From an uncultured Clostridia bacterium (lineage in GTDB: Bacteria > Bacillota > Clostridia > Oscillospirales > Ruminococcaceae): a DNA stretch of 50,228 nt. The notes under the pieces are model-generated. The model was not told the DNA's origin. It saw only the letters and a program-made list of their open reading frames with translations, and ran no database searches. Both the position numbers and the translations under genes were made by a program. Positions 1 through 50,228 of this stretch are shown piece after piece; the first letter of the stretch is position 1; the number at the start of each line of letters is the position of its first letter. The stretch covers positions 1-50,228 of the forward strand of contig CAMZIK010000006.1 in the NCBI GenBank assembly GCA_947307175.1, in the 5' to 3' direction.

Positions 1-1826
1 GCGTCTACTCAAAGGATAAAAACGGAGAACTGACGCTGCTTCTCAATACAGGCAGCAGCGCAGTGTGCATATCTGAGCTTGAAGCTGAAACGGATTATAA
101 CTTCGTCGTTACAGGACAAACAGATTCCGGCGATGTAATGATCGGCAGCGCAAGCGTTAAAACAGCAGATAAGTGCGCAGACGAAAAGCTTGATAAGAAT
201 ATCTTAAAGCTTTCTGTCAAAGGGCTTGAAGCTGAGTCGGGCATCGACTCGGTAACGCTTGACTGGGAAAGCACAGACGGGATCATTTCCTATGATGTAT
301 ATGTAAAGAACGCAAAAGGCAAACTAAAGCTGCTCGAAAGCACCTACGAAAGCAGCGTGACACTCGGCGGTCTTGATTCAGGAACAGAATATACATTTGC
401 CGTAAAGGGCAGAGCAGTCTCAAAAACGACCAGAGCTTCCGAGATAACCGTATCTACTCAGCAGCCGCCGAAGGCAGCTGATGAGATAGAGAATATCAGT
501 ATCGAAGATATATCCGTCAAGCCCGACTATGATAATGTTCAGCTCAGCTGGGAAAAGGTCAAGGGCGTTGAGACCTATAATGTCTATATCGGAAATGACC
601 GTGAGGGCTATACCTTTGCAGCCTCCACCGATTCGGACACAGTCACCGTTGATGAGCTTGCCCCGGGTACCGAGTACAGCTTCCTTATCAGAGGACAGAC
701 AGGCGGAAGGTATACACAAAACAGCTATGCCGTAGCTTCAACGCTTGGGATAGAAAGCCTGAAAATAACAGGTCTGAATGCAGAGCCTGACTATGATAAG
801 GTAACTCTTTCGTGGAATGAGCAAAAAGGCGTTGATACATATAATATCTACGTCAGATGCAAAAACGGAACATTTGCCTTCAAGACCTATACACGCAGTA
901 CAAGCATAACCCTGACAGGTCTTGATATTCAGACTAAATATACTTATTGCATAAAAGGACAGGCAAACGGAAAATATACTCAGAGCAGCAAGATCACGTT
1001 CAGGACTCTCGGCGTTTCGGATCAGAAGATAGAAAACCTTAAAGCCGAAGCTACTGAGACCTCTGTAACGCTTAAATGGACAGCTCTGGACGGGGCTGAT
1101 TCCTACAATGTCTACATCAGACAGGCGGACGGAAAATATAAGTATCTTAAAAATGTCCGCAAAAACACAGCCGTCATCTCAGGACTTAAAAGTGCAACTT
1201 CCTATACTTTTGCCGTAAGAGCAAAGAAAAGCGGAAAGCTCACCGCCCTTTGCAGCGTAAAAGCGGCGACCCTCAGAACTGATGTTACCATCAAGTTTGA
1301 AAAGCTCAACCAGCTTGGCGGCAAGGGAAACAGCGGCAAGGTCAAAGCGACCTACGGCTGCGGCGGAACGAGCGTAACGATGCTGCTTAACGCCAAAGGT
1401 CTGAATCTCAACAAGGATACCGTACTCAGAAAGCAGTATACGAACGGCTGGTGTTCAGCGTTCTGTCCGATACCGTTCCCTTACGGCGCATCTAACTGGG
1501 GTTCGCTGATGTGCAATCTGGTCGATCTTGCAAAGTCCTACGGCTTCTCGCCGAAGGTTAATACCGCACCGACAGGCACAGACATCAAACGAGTTCTCAA
1601 CGGCAATAATCTCGTGCTTGTAGGTCTGCGCACAGCAAGCGGCGCATATCATTTCCAGATAATCTACGGTTATTATGTTCAGAACGGTGTAACTTATTTC
1701 AGAATGCACGACCCGTACGGAAACTATTGTGTCGACTGGACAGAAGCCTACCTGAAAAAGCGAATATATTCAGTCAATATGAAAGACTGGTATACCAAAC
1801 AGGTCCGTGGCATAATGTGGCTTTAG
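1..1826 (+). CDS. Secreted fibronectin type III / C39-like cysteine peptidase protein (5' partial)
   Basis: The reading frame is open from base 3, upstream of the listed ATG at 63, and those residues (VYSKDKNGELTLL) complete a fibronectin-III strand pattern. The gene therefore enters from outside the window and has no start here. One partial and four complete FnIII modules follow, each with a YNVYI-type strand and a TxYTFxVxG strand (residues about 45-408 of the listed ORF). The last ~175 residues look like a Peptidase_C39_2 papain-like domain: Cys in YGCGGTSVTML, His in AYHFQIIYGY and Asp in HDPYG fit the catalytic triad. It is probably an extracellular or cell-surface peptidase or amidase whose FnIII domains act as spacers; the substrate is unknown. 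The signal peptide must lie outside the window. A bidirectional hairpin terminator follows. The domain calls are firm, the enzymatic role is inferred. Confidence 0.85.
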   Translation, partial: VYSKDKNGELTLLLNTGSSAVCISELEAETDYNFVVTGQTDSGDVMIGSASVKTADKCADEKLDKNILKLSVKGLEAESGIDSVTLDWESTDGIISYDVYVKNAKGKLKLLESTYESSVTLGGLDSGTEYTFAVKGRAVSKTTRASEITVSTQQPPKAADEIENISIEDISVKPDYDNVQLSWEKVKGVETYNVYIGNDREGYTFAASTDSDTVTVDELAPGTEYSFLIRGQTGGRYTQNSYAVASTLGIESLKITGLNAEPDYDKVTLSWNEQKGVDTYNIYVRCKNGTFAFKTYTRSTSITLTGLDIQTKYTYCIKGQANGKYTQSSKITFRTLGVSDQKIENLKAEATETSVTLKWTALDGADSYNVYIRQADGKYKYLKNVRKNTAVISGLKSATSYTFAVRAKKSGKLTALCSVKAATLRTDVTIKFEKLNQLGGKGNSGKVKATYGCGGTSVTMLLNAKGLNLNKDTVLRKQYTNGWCSAFCPIPFPYGASNWGSLMCNLVDLAKSYGFSPKVNTAPTGTDIKRVLNGNNLVLVGLRTASGAYHFQIIYGYYVQNGVTYFRMHDPYGNYCVDWTEAYLKKRIYSVNMKDWYTKQVRGIMWL

Positions 1827-1849
1827 AATATGCACATATTGAAAAAACA

Positions 1850-1886
1850 GAGACTGTTGCATTTTTATATGCAGCAGCCTCTTTTT
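1850..1886. terminator. Bidirectional rho-independent terminator
   Basis: An imperfect stem, GAGACTGTTGC paired with GCAGCAGCCTC, is followed by TTTTTC on the plus strand. The minus strand shows the same stem followed by TGTTTTTTC. It separates the convergent peptidase and MBL-fold genes. Confidence 0.7.
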
Positions 1887-2608
1887 CATTCGTGTTTGTT
1901 CAGATAATCATTTATGACCTTTTTGGCATCGCTCAACTTCACAGGCAGCCCGTGACCGCAGGCGAGCCATTTGGGGTCAAGTTCAAGTATCTTTTCAAGC
2001 GACTTTTTCATAGTTTTTACGTCAATAGCATATGGCGGTATCTCAGGCTCATAGAAAAGCGCCGTGAACGCATCGCCGCAGTAAAGGGTGTCTCCGCACA
2101 AAAGCGCAGTCATTCCTGGGGTGTGTCCGGGCAGGAACACAAATTCTCCGTCAAATCCGAGCTTTTCAAGCAGCCTGCTTCCTTCGCTCTTTATCGCAAC
2201 ATCCACCCTGTATTTCGGGCTTGGGAAAAGGCTTCCGGAAATATTGAGCTGAGCGCATTTCAATCGGTATTTATTCCGTGTTGGGCTCATCGGTCTGAAC
2301 CTGCTGCGCAGCGCGAAATCCTTTCGGTTCAAAAGCAGCTTTGCGCCGAAGACCTTTTTGAAATGCCGTGCGTTCCAGTCGTGGTCGGCGTGAGCATGCG
2401 TGATGAAAATATACTTGATATTATACCTCTTTGCCCATTTCTCAACAGCCCTGCGAACGTGGAAAAGCCCCGTGTCTATGAGCATATCTCCGTTCTTACC
2501 ACGCAGGATGTATATCGTTGTCCCACGAAACGAGTGATAAATAATGTCTCCGCATCTGCGGTCCTTGTCGGTGACTGGCGTGTATCTCTGTTTTCTTTCG
2601 AGCCTCAT
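1886..2608 (-). CDS. MBL-fold metallo-hydrolase
   Basis: A 240-residue metallo-beta-lactamase-fold protein. The metal-binding HxHxDH motif is intact (THAHADHDW). A second histidine follows in LPGHTPGM, and an aspartate lies in LLCGDTLYCGDAF, so a dinuclear metal centre is expected. The family includes glyoxalase II-like thioesterases and lactonases; the substrate cannot be read from sequence. It has no signal peptide and is presumably cytoplasmic. The start is supported by AAGGAG nine bases upstream. The promoter carries two CTTAA repeats 11 bp apart, placed exactly as in front of the ABC transporter at 15.3 kb, so it may belong to that response regulator's regulon. It stands alone and ends at the shared terminator. 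Confidence 0.85.
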   Translation of the reverse strand: MRLERKQRYTPVTDKDRRCGDIIYHSFRGTTIYILRGKNGDMLIDTGLFHVRRAVEKWAKRYNIKYIFITHAHADHDWNARHFKKVFGAKLLLNRKDFALRSRFRPMSPTRNKYRLKCAQLNISGSLFPSPKYRVDVAIKSEGSRLLEKLGFDGEFVFLPGHTPGMTALLCGDTLYCGDAFTALFYEPEIPPYAIDVKTMKKSLEKILELDPKWLACGHGLPVKLSDAKKVINDYLNKHE

Positions 2609-2652
2609 TTTTTCATCTCCTTGAGTCTGAGATCTGTATTGTTTACAGCTTT

Positions 2653-2686
2653 ATTATAGCACAGCTAAGATTAAGAAGTCTTTAAG
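2653..2686 (-). promoter_or_regulatory. Promoter with tandem CTTAA response-regulator-like box
   Basis: Reading the minus strand, CTTAA-N6-CTTAAT is followed after 11 bases by a TATAAT -10 box. No good -35 hexamer is present: the second repeat sits where a -35 would be, as is usual for activator-dependent promoters bound by OmpR/PhoB-type regulators. The layout matches 15339-15372 base for base in spacing. Which regulator binds is inference. Confidence 0.6.
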
Positions 2687-2716
2687 AAAAGAGCTATATA
2701 AACGTGAAGTATCTAA

Positions 2717-2749
2717 CCAAAAAGCCTCCCGTATTCTACAGGAGGCTTT
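2717..2749 (-). terminator. Rho-independent terminator of mscL
   Basis: On the minus strand AAGCCTCC, a 10-base loop and GGGAGGCTT are followed by TTTTGG, just downstream of the mscL stop codon. Confidence 0.75.
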
Positions 2750-2762
2750 GCTTTGTTATGTA

Positions 2763-3200
2763 TTATTCTTCTTTGTTTTCGAGCTTCTCAACAGCTTCGT
2801 CTGTCTTACCGTTAGCAAGCAGGTCTCTGATCTCTGTGAGCAGAACGATCTGCGGATCCGGCTCGTCAGGTTCTTCTTCCTTCTTCTTGCGGAACCGGTT
2901 GATAGTCTTTATCAACAGGAATACGCAGAAAGCTGTGAGCAGGAATGTTACGATAGCTTCAATGAACAGACCATACATGATCTGGGCGTCGCCGACCTTG
3001 ATGCTGAGTCCTTTGAAGTTGACCTGACCGAGAATAAGTCCCAGAAGTGGAGTGAAGATATCCTCAACGAGTGATTTAACGATAGCTGTAAAAGCACCGC
3101 CGATGATGATACCAACAGCCATATCCAGAACACTGCCTCTGGAAATGAACTCCTTGAACTCCTTAATAAAGCCCTTCTTTTCCTTCTTTTCGTCAGCCAT
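2763..3200 (-). CDS. mscL: Large-conductance mechanosensitive channel MscL
   Basis: A 145-residue MscL. The N-terminal amphipathic segment FIKEFKEFISRGSVLDMAVG leads directly into TM1 (GIIIGGAFTAIVKSLVEDIFTPLLG). A periplasmic-side loop and TM2 (IEAIVTFLLTAFCVFLLIKTIN) follow, then the charged cytoplasmic helix RFRKKKEEEPDEPDPQ. The protein forms a homopentameric pore that opens under membrane tension and releases solutes on hypo-osmotic shock. The longer ORF-track start at 3221 is rejected because GGGAGG lies eight bases before the ATG at 3200. Length is typical for the family. It is monocistronic with its own terminator. Confidence 0.95.
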   Translation of the reverse strand: MADEKKEKKGFIKEFKEFISRGSVLDMAVGIIIGGAFTAIVKSLVEDIFTPLLGLILGQVNFKGLSIKVGDAQIMYGLFIEAIVTFLLTAFCVFLLIKTINRFRKKKEEEPDEPDPQIVLLTEIRDLLANGKTDEAVEKLENKEE

Positions 3201-3314
3201 ATTTTTCGACCTCCCAAACATATAATTTTGTACCTATATTATACATTCTTCGACTTTGATTGTAAAGAGTGTTCACACAAATTTTACATTTTAAAATCCA
3301 CGCTGTTACAAAGA

Positions 3315-3349
3315 AAACTGTCTCTGCGAAAGAAAAACAGAGACAGTTT
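3315..3349 (-). terminator. Hairpin downstream of the alpha-galactosidase operon
   Basis: A perfect 12-bp stem (AAACTGTCTCTG / CAGAGACAGTTT) with an 11-base loop, followed on the minus strand by TTCTTTG. The U-tract is short, so it is a weak terminator or an mRNA-stabilising stem for the operon ending at 3393. Confidence 0.55.
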
Positions 3350-3392
3350 ATTAAAGGGGTGTTAAAAAATGAAAAGGCTGTTTTAAGCGTTT

Positions 3393-5018
3393 TTATCGGC
3401 ACAGTTTAAGTGTTTTCTCCTTGCCGTCAAGCTGGTAGGTAACAAACACCGTGCCGCATTCAGTGAATGCGCCCGTGACCTTAGCATCTCTCAGTTTCAG
3501 AGCCTGAGAGAAAACTTCTATTGCCCACTCGCTGTAATCAGAGCAGTTGTCCGAAGTGAACAAAAGACCACCGCACAACGCATTGACAAAAGCAAGATTC
3601 TGTTTTTCCATCGCTGTGAGCTGAGTGTTCTCATCACGCAGCAGGAAAACATCAGGGTCGTTTAGGAAAGCTCTGCCCGAAAGCTGCCGCCTGAAAATAG
3701 TGTCCGCCATAGTATTCTTTGTCGAAGGCCTTTCGCTGTGCGTAAGTCGCATATGCGGCTTGTCGTTGAAATCAAGAGTCATGTCGCAGCCTATGCGGCA
3801 GAATTCCACCTTGCCGAAAGCGGATGCAAGAGGAACTCCGCAGCCGAGTATCATGCAGCCTTCAAGCTCTTTTCTCAAAAGATCCATAGCGTCCGTCATG
3901 ACTTCTCCACGGGTCTTGTCACGCCTTGGTATCATGCACGCTGCATACAGAAAGTCGAGCTTGAACAGCCTGAACCCAAGCTGCCTGTAATGTGCAAGCA
4001 CTTTTCTGATGTACTCACGCACCTGTCCGTTATAAATGTCCAGAGCATAAGCACCGCTCCAGTTTCCGCCTGCAAACACCGTCCTGCCTCTCCTGTCGCT
4101 GAGCAGCCAGTCAGGGTGTTCACGGTAAAGCTTCGAGTTTTTCTCGCAGACAAAAGGCGCAAGCCATATCCCTGCGGTCAGTCCCTTTGCGTTTATGCTC
4201 TTGACGATAGGCTCAAGACCGTTCGGAAACTTCTCACCGTCAACATCGAACCAGTCGCCCACAAAAGTCTCAAAGCCGTCGTCTATCTGAAAAACATCAG
4301 GCTTTGCAGGCATACTGTCCAGTCCTGCAAGGTCTGTTAGTATCTTCAGCTCATCTATATTCTGATAGTGGTCGTACCAGCTCGTGTAACCGAGCATTTT
4401 CGGCGTCTGCGGCTTTTCTATGCCCATATCTTCAAACCAGCGGTCAAAGACCTCGTCCTCGACTCCGTTGTATATGCAAACGTCAAGTGCCGTGTAACCG
4501 TCCTTTACGAGCCTGCCCGAGCAGTCCTTTGCAAAAGTGACCTCGTGCTTTCTCGTGTTGAATTTTATCACCGTAAAGCCCGTGTTTTCCGCAAGGCTCC
4601 CGAACAGCGTGTAACCTATGCCGTTTCTGATATAAGCATACGAGTATCCGTGATGAACGCTCCTGCTGTTTTTGCCGCGGTAGAAAAAGCTGTCTCCGTA
4701 CCTGTCAAGCCCGTATTTGTCCGTAACAGCAGACGGGAGATATTTAAGCGCCCTGTCAGCCTCATGTAAAGACCTTTCCGGGCTGTATGTCCAGCTCTGG
4801 TATCCGTTGAGGAATATCTGCTGTGCAGGCTCAAAAGTATATGACCTTGTATATTCAACGCTCAGCAGCCTGAACTTTGTCTTCGGTTCAAGCACCAGCT
4901 TTATTCTTTTGTCCGTGTTTATGACCTTAGCGCTGAAAAAAGCGCACTGTGCATTTGAAGCAAATCTGTAAGCGTGAATGCCGTCCTTGGCACGAAGCCT
5001 TATCTTAAAGCTGTTCAT
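3393..5018 (-). CDS. Alpha-galactosidase-like glycoside hydrolase (GH36/melibiase type)
   Basis: A 541-residue protein without signal peptide, so a cytoplasmic glycosidase. The N-terminal ~190 residues are beta-rich. A TIM-barrel melibiase domain follows: GYTSWYDHYQNI, FQIDDGFETFVGDW, GIWLAPFVCEKNS. The nucleophile is probably the Asp in FRLFKLDFLY. The acid/base is probably the Asp in CRIGCDM, the RxxxD pattern of clan GH-D. It is shorter than the ~730-residue classical GH36 enzymes. It probably cleaves alpha-galactosides (melibiose, raffinose or related) brought in by the symporter encoded 13 bp upstream. The start has AAGGAG seven bases before it. It is the last gene of the TetR - symporter - hydrolase operon. 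The exact substrate is inferred. Confidence 0.85.
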   Translation of the reverse strand: MNSFKIRLRAKDGIHAYRFASNAQCAFFSAKVINTDKRIKLVLEPKTKFRLLSVEYTRSYTFEPAQQIFLNGYQSWTYSPERSLHEADRALKYLPSAVTDKYGLDRYGDSFFYRGKNSRSVHHGYSYAYIRNGIGYTLFGSLAENTGFTVIKFNTRKHEVTFAKDCSGRLVKDGYTALDVCIYNGVEDEVFDRWFEDMGIEKPQTPKMLGYTSWYDHYQNIDELKILTDLAGLDSMPAKPDVFQIDDGFETFVGDWFDVDGEKFPNGLEPIVKSINAKGLTAGIWLAPFVCEKNSKLYREHPDWLLSDRRGRTVFAGGNWSGAYALDIYNGQVREYIRKVLAHYRQLGFRLFKLDFLYAACMIPRRDKTRGEVMTDAMDLLRKELEGCMILGCGVPLASAFGKVEFCRIGCDMTLDFNDKPHMRLTHSERPSTKNTMADTIFRRQLSGRAFLNDPDVFLLRDENTQLTAMEKQNLAFVNALCGGLLFTSDNCSDYSEWAIEVFSQALKLRDAKVTGAFTECGTVFVTYQLDGKEKTLKLCR

Positions 5019-5031
5019 TTAGCTTCTCCTT

Positions 5032-6360
5032 TCAGTCCTTTGCATTGACAGAGATCTTTTCCATTACCTTCTTTTCGTTGTAAAGCATAAGAAGCAGAGC
5101 GCCGACTGTGCAGCAGACAGCAGCAATTATCGCTGTTGCTCTGTAAGATGCTTTTGTGTCGGCAGCTGTTACCGAAGTGAATACCAGCAGCGAAACAGCC
5201 TGACCGAGCTTGAAAGCGAAAGTTCTTGCCGCAAAGAACATACCCTCACGCTTTTCACCTGTTTCGATAGCGTCAGCCTCCGAGATGTCCGCAACGATAG
5301 CCTGCGGAAGTATGCCCAGTATCGCCATCGGGATTCCTGCCAGAGCAGCTATGATGTATCCCCAGATGATACCCTCACCGCACATCGAGGTCAGCACGAA
5401 CACTCCCGTGTAGAAGAAAAATCCGAAGATCACAAGTACCTTTTTGCCTGTTTTCTGCGCAAGCTTGTTTACCGGCAGATAAAGCAGCAGGCTTGAAACA
5501 GTCATTATTACCGACAGCATGAATGTGTTTGAGTCCGATACGTTCATAAGCTTGGTAACGTAGAAAGCAAGTCCCGTCTGGAAAAGCGTCACCGCAAAGA
5601 AATAGATAACGTCAGAGTAAACGAAGCGTCTGAACTGACCGTTCTTGAACGTCTTGAACAGCGACTGCATCGAGTCTGTCTCGCTGGGCTTAACGTCGAT
5701 GTAATCGCTCTCCTTGATGAGAAAAGCAGGTATCATCATGCAAACCGCAGCGATAAGAGCCATAACGCCGATAGCTATCCTTATCGAGCCTGCCTTGCCT
5801 GCGAAAGAGAATAATCCCGCAACGTTGGGAACAAGATAGGAGATAGAAAGACCAAGTATATAGGTCAGAGAGATGTATGTCGAAACATTGACTCTGTTTT
5901 TCTGTGTGTTTCCAAGCTCAGGGATAAGAGCGTTGTAAGGTGTGCAGTAGGTCATGAACAGATAGAATAGCACCAGCCCTATGAACAGTATAACGTCATT
6001 TATAACCACCGACGTAAAAGAGGGAAGTATAAATATCAGCGCAGTAACAAGAGCAAACGGGATAGAAGCGACACGCATGAAAGGTATACGTCTGCCCTTT
6101 GGATTTTTCGACCTGTCCGACATACCTGCTATCATCGGGTCGGTGACTGCATCGAATATGCGTCCGAAAGCAGTGATAAGACCTATTATCGTAAGCCCTA
6201 AAAATACCGGGCCTTGCGTGATCTTTCCTGCAAGGATGCCGTCTCCCGTGTAGTAAAATACCAGCCAGTTGCTGATAAGCCCTGCCAGCAGGCTCCAGCC
6301 GAACTGACCCACGGCAAATATCCACAGCACTTTGTTGGTGATCGGTTTTTTCATACCCAT
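5032..6360 (-). CDS. GPH-family sugar:cation symporter (MFS superfamily)
   Basis: A 442-residue membrane protein with about 12 hydrophobic segments. The glycoside-pentoside-hexuronide family signature is clear near residues 65-95: FDAVTDPMIAGMSDRSKNPK followed by GRRIPFM. The family (MelB and relatives) imports galactosides or other glycosides with sodium or protons. The hydrolase downstream, 13 bp away, suggests an alpha-galactoside substrate. Start choice is ambiguous: ATG at 6360 is 4 bases after GGAG and ATG at 6354 is 10 bases after it, so the protein may begin MKKPITNK. The TetR gene ends 13 bp upstream, so all three genes share one transcript. Confidence 0.88.
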   Translation of the reverse strand: MGMKKPITNKVLWIFAVGQFGWSLLAGLISNWLVFYYTGDGILAGKITQGPVFLGLTIIGLITAFGRIFDAVTDPMIAGMSDRSKNPKGRRIPFMRVASIPFALVTALIFILPSFTSVVINDVILFIGLVLFYLFMTYCTPYNALIPELGNTQKNRVNVSTYISLTYILGLSISYLVPNVAGLFSFAGKAGSIRIAIGVMALIAAVCMMIPAFLIKESDYIDVKPSETDSMQSLFKTFKNGQFRRFVYSDVIYFFAVTLFQTGLAFYVTKLMNVSDSNTFMLSVIMTVSSLLLYLPVNKLAQKTGKKVLVIFGFFFYTGVFVLTSMCGEGIIWGYIIAALAGIPMAILGILPQAIVADISEADAIETGEKREGMFFAARTFAFKLGQAVSLLVFTSVTAADTKASYRATAIIAAVCCTVGALLLMLYNEKKVMEKISVNAKD

Positions 6361-6373
6361 GCATCTCCTTTCC

Positions 6374-7021
6374 TTAACTGCGAGCCTTGATATAACTCAG
6401 AAAGATGTCTGTCATTATATCGACCTCGCTTGAATCTTCAAAGTCGTCCTGAGAGAGTATCTCGCCGGATATAAGCTTCTGCACCACAGCCATGAGAGCA
6501 TGGTTGCAGGTCAGATAGAATTTCTTTTTATCAACGTCTTTTCTTATGCTGCCGTCCTGTATGCCGCAGTCAAAGGCATCGCTGAAATATCTGTAAAGAG
6601 TAGTGATGATCTGCTCGTAGTCTGCAAGCTTGCTCGGTTCTACATTATTATTAAGACAGTAGGAATCAAACAGCGCCACGAATTTCACAAAATCCTTGTA
6701 CTTGTCGCAAAGCAGCTTGTAAACACCGAATATCCTTGAGACCTTTTCAAAACCGTTCAGATCATCAAATCCTTCGCTTTTGATCTCAGGAAGAATGTTC
6801 CCTATGACCTGCTCCCACATGCGTACAGCACAGGCGATAACGAGCTGTTCCTTTGTCTCAAAGTATCTGTAAAGCGAAGCAACGCCTATCTTCGCCTTGC
6901 GTGCAACATCTGTCATCTTAACGCTGTCTATCCCGTTTTCACGAAACAGTTCGCAAGCAGCATTTACAGCTGCTTCAATGTTGTTCTTTTTAAGCTGAGA
7001 AAGATATTTTTGATATTCCAC
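6374..7021 (-). CDS. TetR/AcrR-family transcriptional repressor
   Basis: A 215-residue regulator. Residues about 14-60 form the TetR helix-turn-helix: AACELFRENGIDSVKMTDVA, then KIGVASLYRYFETKEQLV. The rest is a helical ligand-binding and dimerisation domain. The start codon is GTG, preceded by AAGGTGAT. It is the first gene of an operon with a glycoside symporter and an alpha-galactosidase. Two inverted repeats lie on and just after the -10 box of the operon's promoter, so it very probably represses its own operon, with a sugar or metabolite as inducer. The inducer is unknown. A TetR rather than a LacI/AraC regulator for a galactoside operon is somewhat unusual. Confidence 0.9.
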   Translation of the reverse strand: MEYQKYLSQLKKNNIEAAVNAACELFRENGIDSVKMTDVARKAKIGVASLYRYFETKEQLVIACAVRMWEQVIGNILPEIKSEGFDDLNGFEKVSRIFGVYKLLCDKYKDFVKFVALFDSYCLNNNVEPSKLADYEQIITTLYRYFSDAFDCGIQDGSIRKDVDKKKFYLTCNHALMAVVQKLISGEILSQDDFEDSSEVDIMTDIFLSYIKARS

Positions 7022-7058
7022 TTGACAATCACCTTTTTTCGTGTTATTATATGAATGG

Positions 7059-7096
7059 TGATAGACTAACTATCATATGATACTAAAAGTATCATA
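7059..7096. promoter_or_regulatory. Candidate TetR operators (two inverted repeats)
   Basis: TATGATACT-AAA-AGTATCATA (7076-7096) is a perfect 9-bp inverted repeat covering the -10 box of the TetR-operon promoter. TGATAG-ACTAA-CTATCA (7059-7075) lies immediately downstream, at about the transcription start. Bound repressor at either would block the polymerase. Confidence 0.65.
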
Positions 7097-7119
7097 CCAC
7101 ATTCATTATTGTTTGTCAA
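7091..7119 (-). promoter_or_regulatory. Promoter of the TetR-symporter-hydrolase operon
   Basis: On the minus strand TTGACA, a 17-bp spacer and TATGAT: near-consensus for the vegetative sigma factor. The -10 lies inside a perfect inverted repeat. Confidence 0.8.
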
Positions 7120-7167
7120 CTGTAATATCATACAAAAAATACCCTCCGACTTTGACAAAAACAACGG

Positions 7168-8649
7168 ATGGAAGCTATGGAAAGGATGGTAAGAGATATG
7201 GATCGAACAAGTGTGATCTTCGGAAACAAAATGCCTGACAGCGTGATAAAAAAGGCTGAAAAGAGCAAGCGTGACTTTATCAGAAAATTCGGCGACGACA
7301 GCACCACACAGTATCACTTCGCCTCGAAAGAGAACGCCGTGATCGGCAAGTCTCTCGGCGTTCAGGAACTGTACCTCAGCGATAAAGACGAACTGACCCT
7401 GCCTGAAAATGCGGTCATCATCGGCAATATCCGTATGGGCTTCGGTCATTACCGCATTTCCATGGCAATGGCTTCAGCTGCGAGAAAACTGGGCTATGTT
7501 CCTTACTGGCTCGACCTGTGTTCGCTTGAAGGTACGACCTGCTCAAAGATAATCGCACATCAGAACGAGCTTTATTCCCTCGGTTCAAGGATCTCGCAGA
7601 AAAGCCGAGTGTTCAATAAACTCGTCTGGGAGCCTGTGAACTACGATATGTTCAAGCAGCTCTCGTATAATGCAGTCGATCAGAAAAACGCCGAGCTTAT
7701 GGCTAATGCGATAAAGAGCCTGCCCAAAGATGTCCCGTTCATCGCAACTCACGTCTGGCCCGCACAGGCGGCTGTCCACGCAGGCTTTAAAAATGTCGTG
7801 AACGCTATCCCTGACAACTGGCCCATGGCTCTGCACTACGCCGAGGGCAGTATTCATACCGTCCAGACTCCGTCCGCATATCTCGGATATAAAGCTCTGC
7901 GTGAAATGGCAAAGCGCAGACTCAGACCTATGCCCGACGGAACGCTTTTCGATGTCGGACATTACGTTGACGACGAGCTTACAGCCAATATCGACAGCGA
8001 CAACGCTGCCCGAATCAAACGCATAAAAGAAGGCAAGCCGAGAAGGTATCTTCTCACCGTAGGCGGAGCAGGCGCACAGGTAGACATCTTTGCGCGCGTG
8101 ATCGCAAGGCTGCTGCCAAAGATAAAACGGAACAAGGCTGCGCTGTTTGTAAATGTCGGCGACCATAAAAACGTCTGGGAACAGCTGAAACTGAAGCTTC
8201 CAAAACTGTCAGCCGCAAAAGAGCATTTCAACGATTTTGCCGAAACGGAAAGCTTCTGTGCAGATGCGATAGACGGCGATGTAACAGGTGTTCACGCATT
8301 CTGCAACGATGATATTTTCGCAGCCGTCTATTCAACGAACCTGCTGATGAGAGCAACCGATGTCCTCATCACAAAGCCCAGTGAGCTTTCGTTCTATCCC
8401 GTGCCGAAACTGATGATAAAGAGAGTCGGCGGGCACGAGCGCTGGGGAGCGATCAGAGCAGCCGAAGTCGGCGACGGAACGTATGAGTGCGACACTCTGC
8501 CGCAGATATATACCATGCTCGACCTGCTTCAGAATAATGATGAAGCTCTGCTGAATATGATAGAAAATATCGGCAGGAATAATAAAGCAGGGCTGTATGA
8601 CGGCGCATATAAGGTCGTCCAGCTTGCAACAGGCAATTATAATAAATAG
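7168..8649 (+). CDS. Conserved GT-B-like protein of unknown function
   Basis: A 493-residue soluble protein, no signal peptide or membrane segment. The stretch NIRMGFGHYRISMAMASAA (about residue 90) resembles the glycine-rich first loop and helix of GT-B glycosyltransferases such as MurG or MGDG synthase. RYLLTVGGAGAQVDIFARVI (about 290) resembles the start of their second Rossmann domain. ATDVLITKPSELSFYPVPKL (about 400) fits the region where the family binds the nucleotide sugar. It is therefore probably a sugar transferase or a fold relative; acceptor and donor are unknown. The start is uncertain: ATGs at 7168, 7177, 7186 and 7198 are in frame, and AAAGGA upstream of 7198 makes that one plausible. 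It diverges from the TetR operon and could be co-regulated by the operators in the shared 146-bp gap. Confidence 0.7.
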   Translation: MEAMERMVRDMDRTSVIFGNKMPDSVIKKAEKSKRDFIRKFGDDSTTQYHFASKENAVIGKSLGVQELYLSDKDELTLPENAVIIGNIRMGFGHYRISMAMASAARKLGYVPYWLDLCSLEGTTCSKIIAHQNELYSLGSRISQKSRVFNKLVWEPVNYDMFKQLSYNAVDQKNAELMANAIKSLPKDVPFIATHVWPAQAAVHAGFKNVVNAIPDNWPMALHYAEGSIHTVQTPSAYLGYKALREMAKRRLRPMPDGTLFDVGHYVDDELTANIDSDNAARIKRIKEGKPRRYLLTVGGAGAQVDIFARVIARLLPKIKRNKAALFVNVGDHKNVWEQLKLKLPKLSAAKEHFNDFAETESFCADAIDGDVTGVHAFCNDDIFAAVYSTNLLMRATDVLITKPSELSFYPVPKLMIKRVGGHERWGAIRAAEVGDGTYECDTLPQIYTMLDLLQNNDEALLNMIENIGRNNKAGLYDGAYKVVQLATGNYNK

Positions 8650-8675
8650 CTTACATCTCTCTCCCCCTATATAGC

Positions 8676-8715
8676 AAAAGAGCAGGACGATTTGTTCGTT
8701 CTGCTCTTTTGAATT
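8676..8715. terminator. Bidirectional terminator
   Basis: AAAAGAGCAGGACG pairs with CGTTCTGCTCTTTT (one G.U) around a 7-base loop. A/T runs on both sides make it usable by the convergent genes ending at 8649 and 8718. Confidence 0.75.
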
Positions 8716-8717
8716 TA

Positions 8718-9671
8718 TTATGCTTTTTTGTCAACGGTAGTTACATAAGTGTATTTATCTACATACTGAGATACAATATTCTTGAAACAGCTGTCAAGAT
8801 CTCTGTATCCTTTATATTTATAATTTATCATAATATCTCCAGTGAGAAAATCCATACGACCGTAATCGCTATATACCTCATTTTCGGACATAGTAAGCTC
8901 AGAGATCTTAAATGAACACTTTCCGTCAGGCTTTATCACAAGGTCTGGTATTGAGAATGCTGCGTAATAGTACTCCTTATAGTTGTTCCACTCGTCCTTT
9001 TGCTTTTCATTGGCGATACCGTTCATCGAGGTTTCGACCTTATATACAAGAGTAAGTTCGTTTACTGTCGAGTCACCAATATCAACGCCTTCCTTAGCCA
9101 TTAGGAAATAGTTGCCTAAAAATTCTTTCTTGACTATCTTATTCTTGTATTCCCATGTTGCTCCTTCTGCGGTCAGCATATCCTCAGCCTGCTTTTTTAA
9201 CTTGTCCATTACGTCCTCCGGAACATCTTCAAGCTTTGAAACATATTCGGCAACATCCTCGACTAAATATTCCCTTTGGGTTTGAGTGAAATTGTATACG
9301 TCTTCTTTGAGACAAGAAGCTGTGACAGTTACGATGTCGCCTTTTTTCAGATTCTCCGTTTTGTCTGCCTTGAATTCGCACACTGAGCTGCCGCCGTTCA
9401 TAAACTTGTTATTGTCGCTGAGGAGTATTGTTGCATATGGTGCTGTCCCCTCAAATGTCACGGACAGTGACTCGAACGGATCAACGTTCTGCACTTTTAT
9501 CTCCTGCGTAGATGAACTTTCGGTTTTGCTATTGGTAGCTGTCGTTGTCGTTATCTTCGCCTTTGATGAGCTTTCAGTCTTTTTGCTTTCAGTCTTTGAG
9601 CTGTCTTCGCACCCCGCCAGACACCCAGCACACAAGACTAATGCCAGAATCAAAGATAATATCCTTTTCAT
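8718..9671 (-). CDS. Predicted lipoprotein of unknown function
   Basis: A 317-residue protein with a type II signal peptide: MKRILSLILALVLCAG followed by the lipobox LAGC, so the mature protein should be attached to the outer face of the membrane at Cys21. A Ser/Thr/Lys-rich linker (residues ~22-55) leads to a beta-rich globular region containing the Leu/Asp/Val-rich stretch LEDVPEDVMDKLKKQAEDML. No enzymatic motif is recognised. CAGGAGG lies nine bases before the ATG. It is transcribed divergently from an XRE regulator, and the two promoters share a central TTGCAA and mirrored -10 regions, which suggests joint control. Confidence 0.75.
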   Translation of the reverse strand: MKRILSLILALVLCAGCLAGCEDSSKTESKKTESSSKAKITTTTATNSKTESSSTQEIKVQNVDPFESLSVTFEGTAPYATILLSDNNKFMNGGSSVCEFKADKTENLKKGDIVTVTASCLKEDVYNFTQTQREYLVEDVAEYVSKLEDVPEDVMDKLKKQAEDMLTAEGATWEYKNKIVKKEFLGNYFLMAKEGVDIGDSTVNELTLVYKVETSMNGIANEKQKDEWNNYKEYYYAAFSIPDLVIKPDGKCSFKISELTMSENEVYSDYGRMDFLTGDIMINYKYKGYRDLDSCFKNIVSQYVDKYTYVTTVDKKA

Positions 9672-9761
9672 ACTATATTCCTCCTGAATTATGTATTTTT
9701 AGCAGATACATATTTGTGCTTTTTCCTCAAAAAATACAACAAACGATGTTTCACATGTGTA

Positions 9762-9816
9762 ATAATACCACAAATTATGTATTATTGCAATACAAATACA
9801 TCTTTTGTGGTATAAT
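9762..9816. promoter_or_regulatory. Mirrored divergent promoters of lipoprotein and XRE regulator
   Basis: ATAATACCACAAA (9762-9774) and TTTGTGGTATAAT (9804-9816) form an inverted repeat with one mismatch. Each arm contains an extended -10 (TGGTATTAT leftward, TGGTATAAT rightward). The self-complementary TTGCAA at 9785-9790 is the -35 for the leftward promoter with exactly 17 bp; for the rightward promoter it is 20 bp away, and the extended -10 may compensate. The symmetry invites regulation by the dimeric XRE protein. Confidence 0.65.
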
Positions 9817-9851
9817 TTCGTTGGAATACACAAAAGGAGGCTTTGTATCTT

Positions 9852-10184
9852 ATGCAACATTATCAGCGTATCCGTGATCTTCGTGAGGACTGCGATCTGA
9901 CACAGCAGCAGCTTTGCGAGGAGCTGAAAATGCACAAAACCACCTATACAAATTACGAACAGGGCAAGCACAGCGTACCGCTGGATTTTGCCGTTACACT
10001 CGCAGATTATTACAAGGTAAGCCTTGACTATATAGCAGGGCGAACGAATTTCAAACAAGGCATCTCAAAGCCGACCCTCACAGATGAAGAGATATTACTG
10101 ATAAAAAATTTTCGCAGACTCACAGATCGTAATAAAGGAAAACAGGAACTGTTTATTCAGCAGTTGCTTGATTCACAGCAATAA
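9852..10184 (+). CDS. XRE-family helix-turn-helix regulator
   Basis: A 110-residue protein with an N-terminal HTH_3 domain: RIRDLREDCDLTQQQLCEEL, then HKTTYTNYEQGKHSVPLDFA and LADYYKVSLDYIAGRT, the usual five-helix pattern. The C-terminal ~40 residues are helical and may dimerise. The ORF-track start at 9843 (TTG) is only two bases from the AGGAGG, so the ATG at 9852, 11 bases after it, is preferred. It probably regulates itself and the divergent lipoprotein through the mirrored promoter region. Confidence 0.88.
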   Translation: MQHYQRIRDLREDCDLTQQQLCEELKMHKTTYTNYEQGKHSVPLDFAVTLADYYKVSLDYIAGRTNFKQGISKPTLTDEEILLIKNFRRLTDRNKGKQELFIQQLLDSQQ

Positions 10185-10218
10185 AAAACACATCGGGGAA
10201 GACCGATGTGTTTTTTTA
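10183..10218. terminator. Bidirectional terminator
   Basis: ACACATCGG, a 6-base loop and CCGATGTGT lie between an A-run and TTTTTTT, so both the XRE gene and the convergent gene at 10219 can end here. Confidence 0.8.
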
Positions 10219-10851
10219 TCAGTTGTTCGGGAACAAATATCCGCAAATAAACCTGCGGTCGTCGAGAAATTCCCGCATATCCTTGTAGGTGCGAGGCTTG
10301 GTGTCGCCGTTGTATCGGTTGAAAACGCTGACCTCACCGCTTTTCCTGTCCAGCGTGTAAGCCACCGTGTGAAGCCCCGATGAAAACTTGTTGATCGGGT
10401 GCTTGGAGTATGTGTTAACCCAGAAGCCGACTATGCCGAAAGGGGAGCGTGAAGCGTTGTCAAAAAAGTGCTGCCTGTCCGTGTAGTATTCGTAACCCGC
10501 ACCGTGAGCGTCAAAGAATTTCCGCAGCTTTTTCGGGTCTGAACCGAATACCGCCGAGTTCAGAAAATACATCAGCCTGTTCTCCTCAAATTCGCAGATC
10601 AGCTGTGCAAGATCCTGCGGCATGTGCAGAAGCTTCATCACGTTGTATACAGCGATTATCTCGCAGCCGCAGTGCGCCATATCGTATTTGCCGTACCTTG
10701 CTGAGCAGACAGGCTCTGTGCCCTGCCCGTTCAGGAATCCGCCGTCAAGCTTTCGGCAGACTGCGCAGTTGTGTTCAAAATTAGCAGTGCTTCGTGAACC
10801 GCTGCCTGCGGAAAAAACTTCCCATTTACCGAACACGCCTATCACTCCCAT
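10219..10851 (-). CDS. Hypothetical protein, possible papain-like (C39-like) fold
   Basis: A 210-residue protein with no signal peptide, not recognised as a named family. DMAHCGCEIIAVYNVMKLL has the look of a catalytic-Cys helix of C39-like or papain-like domains (Cys at the N-terminus of a helix, followed by a small-residue helix). GLHTVAYTLD and VFNRYNGD could supply the His and Asn/Asp. NCAVCRKLDGG with the later HCGC could alternatively be a metal site. The first ATG has no clear ribosome binding site and would lie ~14 bases after the likely transcription start. A GTG at codon 6 is preceded by GGGAGTGA, so the true start may be 15 bases further in. It is monocistronic with its own promoter and a shared terminator. 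Function not assigned. Confidence 0.65.
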   Translation of the reverse strand: MGVIGVFGKWEVFSAGSGSRSTANFEHNCAVCRKLDGGFLNGQGTEPVCSARYGKYDMAHCGCEIIAVYNVMKLLHMPQDLAQLICEFEENRLMYFLNSAVFGSDPKKLRKFFDAHGAGYEYYTDRQHFFDNASRSPFGIVGFWVNTYSKHPINKFSSGLHTVAYTLDRKSGEVSVFNRYNGDTKPRTYKDMREFLDDRRFICGYLFPNN

Positions 10852-10868
10852 AGCTGTTTGTCAACAAA

Positions 10869-10897
10869 AGTATAGCATAATCCGATTTGTTTGTAAA
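10869..10897 (-). promoter_or_regulatory. Promoter of the gene at 10219
   Basis: Minus strand TTTACA, 17-bp spacer, TATACT; the -10 ends 17 bases before the first ATG, so the leader is very short. Confidence 0.65.
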
Positions 10898-10921
10898 GAA
10901 GCAGAAAAATGATTTTTACAC

Positions 10922-10950
10922 TTGCAATATTAATAAAGATGTGATATAAT
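10922..10950 (+). promoter_or_regulatory. Promoter of the DUF6935-like gene
   Basis: TTGCAA, 17-bp spacer, TATAAT, with TGA before the -10 (extended -10). The gene's AAGGAG and ATG follow about 45 bases later. Confidence 0.75.
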
Positions 10951-10994
10951 GTGACCAAGGTTTTATAATCAATATTAAAAGGAGTGTAGATCAT

Positions 10995-11567
10995 ATGAGT
11001 ATTTTTGACAACCTTAAAAACGCAGCAGCAGGCGGGATCTCAGGTGCAGTTTCAAACATGGGAAAGGAAACAGGACCCAAGACAATAACCTTTGCCGCTC
11101 TTCCTGAAAGCGTAGAGCAGATGAAGGCTCTGCCTCAGGCACAGCTCAAGTCTGTCTATGACACCGCCGCACTTACAGTATGCGCTCTTTGTGCATATGC
11201 AGCAGCACCTGACATCGGCATCGAGATGCTCAATTTCCTTAAAGGACCAAAGCCTCTTTCCGATTATGATAAGCAGTTTCTCCGTGATCGTATCAAGGGT
11301 AAGGAGTATAAGCCGTTCTCGTTCTTCCACGGCGCAACACCTGATAATGATTATACACCGTCCCAGCCTTATACCATCACAGTTGAGACGAATCCATACA
11401 CCTATCAGAACGAGGGCTATGCAAGAATGTTTATCAAGTCAGGCGGAGCAGATACTATCCGTTATCTTGACCTCAGAAAACAGGGTTCAACAGGTCAGTG
11501 GTTCCTGTGGGAGAATTATCTGCTTTCAGACATTCGTGAACCAAAGTCCGCAGACCCTTGGGCATAA
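10995..11567 (+). CDS. Conserved protein, DUF6935-like
   Basis: A 190-residue soluble protein. Landmarks are PKTITFAALPESVEQM, TAALTVCALCAYAAAPDIGI, EMLNFLKGPKPLSDYDKQFL, FFHGATPDNDYTPSQPYTI, and a C-terminus WFLWENYLLSDIRE ending in DPWA. I associate these with a family named DUF6935 from memory, not from a search. The function is unknown; no catalytic or membrane signature is visible. The short Gly/Ala-rich N-terminus (NLKNAAAGGISGAVS) is not a typical signal peptide. It has its own promoter and terminator. AAGGAG lies before the ATG. Confidence 0.75.
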   Translation: MSIFDNLKNAAAGGISGAVSNMGKETGPKTITFAALPESVEQMKALPQAQLKSVYDTAALTVCALCAYAAAPDIGIEMLNFLKGPKPLSDYDKQFLRDRIKGKEYKPFSFFHGATPDNDYTPSQPYTITVETNPYTYQNEGYARMFIKSGGADTIRYLDLRKQGSTGQWFLWENYLLSDIREPKSADPWA

Positions 11568-11580
11568 GTATAAAAACATC

Positions 11581-11614
11581 AAAGCTCGCAGGCATAATTC
11601 CTGCGAGCTTTTTT
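11581..11614 (+). terminator. Rho-independent terminator
   Basis: AAGCTCGCAGG, 7-base loop, CCTGCGAGCTT and TTTT: a strong terminator for the gene ending at 11567. Confidence 0.85.
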
Positions 11615-11631
11615 CATCTGAATAATAAAAT

Positions 11632-12107
11632 ATAAATCAGAATTTACCGCGGCGGCGGCGCGCTTGTCCGTCGCATATTCGTTTGTGGTGACAGCGACCT
11701 TTGTGCTGCTCCGGGCTTTCACTTTGTTAAGGTGTAGAGTTCTTGTTTTTGGGGGCTTTCCGGTCATGCCCCAAACCGTTCGCAAGCGAACGCTTTACCC
11801 CTTCGGGTGCAAATCTTTTCATAAGATTAGGAATGAACAAAACTGTCCGCCAAATGACTTCGTAGGTCGCAAGTGGCGTAGCAGCGAGCCCAGTCGAACT
11901 GCGTCTTGCAGCATTATGCCGCCTGCACAGGATATTGAGTTGGTGGCGGCAAAAGATAGGTGAAGGGAAAAGGGATACTAAGGGGAAAACCGTAGGGAAG
12001 AAAAGTCCGCGCACCTACGCCGTAAGGCAAGGCTTCCTTGTCTTCCCTATAGGTTTTCCCCTTAGAAAAATCAAAGCGGAGCTTTGCTCCGCTAAATTCT
12101 GATTTAT
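11632..12107. repeat. 476-bp non-coding element with 15-bp terminal inverted repeats
   Basis: ATAAATCAGAATTTA at 11632-11646 recurs as its exact reverse complement at 12093-12107. The interior has no convincing gene (listed ORFs lack ribosome binding sites and domain features). It is full of secondary structure: CGTTCGC/GCGAACG (11777-11792), ACCC-CTTC-GGGT, a long pair of arms at 11978-12001 and 12041-12065 (CTAAGGGGAAAACC...GGTTTTCCCCTTAG), and AGCGGAGC/GCTCCGCT next to the right end. A third copy of the 15-mer begins at 50138 with further shared modules. No target-site duplication is evident. It is MITE-like or a structured intergenic repeat; mobility is inference. The right terminal repeat overlaps the stop codon of the ABC permease gene. 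Confidence 0.7.
12063..12093 (-). terminator. Terminator-like hairpin of the ABC permease gene
   Basis: On the minus strand AGCGGAGC-AAA-GCTCCGCT is followed by TTGATTTTT, 10 bases after the permease stop codon. It is part of the repeat element, which thus appears to supply the terminator. Confidence 0.6.
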
Positions 12108-14524
12108 TCTACCACAAGTTCTCTTGTTTCTACTTTCTTTATCTTACGTGAAGCGATAAGAGCAAACACAAAGAATCCGACGATCAGCAGTGCCATAGGA
12201 ATGATTATATCAAGCGGTTTTGTTTCAAGGTCGAGGTAGCATATGCCTATCGCCCTGAGCAGCAGCTCCATCATTTTCTGTGTGCAAAGAGCTGAAAGAA
12301 CCACACCTATTATACCGCCGAGAAGTGCCACGAATGAAAATCTCATAGCAAACGAAAGCCTGAGCTTTGAAGATGTAAAGCCGACAGCCTTGTATATGCC
12401 GATGTCACGCCTTTCAAGAACAAATGCCTTTGTGCAGAGCAGCACCACAGCTATCAGCATGAATATGCCTGAGAAGCTGTAAATTATCCCTTTGAGCAGA
12501 TTTATCTCGCTTTCGTACATCTCATCGCCTTCGCTGTCGATGTCCCAGTAGCTGCACGAGCCTTTCTTTTCGCCCTTGTCATTTACAAGTGCCTTGTCTA
12601 TCTCGTCAGCTATCTGCTGAGCTTTGCTCTCGTCCTTGATAACGAAGCCTTCATAACCTATCCTGAAATCAGGATTAATTGTTTCAAATGCTTCGAAAGG
12701 TATCGCAAATACCATACCTGCATCGTTCGTGGACTGATAAATGCCCGAAACGATACATTCCAGCTCGCCCTTTCTGCCTGCGACAGTCACCTTGTCGCCT
12801 GTCTTCCAGCCGAACTCGTCGCTGACAAGCTGAGTGATGAGTATCTCGTTTTTCTGCCTTGGGTTTCTGCCCTTGATAACACCGCCGATGTATTCGGGAT
12901 ATTTGTATGCACGGCAGTATATCTTGTAGCCGTTTATAGAGCAGTAGCTGCCGTTGACAGCATATTTCTTTTCTACCGTGGTGTATTTTTCGATTATATC
13001 CACGGCAATCTTTTCAGCCTCATCTATGCTTAAAAGTTCTTCGCCTGCATAGTTGACGCTCATATCAAGCTGTGTTACCTCCATGCCCATCATTTCAAGG
13101 GCGTTGCGTGAGGTAACAAGACTTGCGATAAGATTTATCGACACCATGAAGAACATAAGCAGCGAGGAGATTATCAGCATACTGATGTAGCGGCGTTTTG
13201 CTGAGGTGAACTGTCTGATGCCGAGAGTGAGCGAGAGGAACTTTTTGCTCAATCCCATTTTCAGCCTGCTGTCAAAGTAGACCTCGTCCTTCTGTCCCGT
13301 GATAGCCTTTACAGGCGAGATCTTTGTGACCTTGTGAGTCTTGATGGTCATAACGAGCAGAGAAATGCCTATCAGTGCGATAATGATAATTATAGCTTTC
13401 AGAATGCTGACCCTGATCTCAACGGGAGTTCCTACGCTCTCAACGAACACATCAGCGATAACACCTGAAAGGAAGAACGCACCGATGATACCAAGTATAA
13501 CACCTATTATCATAGCCATGATATACTGCACTTCCATGATAAGCCTTATCTTGTGTGTGGTAAATCCCTGAGATTTGAGAATTCCGAGCTTTTTGCGGTC
13601 TATCTCTATCTCGCTTGAAATGCTGTGTCCCATAATGACCAGAGCTACCACGAACAGCATAATGATAAACGCAAGCACTATCTTTGAAAGTACATCGGAC
13701 AGCAGGGCAGAGTAGTTGACCGACTGCGCCTTTGTAAGAGTGCCTGCCGACAGGTCGTCCAGCTTTGTTGCGAGGTTCACATCTTTTTGGAACTGTGCGT
13801 CGCTGCCCTCATAGCTGTCTGCCTTGAATACATTGAACAGCTTGACCTCGATGCCTTCCTGAACAGCCTCGTCGTTTTTGTATTTCGGGTCTGCTTTTGT
13901 TTCTGCGGATATTTTTGAAAGCTCGTCAAAGTCCTCGTCGGAAATGAATACCTGCTTCCAGCCTATCTGCGATGAGCCGTTCTGCGGTTCCTGAACAAAA
14001 CCCTTTATCGTAAACTCATACTTTGCATAATAAAAGCAAGTCTCAAGCGTGTCTCCGACCTTGCAGTTCAGCCTTTCCTTACAGCCCAGAGGCAGATATA
14101 CTTCACCCTTTTCAAGTGCGGGAGTATTATCTTCAAGACCTGTAACATCGGAGTTTATCAGCCTGATGCCGTCGTGCAGCTTCATATAGAAATAGCTGTT
14201 GCCGTCGTTGGAATTGCCGACTCTGTTTGATGTATTGTTGTTGTACCAGTTTTCGAGCGCATCATAAACATCGAGCTTTTTGACGATGTCAAGGCTGCTC
14301 ACCTTGTCTTCAAGCTCAGGCTTGTAATAATTGATGGAAACAAGGCAGACTTCGGTAGGATCGCCTAAGTCTTTGAAGGAATCCTCAAGCGCCTTGTCCT
14401 TGCTGTCGAGAAAGTTGAAGATAGACAGCGACGACGAAATGATTATCGCCGTAAGCAGCATAACTGCGATGAATGCGCCTTTGCGCCTTTTGATGTTAGC
14501 CTTTACAAGTGTGAATATCTCCAT
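12104..14524 (-). CDS. ABC transporter permease, FtsX/MacB-like (two FtsX domains)
   Basis: An 806-residue membrane protein. It has an N-terminal TM (AFIAVMLLTAIIISSSLSIF), a large extracellular domain (~45-270), three TMs of a first FtsX unit (~285-395: AFIIMLFVVALVIMGHSIS; IMAMIIGVILGIIGAFF; AIIIIIALIGISLLVM), another TM (~430-465) opening the second half, a second extracellular domain, and a C-terminal FtsX triple-TM unit (~690-795). Such proteins work as mechanotransmitters or exporters for peptides and lipoproteins with a MacB/LolD-type ATPase, encoded 9 bp upstream. Together with the adjoining two-component system this resembles antimicrobial-peptide or envelope-stress modules; the substrate is unknown. 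Its stop codon lies inside the terminal repeat of the neighbouring element. Confidence 0.88.
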   Translation of the reverse strand: MEIFTLVKANIKRRKGAFIAVMLLTAIIISSSLSIFNFLDSKDKALEDSFKDLGDPTEVCLVSINYYKPELEDKVSSLDIVKKLDVYDALENWYNNNTSNRVGNSNDGNSYFYMKLHDGIRLINSDVTGLEDNTPALEKGEVYLPLGCKERLNCKVGDTLETCFYYAKYEFTIKGFVQEPQNGSSQIGWKQVFISDEDFDELSKISAETKADPKYKNDEAVQEGIEVKLFNVFKADSYEGSDAQFQKDVNLATKLDDLSAGTLTKAQSVNYSALLSDVLSKIVLAFIIMLFVVALVIMGHSISSEIEIDRKKLGILKSQGFTTHKIRLIMEVQYIMAMIIGVILGIIGAFFLSGVIADVFVESVGTPVEIRVSILKAIIIIIALIGISLLVMTIKTHKVTKISPVKAITGQKDEVYFDSRLKMGLSKKFLSLTLGIRQFTSAKRRYISMLIISSLLMFFMVSINLIASLVTSRNALEMMGMEVTQLDMSVNYAGEELLSIDEAEKIAVDIIEKYTTVEKKYAVNGSYCSINGYKIYCRAYKYPEYIGGVIKGRNPRQKNEILITQLVSDEFGWKTGDKVTVAGRKGELECIVSGIYQSTNDAGMVFAIPFEAFETINPDFRIGYEGFVIKDESKAQQIADEIDKALVNDKGEKKGSCSYWDIDSEGDEMYESEINLLKGIIYSFSGIFMLIAVVLLCTKAFVLERRDIGIYKAVGFTSSKLRLSFAMRFSFVALLGGIIGVVLSALCTQKMMELLLRAIGICYLDLETKPLDIIIPMALLIVGFFVFALIASRKIKKVETRELVVE

Positions 14525-14533
14525 GCTCTCACC

Positions 14534-15295
14534 TCACCATTCAAGTGATGTGAGCCATGCGTTTATCTGTGCTTCACGGCTCTTGATGTCTTCCTCTTTG
14601 TATGGAGGGAGAGGAAGGTCGCCGAGTATCTTTCCGTCTGAAAGATAAAGTATCCTGTTTGCTCTTGCAGCCGCACGCACGTCATGCGTTACCATAAGTA
14701 TGCTCTGACCGCTGCGGTTAAGTTCAGTAAGCAGATCAAGAACATCGCCCGTATTTTTTCTGTTCAGCGCTCCTGTCGGCTCGTCAGCAAATATCAGTTT
14801 CGGCTTGTTGATAACAGCCCTTGCGATAGCACATCTCTGCTGTTCACCGCCCGATACCTGTGAAGGCAGGTGAGTCTTGATGTGGGAAATGTTCATCTTT
14901 TCGAGCAGCTCGTCTACTCTTTTGTCTGTTTCCTTTGCGCTGACCGACTTGTTGAGATAGCCCGTAACAGCGACATTTTCAAAGATAGTCAGATTGCTTA
15001 CCAGATGCATCTGTTGGAAAACGAAACCGAAATCCGTGTGGCGAAGCTCTGCAAGCTTTTTCTCTTTGAGTTTTGCTATGTCCATATCTCCGTACATGAT
15101 GCTGCCGCTTGTCGCCCTGTCCATACCGCTGAGGGCATAAAGCAGGGTAGACTTGCCTGAGCCCGAAGCTCCCATTACTACCGTGAAATCGCCTTCAAAA
15201 AGCTCCATATCCACATTTGAGATTATGTGCAGCTGTCCGCCGTTGTGTGCAAAGCTCTTGCACAGTTCCTTTGCTGTAAGTATTGCTTTTTTCAT
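14534..15295 (-). CDS. ABC transporter ATP-binding protein (MacB/LolD type)
   Basis: A 253-residue ATPase with all expected motifs: Walker A GASGSGKSTLL, Q-loop FVFQQMHLV, signature VSGGEQQRCAIARA, Walker B LIFADEPTGAL and switch His in MVTHD. The EPTGALN sequence is typical of the MacB/LolD/FtsE branch that pairs with FtsX permeases. GGGAGG precedes the ATG. A 72-bp gap separates it from the kinase gene and holds an apparent response-regulator-controlled promoter, so ATPase and permease can be induced separately from the two-component genes. Confidence 0.93.
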   Translation of the reverse strand: MKKAILTAKELCKSFAHNGGQLHIISNVDMELFEGDFTVVMGASGSGKSTLLYALSGMDRATSGSIMYGDMDIAKLKEKKLAELRHTDFGFVFQQMHLVSNLTIFENVAVTGYLNKSVSAKETDKRVDELLEKMNISHIKTHLPSQVSGGEQQRCAIARAVINKPKLIFADEPTGALNRKNTGDVLDLLTELNRSGQSILMVTHDVRAAARANRILYLSDGKILGDLPLPPYKEEDIKSREAQINAWLTSLEW

Positions 15296-15338
15296 CTTTT
15301 GTCCTCCCAGGTTTCCTTTTGTTCTTTACTGTATCTAC

Positions 15339-15372
15339 ATCATACAGAAAAAGTTATTAAGAAATCCTTAAG
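15339..15372 (-). promoter_or_regulatory. Response-regulator box and promoter of the ABC transporter genes
   Basis: On the minus strand CTTAA-N6-CTTAAT (11-bp period) followed after 11 bases by TATGAT; the distal repeat overlaps the kinase stop codon. The -35 is non-consensus, suggesting activation. Likely ligand is the adjoining OmpR-type regulator (16513-17199). Spacing is identical to that in front of the MBL-fold gene at 2.6 kb. Confidence 0.7.
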
Positions 15373-16516
15373 ATACCTGGGAAGGATTTTTTTCTTTCAG
15401 CGTCACCGTTACCTCAAGCCCGTTCCCCGTATTTCTCAGTAAAAGCTCTGCACCCATCTTGCTGCAAAGATACTTTACTATATACAGTCCCAGACCGCTT
15501 CCCGCAGCGCCTTTGTGACCCCTGTAAAACTTTTCAGTGACAAAAGCCATATCTTCGTCAGGGATTCCGCCGCCGTGGTCGGTGAATCTTACCGCAAGAG
15601 TCCTGTCCTTGTACTCTGCGGCAACATCAATATCAGTCTTTGCATATTTTCTTGCATTGGTTATGATGTTTTCAACTATCTGCTTTAGCCTGTCAGGGTC
15701 AGCAACAGTGATAAACTTCTTGTCAGGCTTTTCAAAATGTATCTCATTTCCCTGCGGATCAAGTTCGTCTATCGTTTCTTCGAGCAGTCTGCAGACCTCT
15801 GTGTCAACAGCCTTTATGTCCAGCATTTCAAGGTCGGACAGCGAGTGTATGAACAGGTCGTTTGTAAGCTTTGAGACCTCGTCGCACTTGCGCATGATAA
15901 CGTCAAGATACCTGTGTCTCTTTTCGGGGGAGTTGTCAAGGTAAGCATCAAGACCCTCTGCATAAGCACGTATAGATGCAACAGGAGTCTTTATGTCGTG
16001 GGAGAGCGTAGCGATGACCGTCTTGTTGTTTTCCACCGCCTGCTTTTCGCCTGCCCGTGCAGAGATTATCTCACGGCGCATACTGTCAAAAGCCCATGTG
16101 AACTTTCCGAAATAGTTCTTGCGCTCATATTGAAGCGGTATGTCAAAGTTTCCCGCTGCCAGCTCTCCCGCATATTTTTCAAGCTTAGCGAACGGGCGCA
16201 GTACCGCAAAATATGTGTATAAAGCATTCAGGAAAATGAACGTCGCAGCGATAAGGCATATCCATACTATGCTGTAATTCGCTTTTGTTTTGACATCAAG
16301 AGTGCGCAGCTGTTCCTCAAGGTCTGTGAGCAGTTCGTCAGCTTTCTGCGTGTCGCCCTGACGTATAACAGTCTGTATCTCATTGACCGAAACGATCTGA
16401 TCGTTTCGTGCCTCATCAAGATTAGTCTTGGAATTTATCATGTAAAACAATACTCCTGCCAGCGCGATCAGGATCGAGAACACAAGCGCCTGCGTAAAAA
16501 GTTTAGTCTTCATCAC
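15368..16516 (-). CDS. Sensor histidine kinase
   Basis: A 382-residue membrane kinase. TM1 (~6-28) and TM2 (~82-106) enclose an extracellular loop of only ~55 residues. A HAMP-like segment follows (PFAKLEKYAGELAAGNFDIP), then HisKA with the H-box ATLSHDIKTPVASI and HATPase_c with N-box NIITNARKYAK, G1 DHGGGIP and G2 GAAGSGLGLYIV. It autophosphorylates on the H-box His and passes the phosphate to the regulator encoded just upstream; the two genes overlap by ATGA. It probably senses an envelope signal, possibly together with the FtsX transporter. Confidence 0.93.
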   Translation of the reverse strand: MMKTKLFTQALVFSILIALAGVLFYMINSKTNLDEARNDQIVSVNEIQTVIRQGDTQKADELLTDLEEQLRTLDVKTKANYSIVWICLIAATFIFLNALYTYFAVLRPFAKLEKYAGELAAGNFDIPLQYERKNYFGKFTWAFDSMRREIISARAGEKQAVENNKTVIATLSHDIKTPVASIRAYAEGLDAYLDNSPEKRHRYLDVIMRKCDEVSKLTNDLFIHSLSDLEMLDIKAVDTEVCRLLEETIDELDPQGNEIHFEKPDKKFITVADPDRLKQIVENIITNARKYAKTDIDVAAEYKDRTLAVRFTDHGGGIPDEDMAFVTEKFYRGHKGAAGSGLGLYIVKYLCSKMGAELLLRNTGNGLEVTVTLKEKNPSQVS

Positions 16517-17199
16517 TTATCCTCCAGAATGTATCCTACTCCCCATACTGTCTTTATAAAACGGGGCTTCGCAGGTTCGCTTTCCAGCTTTTCTCTCAGC
16601 CAGCGGATATGTACCGTCAGTGTTGACGGCTCAACCATAGAAAACGCACCCCAGACTTCATTTATCAGCTTGTCCTTGGCGATCGCCTCATTTTTATGCT
16701 CGCAAAGATATGCAAGCAGATCAAATTCTTTCAGCGAAAGGTTTACCGCCTTGCCGTCACGTGTGACCGTCCTTGCAGTGATATTTACCGTAATGTTTCC
16801 GAAGCTGACTGTCTTTTCCTTGTCCGTGCTGCCGTATGTGCGCCTTATCAGCGCATTTATCCTTGAAAGCAGTTCCTTCATCGAATAAGGCTTTGGAAGA
16901 TAATCGTCGCCGCCTATGTCAAATCCGGTTATCCTGTCTGTCTCGCTGGTGCGTGCGCTTGCAAATATCACAGGAACATTTGAGACCTCTCTCAGCTGCC
17001 TGCAGACTTCAAAACCCGATGAATCGGGAAGATTGATGTCAAGCAGTATCAGATCAAAGCTGCTTTCCGACAGTATATCAAAGCCCTTTTCGCTGCTCTC
17101 TGCGCTTTTCACCTCAAAGCCTTTGCTTTCGAGCATATCGGTGATTATCATCGAAAGGTCACTATCATCATCTATTATCAGTATTTTTCTGTTTGCCAT
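16513..17199 (-). CDS. OmpR-family response regulator
   Basis: A 228-residue regulator: receiver domain (~1-115) with acidic pair DDDSD, phospho-acceptor Asp in LILLDINLPDSSG, Thr/Ser in IFASARTS and Lys in YLPKPYS. The winged-helix DNA-binding domain follows (~128-225: LSLKEFDLLAYLCEHKNEAI, then VHIRWLREKLE). The ORF-track start at 17265 adds a hydrophobic extension unlike this family; ATG 17199 has GGGGGAA upstream and is preferred. It likely binds the CTTAA repeats in front of the ABC genes. First gene of the operon; its own promoter is not obvious. Confidence 0.93.
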   Translation of the reverse strand: MANRKILIIDDDSDLSMIITDMLESKGFEVKSAESSEKGFDILSESSFDLILLDINLPDSSGFEVCRQLREVSNVPVIFASARTSETDRITGFDIGGDDYLPKPYSMKELLSRINALIRRTYGSTDKEKTVSFGNITVNITARTVTRDGKAVNLSLKEFDLLAYLCEHKNEAIAKDKLINEVWGAFSMVEPSTLTVHIRWLREKLESEPAKPRFIKTVWGVGYILEDK

Positions 17200-17327
17200 A
17201 GCAGTTCCCCCAAAAATTAAAGCTAACAATATACTATCACAAATCAAGGCTGAAATCAACAACAAGCCGCAAAAAAATGCTCCTCCAAGCTTCTTGCTCC
17301 TGTTTTTCTCGTCTCTGAAAGAACAAA

Positions 17328-17343
17328 TGTTTCACGTGAAACA
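17328..17343. promoter_or_regulatory. parS: parS chromosome-partitioning site
   Basis: TGTTTCACGTGAAACA is a perfect 16-bp palindrome (18 bp with flanking A/T) identical to the Firmicute ParB-binding consensus TGTTNCACGTGAAACA. It lies in a 260-bp gap between a lipoprotein's 3' end and a regulator gene. ParB loads here, spreads and recruits SMC; parS sites cluster around the replication origin in most bacteria. ParA/ParB genes are not in the window. Confidence 0.85.
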
Positions 17344-17404
17344 TTTTGCAGAAAAAGTGCGCTTTAGAACTTCTTGTCTCTTGCCTCTGTTCTCTTGCTT
17401 CAAG

Positions 17405-17438
17405 AGGAAAAAGCCTGCACCGCTTTGGGTACAGGCTT
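17405..17438 (-). terminator. Terminator of the tandem lipoprotein operon
   Basis: Minus strand AAGCCTGTACC, 6-base loop, GGTGCAGGCTT, then TTTCC, downstream of the stop at 17460. Confidence 0.75.
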
Positions 17439-17459
17439 GGAAGGAATATTGGAGGTCTT

Positions 17460-19049
17460 TCATTTTTTGTTCTGGTCAAATATCTCCATCGCTTCGTTAT
17501 AGGCATCAATAGCTTTTGCTGCGTTTTCGTCCTCAACGGTCTTATCGTTGTCGCCTCTTGAGCGAAGCATAACGAACCTGCCGTCAACGACCGCATAGAG
17601 TGTTTCCTGTCCGTAGTCATACATCCTGTTCACCGTTGTGACCTTGGCATTGGGGTCAATTTTAGCGGCGTATTCAAGTCCTTCAGTGAGCTTGTCCGTA
17701 TCCGCTTTCTTCTTTTCGGGAGAGGCTGTCTGAGAATGTATGCCTATCTGCTCTGTGAGCCAGTCGGAAAACTCCCTTCTGCCGCTTCCTTCTATTGCAG
17801 AGAAATCAAAATGATACAGATCGCCTTTCTTGCTGACGTAACTGCCTTGGATATAAGTTCCCTCGGCGTAGTTCGTGCGGACATAGATAAATGCGATGTC
17901 ATTTGCTGTGAGCTTCTTTGAGCTGTCAGGAGTGTTCTTGCCGAAGTATTCTTCTTTCACTAAGTTTTTCGGCGTGCATATCTCTTTTTGGATAAGCTCG
18001 TCAAGCTTCTGCTTTTCATTTATGTCATTGTCAAGGTAATATGTCTTGCCGTCAGGAGTTTTCAGCACCAGAATGCTTTTTCCGCCCTGAAGCTGCGGTG
18101 CATCTGCAAGAATGCCTTCAGCAAGCGTATACTCTCCGCCTTCGCTGTTTTTCGCCGTGATGAACGGTGTGCCGCCGCCCTGAACTACCTGTGCGCCCTG
18201 GAGAGTTATCTCTTTTTGCCCGACGATCCTGCAAAGCTTCTCAAAAAGCTCCTTTCTGATATTGAAATCTTCTGCCGAGCCTTCATAGTAGTATCTTCTT
18301 TCAGCTTGCTCATCTGTCTTCTGAGCCTTTGCGCTGAATTCATAGCTTGTGATCCTGTAATTGCAAAAGTCGTCCTTCGTCGTCGGAGCAGGACTTATCT
18401 TGTCGCCGCCTGATTCACCGACGATGTTCTCCTGACGCATAACGCCCTTTTTGAGAAGCACCTCAAATTCCTGCTGGAGCTGATAGCCTGGCTGGAGGAT
18501 ATGCCACGAATTCGGTCCTTTCAGAACATAAACGTTTGCACCGCCGTCGTTGTCTCCGCTGACGAGCAAGCCGTCAGATACGGTGTATTTTGAGTAGAAA
18601 TCGTCTTTTCCGTCCTTTTTCAGCGTAAGGATAGCGCTCCCTCCGCCCTGAACGTCCTGATCGTCCTTTAACTGCACTTCGCTGTTCTTTATCAGCTCAC
18701 AAAGCATCTCATAGACACGCTTTTTGGTGCTTTCATCAATTATCTCACCGTTATATGTTGTGTGTACCTTTGTTTCTGTATCGTAGTCCTGCGCTTTTGC
18801 GAAAAACTTGAAATCTGTGTATTTCAGCAGTTCTGTCATTTCCTGCGCATCGGTCATCTCAAATGAGACAGGTACATGTTCAACAGTGCTGCTTGGGTCT
18901 GCGTTGCTGCTTGGATCTGAATTGCTGGTGTCAGGCTTCTGTGAGGCTGCTGAAATACTCGTACCTGCGCTGTTTTGTGAACTGTCCGAGCAGCCTGCCA
19001 TTGAAAGCACAAGGACTGCTGCAAATATTAAAGCTGCAATTCTTTTCAT
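17460..19049 (-). CDS. Predicted lipoprotein, two-module paralogue
   Basis: A 529-residue lipoprotein: signal MKRIAALIFAAVLVLS and lipobox MAGC, then a Ser/Asp/Pro linker. Two copies of a ~130-residue module follow, recognised by VQGGGSAILTLKKDGKDDF...LLVSG and VQGGGTPFITAKNSEGGEYT...ILADA. Each module starts with a stretch like TDFKFFAKAQDYDTET or YEFSAKAQKTDEQAE. The C-terminal third (IAFIYVRTNYAEGTY...YAVVDGRFVMLRSRGD) is shared with the neighbouring gene. No known domain is recognised; an extracellular binding or signalling role is possible. It lies 21 bp downstream of its paralogue, so the pair is one operon. AAGGAG precedes the ATG. Confidence 0.75.
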   Translation of the reverse strand: MKRIAALIFAAVLVLSMAGCSDSSQNSAGTSISAASQKPDTSNSDPSSNADPSSTVEHVPVSFEMTDAQEMTELLKYTDFKFFAKAQDYDTETKVHTTYNGEIIDESTKKRVYEMLCELIKNSEVQLKDDQDVQGGGSAILTLKKDGKDDFYSKYTVSDGLLVSGDNDGGANVYVLKGPNSWHILQPGYQLQQEFEVLLKKGVMRQENIVGESGGDKISPAPTTKDDFCNYRITSYEFSAKAQKTDEQAERRYYYEGSAEDFNIRKELFEKLCRIVGQKEITLQGAQVVQGGGTPFITAKNSEGGEYTLAEGILADAPQLQGGKSILVLKTPDGKTYYLDNDINEKQKLDELIQKEICTPKNLVKEEYFGKNTPDSSKKLTANDIAFIYVRTNYAEGTYIQGSYVSKKGDLYHFDFSAIEGSGRREFSDWLTEQIGIHSQTASPEKKKADTDKLTEGLEYAAKIDPNAKVTTVNRMYDYGQETLYAVVDGRFVMLRSRGDNDKTVEDENAAKAIDAYNEAMEIFDQNKK

Positions 19050-19070
19050 AGCGATACTCCTTGTTTAGGG

Positions 19071-20294
19071 TCATTCTCCTGCTTCGGGCGCTACGGCGCT
19101 TGACATCAGGGATTCGTAGTATTCTATCGCCTTTTGTGCGTTGTCGTCATGTACGGTCTTATCCACATCGCCTTTTGACTGAAGCATTATCGGTTTGCCG
19201 TCAACGACAGCGTAGATCGTGTTCTGACCGTAATCACACATCTTGTGTTCTTCGGTGATCTCGGCGTCAGGGTCTACCTTTGAGGCGTAGGACAAAGCCT
19301 CTCTGAGCTTGTTGGTGTCCATTGTTTTTCCTTTTACTTCCACGCCGACTTTGTTGATATAATCGAGCACCAGCTGTTCAAAAGAAGTACTATTCTTTCT
19401 TTCCAACTTGAAATTTGTGCTTGAAAAATCAAAGCTGTACACGTTTCCAGCGGTGTCGATGCAACTGCCGTGCAGGCTGAATCCCCATGCGTAGTTGGAA
19501 CGTACGGACATAAAAGCTATCGGGTTTTCGGGCTTGACAAGCTGCTTTTTGTCGGGAGTGTCTCTGTCCTGCGGCATAACGGTCTTTACAAGGTTCTCCA
19601 TGGTCATAACGCCGTTTTGTAAAAGACATTCCAGAGTTCGTTTGTCCCCTATATCAGGACGGAAATAGTAGTATCTTGACTGAGGAGCTTTTAAAATATA
19701 TACCTCTTCGCCGCCTTCTTCCATCGGGTCCTGAACGAGCAAGCCTTTGCAGAGCTTGTACTCTCTTGAATCCTTGGTCTTCAAGGTGAGTATCACACTT
19801 GCGCCGCCCTGAACAGCCTGTTTGCCTTTTAGCGTCAGCTCGCTTTCCTTCAGTATCTTGCAAAAGGTCTTAAAGATGTAGTTCTTAGTCGAATCTTCGG
19901 TTATCTCGCCCTCGAAGTATCTGCGTATCTGCGTTGCGTTGTCGTAATCCTCAGCCTTTGAGAAAAAGCTTAGATCGGTATATTGCTGTTTGATAAGGTC
20001 TTCGATCTCTGTGGTCGCAGGTGTCAGCTTGTCGTCCTTGCTGCTGTCAGGATCTTTAGCGCTTGAGTCTTTTCCACTGTCAGAGTCTTTTCCGCTGCTT
20101 GGATCATCTTTGCCGCTGTCAGGATCACGTCTGTCGGTCAATATCCAGCGGCTGCTTGGGTCTGCATAGCTGCTGTCAGGTTTCTGCGGGACGGTTGAAA
20201 TATCATTTCCTGCTGTTCCTTCTGCGTTTTCCGAGCAGCCTGCCATTGAAAGCACTAAAGCTGCCGCAAGTATAAGAGCTGCGATTTTTTTCAT
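19071..20294 (-). CDS. Predicted lipoprotein, one-module paralogue
   Basis: A 407-residue lipoprotein with signal MKKIAALILAAALVLS and lipobox MAGC. A low-complexity Asp/Ser/Lys linker (DSGKDDPSSGKDSDSGKD) follows, then one copy of the module that occurs twice in the next gene (LSFFSKAEDYDNATQ; VQGGASVILTLKTKDSREY). It ends with the same C-terminal domain (FMSVRSNYAWGFSL; YAVVDGKPIMLQSKGDVDKT). Function unknown. AAAGGAG lies before the ATG. It is the first gene of the pair; its promoter should lie in the 394-bp gap shared with the GntR operon. Confidence 0.75.
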   Translation of the reverse strand: MKKIAALILAAALVLSMAGCSENAEGTAGNDISTVPQKPDSSYADPSSRWILTDRRDPDSGKDDPSSGKDSDSGKDSSAKDPDSSKDDKLTPATTEIEDLIKQQYTDLSFFSKAEDYDNATQIRRYFEGEITEDSTKNYIFKTFCKILKESELTLKGKQAVQGGASVILTLKTKDSREYKLCKGLLVQDPMEEGGEEVYILKAPQSRYYYFRPDIGDKRTLECLLQNGVMTMENLVKTVMPQDRDTPDKKQLVKPENPIAFMSVRSNYAWGFSLHGSCIDTAGNVYSFDFSSTNFKLERKNSTSFEQLVLDYINKVGVEVKGKTMDTNKLREALSYASKVDPDAEITEEHKMCDYGQNTIYAVVDGKPIMLQSKGDVDKTVHDDNAQKAIEYYESLMSSAVAPEAGE

Positions 20295-20574
20295 AGCCGA
20301 TAACTCCTTTCAGATCACCATTTGAAATATATACGAACAGGCAAAATATTTTTATGGCGTTATTTTTCACAAATATCAAGCCTCCGTTTTGTGCATATCT
20401 CCCATAGATCAGCTGCACTTATCAGCCCGACTAACTAACCTCATCATACAGAATAACTGACCAAGCGGCATATGGCGAACGTTTCTGATAAAAAATGTGC
20501 CTGCGGAAAAGTGCGCAAATACGCAGTTTCTGCCGAATGATAAAGAATAATTCTGAAAAATATCAAAAAAGCAC

Positions 20575-20603
20575 TTGACAAATCATCATTTTTGTGTTAT
20601 GGT
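20575..20603 (+). promoter_or_regulatory. Promoter of the GntR-ABC operon
   Basis: TTGACA, 17-bp spacer, TATGGT, about 85 bases before the regulator's ATG. Confidence 0.8.
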
Positions 20604-20624
20604 TAGTTACAGGAGTAATTAACC
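20601..20624. promoter_or_regulatory. Candidate GntR (YtrA-type) operator
   Basis: GGTTAGTTAC-AGGA-GTAATTAACC is an inverted repeat with one mismatch that overlaps the end of the -10 box and the expected transcription start, as expected for autorepression by the first gene of the operon. Confidence 0.7.
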
Positions 20625-20688
20625 AACAAACAAAACAGAGAAACAGCAGAGAACAAAAGAAAGCAGACAACGCAAAGGAGGATAGATA

Positions 20689-21048
20689 ATGCAGATAAAC
20701 TTTGAAAGCGAAAAGCCGATCTTCATACAGCTTGCGGATTGGCTAAGCGACAGTATAATTTCCGGAGCCATAAAAGAAGGGGAGCAGATACCGTCAACAA
20801 CAGAGATGTCGGTGCAGCTCAAAATAAACCCTGCAACAGCGCTCAAAGGCGTAAATATGCTGGTTGACAAGGGTATCATCTATAAGAAAAGGGGACTGGG
20901 TATGTTTGTATCGGACGGTGCAGTGGAAAAGCTCAGAAAAGAAAGACAGGCTGAGTTTTTCGGAGAATATATAAAGAAAATGCTTGACGAGGCTGCAAAG
21001 CTCGGACTGAGCAAGAAAGACATAATCGAGCTTATCGAAAGGGGATAA
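20689..21048 (+). CDS. GntR-family regulator, YtrA subfamily
   Basis: A 119-residue protein with the GntR winged helix at residues ~10-75: PIFIQLADWLSDSIISGAIK, QIPSTTEMSVQLKINPATAL, and GIIYKKRGLGMFVSD. The short C-terminal helical tail (~40 residues) without a ligand domain is the mark of the YtrA subfamily, which usually represses an adjacent ABC transporter operon and responds to cell-wall antibiotics or related stress. The ABC ATPase starts four bases after its stop. AAAGGAGG precedes the ATG. The operator at 20601 is the likely target. Confidence 0.93.
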   Translation: MQINFESEKPIFIQLADWLSDSIISGAIKEGEQIPSTTEMSVQLKINPATALKGVNMLVDKGIIYKKRGLGMFVSDGAVEKLRKERQAEFFGEYIKKMLDEAAKLGLSKKDIIELIERG

Positions 21049-21052
21049 TAAA

Positions 21053-21898
21053 ATGAGAGGGATAGAGCTTAAAAATCTGACAAAATACTATAAAGACACA
21101 AAGGCGCTTGAAGACGTGTCGCTGACGATAGAATACGGAAAGATATACGGACTGCTCGGCAGGAACGGCGCAGGCAAATCCACAATGGTCAACCTCATAT
21201 CAAACCGCATTTTTCCGACTTCGGGAGAGATATACGTTGACGGCGAAATGTCGATAGAAAACGACACAGCGCTTCGCAAGATATTCACCATGAGCGAGCA
21301 TAACCTGCTGCCTGTTGACAAGAAGTTCAAGGACGCAGTTAAGCTGGTAAAGATGTTTTACCCTGAGCTTGACGAGGACTACGCCTTTGCTCTTGCGGAT
21401 AAGTTCGAGCTTGACGTGAAAAAGAAGCTTATGGGGCTTTCAACAGGCTATTCGAGCATAGCAAAGCTCATCATAGCGCTTGCATCAGGTGCTGACTACA
21501 TATTCTTTGACGAGCCTGTTCTCGGTCTTGATGCAAACCACAGAGACCTGTTCTACAAGGAGCTTATCGAGCGCTATGCCCAGACAGGCAGCACCTATAT
21601 CATCTCAACGCATCTTATCGACGAGTGTGCAAGCCTTATCGAGAAAGCTATCATAATAGATAAAGGAAAACTCATCGTTTCGAAAGATACCGAAAGGATA
21701 ATGTCGGATTCATATACCGTAACAGGAGCAGCCGAGCTTGTAGATAAGTACACGGCAGGAAAGACAGTGATAGGAAGCGACACTGTCGGCGGTATCAAAT
21801 CGGCATATGTAAAGGGCAAGCCAGAAAACGTTCCGCAGGGACTTGAAATATCCAAGGCAAGCCTGCAAAGCCTTTTCATTCAGATGACAAATGATTGA
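21053..21898 (+). CDS. ABC transporter ATP-binding protein (YtrB-like)
   Basis: A 281-residue ATPase: Walker A GRNGAGKSTMV, Walker B YIFFDEPVLGLD and switch His in IISTHL. The signature loop reads LSTGYSS instead of LSGGQ, a divergence seen in YtrB-type ATPases, so ATP turnover may be tuned or weak. The C-terminal ~80 residues form a small extra domain. It pairs with the two membrane proteins that follow. The substrate is unknown; related systems respond to peptide antibiotics. Confidence 0.92.
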   Translation: MRGIELKNLTKYYKDTKALEDVSLTIEYGKIYGLLGRNGAGKSTMVNLISNRIFPTSGEIYVDGEMSIENDTALRKIFTMSEHNLLPVDKKFKDAVKLVKMFYPELDEDYAFALADKFELDVKKKLMGLSTGYSSIAKLIIALASGADYIFFDEPVLGLDANHRDLFYKELIERYAQTGSTYIISTHLIDECASLIEKAIIIDKGKLIVSKDTERIMSDSYTVTGAAELVDKYTAGKTVIGSDTVGGIKSAYVKGKPENVPQGLEISKASLQSLFIQMTND

Positions 21899-21920
21899 GA
21901 ACAAAAGGGGATAGCATAAA

Positions 21921-22694
21921 ATGTATACAAAGAAACTGCTTCGTGCCACGTTGAACATCAAGGAGATACTGGTGATGGCGCTCATGCTTGCAGCTATTAT
22001 CGCTGTATTCACCTTTATCGAGTTTCAGGGCGCAAGGGGAGACATAGATGATATTATAGAGAAAAACAGCATAGTTACGCAGGAGGACCTTGACAAGATA
22101 AGCGTTTTATCGCCTGCGGCAGTGATAGCGGTCTTTTCGTCGCTGGCATTCGGTATGGCGTTCCTGACGCAGATGACCAATCTTTCGCTTCAGGTCAACG
22201 TCACAAGAAAGCATCTGTACAGGGCAATGCTTATTTTGCAGTCGATATGTGCTTCGATAATAACGCTCACGGTCATTCCCACCATGCTGGGAACAAACCT
22301 GCTGTTTTCAAAATTCTGCACGGGAGATTACGCAGGACTTGAGAGCAAGTTCAGAGATGCAGCGTTCAATACATGGGTATTTTCAAAGGATATGACGATC
22401 TCAAGCGGAATAGCCGAAGGGATACTTGTAATGCTGCTGGCAGTGTTTGTCTTTACGGTGATCGGAACACTGCTGGGAATGGTACTTACAAGGCTGAGAG
22501 GAGCAGCGCTCGCAGCGGTCTGCATAACAGGGTTTGCTATTGCGGTAGGGCTGCTGATAATGCTGATATTTTTACATACGAGGATCATTTCGATATCTGT
22601 GCTTGCAGGCGTGCTTATAATAATGCTCATCGCACAGCACAGGCTGATAAAAACGCAGTCGCTTGACGCAAGGACTGCAGTAAAGGTTGTTTGA
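21921..22694 (+). CDS. ABC-2-type membrane protein
   Basis: A 257-residue protein with about six hydrophobic segments, including ILVMALMLAAIIAVFTFIEF, AVIAVFSSLAFGMAFLTQM, ILQSICASIITLTVIPTML, GILVMLLAVFVFTVIGTLLG and VCITGFAIAVGLLIMLIF. The extracellular loop after the first segment carries a charged stretch (GARGDIDDIIEKNSI). It is probably one of two permease subunits for the preceding ATPase; sequence identity is too low to name a family by eye. AAAGGGGAT is the likely ribosome binding site. Confidence 0.8.
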   Translation: MYTKKLLRATLNIKEILVMALMLAAIIAVFTFIEFQGARGDIDDIIEKNSIVTQEDLDKISVLSPAAVIAVFSSLAFGMAFLTQMTNLSLQVNVTRKHLYRAMLILQSICASIITLTVIPTMLGTNLLFSKFCTGDYAGLESKFRDAAFNTWVFSKDMTISSGIAEGILVMLLAVFVFTVIGTLLGMVLTRLRGAALAAVCITGFAIAVGLLIMLIFLHTRIISISVLAGVLIIMLIAQHRLIKTQSLDARTAVKVV

Positions 22695-22711
22695 AGAGGA
22701 GGCGTGAGAAA

Positions 22712-23467
22712 ATGAAAAACGATCTTGTCCGTTATACTGTAAAAAAAGGAACAGTGCCAAATATGATCGTCACCGCAGTCGTTTCTGCTGTGATCGCTCT
22801 GGCTGTAATAATAATCGCAGCCATTTTCGGCGATGTTGACAAAGATGATAATACGATCCATAATATTACTACGGCATTTGTAATGTTCTGGGGATTCATA
22901 AGCTCTTTTGCGGTTTGCACCGCAAGCTTCAATTCGAGCATCTGTTTCAACCGTTCGAGAAAGTCTGCAATAAAAGCTGCATTCATATCATTGCTTATAA
23001 GTACGGTCGTATGCAGTGCGGTAAACCTCGGCATAGAAGCGGTGATAGCAGGCTTTTCAAAGACATTTGATTTCAATTATTCCTTTACGCCTCTGATAAA
23101 AGCTTTCGGCGTGCTTAAAGTGAATAATGATGTCGGCGGTCTGCTTCTTGCATACGGTTTCCATATGCTTCTCTACTACCTTGTAAGCGTAACGGGAATG
23201 CTCATCATGTGTGCCTGCATGAAGTTCGGAAAGTGGGCGTGGATAGGTTTCTGGGGAGTCTATATGCTGGCTTTCCTGCTCGGAAAATCTGTTGTCAAGG
23301 GCTTTAAAGAGTTTACTGTGAACGCTTTCGGAAGCGTCGGAATGACAGTGCTTTGCTTAGCGATAGTTCTGTCTGCGCTGTTCACCGTCCTGACGATACT
23401 TCTTATGAGAAAGACCGAGCTTAACAAAAAAACTCTCTTGTTCGGAAACGGATATAGGCGTGCTTGA
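22712..23467 (+). CDS. ABC-2-type membrane protein, second permease subunit
   Basis: A 251-residue membrane protein similar in layout to the preceding one: MIVTAVVSAVIALAVIIIAA, a TM around FVMFWGFISSFAVCTASF, AFISLLISTVVCSAVNLGIE, a TM at LAYGFHMLLYYLVSVTGMLI, IGFWGVYMLAFLLG and VGMTVLCLAIVLSALFTVL. The ORF-track start at 22691 is a TTG; AGGAGG nine bases before the ATG at 22712 decides the start. Last gene of the GntR operon, followed by a terminator. Confidence 0.8.
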   Translation: MKNDLVRYTVKKGTVPNMIVTAVVSAVIALAVIIIAAIFGDVDKDDNTIHNITTAFVMFWGFISSFAVCTASFNSSICFNRSRKSAIKAAFISLLISTVVCSAVNLGIEAVIAGFSKTFDFNYSFTPLIKAFGVLKVNNDVGGLLLAYGFHMLLYYLVSVTGMLIMCACMKFGKWAWIGFWGVYMLAFLLGKSVVKGFKEFTVNAFGSVGMTVLCLAIVLSALFTVLTILLMRKTELNKKTLLFGNGYRRA

Positions 23468-23479
23468 TACAAATAAAAA

Positions 23480-23520
23480 AACCGATGCCTGCGAAAAACA
23501 GACATCGGCTTGTTTTTTTA
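23480..23520. terminator. Bidirectional terminator
   Basis: ACCGATGCCTG, 7-base loop, CAGACATCGGCT, with A-run before and TTTTTTT after; serves the permease gene and the convergent GGDEF gene. Confidence 0.75.
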
Positions 23521-23530
23521 TAGATCATGC

Positions 23531-24541
23531 TTAGCCTTCTACACGGTTTCTTCCGCTGTCCTTTGCGATGAGCAGATTCTCGTCAGCAACGCTGATGTTC
23601 TCCTCAATGGACTTAGCACGGTTGTACAGGCAGCAGCCTGCGCTCATAGTAACCTTGATAGGCAGTACGCTTACGGTGATAGGGCTGTTTTTAACATCTT
23701 CCCTGATCTCGTTTGCAATCTTCTTGCATTCTTCCATATCTGTACCCGGCATAACCATAACGAACTCGTCTCCGCCCCAGCGGTAAACGCTGTCATGCTC
23801 ACGGCAGTGCTGTGCAAGGATACCAGCAACGTTCTGAAGAACTGCGTCGCCTGCCTTGTGACCGTAGTTGTCGTTGATCTTCTTGTATCTGTCAAGGTCG
23901 CAGATGAATACAGCAAACGGACTTGTCATCTTAGGATCGAGATATTCAGCATACTTGTGCATAAAGTCATGATACAGACCGTTGCGGTTCTTCAGACCTG
24001 TGAGCGAATCTATCTGAGAATCCTCAAAGAATGTCTCCGATTCAAGTGTGATACCGCAGATGAAAGCAGCCAGAGACAGCTTCTTTACGTCCTCAGCCTC
24101 ATCAAATCCATTCTCACCCATCTTGTTGATGATCTGGAATGCACCTATGTAATCACCGTTTATGTCCGCAACAGGCATAACGAGTATAGACATCGTGATA
24201 TAGCCTGTCTGCTTGTCTATCTCCGAGTTGAAATCGGGATCGCTGTACGGGTCGTTTGTGATGATGACTCTCTTTTCCTTGAGAGCCTTTCCAACGAGTC
24301 CTGCATCTTCAGGAATAACGATCCTGTTTACCTTTGTAGCCGAAGTTGTCCACAGCTCATGGTTGTCCTTGTCCCATTTCCAGAAGCTTGCTCTGTCAGC
24401 TCCTACAAGAGTTCTTCCAAGCTCTGTGAGCAGCGCAAAAGCCTCAGTATGTCCTTCGCTTCCTTTTGAACACATTGTAGCATAGAGCTTTTCACCTATG
24501 TCATACACTTCATTAAGCAGTTCTTCTTGATAATCCATCAT
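23531..24541 (-). CDS. GAF-GGDEF diguanylate cyclase
   Basis: A 336-residue cytoplasmic protein. Residues ~20-165 form a GAF sensor domain (LVGADRASFWKWDKDNHELW; VMPVADINGDYIGAFQIIN). Residues ~175-333 form a GGDEF domain with intact active site WGGDEF, the metal/substrate segment FICDLDRYKKINDNYGHKAG, and an RxxD inhibitory site (REHD) exactly five residues before GGDEF. It should make cyclic di-GMP from GTP under product feedback, controlled by whatever the GAF domain binds. It sits 51 bp after an MBL-fold gene, so both are likely cotranscribed, and faces away from the large surface-protein operon. AGGAGGT precedes the ATG. Confidence 0.93.
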   Translation of the reverse strand: MMDYQEELLNEVYDIGEKLYATMCSKGSEGHTEAFALLTELGRTLVGADRASFWKWDKDNHELWTTSATKVNRIVIPEDAGLVGKALKEKRVIITNDPYSDPDFNSEIDKQTGYITMSILVMPVADINGDYIGAFQIINKMGENGFDEAEDVKKLSLAAFICGITLESETFFEDSQIDSLTGLKNRNGLYHDFMHKYAEYLDPKMTSPFAVFICDLDRYKKINDNYGHKAGDAVLQNVAGILAQHCREHDSVYRWGGDEFVMVMPGTDMEECKKIANEIREDVKNSPITVSVLPIKVTMSAGCCLYNRAKSIEENISVADENLLIAKDSGRNRVEG

Positions 24542-24592
24542 TATAAATGACCTCCTGTTGTTTATGATATACGGCTGAGTCCAGCCGAGATC

Positions 24593-25318
24593 CTACTTGT
24601 TTCTGATATACAGCGGTGCAAGCTGTGCGCCGATCTGCTGAGCAGCCTGTTCAAGGGCTTCGTCGTCGTCAAGGTGCATAAAGTATACCTCTACGCCCTC
24701 TTGAACAATATTTTTGAACTGCGGTGCGAATTTTTCAATATAAAGATGCACAGGCGAATCAAAAGCAGAAACTTCTGTGTAAAGCAAACAACCTTTACAT
24801 ATGTACGGCATGAACGGTTCGAGAGTGTTGGTATCGCCCGTATATACGACTCTTTTGCCTTCGATGTCGAGTATCCAGCCGAAGCACCGCCCGTCAAGCT
24901 GTTGAGAATGACAGGTAGGTACAGCCGCCGTCAGCCAGCTGTAAAGCCCCTTCTCAAACGTCTTTATCTCATATCCGTCGCTGCTGCAGCCGTCAAGCCT
25001 GTCTGTGAGCAGGCGTATGTCCTGTGCGACCTCGTCGCTCGGCGCTATCACCACTACAGGAATGTGCAGTACAAAATAGCTGTAATGTATCAGCATGCCT
25101 ATACCACTTGTGTGATCCGAGTGAGTGTGCGTAACAAGTACCGTTATGCATGAGGCTTTACCGCCTGCAAGCTTATCTGCCCCGATATGACGCAGCTTGT
25201 GGAAAGCCGACAGCGGACAGTCAAGCAAGACCAGATTGCCGTCAAGAGCGAAAAAAGCGCAGTTGTTATCGGTGCGGAATGCCGAGCCTCTGCCTAAGAA
25301 TCTTAACAAATGCTTCAC
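24593..25318 (-). CDS. MBL-fold metallo-hydrolase (RNase Z / PhnP-like branch)
   Basis: A 241-residue protein with metal motif VTHTHSDHTSG, then VPTCHSQ, and Asp in VVYTGDTNTLEP; a late His in YFMHLDD completes the site. The N-terminal pattern MKHLLRFLGRGSAF and the spacing resemble the RNase Z/PhnP/ElaC type of metallo-beta-lactamase proteins, but the zinc-binding exosite of tRNase Z is absent. It may be a phosphodiesterase. Pairing with a diguanylate cyclase raises a nucleotide-signalling role, which is only inference. GGGGTGAAGC is the likely ribosome binding site. Confidence 0.85.
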   Translation of the reverse strand: MKHLLRFLGRGSAFRTDNNCAFFALDGNLVLLDCPLSAFHKLRHIGADKLAGGKASCITVLVTHTHSDHTSGIGMLIHYSYFVLHIPVVVIAPSDEVAQDIRLLTDRLDGCSSDGYEIKTFEKGLYSWLTAAVPTCHSQQLDGRCFGWILDIEGKRVVYTGDTNTLEPFMPYICKGCLLYTEVSAFDSPVHLYIEKFAPQFKNIVQEGVEVYFMHLDDDEALEQAAQQIGAQLAPLYIRNK

Positions 25319-25350
25319 CCCATTGTTAAAAATACCTTAAATCAATAATC

Positions 25351-25379
25351 AGTATATCACATCTTATACAATATTTCAA
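25351..25379 (-). promoter_or_regulatory. Promoter of the MBL-GGDEF operon
   Basis: Minus strand TTGAAA, 17-bp spacer, TATACT, ending 32 bases before the ATG of the MBL-fold gene. Confidence 0.75.
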
Positions 25380-25626
25380 TAGCTTTGTGCGATTTTTATT
25401 GCAGATTGTACGATTTTTGTTTTAACCGATTTGATCTTCCGCCTTATCCATATGCTCCTTTTGCCGTTTTACACCGTAATTTTATCACGCTTTCACGCAT
25501 TTCACATACTGTACTGTTATAGTATAATTTGAGAGAGCATATACACTGATGATTTTTATGTTAAAAATGTAAAAGAAAATCATATTGTACACAATCATCT
25601 TTGTGCATTTTTGTCAAATCTGCTTA
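25380..25626. other. AT-rich intergenic stretch before the surface-protein operon
   Basis: No gene is supported here. The stretch is rich in A/T tracts and lies between the divergent promoters of the GGDEF operon and the surface operon. I see no riboswitch, tRNA or long inverted repeat in it. Confidence 0.5.
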
Positions 25627-25655
25627 TTGCCAAATCCACACTTTTATTGTATAAT
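25627..25655 (+). promoter_or_regulatory. Promoter of the four-gene surface operon
   Basis: TTGCCA, 17-bp spacer, TATAAT. The leader to the first ATG is ~80 bases and includes a small GGGGG...CCC and GACGAAAAAGTC hairpin potential, without a recognisable riboswitch. Confidence 0.75.
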
Positions 25656-25743
25656 ATAAGAGGGAAACTATGGTCTTTAGGGGGATACTGCACCCTTTTG
25701 ACGAAAAAGTCTCAAAATTTAACCAAAAAGAGAGGTGAGTGCG

Positions 25744-26865
25744 ATGAGCGAGAGAACGGTGAACGACAACAACAAATTGTGGGAGGCAGCTGAAAGAGCA
25801 GCAGAACAAGCTGTGCTTGATGCCAAAGCCGAAAGCACAGAAGAACGCCGCAAGCAGAAAAAGCGTGTGCTGAAGCTGAGCCTGCTGATGATATTCATCG
25901 CACTTATCATCGTGTTCGCATCTATCGCATGGTTCGCCATGAATAAAGCCGTAACAGCTGATACAATGGCGATCGAAGCGGCGGAGTCACCTTTCGAGAT
26001 AGCTGTAAAAGGCGACTCAGTCAGAATAGATGATGAGTTTAAATCAGCCGACAGCACATATGAGTACGGAAACGAACAAACCTACAGCAATGTGGATTAC
26101 CGTGAGACCGGCGGAATTGTGCAGAAGATAAAGATAAGATATAACCCGGGCGAAAATGATCCTACCGAGTTCGGTCCGGACAGCTCGGGACAGATAGACT
26201 TTTATGTCGTTCCAAAGCAGGACGGTACCCTTACAGTACGTATCGACCTTGATACCATAGGCTTCAGAGAGTTCGGCGAAGGAAACAACAAGGCCATAAA
26301 GCGCATCTCAGAGCTGACATCAGCCGATGTTCCCGATGCAGCTACACTTGCTTCATATCAGGAAGCTGAGAATTACCTCAAAGGACATATAATGTTCTTT
26401 GAAAATAAGGGTAATGCAGGCACCGCCGAATTGAATCAGTATTATTACAAAGACCCTATAACTTCCGGTTATTTGACCAAAACATTTGAGAATGCAAAAA
26501 AGAATGAACCCAAGACAGTGACAATATACTGGATGTGGACGAATACACTCGGACAGATAGCACTGAAGAACACTGCAAATCTGGTCAATGTCGAAAGGAA
26601 CGGTCTGCCGATCGTTGCAGACGTATCAGACTCCGCATCGGCAGAAGTACTCAGTGCATCGGACAAAGGCAAAGTCATACAGTATCTCAAGGACAATAAG
26701 ACTAAGATATTCAAGGACGTAACAGTAACAGATACACAGATAGATAATGCAAAAACAGAAGCGAATTTCAATTTGCTCAGCACAGGATATAACAATGCCG
26801 ATTTTGCTATCGGATCCTGTATAAGCTATTTCATGATCGACATAGCAGTCAGCAAAGCAGGCTGA
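25744..26865 (+). CDS. Surface operon protein 1: membrane-anchored AWF-motif protein
   Basis: A 373-residue protein, family not named. A charged cytoplasmic N-terminus (~50 residues, ERAAEQAVLDAKAESTEERR) precedes one membrane segment, LLMIFIALIIVFASIAWFAM (~48-70). The segment ends in AWF, recalling the AYF/AWF residues near the cleavage site of SipW/TasA-type precursors. The remainder is a beta-rich extracellular domain (FYVVPKQDGTLTVRIDLDTI; TVTIYWMWTNTLGQIAL). Start chosen at ATG 25744 with GAGAGGTGA upstream rather than the GTG at 25735. No sortase motif, enzyme motif or cysteine pair is seen. It is the first gene of the operon that ends in the 3,464-residue protein, so a role as membrane base, minor subunit or assembly partner of that surface structure is plausible but unproven. 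Confidence 0.7.
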   Translation: MSERTVNDNNKLWEAAERAAEQAVLDAKAESTEERRKQKKRVLKLSLLMIFIALIIVFASIAWFAMNKAVTADTMAIEAAESPFEIAVKGDSVRIDDEFKSADSTYEYGNEQTYSNVDYRETGGIVQKIKIRYNPGENDPTEFGPDSSGQIDFYVVPKQDGTLTVRIDLDTIGFREFGEGNNKAIKRISELTSADVPDAATLASYQEAENYLKGHIMFFENKGNAGTAELNQYYYKDPITSGYLTKTFENAKKNEPKTVTIYWMWTNTLGQIALKNTANLVNVERNGLPIVADVSDSASAEVLSASDKGKVIQYLKDNKTKIFKDVTVTDTQIDNAKTEANFNLLSTGYNNADFAIGSCISYFMIDIAVSKAG

Positions 26866-26889
26866 AACTGATTAAGGAGCGTGGCAGAT

Positions 26890-27750
26890 ATGAAAAGAAT
26901 ATTCAGTAAATTTGATATGCTGCCAAAGAAAAATAAAATGGCACTGGTTTTAGCAGCTGTCATGACGTTTTCGCTTATTATAACCATTCCTGCATATGCC
27001 TGGTTCTATGAACAGCGAAAAGCTGCCGAAATGTATAAAGTCGAGTTCCCGAACGCCCTTTACCTCAATGCAGCGCACAGAGAAGACAGAATGTATTTCA
27101 ATATGAATGCGATAAGCAAGTACAAAATGGATCCTGTCACAGGAGGTCTCTATCACGACCAGGACGGAAAACTTGTGGCAGTGACCAGTCAGCAGTATGT
27201 ATTCTCTGTTTCGGGCAAGAACACTACAAAATATACCCTGCAGCTTGCGCATACCAATAACAACCAGTTCGAGTATACCATTTATCCCGCAACGGAATAT
27301 GCAGATAAAGATTCTGTCCCGGCAGGTACGTCAGAGGACAGGGTGGTAGAATATAAACTGAACGCAAACAGCCGTAACGAGAATGACCTCGGTTCTATCA
27401 ATAATGATACATACAACGCCGACGATGATACTACCGTAAAGTGCTATGTCCGTTCTGCAAGTCCTGTCAGCACATCTATAAGCCAGGGCTACCAGAACAA
27501 TACTTCGACCACACCGATGAAAGCAAGCAAAACAGGCAAGTTCTATAACGAGAATTACGGTTCAAAGACGAATGTTGATGATGACGACGTCGCTTCATAC
27601 TGGCGGTCAGATGATATTACCGTAGTATCAGATTCAAATAAAAAATTCTGCCATTATTATGTGCTGGAAGTAACATGGAATAACAGACCGACAAGCGGTA
27701 TCGAAAGCAAAGAGACCGATATGGTCTATATAACAGCAGACAGAAAGTAA
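26890..27750 (+). CDS. Surface operon protein 2: AWF-motif secreted/anchored protein
   Basis: A 286-residue protein with a basic N-terminus (MKRIFSKFDMLPKKNK) and one hydrophobic segment MALVLAAVMTFSLIITIPAY directly followed by AWFYEQRKAAEMY. This is the same AWF placement as in protein 1. The extracellular part is beta-rich, Asn/Thr/Tyr-rich and lacks cysteines apart from one or two. It ends YYVLEVTWNNRP...TDMVYITADRK. ATG 26890 is ten bases after AAGGAG, whereas the GTG of the ORF track at 26881 is too close. It is shorter than its neighbours and has no anchor motif. Whether the hydrophobic segment is cleaved or stays as an anchor cannot be told from sequence. Confidence 0.7.
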   Translation: MKRIFSKFDMLPKKNKMALVLAAVMTFSLIITIPAYAWFYEQRKAAEMYKVEFPNALYLNAAHREDRMYFNMNAISKYKMDPVTGGLYHDQDGKLVAVTSQQYVFSVSGKNTTKYTLQLAHTNNNQFEYTIYPATEYADKDSVPAGTSEDRVVEYKLNANSRNENDLGSINNDTYNADDDTTVKCYVRSASPVSTSISQGYQNNTSTTPMKASKTGKFYNENYGSKTNVDDDDVASYWRSDDITVVSDSNKKFCHYYVLEVTWNNRPTSGIESKETDMVYITADRK

Positions 27751-27797
27751 AACCATTATCCCAAAAACAAAAACTAAAATGAAAGGAGCTGCTGGAT

Positions 27798-28895
27798 ATG
27801 AAAAAGAAAATATTTAAGTTCATAAAGAAGCAGTGGCTCCTTGTGTGGACACTTATCGTTTCGGCTGCTATGTTTGCAATGATCGCATCAGCAGAATATC
27901 CCGGAACAAATAACTATATGAAGAGAGTCGTTGTTTCTGACGATTCAACAGATATGATGTTCTCTTCCAACCTCCTGACATTTATAGAGAATGATAAGAT
28001 CGCTTATCAGCCGTATTATGTAAGGCAGCTTACTGATGATGATCTTGCAACTACCTATGACGTTGATGTATATGTCTGGAACTATGATATAAACGGCACA
28101 GGCGATTATTATAAGAAGAATATCAGCTATCAGCTGAATATAAAGGTCGTTGACAAGAACGGAGATACCGTGACGAGCCTTGGAAGCGGCAAAACTATAC
28201 AGATCGTTAAGAACGACAGCACTGTATTGAAAAGCTTCAACAGCTCCAGCAGTTCTTATGATTATACCCATAGCCCTAACGAGACTCTCGCTACGGGCGC
28301 AAGGTCACAAAATAAATATACTATCAAGTTCTCAAAGAACTGGGATCTTGAAAATGACAGCAATACCCGTGTACAGATAACTGCAACGCCTACATCGGAG
28401 TTCACAGATCTGAAAACGCTTGCTGCAGCAATAGGTCTTAAAGAGGAAAGAGCTGCCGATGTTGCAGGCTGGAAGTATTATATCAATGAGCAAAGACTCA
28501 ACTCCGCAGCTGCTCCGTCAGCTTATGATGCGTATAACCTCGTCCTTACAGGTACCGGAAGTTCAACGATAGTTATCGAATGGGATCCCACAAAGGTCGC
28601 AATAAATAAGGACTTATATGAACAGGGCGGTGCCTACTCCTTCTATTCCGGTGAGGTAACTTATTATGCCAGCGGCGCCGCAGGCGGAAGTTCGATCCCC
28701 GGCTGGGAAAAGCTCGTTATTGAAGCTGATTCATATTCACAATTAAAAGAATACAGAAACCGATACGATCTTCAGTTGTATAAGTTCAACGGCGAATTGA
28801 GCAGCGCTTGGGATTTCGTCGGCGCTTCACAGTCAGGCAACGTTTGTATAGTGATAAACGGTGCCGAAGATGCATTGACTGAATCAAACGATTGA
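27798..28895 (+). CDS. Surface operon protein 3: secreted/anchored beta-rich protein
   Basis: A 365-residue protein with basic N-terminus KKKIFKFIKKQW and one hydrophobic segment LLVWTLIVSAAMFAMIASAE. A possible signal peptidase site is ASA-E; the AWF motif of the two preceding proteins is absent. The rest is predicted extracellular: FTWNYDIN-like beta strands (VDVYVWNYDINGTGDYYKKN), Ser/Asn-rich loops and GTGSSTIVIEWDPTKVAIN near residue 255. No catalytic motif and almost no cysteine. GGAGCTGCTGGAT precedes the ATG. Intergenic gaps of 24-68 bp and the absence of terminators tie it to the operon. Confidence 0.7.
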   Translation: MKKKIFKFIKKQWLLVWTLIVSAAMFAMIASAEYPGTNNYMKRVVVSDDSTDMMFSSNLLTFIENDKIAYQPYYVRQLTDDDLATTYDVDVYVWNYDINGTGDYYKKNISYQLNIKVVDKNGDTVTSLGSGKTIQIVKNDSTVLKSFNSSSSSYDYTHSPNETLATGARSQNKYTIKFSKNWDLENDSNTRVQITATPTSEFTDLKTLAAAIGLKEERAADVAGWKYYINEQRLNSAAAPSAYDAYNLVLTGTGSSTIVIEWDPTKVAINKDLYEQGGAYSFYSGEVTYYASGAAGGSSIPGWEKLVIEADSYSQLKEYRNRYDLQLYKFNGELSSAWDFVGASQSGNVCIVINGAEDALTESND

Positions 28896-28963
28896 TACGT
28901 CTTATTTGGAAATGGAAAGGGAGATAAGGCATTCTTGGCTCAGACTTTAGGAGAATGATGCGT

Positions 28964-31900
28964 ATGAAAAAATACATCAGTAATTTTTTAAGAAAAAAGA
29001 CAGGCAAAAGGGTAGTCAGTGCGCTGACCGCTTTTGTCATGGTCTTCTGCGCTCTGCCGGCAGCTGAGATAGGTGAAAAATTAGGCAATCTGGACTTTAC
29101 CAGCATTTCGGTAAATGCTGCAGATGATGATACACCGCCCAGTGGTTATGCGTTTTTGCACAATCCTGCGGATAGCAATAAAATATCGCTGTCAATAAAA
29201 GATTTCTATGATTATGCTGATAGTTACAAAAAATATCCCGGTTATCATCAGAACGATGAGATAACAATAAAAACATCAAGCGGAACTACGCAGTATTATC
29301 AAAGAGAATTTGCAGGACTCGGAACAAGTACAAAACCTTTTGCAGGTAAGATCAACGTTGAAGCCAATAACCCTCTGGTTTTTAATCTTGATGCACCTCT
29401 GTTTAAATATGTTACGGATACCGCAGAACTGAACGGCACAACAGGAATAAGTATTGCCCGTTTTTACGGTCATGACATTCCGAGCGGTCAAACCATAAAA
29501 GATACTACTCCGCTTTTAGCTGAGAACGTTGTTAAGAAAAACGGAACAAAAGCAACTTGGACCGTTAACATAGTAAAACCATCAGCTACTGATGACGGTG
29601 AAAGCGGAACTCTGGAACCGTTTGGCGGCATGATTGGAACAATGGGCGCTGATGCTGAGCTTACGCTAAATGTTACAATGGATCAGCAAACAAATGATAC
29701 TGGCGCAATAGCATTGAAATCAAAGTCCAATCTTGGATTGGCTTGTGGATTGATCAAACAAAATGCGACCCTTAATTTCTCTATAGGAGCATCATCCGGC
29801 GGAACTATCAGGAACATCAGCAGCATAGAAACTTCTTCCGGTAATGTTGGTGGTCTTGTAGGTGAAATGGAATCCGGTTCAACTTTCAATTATACCGGAA
29901 GGAACATCCAGAATAATAGTACCAGTATTTCAACAGGAAATGAAGGATATTCCGGAGGCGTTGTAGGAAAGATAAACAAGGCTACAGTCGTTTTGCCGAG
30001 CAGTCCTGCTTATAGCATAGCACAGCTAATTTCAGGAAAAAAAGGAACAGGAACGATTTATGGCTATTATCAGCCTAAGTCAAATGAAACGAGTATTGAT
30101 CTTACCAAGTATAGTATAGATGATACTAAAACTGAAGTTAACGGTACCGGTCACATAGGCGGTTTATTTGGTGTGCTTGAATGTGATCATGATTTTGCTT
30201 TTACCACAGCTGCAACAATTAAATCCAAGCACAATGCCGGTGAGGCTTCGTCATATGGCGGACTTATCGGTAAGTATTCCAATACGCTGCTTTCAAATAC
30301 TCTATCTATTGGAGGCTTAACAACAAGTACAAATCTGAGTGGCGGAAAGGCGACATACTACGGCGGTGCCATAGGAATAATAGATGATACTAATGCGAGC
30401 TATGTAAAGTTTGACGGCTTTACGGTCAACAAGGCTTACAATGCAGATAGCTTGACATTTGGTGGACTCGTCGGAAAAGCGACAAAAGCATTTGTTGATG
30501 CTAATAATGTTACAATAAATGTCAATGGATCGTTTTCAGGTGGCGGTTTGGTCGGCGATCTCGGAAACGGTGTATTACGTTTGACTGGAACAACAAACCT
30601 TTCCGGAGCTAAATCATCAGAAACAACAAGCAATGGACACCTTTATGGTCAGATAGTTGGAAACAGAGACAGCGCTCTTGTTTTTGCAGAGACAGGTTGG
30701 GTCTTGAGAAGAAGCGCTGCAGTAGAGGCAGATGACATAGGTGCTTGGGGCGAAGTCCTTAGATTTGATTCAAAAGGCACTGATACAGAGACTGACGATG
30801 AAACGACCTATGATCTTACATATGAGCAGTTTGATGACAATACGGTTTTGACAGTCAATGAAACGACTCATGCGATCTCGATTTCTGATTCACCTTATAC
30901 CATAAGCGATACTGCCGATTTTGCTGCGACTGCATTAAATATACAGATAAGCAGCGGCAGTATAGTAACTTCAGGTTCAACATCGGATACCATTTCTCTG
31001 GAAGATGATATAGTTTTATCGGGTACAGGATTAACTGGCTTTACAAGGGATAATAATAAAGATAATAGCTTAACTGAATCTCATTGTGTGTTCAGCGGAA
31101 GCTTTAATGCATCAGGTCATACCATAACATTGGCGATCGGTGAACCTTATGGCTATAGAGGAGAAACGAATCTTTCAACAGCAGCCACAAGGTCCGATGG
31201 CGACGGCAGGATCTATAATCATCGCTATAATGGTTTGTTTGGTATATTGCAAGGCTCTGATGATACATCATTTGGTTCAATAGATGACAGCACGATTACC
31301 ATTAATGGAAAGTGTAGTGTTTCACCTAAAGCAAACAGCGTTTATGTTGGTTCTGTAGCTGGAGTGGCTACGAACAAAGTAAATATCTACTCTGTAAACG
31401 TTTCAACGACTTTTGATTATGGCGGTTCAAAAGATTTATATCTTGGCAGACTTGTTGGCGAGATCAATTCGCCTGTTGCCATAGAAGACGAAGAAACTCC
31501 GGAAGTAGAAATAGCTAATTGCGAGTTCTCGGGTGTTGTTTCGGGAACGAATAATAGCAGCGAAACTTGTATAGGCGGTGTTGCAGGCAAAATATACCAC
31601 ACTGCAAATGAACAGCAATACTGGAACCTTCAGAATCTGACTGTTAGCGGAACTGTTGAAAACAAAGCAACAAAAACACAACAGATAATTGGCGGATTAA
31701 TTGCCAAAATAGAGGGCTATTCTGCTTCCAGTGGATTCAACAGCAGAAAGCTGGTTCTCAATAATATTACTACCTCAGATCTTGAAATAAAAGGCGCAGC
31801 GGCTACCTCAATGGGTGGACTGCTTGGTTACTGCTGGCTGAACACTGATGTTGTTATCGGTGTAGTTGACGAAGATACTGGTGAAGTTGTCGAAGAAACC

Positions 31901-34900
31901 AGTGTAAATATTGATAGTGGCTCAAAAGTGACTGCATCTGGTGCAGTTAAGGATATGGCAGGTCTGGTGTACAATGCAACCGGTAAATGGTCAGTAAATG
32001 ATCTTAATATCAATGCTATTGAGATCGCAGCCAATACGCCAAGATCTTTCGGCATGATAGTCAACAAAGGCTGGTATTCCGCAAATACAAATTATAAAAC
32101 AGATGATAGTTCATCGGCAATATATCTTTTGCTGACTTCAACTGACTGCTATGAGATCTCATCTGCAACGATCGGTACGCTTTCGAGTGCTGCTGTATTT
32201 GATGAGCTGGTAGCGTATAGCGCTTATTACAGAGATGATGGCAATAATAGGCTTGCAACCGATGCCAGTGGTGATGAGTATATCCTCAAAAACGGTAACG
32301 GTGTAGTGTCGATACACATTGCTGCTGAACCTGAAGAAGAGGGTGATTCGCCTACTCTCGGTCTTGTTATGGAAGAAGGAAGTGAAAGTAATAGTTATAA
32401 GGCACAGACTTCACTTGGTGCAAAACCAAATCCCTGGACAAGATATTATTATGACCTTGATGTTATTACCAATCCTGAATATGGTTATTCTGGACAAAAT
32501 GCAGGAAAACTAATGCTTTGGGGACTGAACAAATATGCGCATCGAAGCATAAAGAATAATTTTTCAGATCCATTTACAAACAATAATATTAATGTAAATA
32601 ATGCGGATTATGACATGACAGGTTATAGCTGGTATCCTGTTGACGTTGATTTTTCTGTTGCTGTAAAAGGTAATTTCAAATTTGCAAACAAGGAATTTGA
32701 ATTGAGTGAAGCTGAAAATGCTGGTGATCACGATTCACAGAAATCATCTATTTCAACAGAGTATAATAACGTAGATTACAAAACGCAGCATTATCTTATG
32801 CACTGTGGTTTGTTCCGCAATGTTTACAGTGGAAAAACAGTAACGATAAATAGCAATATGAGATTAAGAGGAAATGTTGCGAAAACTGATAAGTATTGCG
32901 GAGTGCTTATTTGCGGTACAGTTGATGGCAGCTCGGATACCAATAAGGCTACGATCACCATTAATAATCTTGAATTACAGGGTGCATATATACATAATAT
33001 CGAAAATCTGACAGGGGCTTCTGTAACTTATGCGCCGCTGCTTATCAATAAGATCACAAAGTATACGAATCTGACAGTGAAAAATGTTAAGACAAGTACA
33101 ACCACTAATTATAGATATATAGATGATTCATGCATTCCGTATATAAATAGAGACGATGACAATTTCCCTAAAGCAGGAAGCAGTCTTATTGGTGAAGTAG
33201 GTTCATCAACTGCAAAGGGATTGAATCTTGTTTTTGAAACGATACAGCTTGACGGCAGAACGGCTGCTCTTGCAACAGGAAATAATACGCTTAATACAAA
33301 ATATAGAACAAACCGTACTATATTTACCAAAGCGACCCTGCTTGATAAATTTGAATTTGAATCAGGTTCAAAGGGCAAGTATACATACACCTGGACTGAT
33401 GACTGGGGTTCTAGTTCTCAGAAGAAAGTCACCTATGGTAAAGAAGTAGGTTATAAGACTGAGGGTGAGTTCCCGAATCAGGAGCGTAAATACTTTGAAG
33501 GCTCGACCGCAGATGCGGAAGAATATACAAACCCGGGAGTAAATAACGATACCGATGGAGAAGCTATTTCTACCATACTGAAGAATAGTTTCCTTCCGTA
33601 TGTAGCTACACCATATGATCCTAATGGCGACACTCATCAGCTCGAAGTAAACCACAGGACATCAAATGCAGAGGGCTGCGGCACATACAATGACCCATAT
33701 ATAATAAAGAAGGCTTCTGAGCTTCAGAATATTGCTCTGATCATTAATGGCGATGCATCAAACGGAACGAAGATCACTCTGCCAAATGAAACTGAAATGT
33801 CTACATTCTGGTGTGAAGATAAAACAGGAAAAAGTCATCATAAGGTTTTTGAATTTAACGGTACGAATTTCATTAATGGAGATACTACATTATCTTCCAC
33901 ACAAGTCAGAACATATCTGGCAAGGGCATACTATCAGATTGGCGATAATTTCACAATTGAAAGTACTATTAATTTTGGCGGTATAAGTAATTTTACATCA
34001 ATAGATAGCACAAACAACTTTGCAGTATTTAGAGGAGTTATTGACGGCGACGGATTTACTATAACAAACACGAGTTCATCTCCTCTGATCGTTAATAGTT
34101 ATGGCTGTGTTATTAAAGATCTTACAGTAAGTGTACAGAATTCAGCAGACATTTCATTAACTCAGAATAGTATAGCAGCTTTTCCAACATGTACGAGTTA
34201 TGGCGGACTTATAGCTAATATACTTGGCGGAGATAATATGCTTGACGGAGTTTCTGTTGATTACTCTCTAATGACGAAACTCATTAAAATAAATACTAGT
34301 AACAGTACGTATAATCAGCTTATACCTGTTGGTGGATATATTGGTGTTGTTGTTGATGGAGCAGTAATTTTTAAGAATATGTCCAGCAGCACACAGGGCC
34401 TTTCTACAATTCCGTCTGGTAAATTAAAGTATAATAATTCTAACTTAGCTCTTAACAATCAACAATACCTTTATGTCAATCCGATCATCGGCAGAGTAAT
34501 AAATGGTTATGCGGTGACCGAAAGCACAAGTTATAAAACATCAGAAAACGATGTTACTATGCATAATGGCAAGAAGAACTATTCTATCGCTGATATAACC
34601 AAGGACAACAATATCGCAATGCTTTCTACCGGAGCATATACGTCGATCGGAACATCATCATACAGTACTGACGTTAGTATCCCTAACGCACAGGCTTTGT
34701 TCGTTATGTCTCTGCTGACACAGAGCAGCACCACTGTCGGAACACCTGGTACAGGTGCACTTACACTTGGTACGAGCGGAAGCTATGACGGCTCGCTCAA
34801 AGTAAGGCGTCGAGCAGCTTACAGTGAAGTCGGAACAGATGCAGCAAATGACGATAAGCCCGCCGATTATAATGCAGCAATAGCAGATACTGCAACATCA

Positions 34901-37900
34901 GGTGTGCCGTATATAGTTGCAAATTATACAGGCGTTATTGAAAACACAACAAATTACGGTGTGCTTGCGCTGACAAATAATAATACTGTCTGCAATTTTA
35001 ATCTTGGCGGAACGAGCACGGAATGGATATTGCCTGATGGCTTCAGAGGTATTGGATGTATCGGATTTAAGAGGACTGATCTTACCAACAGAACTATCAG
35101 CCTGCATAAGTTCAATGGAAAGAATAATAATGGCGAAGGCGATGAAGTTACCATTACAATGAATATGTCGCTTCAGCATTATGAGGCAGTCTGGGATAAT
35201 TATTTGCCTGTTAACAACAGTCAGGGCGGTTTTGGTCTGTTTAATACATTACATCACAATAGATCTGATCAGGGAACCGTAGAAGATGAATATAAGATCA
35301 GTAATCTTAATATCACAGGTACAATTGATTACTTTGTTTTCTATCATGGTGCTAATACTGGTGTGATGGCATATAATAAGACAAACATTCCAAATGCTGC
35401 TTATTTGAATTGCGGCGGTATTGCTGGATATGCCGGTTTTGGCGGAAATGATAGTATTACTGTAGAAGATATAGGTGTTTCTGGTCTTACTGTTAATGGC
35501 TTTGAAACAGCAGGCGGTTTCTTTGGTAATCTCCAGCTTTCTAATAAAAATGCATCATATCATCAGGTATCTATATCAGATATTGATGCACAGGAGGCAT
35601 TTACTGTTCATAGTAAACGTTATGCAGGAGGAATAATCGGATACTTTAAACAAGGGAATCTGAGCATCAGTGATGTAAAAATATTATTGCCAACGGTGCT
35701 TAATGAATACGTCGGAAGTAGTATAACTGATTTTGATAATGGTGTTGGTGGATTAATAGGCTATTGTCAAAATGTTAACGGAAACAGTCCTATAGTATTA
35801 ACCGATATCCAGCTTGGTCAATTAAGCAGTAATGTTACATCACGAATAGGATATATTGATGGATACCCTTGCACATCTGCTACCACGGCAACTGTTGTTG
35901 CTGGTGGTATAATCGGAAGAAATAATACGTATAAAGGAAGTAATGATTACTCCTTAAAAATAGAAAATTGTAACGTTTATAATATCAGTATTTATGGTCA
36001 CAGAGTCGGTGGACTGATCGGAAGTGATGCCGCAGATAATAATACAAATACTCAGTCGAAAATACTTATTTATAACTCTAATGTTAAAAGTAATAATGAA
36101 TCTGAATTATATGGTTTATTTCCATCTAATTCTAATTCCAATAATTTAAAGCACAGAGCGTGTGGAGGCTTGATGGGTGGTTCAAAAGCTGCAAATGGAG
36201 TAGTGATAGATACTTGTTTAGTTGAAGGTTATACTTTACAAGGATATCAGGATACAGCTGGTATATGTGCCAATGCTGAAGGAGGAGCATTTGAAGTACA
36301 TAATTTTAGGATTAAGAATGTAAATATGCGTTCTGATTATTCAGCCTGTCTGTTTGGTTGGTTGCCTACGGCAGTTAAGGGCTATAATATTCTTTGTGAT
36401 AACATCCAATTCCAGGACAGGACAGGTGGCACAACGGAAAACACATCTGGTCAGCATGGTTATCTTATTTCTAAAAATAATGGCAATAATATTAAAATAG
36501 TTGGTCTTTCTTGTAAGAATACTACTCCTAAACCTGGTTATTTTATACCATCAAAATTTATAGGAGTCAATGATTATTCAGGCGGAAATAATTATATTAT
36601 TTTTGCAGATTATAATTATGCTGCTTCTGATAGCAATAAAACGTTTGCTAATGTAAATACTGGAGCAACTAATGTTACTGATTATGCAGGCGCTGTGGTT
36701 TCTGATAATAACCCATATGTAACATCAAGCCCTAAAATGTTTATCGGAAACAATCAGTTCCTGACTGGTGATGCCGTAAGCTCCACAGATTACAATAATT
36801 CCGCATTGAAGCAAATAATACTTGATAAGCAAGATCCTCAAAAGAGCTTAAACGGTGCTCAATCCTATGCGAAAGCTCCTGCTGTTGATACAAACTTGCT
36901 TAAAGATGTCACTGATAATTTTACGACATCAAAGGCTGAGTTCGGAACTGCTTTCTCTTATGATTTCCCGATGCTTAAAGTAGAAGATACAAATAAAACT
37001 AAGATAACAAATTATATCAACTACTATATCCAGAATCTTACTAACTCGCCATCTTCATTCACTTTCCATCAGGATAAAAAGACAGCTGATAACAAATCGT
37101 ATATTTATAAAGTAACTATGCACAAATGTACTTATTCTGATGGCGCGTTTACAGTCGGAGCAGACGGAACAGGATCATTGGAACGTACGAACACTGGATT
37201 CAAGATGGATCCGAATAAAATCGATAACAATGATCCGAACACCCCACAGTTTACACTTATGGATGTTAAGTTCCTTGATCCTTCAGACAATAGTAAAGTT
37301 GCATATCACCTTTATGTTCCTATCTATGTTAAAAAACTTATCCAGTATAAGTTCAGCGCAAAGCTGGCAAGTGGAACAAATTATTATGAAGGTGCATACA
37401 CAAACATTTCCGCTGGAAACACCTTGTTTGATAACCTCGGCAGCCCTGTTACAATGAGGCTTGAGTATACCTATGACCGAGAGACTCAGGATTGGGCTGA
37501 TGCGATAAACGGCGGAGAAAATGTGCTTACCGGATCAAACTTTTACAAGGAATTGCTGCTGTCAATGAATGAGAACGGCTGGGCTCCTAATTCGAGAATG
37601 GTGCTGGTCGATGCAAATAACAAAGATAAGCACTATTATATGGATGCAGCTATTACACAGGCGGATACAAATGGTGATTATCATATCGCATTTGAATCCT
37701 TTACCACCACAGGTACTGCACAAGGCACAGCATATTCTCCTGCACCGTTTAATGATTTGCTGACGATGTCTATAAGCACCGAAGGAGACTGTACATTGGT
37801 GACCACAAACAGTGCATCAGATGCTACCGTAAAAGTCGGTGATCAGTATTATAAACCTGCACCGGAGGATTATACAGGTACAAAGTACAAAGTTGTTGTT

Positions 37901-39358
37901 TCAGCTGTTCAGCCTGAAGTGTACTATCTTAGCTTCTTTACAAATAAGACCCAGGGCAGAGATAATATCTATCACTATGAGATAAAATCAGTTGAGCGAT
38001 TTGAGCAGCGTGGCACATCCGATACAGGATGGAAACCTAACAAGATCTTCAGAAACAATAATGATCCTGTCCATCTTATCATCGGAAATCTTTACACGAA
38101 CAACGATTTTGCAATATCAGTTACTCCGCAGATCGCTTCAACTAAAATGAGTAAGAACAATTCTGTGCATACTGTTACAATGACAGCCCACATAGGTCTG
38201 ACAGAAACAGCAAAAACAGCGCTGATAGCTAATAATCTGGAGCAGAATGAAAACTCTACCATCTATCAGACCTTCCTTATGAACTATAAAACAACGGAGC
38301 TTGTCGATAATCTTCCGGTAACAAGGATCGGAGTGGACAAATCAGCTATTTCATCAATAACGGTGACAAGCTATAAGATCTATCACGGAGCAACTGCTTC
38401 AGGTACCGGTACAACTGTTCCGTATTCTGACCCTGAAGATTTGATGACAACCAACTACATCGAGCTTAGAAACAATCAGAACCTCAATGAGTATCTGAGA
38501 GATTCAACAGAAGGTCATGACAATATGGCTACTATCCAGGTAACATTTGCAGTTGAGTATTCGGAAAAGAATCTTCCAAGACAGTTCCCTGAGAGGGGAG
38601 ATGAAATCGATACAAGAGTCGGCGCACAGGTCTTTGGCTATTCAAACATTTCTTCAACCGTTGAGAGCGGTGCTTACAGCGCAACATCTGAACCTGCCGA
38701 AGACGTTGACAATAATAATGACCCGGTAAGGTATTATACAAAGAGCTCTGCATCTGCAAGTCTGACATATAATGCCGAAAAGACAATGACCGATTCTAAC
38801 GGACAGTATAGTTCTCTTGGCATCAATCCGTTTGACGAAGGAACGAAGGATACCAATAAGGGCCATATCGACTCGACCGCAACTTACAGCTTCCTTGACA
38901 TTCAGAATCCGACCGATTACATCGAGTTCAATATTACTCTGACAAGTAAAAAGGACAACAATTACGGTACACCGCTTGACATCAGACAGTATTTCCAGAA
39001 CCTGACGATCAAAGCCGACAAGACTTCGTCCACACCTTTGTATACTCAGGGAACGGATACATCAACAACGAATGTCGTAGCATCTATGAGTTCAGACGGG
39101 ACCAGAATAACACTCAGAGCTAAAAAGGATTCTCTGAAAAAGGTAGCTGATAAGGTTTATTCGATTTACGTTTCGTTCGATGTCCTCACAGGAGACGACA
39201 ACGGTTTCGGAGATACTAAAGCATACTCCAATTACAAGGTAAACATCACAGCAGATATGTACAGCAGTCTCACTGATACGAGCACGCCTGATCAACAGCA
39301 TCACGCATCGGATCACATCATCTATACCAACTCCAAACTGCAGTACAAAATATTCTGA
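28964..39358 (+). CDS. Surface operon protein 4: giant GLUG-repeat beta-helix adhesin-like protein
   Basis: A 3,464-residue secreted protein. The signal peptide is RVVSALTAFVMVFCALPAAE, after a basic stretch. ATG 28964 lies 10 bases after AGGAG and is preferred over the ATGs at 28955/28958. From ~200 to ~2500 it carries many GLUG-like turns (GGLVGEME, GGLFGVLE, GGLIGKYS, GGLVGKAT, GGLLGYCW, GGIAGYAG, GGFFGNLQ, GGIIGYFK, GGLIGYCQ, GGIIGRNN, GGLIGSDA), the signature of right-handed parallel beta-helix adhesins. The last ~900 residues have no GLUG turns and look like several beta-sandwich domains. There is no LPXTG, SLH, CWB2, dockerin or C-terminal TM, so attachment must be non-covalent or through the three preceding proteins. 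The middle of the gene is clearly more A/T-rich than its surroundings. It ends in a strong terminator. Confidence 0.8.
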   Translation: MKKYISNFLRKKTGKRVVSALTAFVMVFCALPAAEIGEKLGNLDFTSISVNAADDDTPPSGYAFLHNPADSNKISLSIKDFYDYADSYKKYPGYHQNDEITIKTSSGTTQYYQREFAGLGTSTKPFAGKINVEANNPLVFNLDAPLFKYVTDTAELNGTTGISIARFYGHDIPSGQTIKDTTPLLAENVVKKNGTKATWTVNIVKPSATDDGESGTLEPFGGMIGTMGADAELTLNVTMDQQTNDTGAIALKSKSNLGLACGLIKQNATLNFSIGASSGGTIRNISSIETSSGNVGGLVGEMESGSTFNYTGRNIQNNSTSISTGNEGYSGGVVGKINKATVVLPSSPAYSIAQLISGKKGTGTIYGYYQPKSNETSIDLTKYSIDDTKTEVNGTGHIGGLFGVLECDHDFAFTTAATIKSKHNAGEASSYGGLIGKYSNTLLSNTLSIGGLTTSTNLSGGKATYYGGAIGIIDDTNASYVKFDGFTVNKAYNADSLTFGGLVGKATKAFVDANNVTINVNGSFSGGGLVGDLGNGVLRLTGTTNLSGAKSSETTSNGHLYGQIVGNRDSALVFAETGWVLRRSAAVEADDIGAWGEVLRFDSKGTDTETDDETTYDLTYEQFDDNTVLTVNETTHAISISDSPYTISDTADFAATALNIQISSGSIVTSGSTSDTISLEDDIVLSGTGLTGFTRDNNKDNSLTESHCVFSGSFNASGHTITLAIGEPYGYRGETNLSTAATRSDGDGRIYNHRYNGLFGILQGSDDTSFGSIDDSTITINGKCSVSPKANSVYVGSVAGVATNKVNIYSVNVSTTFDYGGSKDLYLGRLVGEINSPVAIEDEETPEVEIANCEFSGVVSGTNNSSETCIGGVAGKIYHTANEQQYWNLQNLTVSGTVENKATKTQQIIGGLIAKIEGYSASSGFNSRKLVLNNITTSDLEIKGAAATSMGGLLGYCWLNTDVVIGVVDEDTGEVVEETSVNIDSGSKVTASGAVKDMAGLVYNATGKWSVNDLNINAIEIAANTPRSFGMIVNKGWYSANTNYKTDDSSSAIYLLLTSTDCYEISSATIGTLSSAAVFDELVAYSAYYRDDGNNRLATDASGDEYILKNGNGVVSIHIAAEPEEEGDSPTLGLVMEEGSESNSYKAQTSLGAKPNPWTRYYYDLDVITNPEYGYSGQNAGKLMLWGLNKYAHRSIKNNFSDPFTNNNINVNNADYDMTGYSWYPVDVDFSVAVKGNFKFANKEFELSEAENAGDHDSQKSSISTEYNNVDYKTQHYLMHCGLFRNVYSGKTVTINSNMRLRGNVAKTDKYCGVLICGTVDGSSDTNKATITINNLELQGAYIHNIENLTGASVTYAPLLINKITKYTNLTVKNVKTSTTTNYRYIDDSCIPYINRDDDNFPKAGSSLIGEVGSSTAKGLNLVFETIQLDGRTAALATGNNTLNTKYRTNRTIFTKATLLDKFEFESGSKGKYTYTWTDDWGSSSQKKVTYGKEVGYKTEGEFPNQERKYFEGSTADAEEYTNPGVNNDTDGEAISTILKNSFLPYVATPYDPNGDTHQLEVNHRTSNAEGCGTYNDPYIIKKASELQNIALIINGDASNGTKITLPNETEMSTFWCEDKTGKSHHKVFEFNGTNFINGDTTLSSTQVRTYLARAYYQIGDNFTIESTINFGGISNFTSIDSTNNFAVFRGVIDGDGFTITNTSSSPLIVNSYGCVIKDLTVSVQNSADISLTQNSIAAFPTCTSYGGLIANILGGDNMLDGVSVDYSLMTKLIKINTSNSTYNQLIPVGGYIGVVVDGAVIFKNMSSSTQGLSTIPSGKLKYNNSNLALNNQQYLYVNPIIGRVINGYAVTESTSYKTSENDVTMHNGKKNYSIADITKDNNIAMLSTGAYTSIGTSSYSTDVSIPNAQALFVMSLLTQSSTTVGTPGTGALTLGTSGSYDGSLKVRRRAAYSEVGTDAANDDKPADYNAAIADTATSGVPYIVANYTGVIENTTNYGVLALTNNNTVCNFNLGGTSTEWILPDGFRGIGCIGFKRTDLTNRTISLHKFNGKNNNGEGDEVTITMNMSLQHYEAVWDNYLPVNNSQGGFGLFNTLHHNRSDQGTVEDEYKISNLNITGTIDYFVFYHGANTGVMAYNKTNIPNAAYLNCGGIAGYAGFGGNDSITVEDIGVSGLTVNGFETAGGFFGNLQLSNKNASYHQVSISDIDAQEAFTVHSKRYAGGIIGYFKQGNLSISDVKILLPTVLNEYVGSSITDFDNGVGGLIGYCQNVNGNSPIVLTDIQLGQLSSNVTSRIGYIDGYPCTSATTATVVAGGIIGRNNTYKGSNDYSLKIENCNVYNISIYGHRVGGLIGSDAADNNTNTQSKILIYNSNVKSNNESELYGLFPSNSNSNNLKHRACGGLMGGSKAANGVVIDTCLVEGYTLQGYQDTAGICANAEGGAFEVHNFRIKNVNMRSDYSACLFGWLPTAVKGYNILCDNIQFQDRTGGTTENTSGQHGYLISKNNGNNIKIVGLSCKNTTPKPGYFIPSKFIGVNDYSGGNNYIIFADYNYAASDSNKTFANVNTGATNVTDYAGAVVSDNNPYVTSSPKMFIGNNQFLTGDAVSSTDYNNSALKQIILDKQDPQKSLNGAQSYAKAPAVDTNLLKDVTDNFTTSKAEFGTAFSYDFPMLKVEDTNKTKITNYINYYIQNLTNSPSSFTFHQDKKTADNKSYIYKVTMHKCTYSDGAFTVGADGTGSLERTNTGFKMDPNKIDNNDPNTPQFTLMDVKFLDPSDNSKVAYHLYVPIYVKKLIQYKFSAKLASGTNYYEGAYTNISAGNTLFDNLGSPVTMRLEYTYDRETQDWADAINGGENVLTGSNFYKELLLSMNENGWAPNSRMVLVDANNKDKHYYMDAAITQADTNGDYHIAFESFTTTGTAQGTAYSPAPFNDLLTMSISTEGDCTLVTTNSASDATVKVGDQYYKPAPEDYTGTKYKVVVSAVQPEVYYLSFFTNKTQGRDNIYHYEIKSVERFEQRGTSDTGWKPNKIFRNNNDPVHLIIGNLYTNNDFAISVTPQIASTKMSKNNSVHTVTMTAHIGLTETAKTALIANNLEQNENSTIYQTFLMNYKTTELVDNLPVTRIGVDKSAISSITVTSYKIYHGATASGTGTTVPYSDPEDLMTTNYIELRNNQNLNEYLRDSTEGHDNMATIQVTFAVEYSEKNLPRQFPERGDEIDTRVGAQVFGYSNISSTVESGAYSATSEPAEDVDNNNDPVRYYTKSSASASLTYNAEKTMTDSNGQYSSLGINPFDEGTKDTNKGHIDSTATYSFLDIQNPTDYIEFNITLTSKKDNNYGTPLDIRQYFQNLTIKADKTSSTPLYTQGTDTSTTNVVASMSSDGTRITLRAKKDSLKKVADKVYSIYVSFDVLTGDDNGFGDTKAYSNYKVNITADMYSSLTDTSTPDQQHHASDHIIYTNSKLQYKIF

Positions 39359-39368
39359 CCCAACCATT

Positions 39369-39398
39369 TACAGAGCCGGTTTTCCGGCTCTGTTTTTT
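39369..39398 (+). terminator. Terminator of the surface operon
   Basis: ACAGAGCCGG-TTT-TCCGGCTCTGT followed by TTTTT, ten bases after the stop codon. Confidence 0.9.
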
Positions 39399-39508
39399 GT
39401 GCATTTTTTGATATAAAAACAGGGCAGAGAAAAGTGCAAAAATATGTGGAAAAACTTTCAGCAATCGTGAACTTTTTTTAGTCAAATTTCAAAGCTTTTT
39501 GGGGCTGA

Positions 39509-39537
39509 TTGACTATGCAGAAATAATGGTGTATAAT
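39509..39537 (+). promoter_or_regulatory. Promoter of the CxxC-repeat/CWB2 gene
   Basis: TTGACT, 17-bp spacer, TATAAT, about 48 bases before the ATG. Confidence 0.8.
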
Positions 39538-39585
39538 GAAAGAAATATGGGGTCAATATTGGTGTAAAAAGGAGCGTTCAGTTTA

Positions 39586-42500
39586 ATGAAAAAAAGACTA
39601 TTATCGGCGCTGCTCGCAGTCTGCCTGATGTTCGGCTCGGCAGCAGCTCTGCCCGAAGGTTGTTTTGATTATGATTCGCAGATAACCGCAAGTGCGGATA
39701 CAAGCGGCGACTATACCTATACCGTGCTTTCTGATGACAGCGCAAAAATAACAAGATGCAGCGGAACAACACGCACATCTGCATCTGTGACAATACCGAG
39801 TGACCTTGGCGGACATAAGGTCACCACGCTTTCTGCTAATACTGCAGGCATTTTTACAATGCTTGGAGGCATGAAGAATACCTACATCAAAACGCTGACA
39901 CTGCCGACTACCGTTAAAACTATCGAGTCAAGTGCTTTAGCATCAATGCATGCTCTTACGACCGTAAATCTGAACGAAGGTCTTACAACTATTGCATCAA
40001 GTGCTTTTCTCAACGCCATATCACTCCAAAGCATAACCCTGCCTGCAAGTCTTACAAGCCTTTCAAACAACGCTTTTGAAGGCTGCACCGCACTTGCAAG
40101 CATCAACGTCAAGGACGGGAACAGTACATACTGTTCAATAGACGGAGTAGTCTATAACAAGGCAAAGACCCAGCTGGTGCTTTGTCCTCCCGGCGCAACG
40201 ACTATATCTATTCCAAGTACCATAACTTCTATCCCCGATAAAATGTTTTCAGGTGCTTCTAACCTTAAAAGCGTAACGCTCCCCGATAACCTTACTTCTA
40301 TCGGCAAGCAGGCTTTCTTCGGCTGCACATCTTTGAAAACCATTACCATTCCTAAAAATGTGACCTCTATCGGAGAGAAGGCTCTTGGTTATTATAAAGA
40401 CCCGAACTCTATTGACGTGCTTAAAGTCAGCGGCTTTACGATCAAAGGCTATAAAGGCTCTGCAGCAGAGACCTATGCAAAAGCTAACGGCTTCACCTTT
40501 GAAGCCATAGGCGAGAGCTGCTCACATACATACGGCAGCCCGACATGGACCTGGACACAGTCCTCAAGCACTTCCTATACCGCAAGCGCAACGTTCAAAT
40601 GCTCAAAATGCGGCGAAGTGTCTGCTGCTCAGAAAGCAAGCATAAGCACCGTCCAGACCAGCGCAACCTGCACCACTGCGGAAAAGTATGTCTATACCGC
40701 AAAGGTGACCTTCAACAGCCAGACTTATTCCGATACCAAGACCGTGACCAAAGGTTCAGCCCTCGGTCATGACTGGACAGATTATAAGACCACGACCGAA
40801 CCTACCTGTACCAAAGACGGCGTAAGCACAAGGAGCTGTAAAAGAACAGGCTGCAGCACCACGGAAACAAAATCGATAACCAAGCTCGGTCATGATTACA
40901 GCATAAAGGTCGTAGCTCCGACCTGTAAAGACCAGGGCTATACGCTTCATTCCTGCACACGCTGCACCGACAGCTATAAGGATACTTATACCGATAAAAC
41001 CAACGATCATAAGTGGAGCGACTGGAAAACCACCAAAGAGCCTACCGAAACGACCGAAGGCACAAAGGAAAGAAGCTGCTCTGTCTGCGGAAAGAAAGAG
41101 ACCGATACTATCCCCAAGAAGTCTCATACCCATAACTATACCACCAAGACCGTAGCTCCGACCTGTACCGCACAGGGCTATGTCCTACATACCTGCACAG
41201 GCTGCGGAGATACCTACAAGACTAACTATAAGGATCCTCTCGGACATTCATGGACAGACTGGCAGACCGTAGAAGCTGCCACCTGTACAGCCGACGGAAA
41301 AAAGACAAGGAAATGCCAGAGATCAGGCTGCAATGAAACTGAAACACAGATAATCACAAAGCTCGGACATAAATATTCTGCTTCCGTAGTAGCTCCTACC
41401 TGTACAACTGCGGGCTATACCCTGCATAAATGTACACGCTGCACCGACAGCTATAAGGACGAACACAAGGACGCTCTCGGTCATGACTATGTTGCAACCG
41501 TCGTAAAACCGACCTGTACCGCAAAGGGCTATACCCTGCATAAGTGTTCACGCTGCTCGGATAACTATAAGGATACTTATACAGATAAGGTCGATCATAA
41601 GTGGAGCGATTGGAAAGTCACCAAAAAGCCTACCGAAACGACCGAAGGCTCAAAGGAGAGAAGCTGCTCCGTCTGCGGAAAGAAAGAGACCGAGACTATC
41701 GCTAAAACGACCCATAAGCATACCTATACCACCAAGACCGTAGCACCGACTTGTACCGCAAAGGGCTACACTCTGCATACCTGCTCAGGCTGCGGTGATA
41801 CCTACGAGGATAACTATAAAGATCCTCTGGGACATTCTTTCGGCGATTGGAAAACGACCACCGAACCGACCTGTACAGCCGACGGAACAAAGACATGTAC
41901 CTGTAAGAGATCAGGCTGCAATGCAAAGAAAACAAAATCTGTTTCAAAGCTCGGTCACAGCTATACCACCAAGGTCGTAAAACCGACCTGTACCGCAAAG
42001 GGCTATACCCTTTATACCTGCATAAGATGCGGAGAAAGCTATAAGGAAAACTATACCGCTGCGACAGATCATACCTGGGGCGCATGGAAGACCACAAAGG
42101 CAGCTACCGAAAAGACCGAAGGCACAAAGGAAAGAAGCTGCACCGTCTGCGGAAAGAAACAGACCGCAACTATCCCTAAAAAGACTCATACCCATAGTTA
42201 TACCACCAAGACCGTAAAGCCGACCTGTGAAGCAAAGGGATATACGCTCCACGTCTGCAAGGGCTGCGGCGATACCTATGTAGATAACTATAAGTCAGCT
42301 CTCGGACATACCTGGGGCAAATGGAAAACCACTAAGGAGGCTACCGAGACCTCAACAGGTCAGAAGGAAAGATACTGCTCCGTCTGCAATAAGAAAGAAA
42401 CAGCAGTAATACCAATAAAGAAGCATACCCATACCTATACCACCAAGACCGTTGCTCCGACCTGCACCGCAAAGGGCTATAAACTTCATACCTGCAAGTG

Positions 42501-43821
42501 CGGATACAGCTATAAGGATAATTATAAAGCAGCTCTGGGTCATAAATGGTCATCATGGAAAACTACCAAAGCTGCTACCTGTACAGCAGCAGGTACAAAG
42601 ACAAGGACCTGCTCTGTGTGCAAGAAGACCGAGACAAAAACAGTCGCAAAGCTCGGACATAACTATAAAGCAACCGTCGTAAAACCGACCTGTACCGCAA
42701 AGGGCTATACCCTGCATAAGTGTTCACGCTGCTCAAAGAGCTATAAGGATACCTATAAAGCAGCCCTCGGACATAAGTGGTCATCGTGGAAAACAACTTC
42801 CTTTAACCTCAAAAACAATACCTCTGTGCAGCAGAGAAAATGTTCACGCTGCTCAAAGACATCAACGAGAACTATATCCAATGCCGTGACCCGTCTTGCA
42901 GGCGCAAACAGATATGAAACGGCTTCTATCATCTCCTCAAAGATGTATACCAAAGCCGATACCGTGATAATAGCAACAGGCATGACATATCACGATGCTC
43001 TCGTTGCCGTTCCGCTCGCAAGCGCTTATAACGCACCTCTGCTCCTTTCGACCGAAAAGCATATCACAGCTCAGACCGAAGCAGAAATAAAGCGCCTCAA
43101 AGCAAAGAATATCATCGTTATCAGCACAAGCGGCGCTATCGGCGCTAATGCAAAGGCAGAGCTGAAAGCCCTGAAACTCAATGTAACTTACATTGAAGGC
43201 AAGACCTGCTTTGAAACAGCTGCAAAAACAGCAAAGGCACTGCAGACAAAAACAAAGAAAGCACCACAGACCGTCTTCTTTGCTACCGACAGCGCCTATG
43301 CAGATGCACTTTCCGTAAGCCCTGTTGCAGCAATAAAGAATGCTCCTATCATCTATCTCAAAAATACAGGCAGCCTCGATAAAGCAACAGCTTCTTATCT
43401 GAAATCAGTGAAGGGAAGCGTAAAGAACGCTTATATCATCGGCGGCGACGGCGTAATAAGCAACGCTATGATGAAAAACGTCGCAAGCGCCCTCGGTCTT
43501 ACCGTCAATAAGACCGTACAGAGAGTCTGGGGCAATGACAGATATGCTACCTGCGTTGCAGTAAACAAAAAGTTCGCAAAGACCTTAAGCGGTGAGAACC
43601 TCTGTGTCGCAACAGGAATGGATTTCCCTGATGCCCTTGCAGGAGGCGTCCTCGCTGGAAATTATAAAGCTCCGCTGCTGCTTGTGAACGGCAAGCTCAA
43701 AACAGCAAAGCTCACCGATGAGCAGATAGCCTATATCAAAGAAAAAAGCTCGCCTCGCATCACCGTCTTCGGCGGCGTTGGCGCAGTTTCCGACGACTAT
43801 ATCAAACTTATCACTGGCTGA
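39586..43821 (+). CDS. Cell-wall-anchored protein: BspA leucine-rich repeats, CxxC repeat array, three CWB2 modules
   Basis: A 1,411-residue secreted protein. Signal peptide at residues 1-~23 (KKRLLSALLAVCLMFGSAAA). Residues ~75-290 are BspA-type LRR_5 repeats (LTLPTTVKTIESSALASMHA; VTLPDNLTSIGKQAFFGCTS). Residues ~305-1095 form an array of short units, VAPTCTAKGYTLHTCSGCGD followed by YKDxYKxxLGHxW and a WKTTxxPTxTxxG...RxCSxCGKxET half; paired CxxC and a His per unit suggest zinc binding or disulfide bonding. Residues ~1096-1411 are three cell wall binding 2 modules (TRLAGANRYETA, ATGMTYHDALVAVPLASAY, IIGGDGVISNAMM, GNDRYATCVA, VFGGVGAVSDDYI), which in clostridia anchor proteins non-covalently to an anionic wall polymer. 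The likely role is adhesion or binding at the surface. It is monocistronic, with own promoter and terminator. Confidence 0.9.
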   Translation: MKKRLLSALLAVCLMFGSAAALPEGCFDYDSQITASADTSGDYTYTVLSDDSAKITRCSGTTRTSASVTIPSDLGGHKVTTLSANTAGIFTMLGGMKNTYIKTLTLPTTVKTIESSALASMHALTTVNLNEGLTTIASSAFLNAISLQSITLPASLTSLSNNAFEGCTALASINVKDGNSTYCSIDGVVYNKAKTQLVLCPPGATTISIPSTITSIPDKMFSGASNLKSVTLPDNLTSIGKQAFFGCTSLKTITIPKNVTSIGEKALGYYKDPNSIDVLKVSGFTIKGYKGSAAETYAKANGFTFEAIGESCSHTYGSPTWTWTQSSSTSYTASATFKCSKCGEVSAAQKASISTVQTSATCTTAEKYVYTAKVTFNSQTYSDTKTVTKGSALGHDWTDYKTTTEPTCTKDGVSTRSCKRTGCSTTETKSITKLGHDYSIKVVAPTCKDQGYTLHSCTRCTDSYKDTYTDKTNDHKWSDWKTTKEPTETTEGTKERSCSVCGKKETDTIPKKSHTHNYTTKTVAPTCTAQGYVLHTCTGCGDTYKTNYKDPLGHSWTDWQTVEAATCTADGKKTRKCQRSGCNETETQIITKLGHKYSASVVAPTCTTAGYTLHKCTRCTDSYKDEHKDALGHDYVATVVKPTCTAKGYTLHKCSRCSDNYKDTYTDKVDHKWSDWKVTKKPTETTEGSKERSCSVCGKKETETIAKTTHKHTYTTKTVAPTCTAKGYTLHTCSGCGDTYEDNYKDPLGHSFGDWKTTTEPTCTADGTKTCTCKRSGCNAKKTKSVSKLGHSYTTKVVKPTCTAKGYTLYTCIRCGESYKENYTAATDHTWGAWKTTKAATEKTEGTKERSCTVCGKKQTATIPKKTHTHSYTTKTVKPTCEAKGYTLHVCKGCGDTYVDNYKSALGHTWGKWKTTKEATETSTGQKERYCSVCNKKETAVIPIKKHTHTYTTKTVAPTCTAKGYKLHTCKCGYSYKDNYKAALGHKWSSWKTTKAATCTAAGTKTRTCSVCKKTETKTVAKLGHNYKATVVKPTCTAKGYTLHKCSRCSKSYKDTYKAALGHKWSSWKTTSFNLKNNTSVQQRKCSRCSKTSTRTISNAVTRLAGANRYETASIISSKMYTKADTVIIATGMTYHDALVAVPLASAYNAPLLLSTEKHITAQTEAEIKRLKAKNIIVISTSGAIGANAKAELKALKLNVTYIEGKTCFETAAKTAKALQTKTKKAPQTVFFATDSAYADALSVSPVAAIKNAPIIYLKNTGSLDKATASYLKSVKGSVKNAYIIGGDGVISNAMMKNVASALGLTVNKTVQRVWGNDRYATCVAVNKKFAKTLSGENLCVATGMDFPDALAGGVLAGNYKAPLLLVNGKLKTAKLTDEQIAYIKEKSSPRITVFGGVGAVSDDYIKLITG
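40740..42880 (+). repeat. Tandem coding repeats of the CxxC array
   Basis: Near-identical DNA units recur in frame, for example ACCTGTACCGCAAAGGGCTA at about 41515, 41752, 41990 and 42688. Two unit types alternate (a GYTLHxCxxC type and a WKxTxxPTxT type). The similarity at DNA level indicates recent expansion or ongoing homogenisation, so copy number may vary between strains and short-read assemblies may collapse it. Confidence 0.85.
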
Positions 43822-43825
43822 AAAC

Positions 43826-43864
43826 ATAAGCTCCATTCCGCAATAGCGGCGTGGAGCTTTTTGT
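43826..43864 (+). terminator. Terminator of the CWB2 gene
   Basis: AAGCTCCA, 16-base loop containing a second small stem (CCGC/GCGG), TGGAGCTT and TTTTGTT. The U-tract runs straight into the -35 box of the rubrerythrin promoter. Confidence 0.75.
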
Positions 43865-43914
43865 TGACATTTGGGCTGTTTGTGGTATAATAATATCAGG
43901 CACAGTAGCCTGAT
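43864..43914 (+). promoter_or_regulatory. Promoter and leader hairpin of rubrerythrin gene
   Basis: TTGACA (43864-43869), 16-bp spacer, extended -10 TGGTATAAT. Immediately downstream ATCAGGC-ACAGTA-GCCTGAT (43895-43914) is a perfect 7-bp inverted repeat at the transcription start, either an operator or a 5' mRNA stem. Confidence 0.7.
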
Positions 43915-43937
43915 CTCATATCAAGGAGGAATAAAAA

Positions 43938-44486
43938 ATGGCAGATGTAAAAACAAAATATTCAGGAACACAAACAGAGAAAAACCTTCAGGCAGCCTTC
44001 GCAGGCGAGTCTCAGGCAAGAAACAAGTATACATACTTTGCTTCAAAAGCAAAGAAGGAAGGCTATGAGCAGATCGCAGCTCTTTTCCTTAAAACAGCTG
44101 ACAATGAGAAAGAACACGCAAAAATGTGGTTCAAGGAGCTTAGCGGCATAGGCTCGACCGCCGAGAACCTTGCAGCAGCTGCCGATGGCGAAAACTACGA
44201 GTGGACAGATATGTATGAGGATTTCGCAAAGACAGCCGAAGCAGAGGGCTTCCCTGAGCTTGCAGAAAAGTTCAGAGGCGTAGCTGCTATCGAAAAGCAC
44301 CACGAGGAAAGATACCGTGCGCTGCTAAAAAATGTCGAGATGCAGGAAGTCTTCAAAAAGAGCGAGGTCAAAGTTTGGGAGTGCCGCAACTGCGGTCATA
44401 TCGTAGTCGGAACAAATGCACCTGATGTCTGCCCCGTATGCGCCCACCCACAGTCCTATTTCGAGGTAAACGCAGAGAATTATTGA
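43938..44486 (+). CDS. rbr: Rubrerythrin
   Basis: A 182-residue rubrerythrin. The N-terminal ferritin-like domain carries the di-iron ligands in [38 protein letters not shown]. The C-terminal rubredoxin-type domain carries the four cysteines of the FeS4 site in [12 protein letters not shown] and [12 protein letters not shown]. The enzyme reduces hydrogen peroxide with electrons from NADH via ferredoxin/rubredoxin-type carriers and is a main peroxide defence in strict anaerobes. Length and motifs are typical. AAGGAGG precedes the ATG. No terminator separates it from the next gene. Confidence 0.97.
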
Positions 44487-44550
44487 TCTATAATCAGAGG
44501 TATTCTTTGATCGGATATAGGCTGTAATGCCATGAAAGGAGTTTGTTGTC

Positions 44551-44850
44551 ATGGGACTCAGATTCAGAAAAAGCATTAATCTCGGAGGCGGTCTGAAACT
44601 AAATATCGGCACCAAGAGCGCAAGCATCTCAGCCGGTACAAAAGGCGTGCGCAAAACTATAAGCACCACCGGCAGAGAGACCACGACCGTTAGTATCCCC
44701 GGAACAGGGCTTTCGTATGTGGATACCAAGAAAACTTCGCTCGGCGGGCTTTTCGGCAGCAGCAAAAAGACCACAGCCAAAAAGACAGCTGCAAAAAAGA
44801 CCACAACACGAAAAACTTCCACAACAAGAAAAAATACTACAAAGAAATAA
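44551..44850 (+). CDS. DUF4236 protein with lysine-rich tail
   Basis: A 99-residue protein. Residues 1-58 match the DUF4236 pattern: MGLRFRKSINLGGGLKLNIG, SASISAGTKGV, TTVSIPGTGLSYV. The last ~30 residues are almost only Lys, Thr, Ala, Arg and Ser (SKKTTAKKTAAKKTTTRKT), like the tail of histone H1-like proteins, and would bind nucleic acid or anionic polymers. The domain's function is unknown. GAAAGGAG lies before the ATG. It may be cotranscribed with rubrerythrin 64 bp upstream, and is followed by its own terminator. Confidence 0.85.
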   Translation: MGLRFRKSINLGGGLKLNIGTKSASISAGTKGVRKTISTTGRETTTVSIPGTGLSYVDTKKTSLGGLFGSSKKTTAKKTAAKKTTTRKTSTTRKNTTKK

Positions 44851-44854
44851 CAAG

Positions 44855-44896
44855 AGCCGGCATTTGCAGTTTTGCAAGTGTCGGCTTTCTGTTTTA
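44855..44896 (+). terminator. Terminator of the DUF4236 gene
   Basis: AGCCGGCATTTGCA, 4-base loop, TGCAAGTGTCGGCT (two G.U pairs), then TTCTGTTTT. Confidence 0.75.
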
Positions 44897-45000
44897 TCGG
44901 TAAGCTTTGAGTGTCGCTTTGGGCATCCTCTTGGTGCATTATTGAGGATAGTTCTTCTGAATAAGTGTTTCCTTTGGACTTTCTTCGAGTCCTCATACTA

Positions 45001-45201
45001 ATTTTCAGCCAATAGGGACTTTATATCCCTATTGGCTGAAAATCAATTAGAGGTTTCTGAAAAGGGGTTAACCGCCCTTATGGGCGGTTGCGAGAATATC
45101 CAAAGGATATTCTCGGAGGGGAACAGAGTAACCGTTACCACGGTTACTCTCAAAAACGGCGCAGCCGTTTTTAGCTTCAATCCAAAAGGGTTTCCCCCAA
45201 T
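45001..45201. repeat. Array of five consecutive perfect hairpins
   Basis: Five different, non-overlapping perfect inverted repeats stand in a row: 45001-45043 (18-bp stem, 7-base loop), 45070-45089 (8 bp, AACCGCCC), 45091-45115 (11 bp, 3-base loop), 45125-45150 (10 bp) and 45152-45172 (9 bp, 3-base loop). A direct repeat of the type CCAAAAGGGTTTCCCCC / CCCAAAGGATTTCCC follows at about 45182-45222. The 64-residue ORF listed here is a by-product of this structure. The array abuts the 3' end of the kinase gene at 45227, as the element at 12.1 kb abuts the permease gene. Function unknown. Confidence 0.75.
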
Positions 45202-45226
45202 AATACTCCCAAAGGATTTCCCATAG

Positions 45227-46111
45227 CTACATTCCGAGCTTGACTGTTACGATAAAGTCTTCGCCCTGGAGTGTGGCACTTATCGTGCCGCCGAGTATCT
45301 CGATGAACTGTTTAGCGATAGCCATACCAAGACCTGTGCTTCCTGCGGTGCGAGAAGCGTCGGTGGTGTAGAACTCATCGAAAACATGGCTCGGGTCGAG
45401 GTTCTTGTCGAGCGTGTTGTTCTTGAACGTAACTATTCTCTCATGCGCATTGACATCAATAAAAAGCGTCTCTCTGCCGTGCTTCATAGCGTTGTTTGTC
45501 AGGTTGTCAAACACACGCATCAGCATATCCTTGTTTGAAAGGATAGGCACGTTAGATTTGTCGCAGTTAAGCTCAATGCGCCTGCCTCTGTCGTTGTAGT
45601 CGTCGTAGTAGTGCGATACCGACTCCTCGATAACGCCGATAAGATTTAGCTGTGAAAGCTCAGGCTGTTTGCCTTCGGAAATGACCTTGTAGAACTCAAA
45701 GAACTGCTCAATAAGCTCTTCAAGCCTGCAAAGCTTTCTCTCCGTCGTCTCAAGCTCTCTCGCACGTTCAGCCTCGTCCGTGTTTTCATACTGAGCAAGC
45801 CTTACATATCCAAGCGCAGACGTCAGAGGCGTGCGAAGATCGTGAGAGATGTTTGTCATCATCTGTTCAAGGTCGTGGCTTTTGCGGTTGTAGATTATCC
45901 GTTCATCACGTATCATCTTCAGCAGCGAGTTTATCTCGTTTATAAGCGCACTGTCTGCAAGCCCTAACTCCTGGTTTACAAGATTGTTCGTGTCCTCTTC
46001 CTTTATCCTCTGTATCTGTTCGACAGTGTTCATGCTGCCGATCTTGACCTGTATCAGAATGATAATTAGAATAAAGGACAGTACACCAAGCAGTATCACT
46101 GCAATAAGCAT
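45227..46111 (-). CDS. Sensor histidine kinase without extracellular domain
   Basis: A 294-residue kinase with one N-terminal membrane segment (LIAVILLGVLSFILIIILIQ) and no second one, so it has no external sensor domain. HisKA follows with H-box NISHDLRTPLTSALGYVR, then HATPase_c with N-box FDNLTNNAMKHG and G2 box GSTGLGMAIAKQF. ATG 46111 is nine bases after GGGAG and is preferred over the GTG at 46117. It closes a five-gene operon (regulator, ATPase, permease, DUF1648-like protein, kinase). The signal is probably intramembrane or relayed by the DUF1648-like or ABC membrane proteins, as in bacteriocin-sensing systems; that is inference. Confidence 0.9.
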   Translation of the reverse strand: MLIAVILLGVLSFILIIILIQVKIGSMNTVEQIQRIKEEDTNNLVNQELGLADSALINEINSLLKMIRDERIIYNRKSHDLEQMMTNISHDLRTPLTSALGYVRLAQYENTDEAERARELETTERKLCRLEELIEQFFEFYKVISEGKQPELSQLNLIGVIEESVSHYYDDYNDRGRRIELNCDKSNVPILSNKDMLMRVFDNLTNNAMKHGRETLFIDVNAHERIVTFKNNTLDKNLDPSHVFDEFYTTDASRTAGSTGLGMAIAKQFIEILGGTISATLQGEDFIVTVKLGM

Positions 46112-46117
46112 ATGCAC

Positions 46118-46645
46118 TCACTCCCTTAAAATGATTTTTTCCTCAGCCCTTTTCCTGCTGAAAACTATCCGCAGGACTATAACGCCTATCGGGAACAGAA
46201 GCAGCAGCGGCAGCCATATAAGCGCCAGCGGCGTACCCCATATTTTCATCGCCTTGGGTCTTTGGGTAATGATACAGTAAGTCCACACCGTAAAGTATAT
46301 CGAAATAATGATGTTCTGGGCATCAATGACGAACAGCACAAACTGCTGCATAACGCTGTGGCCTTTTTCTGTGACCTTTTTGCTCGGCTTGACACGCCTT
46401 ACAAATATGCCGCATAAGCTCAATAGCCCGATAAGACCAAATCCCGCAACGAACGGATATATCCCGAATATCTTGTTGTCGATAACGTCGAAAATGCTTT
46501 CCGTGAATGTTTCGTTCGGCCCGAAATGAATACCCATTTTGTCGGGCAGGCTGTCGTATCTGATGATGAACCATACCAGCCCTATCGCAAGCGGCACAAG
46601 ACATAATGCGAGTATAATAAGATGCGTCCTTTTTAATGCTTTCAT
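46118..46645 (-). CDS. DUF1648-like membrane protein
   Basis: A 175-residue membrane protein with about four TM segments (LIILALCLVPLAIGLVWFII; GIYPFVAGFGLIGLLSLCGI; VIDAQNIIISIYFTVWTYCI; LALIWLPLLLLFPIGVIVLR). The loop after the first reads YDSLPDKMGIHFGPNETF, the LPDKxxxHF pattern of DUF1648/SdpI-like N-terminal domains. SdpI-type proteins are immunity and signalling partners for secreted toxins in Bacillus. It lies between an ABC-2 permease and a kinase, so a sensing or immunity part is plausible. No ribosome binding site stronger than the GGGGGA before the ATG. Confidence 0.8.
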   Translation of the reverse strand: MKALKRTHLIILALCLVPLAIGLVWFIIRYDSLPDKMGIHFGPNETFTESIFDVIDNKIFGIYPFVAGFGLIGLLSLCGIFVRRVKPSKKVTEKGHSVMQQFVLFVIDAQNIIISIYFTVWTYCIITQRPKAMKIWGTPLALIWLPLLLLFPIGVIVLRIVFSRKRAEEKIILRE

Positions 46646-46665
46646 TTTCTCCCCCTAAGTTCAGG

Positions 46666-47442
46666 TCATTCTTTTATAGTTTCCGTGCAGTTGAAAAGCT
46701 TTATTCCTGCTATGAATGCAGCAGCAGCGATAATAATACTTATCAGAGCGACCATAAGATGAAAACTCGTGCTGCGTGAAGCTGCGATGTACTGATAAAG
46801 GTTTGTGAAATCATAGTTCACAAGGTATCTTTCCGCAAAGCCTCTTGTCTTTTTTATCTCCAGGAAAATACCGATAGTTATCGTGCAGACAGACGGAACA
46901 AGTATTATGATCGTGTTGAATATCGCAGGCTTCCTTATCAGGAAAGCCATCAGCACGAATACCGAAATGACCGCAATGAAAGTCGGCAGCTGCCATAAGA
47001 GTACCGAAAACACCTCTGCGGCAGGTGTTGCCTTGTCTGAGCCGTAAACCAGTCTGCGCACCAGATAATAAGCCGTATTTCCCAGGAAGAAATAAAATAT
47101 GCTGACGATCTGTACGGCAATAAACTTGAATACATAATATTTTGTCTTTGTCGTTACCGATGAAAGCGTGTTTTTTATTGTCCCGTTGCTGAAATCTGTA
47201 AGCAGTATGATCGACACAGGGAAGATCATCAGAAAATAGTAGTTTGCGTTGCAGCCTATCATTCTCATGTCTGTCTTGAATGTCTCGTCGAAATACCTTG
47301 ACGGGTCATATCCTGCGCTTATGACTGCAAAGCTGTCCGTGAAGATAGCACTTGCATATAAAACAAACATTACCGCAAGACAGATATACGTTCCCTTTGA
47401 TCTGACCAGACGGTACAGATCAGCCTTTGCCATGTTTAGCAT
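46666..47442 (-). CDS. ABC-2-type permease
   Basis: A 258-residue membrane protein with six hydrophobic segments. It begins AKADLYRLVRSKGTYICLAV, the usual cytoplasmic amphipathic start of ABC-2 permeases, then NYYFLMIFPVSIILLTDFSN with GTIKNTLSS just after the second TM, a typical ABC-2 feature. It is the membrane partner of the ATPase encoded 13 bp upstream; AAGGAGG overlapping that gene's stop codon decides the start. The substrate may be a peptide antibiotic or bacteriocin, inferred only from the operon type. Confidence 0.88.
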   Translation of the reverse strand: MLNMAKADLYRLVRSKGTYICLAVMFVLYASAIFTDSFAVISAGYDPSRYFDETFKTDMRMIGCNANYYFLMIFPVSIILLTDFSNGTIKNTLSSVTTKTKYYVFKFIAVQIVSIFYFFLGNTAYYLVRRLVYGSDKATPAAEVFSVLLWQLPTFIAVISVFVLMAFLIRKPAIFNTIIILVPSVCTITIGIFLEIKKTRGFAERYLVNYDFTNLYQYIAASRSTSFHLMVALISIIIAAAAFIAGIKLFNCTETIKE

Positions 47443-47455
47443 GATCCATACCTCC

Positions 47456-48367
47456 TTAATTAGAACTTATAAGCTTCTTGAAGTAGTCCTCAAGGCTCAG
47501 TCCCGATTCAAATATCGCACCCACACCAACGCCGTTCTCTACCAGCGTTTTGGTTATACGAATAGGATCTATCCCTGTCTGAGTGATCTTGACTTCTTCT
47601 CTGTCCGAAACCTGATATTCCGTGATGCCAAGCTTATCTTCCAGCAGCGTTACCGCCCTGTTCACATCGTCTGTGCGAAGGACAGTGCAAAGGCTGCACT
47701 CTGCATCAAGCTCATCTTTTGTAATATCCTTTATGACCTTGCCTTTGTCTATTATCAGGAATCTGTTCGCAATAGCGTAAAGCTCCGAAAGGATATGGCT
47801 TGAGATCATCAGCGTGACTTCTTTTTCACGGTTGAGCCTGAAGAAAGTGTCTCTCAGCTCGCTCACAGCGATAGGGTCAATGCCGTTGATCGGCTCATCG
47901 AGTATTACCAGGTCAGGATTGTCCAGCATCGCAAAAGCAATTCCCAGCCTCTGCTTCATACCCATCGAGAACTCCTTGAATTTCTTTTTGCCCGTGTCCG
48001 TCAGCGCAATAGTCTCAAGCACTCTGTCTATCTGAGACAGATCCGTGATACCTTTTTGTATGCAGTAGTATCTGAGGTTCTGCTTTGCAGTCATGTTCCT
48101 GAAAAACGCAGGTTCTTCAATAAGGCAGCCTATCCGCCGTCTCTGCTTGCGAAGGTCATCACCCGTCTTTGAAAAGACCGAGTATTCTCCGCTCGTGCTG
48201 GAAGAAAGCCCCGAAAGTATCTTCAGAAGCGTGGTCTTTCCTGCGCCATTTCTGCCGATAAGCCCGAAAATATCACCCTTGTATACTGTGATGTTGACGT
48301 TGTCCAGCGCAGTCATGCCGTTATATTTTTTTGTAAGATTATTAGCAGTAAGAATAGTTTCGTGCAT
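47456..48367 (-). CDS. ABC transporter ATP-binding protein (BcrA/CcmA-like)
   Basis: A 303-residue ATPase: Walker A GRNGAGKTTLL, Q-loop CLIEEPAFFRN, signature FSMGMKQRLGIAFAM, Walker B LVILDEPINGID and switch His in MISSHI. The IEEPAFFRNMT sequence and the C-terminal ~85-residue domain are typical of bacitracin/lantibiotic-type exporters (BcrA branch). It works with the permease encoded next. Preceded by AGGGAGAAG and a leader with a long palindrome and TTAAG repeats, so it can be induced separately from the regulator gene. Confidence 0.92.
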   Translation of the reverse strand: MHETILTANNLTKKYNGMTALDNVNITVYKGDIFGLIGRNGAGKTTLLKILSGLSSSTSGEYSVFSKTGDDLRKQRRRIGCLIEEPAFFRNMTAKQNLRYYCIQKGITDLSQIDRVLETIALTDTGKKKFKEFSMGMKQRLGIAFAMLDNPDLVILDEPINGIDPIAVSELRDTFFRLNREKEVTLMISSHILSELYAIANRFLIIDKGKVIKDITKDELDAECSLCTVLRTDDVNRAVTLLEDKLGITEYQVSDREEVKITQTGIDPIRITKTLVENGVGVGAIFESGLSLEDYFKKLISSN

Positions 48368-48392
48368 ATAGTCTTCTCCCTTGTTCGTTTCC

Positions 48393-48456
48393 TTATTTCA
48401 GATAATATCAGAAATATCTGAAATAACACTTAAAACAAGTCTTAATTTTTGCTTAA
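48393..48456 (-). promoter_or_regulatory. Regulatory region of the second ABC operon: palindrome plus TTAAG repeats
   Basis: TTATTTCAGATA and TATCTGAAATAA (48393-48404, 48415-48426) form a perfect 12-bp inverted repeat. Upstream of it, TTAAG (minus strand) occurs three times with 11- and 12-bp steps (48452, 48441, 48429). Repeats of that period suit an OmpR-type regulator, here probably the one encoded immediately upstream. A possible -10, TATTAT, lies inside the palindrome. Confidence 0.6.
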
Positions 48457-48457
48457 A

Positions 48458-49141
48458 TTATTTTTTCAGCCTGTATCCGATGCCCCATACAGTCTCGATG
48501 TACTCAGTATCAGGGTCGCATTCCTTGAGCTTTTTGCGCAGCTTGCTTATGTGAACGTTGAGCGTGTTGTCGTCCGCCGAGTTCTCATAGTCCCATACCG
48601 TGTCGTAGATCATGCTCTTCGTGCAGGTCCTGTTGTGGTTCTTGACCAGCAGCTCCAGCAGCAGGAATTCATGCTTTGAAAGATCCAGAGCTGTCTCGTT
48701 GCATGAAGCGTGGAAATTATCAGGGTCAAGCGTTATCTTCTTGTATGTCAGCACCCTCGAAGCAGGCTTTGCAGCATCGCCCGACGAAGTCCTCAGCCTT
48801 ACCGTTATTCTTGCAATAAGCTCATCGTTGTCAAACGGCTTTGTGATGTAGTCGTCAGCTCCCAGCGAGAACAGATCGACTTTTTTCGAGGTGTCATGTA
48901 TAGCGCTCATAACTATGATAGGGACGTTCTTTTTCTTTTTCAGTTCGCCTATTATCTCATCTCCGCTGCGCCCCGGAAGCATAAGATCCAGCAGTATCAG
49001 ATCGATGCTGTCACCGTGTACAAGCACACCTTCCGTGCCCGAAAAGGCGGAAACGGTCTGGAAACCGTTTGTCCGCAAAAGCGTGCGAAGCATAGAGTTT
49101 ATCTCGTTGTCGTCCTCTATGATAAGAATAGTCTTTGACAT
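48458..49141 (-). CDS. OmpR-family response regulator
   Basis: A 227-residue regulator with receiver domain (acidic residues in IIEDDNEI, phospho-acceptor Asp in LILLDLMLPGRSG, Ser in IVMSAIHD, Lys in YITKPFDNDE). A winged-helix domain follows (LSKHEFLLLELLVKNHNRTC; NVHISKLRKKLKE). The ATG at 49141 is used because GGAGGG lies 9 bases upstream; the longer ORF start at 49159 would overlap that site. First gene of the operon with a consensus-like promoter. It likely controls the ABC genes through the TTAAG repeats right after its stop codon. Confidence 0.94.
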   Translation of the reverse strand: MSKTILIIEDDNEINSMLRTLLRTNGFQTVSAFSGTEGVLVHGDSIDLILLDLMLPGRSGDEIIGELKKKKNVPIIVMSAIHDTSKKVDLFSLGADDYITKPFDNDELIARITVRLRTSSGDAAKPASRVLTYKKITLDPDNFHASCNETALDLSKHEFLLLELLVKNHNRTCTKSMIYDTVWDYENSADDNTLNVHISKLRKKLKECDPDTEYIETVWGIGYRLKK

Positions 49142-49180
49142 AGCTTTATCCCTCCACATATACCGAGTATTCTTAAAACG

Positions 49181-49209
49181 ATTATAGCATATTTTTTACC
49201 GTTTTTCAA
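49181..49209 (-). promoter_or_regulatory. Promoter of the second two-component/ABC operon
   Basis: Minus strand TTGAAA, 17-bp spacer, TATAAT, ~40 bases before the regulator's ATG. Confidence 0.75.
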
Positions 49210-49237
49210 CGCCTTGACAAAAATCTTTTTCCTCGTA

Positions 49238-49266
49238 TTGCAACATAAGCAGAAATATGATATAAT
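49238..49266 (+). promoter_or_regulatory. Promoter of the Bcp-MIF operon
   Basis: TTGCAA, 17-bp spacer, TATAAT, ~36 bases before the ATG. Confidence 0.75.
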
Positions 49267-49302
49267 GTATCTGTACAAAATAATCATAAAGGAGGAAAAA
49301 CA

Positions 49303-49761
49303 ATGCTCGAAGCAGGAAACAAAGCTCCCGATTTCACCCTGCCTGATAAGGACGGAAGGGAAGTGTCGCTGAGCGATCTTAAAGGCAAAAAAGTCGTTCT
49401 CTATTTTTACCCCAGGGATAATACTCCGGGCTGTTCAAGACAGGCGTGCGCCTTTGCCGCAGCATATAATGACTTCAAAAAGCTTGATGTTCAGGTCATC
49501 GGCGTCAGCAAGGACAGCATAGCCTCGCACGTAAAATTTGCAGAAAAGTATTCTCTGCCTTTTGTTTTGCTTTCAGATACCGAAAGAAAAGCAATAGAAG
49601 CCTACGGCGTCTGGCAGGAGAAAAAGAACTACGGAAAAGTCTCAATGGGCGTAGTCAGAACAACGTTCATTATCGACGAAAACGGCAATATCGAAAAGGT
49701 GATGCCAAAGGTCAAACCCGATACCAATGCAGCAGAAATACTCAGCTATCTTAAAGGCTGA
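49303..49761 (+). CDS. bcp: Thiol peroxidase, Bcp/PrxQ-type peroxiredoxin
   Basis: A 152-residue peroxiredoxin. The peroxidatic Cys lies in [17 protein letters not shown] and the resolving Cys five residues later in the same stretch, the intramolecular two-Cys pattern of the PrxQ/Bcp class. [20 protein letters not shown] at the N-terminus and [15 protein letters not shown] near the end (active-site Arg) are also typical. It reduces peroxides and alkyl hydroperoxides with thioredoxin-type donors in the cytoplasm. AAAGGAGG precedes the ATG. A MIF-like gene follows after 21 bp, with the same AAGGAGGAAAAACA leader. Confidence 0.96.
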
Positions 49762-49782
49762 AAAGTTTAAGGAGGAAAAACA

Positions 49783-50124
49783 ATGCCATTTATCAATGTC
49801 AAAACAAACGTACCTGCACCGCAGGAAAAAAAGGAGAGCATCAAATCAGCTCTCGGAAAAGCTATCACAGCGATCCCTGGAAAGTCTGAAGGCTGGCTCA
49901 TGGTCGGAATGGAAGCCGAGTATGACCTCTGGTTCAAAGGAAGTGACGATCCTGCAGCAATGGTAGAGGTAAGCGTCTATGGCGGCGCCTCAGCCAGCGC
50001 ATACAGTAACCTTACAGCCAAAGTTACCGATATACTCAATAGCGAGCTGGGAATCTCACCCGACCGTATCTATGTCAAGTATTTTGAAACATCGAACTGG
50101 GGCTGGAACGGTTCAAACTTCTGA
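49783..50124 (+). CDS. MIF-family (macrophage migration inhibitory factor-like) tautomerase
   Basis: A 113-residue MIF homologue. It starts MPFINVKTN, so Pro becomes the N-terminal catalytic base after Met removal. LGKAITAIPGKSEGWLMVGM and GGASASAYSNLTAKVTDIL follow the MIF topology, and the C-terminus ISPDRIYVKYFETSNWGWNG-type sequence is almost the animal MIF C-terminus. Proteins of this family are trimers with keto-enol tautomerase activity toward phenylpyruvate-type substrates; the bacterial role is poorly known. It has no signal peptide. It is cotranscribed with the peroxiredoxin, which suggests a redox or stress link. No CxxC oxidoreductase motif is present. Confidence 0.93.
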   Translation: MPFINVKTNVPAPQEKKESIKSALGKAITAIPGKSEGWLMVGMEAEYDLWFKGSDDPAAMVEVSVYGGASASAYSNLTAKVTDILNSELGISPDRIYVKYFETSNWGWNGSNF

Positions 50125-50137
50125 TAGAATCAAAAGA

Positions 50138-50228
50138 ATAAATCAGAATTTAGCGGAGCGAAGCTCCGCTTGATTGGGGGCTTTCCGATCGCCCCCAAAC
50201 CCCTTCGGGATCACATCTAATAAATTGA
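50138..50228 (+). repeat. Second copy of the 15-bp-terminal-repeat element (truncated by window end)
   Basis: ATAAATCAGAATTTA at 50138-50152 is identical to both ends of the element at 11632-12107. The following GCGGAGC-GAA-GCTCCGC hairpin matches the element's right end read inward. The next part, TGGGGGCTTTCCG and CCCCTTCGGG, matches internal modules of that element at 11750-11807. The copy continues beyond the window. Confidence 0.75.

Follow-up and report, generated by a model that had tools for sequence, protein, structure and literature searches.

Within the window (the whole 50,228-nucleotide stretch of DNA that was analysed), the promoters of an MBL-fold metallo-hydrolase gene and of an FtsX-type ABC transporter operon carry the same regulator box at the same distance from the -10 element. 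On balance we regard the two promoters as probable members of one small OmpR-type regulon that is split over duplicated two-component systems, in which regulator A, encoded in the window beside the transporter, would serve ABC operons, and its paralogue, regulator B, would serve the MBL gene and a family-2 glycosyltransferase gene. Under this reading, an uncharacterised hydrolase would come under the other regulator, and a knock-out of its obvious neighbour would probably miss the hydrolase. The pattern of the box, its spacing and its variable base yield a rule that can be applied genome-wide to an uncharacterised regulon of an important group of rumen bacteria. The features on which the analysis is based are collected in Table 1.

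Table 1. Promoter elements and genes of the window discussed in the text
Feature	Position	Strand	Basis
Predicted A6-type regulator box of the MBL promoter, CTTAAAGACTTCTTAAT	2670..2686	-	Exact match; position 6 is base 2681; box conserved at this site in G017, G006 and G004
-10 element TATAAT with extended -10 TGTGC, 11 bp past the box	2653..2658	-	Sequence; TAnnnT equally spaced in orthologues
MBL-fold metallo-hydrolase gene, 240 aa	1886..2608	-	Pfam Lactamase_B, 1.8e-21; HAHADHDW metal motif intact
Terminator-like hairpin separating mscL from the MBL promoter	2719..2750	-	Direct reading, AAAGCCTCC...GGAGGCTTTTT; hairpin retained in relatives
mscL, upstream neighbour of the MBL gene	2763..3221	-	Pfam MscL, 2.3e-41
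Predicted G6-type regulator box of the ABC promoter, CTTAAGGATTTCTTAAT	15356..15372	-	Exact match; position 6 is base 15367; conserved in the kinase/ABC gap
-10 element TATGAT, 11 bp past the box	15339..15344	-	Sequence; TAnnnT retained, spacing equal in orthologues
ABC transporter ATPase, LolD/MacB-like, 253 aa	14534..15295	-	Pfam ABC_tran, 2.5e-33
FtsX-type permease, 806 aa, two FtsX stretches	12104..14524	-	Pfam FtsX, 2.2e-18
Histidine kinase A, HisKA and HATPase_c	15368..16516	-	Pfam; orthologues in the genus
OmpR-type response regulator A	16513..17199	-	Pfam Response_reg, 3.2e-28, and Trans_reg_C, 2.3e-25; helix from alignment

Two promoters with the same box and spacing

Both 34-mers of the original prediction, which had proposed that the same box and spacing recur at two distant promoters, are found letter for letter on the minus strand of the window (2686 to 2653 and 15372 to 15339). 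When the 3.59-Mb assembly was scanned with the exact pattern CTTAA-N6-CTTAAT-N11-TATRAT, these were the two matches obtained, both inside the window. An order-3 Markov model of the window gives an expectation of ~0.0009 exact matches genome-wide, and this would rise to ~0.03 if the whole genome were 70% AT. When up to three mismatches are allowed within the window, two sites are found and 0.44 are expected, an unremarkable number that leaves room for a chance likeness between AT-rich promoters. This window count alone would not convince; the conservation does. Against the exact-match expectation, the conservation described below, which refutes the chance explanation, and the 40:0 outcome of the reversed control, the probability of mere likeness is negligible.

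No TTGACA-like hexamer is present 17 bp upstream of the -10 element at either promoter (the hexamers there, AGACTT and GGATTT, have 0/6 identities each), which bears out the proposed lack of a -35 box. The MBL promoter has an extended -10 element (TGTGC-TATAAT) and the ABC promoter is without one, and the start codons of the MBL and ABC ATPase genes lie 44 and 43 nt past the -10 element, respectively. The hairpin at 2719-2750 separates the MBL gene from mscL, so the MBL gene needs a promoter of its own. At the ABC promoter, the first CTTAA shares bases with the kinase stop codon, as it does in most genomes. In G009, the box and the kinase stop codon are separate and the box is intact and unchanged, so the conservation of the box cannot be put down to the reading frame. 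The closest solved structure to the MBL protein by sequence is ST1585 (3adr), and the score of the ABC ATPase does not reach the LolD equivalog cut-off. The pairing of ABC/FtsX exporters with a two-component system, as in other modules of this kind, hints at envelope or antimicrobial-peptide stress as the signal.

Conservation of the box and its co-occurrence with the two-component system

Close MBL orthologues were found in 7 of the 61 genomes searched, all within the genus. Four of these seven (the source genome, G017, G006 and G004) carry the box in the same place with 11 bp to the -10 element, and in the alignment of the four promoters 14/17 box columns and 4/6 columns of the -10 element are invariant, compared with 8/40 columns just upstream. 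The MBL genes of G009, G010 and G011 have neither the box nor a promoter gap, and none of the distant MBL homologues that were checked (41-50% identity, including that of R. flavefaciens) has the box. Its absence from these three genomes and from the homologues at or below 50% identity indicates that the MBL link is recent and clade-limited. Between the kinase and ABC genes, the ABC box is retained in every one of the eight close orthologous kinase neighbourhoods, and a box in the kinase/ABC gap with the 11-bp distance to the -10 element also occurs in many further Ruminococcaceae genera.

A broader pattern, YTTAANGANYTCTTAAT-N11-TANNNT, which accepts any base at position 6, was derived from the box sites. 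It has 40 matches in 29 genomes of the genus and 0 when reversed. Equal frequency of the pattern in controls had been named as one result that would refute the prediction, and this comparison did not refute it. Among genomes in which the kinase is present (at least 43% identity over most of its length), 17/19 contain at least one match, and among kinase-free genomes the count is 0/10 (hypergeometric chance ~3e-6, with the genomes treated as unrelated). An ORF starts 8-200 nt downstream of 70 of the 71 distinct sites that could be assessed, mostly at 20-80 nt, against a loose background of 53%. From the conservation, the 40:0 ratio against the reversed control and the absence of matches in the 10 system-free genomes, we infer that the element is an OmpR-type box with a CiaR/SaeR-like layout, through which transcription would be activated.

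In the source genome, such sites lie ahead of the system A ABC genes, of an orphan ABC/FtsX operon (contig C2), of the family-2 glycosyltransferase gene (C84) and of the MBL gene. Two further sites with two mismatches (C1:79201 and C20:2835) were left uncounted, because the reversed control is equally frequent at that stringency.

Regulators A and B and the predicted mode of binding

Regulator A combines a receiver domain with a winged-helix Trans_reg_C domain, as is characteristic of the OmpR/PhoB group, and its recognition helix, EPSTLTVHIRWLREKLE, has Thr at the specificity position. The source genome contains 18 Trans_reg_C matches, and one of these proteins, regulator B (contig C244), is a paralogue of regulator A with 66% identity. 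Its recognition helix, EPSTLAVHIRWLREKLE, has Ala at the specificity position, and the helices of the two regulators differ at one to two residues. In the source assembly, kinase B runs into the contig end. In relatives, the order of system B is regulator, kinase, box, ABC ATPase and FtsX permease; no B-type permease was found in the source assembly, which may reflect an assembly gap. An AraC-type gene lies upstream of pair B (G000:C244:1-3858), and the same gene is located ahead of system B in relatives.

The layout of the sites fits the head-to-tail dimer that OmpR/PhoB proteins form on direct repeats ~11 bp apart, and binding of this type is predicted here. A phosphorylated regulator dimer would occupy the two TTAA half-sites head to tail at their 11-bp period, where the missing -35 box would otherwise lie, and the bound dimer would then recruit RNA polymerase to the -10 element that starts 11 bp past the box (class II-type activation).

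No autoregulation site for regulator A was found upstream of 17199 at three or fewer mismatches. Upstream of regulator A, two adjacent lipoprotein-like genes on the minus strand (17460-19049 and 19071-20294) encode similar N-terminal signal sequences, and neither Pfam nor NCBIfam gave a match for the product of the first.

A helix residue concordant with position 6 of the box

The promoter of each regulator's own system was located with a score blind to position 6, and orthologues were added from the family. For the 49 regulators with a located promoter, Thr in the helix goes with G (34) or T (6) at position 6 in 40/40 cases and Ala goes with A in 9/9, with no exception. In a regulator tree built without the helix column, the helix and the box change three times each, and all changes are concordant. 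One example is the B-lineage regulator of G332, which has Thr and a G6 box, next to its relative in G373 with Ala and an A6 box. Part of the concordance could stem from common descent. A sign test on independent pairs, of which there are two to three, all concordant, was not significant, the pairs being too few to reach significance.

Remote sites, which lie away from the regulator genes, are a better test of the rule. They carry A6 where the regulators found were of the Ala type only (G122 and G410) and T6 where they were of the Thr type only (G244, G388 and G020). In genomes with both regulators, the base is A at 4/4 MBL sites and 5/5 glycosyltransferase sites and G at 7/7 orphan FtsX sites. 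The TTAA cores are nearly invariant across the boxes. The set thus forms a natural regulator/box series in which one protein residue goes with one DNA base. In G332 (C98) and G122 (C106), regulator/kinase pairs of the Ala type occur with neither an ABC operon nor a box next to them. G122 retains a single remote A6 box, which shares a contig with its Ala-type pair, and a search for an A6 box in G332 gave no match.

The variable helix residue aligns with D196 of PhoB, R193 of KdpE and E215 of Mycobacterium tuberculosis PhoP. The R193A substitution in KdpE leads to loss of DNA binding, and D196 of PhoB is reported not to touch DNA (PMC3264566). In M. tuberculosis PhoP, where a 7-bp half-site goes with a 4-bp spacer, the bases contacted by E215 lie close to the 3' end of the half-site (PMC4832192). 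If CTTAAGG is laid on the PhoP motif TCACAGC, in a register that is itself inferred, the bases contacted by E215 would correspond to positions 6 and 7 of the box.

Probable assignment of the promoters to the regulators

The original prediction held that the regulator at 16513-17199 activates both promoters. Its first half, a tie between the box and regulator/kinase A, stands on the family-wide position of the box in the kinase/ABC gap and on its absence from genus genomes without the system. The extension to the MBL gene is not supported in that form, as the MBL box carries the base of the paralogue, A6, in 4/4 genomes. Under the position-6 rule, G6 of the ABC box (base 15367) assigns the ABC promoter to regulator A, and A6 of the MBL box (base 2681) assigns the MBL promoter, most likely, to regulator B. 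Regulator A (Thr) would thus read G6 and T6 boxes and turn on the neighbouring ABC/FtsX operon and probably the orphan ABC/FtsX operon on C2, and regulator B (Ala) would read A6 boxes and turn on the family-2 glycosyltransferase (C84) and, as its main regulator, the MBL hydrolase. For the MBL sites, the likelihood ratios are only 3.7-4.9 bits and come mainly from one position.

Activation of both promoters by regulator A alone would be in keeping with the near identity of the boxes and their equal spacing. It is also mildly favoured by the location of the MBL gene and system A on one contig, ~7-22 kb apart, in the source genome, in three of the relatives that carry the gene and likewise in G009. 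A6, found in 4/4 MBL boxes, is never the base at the 40 promoters that belong to the Thr regulators' own systems, and we consider control by regulator A alone improbable. Slightly less improbable, but still unlikely, is an arrangement in which both paralogues bind both boxes with differing affinities, so that the promoters integrate two signals. The recognition helices are separated by one to two residues and the boxes by one key base around nearly invariant TTAA cores, and some measure of cross-binding is likely at sites that differ at one base. Against a shared use of the boxes, base 6 perfectly partitions the target classes in two-regulator genomes, which suggests selection for discrimination.

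Reading of one or both boxes by a third regulator is very improbable. The candidate is the regulator of a third regulator-kinase pair, on C33, which has a similar helix (QQTLTVHIKWLREKIE) and lies ~5 kb from a related box, TTTAAGGATTATTTAAT, that precedes its own adjoining ABC/FtsX genes. This box differs at positions 11 and 12, and the box of the window tracks systems A and B across genomes. The C33 locus (G000:C33:17000-24831) comprises an HU-like small ORF, the FtsX permease, the ABC ATPase, an XRE-like regulator, the OmpR-type regulator and the kinase, with TTTAAGGATTATTTAAT upstream.

For the preferred division between regulators A and B, we put forward a history to which we give an even chance. 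A two-component/ABC module would have been duplicated in rumen Ruminococcus and relatives, and one Thr-to-Ala change in the helix together with a matching G/T-to-A change at a single box base would have insulated the regulators. The regulon would then have been dealt out, with the ABC genes going to A and the glycosyltransferase and MBL genes to B; the switch would have occurred on more than one occasion, with at least one probable reversal (G332). The system makes the insulation of duplicated OmpR-type regulators directly testable, using short fragments of DNA and a pair of point mutations.

Comparison with known systems

The CiaR box of streptococci is NTTAAG-N5-TTTAAG, with the -10 element searched for at 10 bp (PMC3091779). 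Common features are an OmpR-type regulator, a TTAA direct repeat with an 11-bp period that replaces the -35 box, and a fixed distance to the -10 element. However, CiaR requires each TTAA to be followed by G, whereas the second half here ends in T in all 49 boxes, nearly all of which read TTAAT, and one base more separates the last TTAA from the -10 element here. The recognition helix is VVEVYVSKVRKKL in CiaR, compared with STLTVHIRWLREKL in regulator A and STLAVHIRWLREKL in regulator B. The complementary strand of the box reads NTTAAG-N5-NTTAAG, as in CiaR, but points away from the -10 element. Membership of the CiaR regulon was rejected because the second half-site, the -10 distance and the recognition helix all differ.

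The SaeR box of Staphylococcus aureus, GTTAAN6GTTAA, in which G is reported not to be strictly required (PMC5083920), is likewise a TTAA direct repeat with an 11-bp period. In the boxes described here, C or T takes the place of G before TTAA, so GTTAAN6GTTAA is not matched and membership of the SaeR regulon was rejected; there is no shared neighbourhood, and the SaeR regulon consists of virulence genes, unlike the regulon described here. VanR-type sites were considered as a parallel and set aside, as they differ from the box. The 11-bp period is also that of the tandem dimer of M. tuberculosis PhoP on direct repeats, with a 7-bp half-site and a 4-bp spacer (PMC4832192), although the motif differs (TCACAGC there and CTTAAGG here, in the putative register of comparison).

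In the BceRSAB-type antibiotic-sensing modules of Firmicutes, the genes for the regulator, kinase, ABC ATPase and FtsX-type permease are adjacent and the ABC genes are under the control of the regulator (PMC3023708). The same four genes adjoin here, and the ABC genes are putatively under the regulator. The BceRSAB kinase is an intramembrane sensor with a very short extracytoplasmic loop, which the layout of kinase A seems not to fit: direct reading of its translation indicates two apparent transmembrane segments ~55 residues apart, with an apparent extracytoplasmic loop between them. The BceRSAB permease has 10 transmembrane helices and one large extracytoplasmic loop; the permease here is an 806-aa protein with two FtsX stretches. 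Among open-licence papers, we found none on this regulon, whether under Ruminococcus two-component direct repeats or under CTTAAG together with regulators and ABC transporters.

Further boxes in the source genome and the genus

A weaker box with C at position 6 is located at G000:C124:8457-8490, 97 nt before the start of an ABC ATPase gene at the contig end, and its base fits neither the rule for regulator A nor that for regulator B. In G388 (C150) and G244 (C18), T6 boxes precede genes for homologous proteins of 197-205 aa (MKNEVDYQ...EYER.A.ADAREAELH...). A protein resembling this family is encoded upstream of the C124 box in the source genome (L101:3224-3961).
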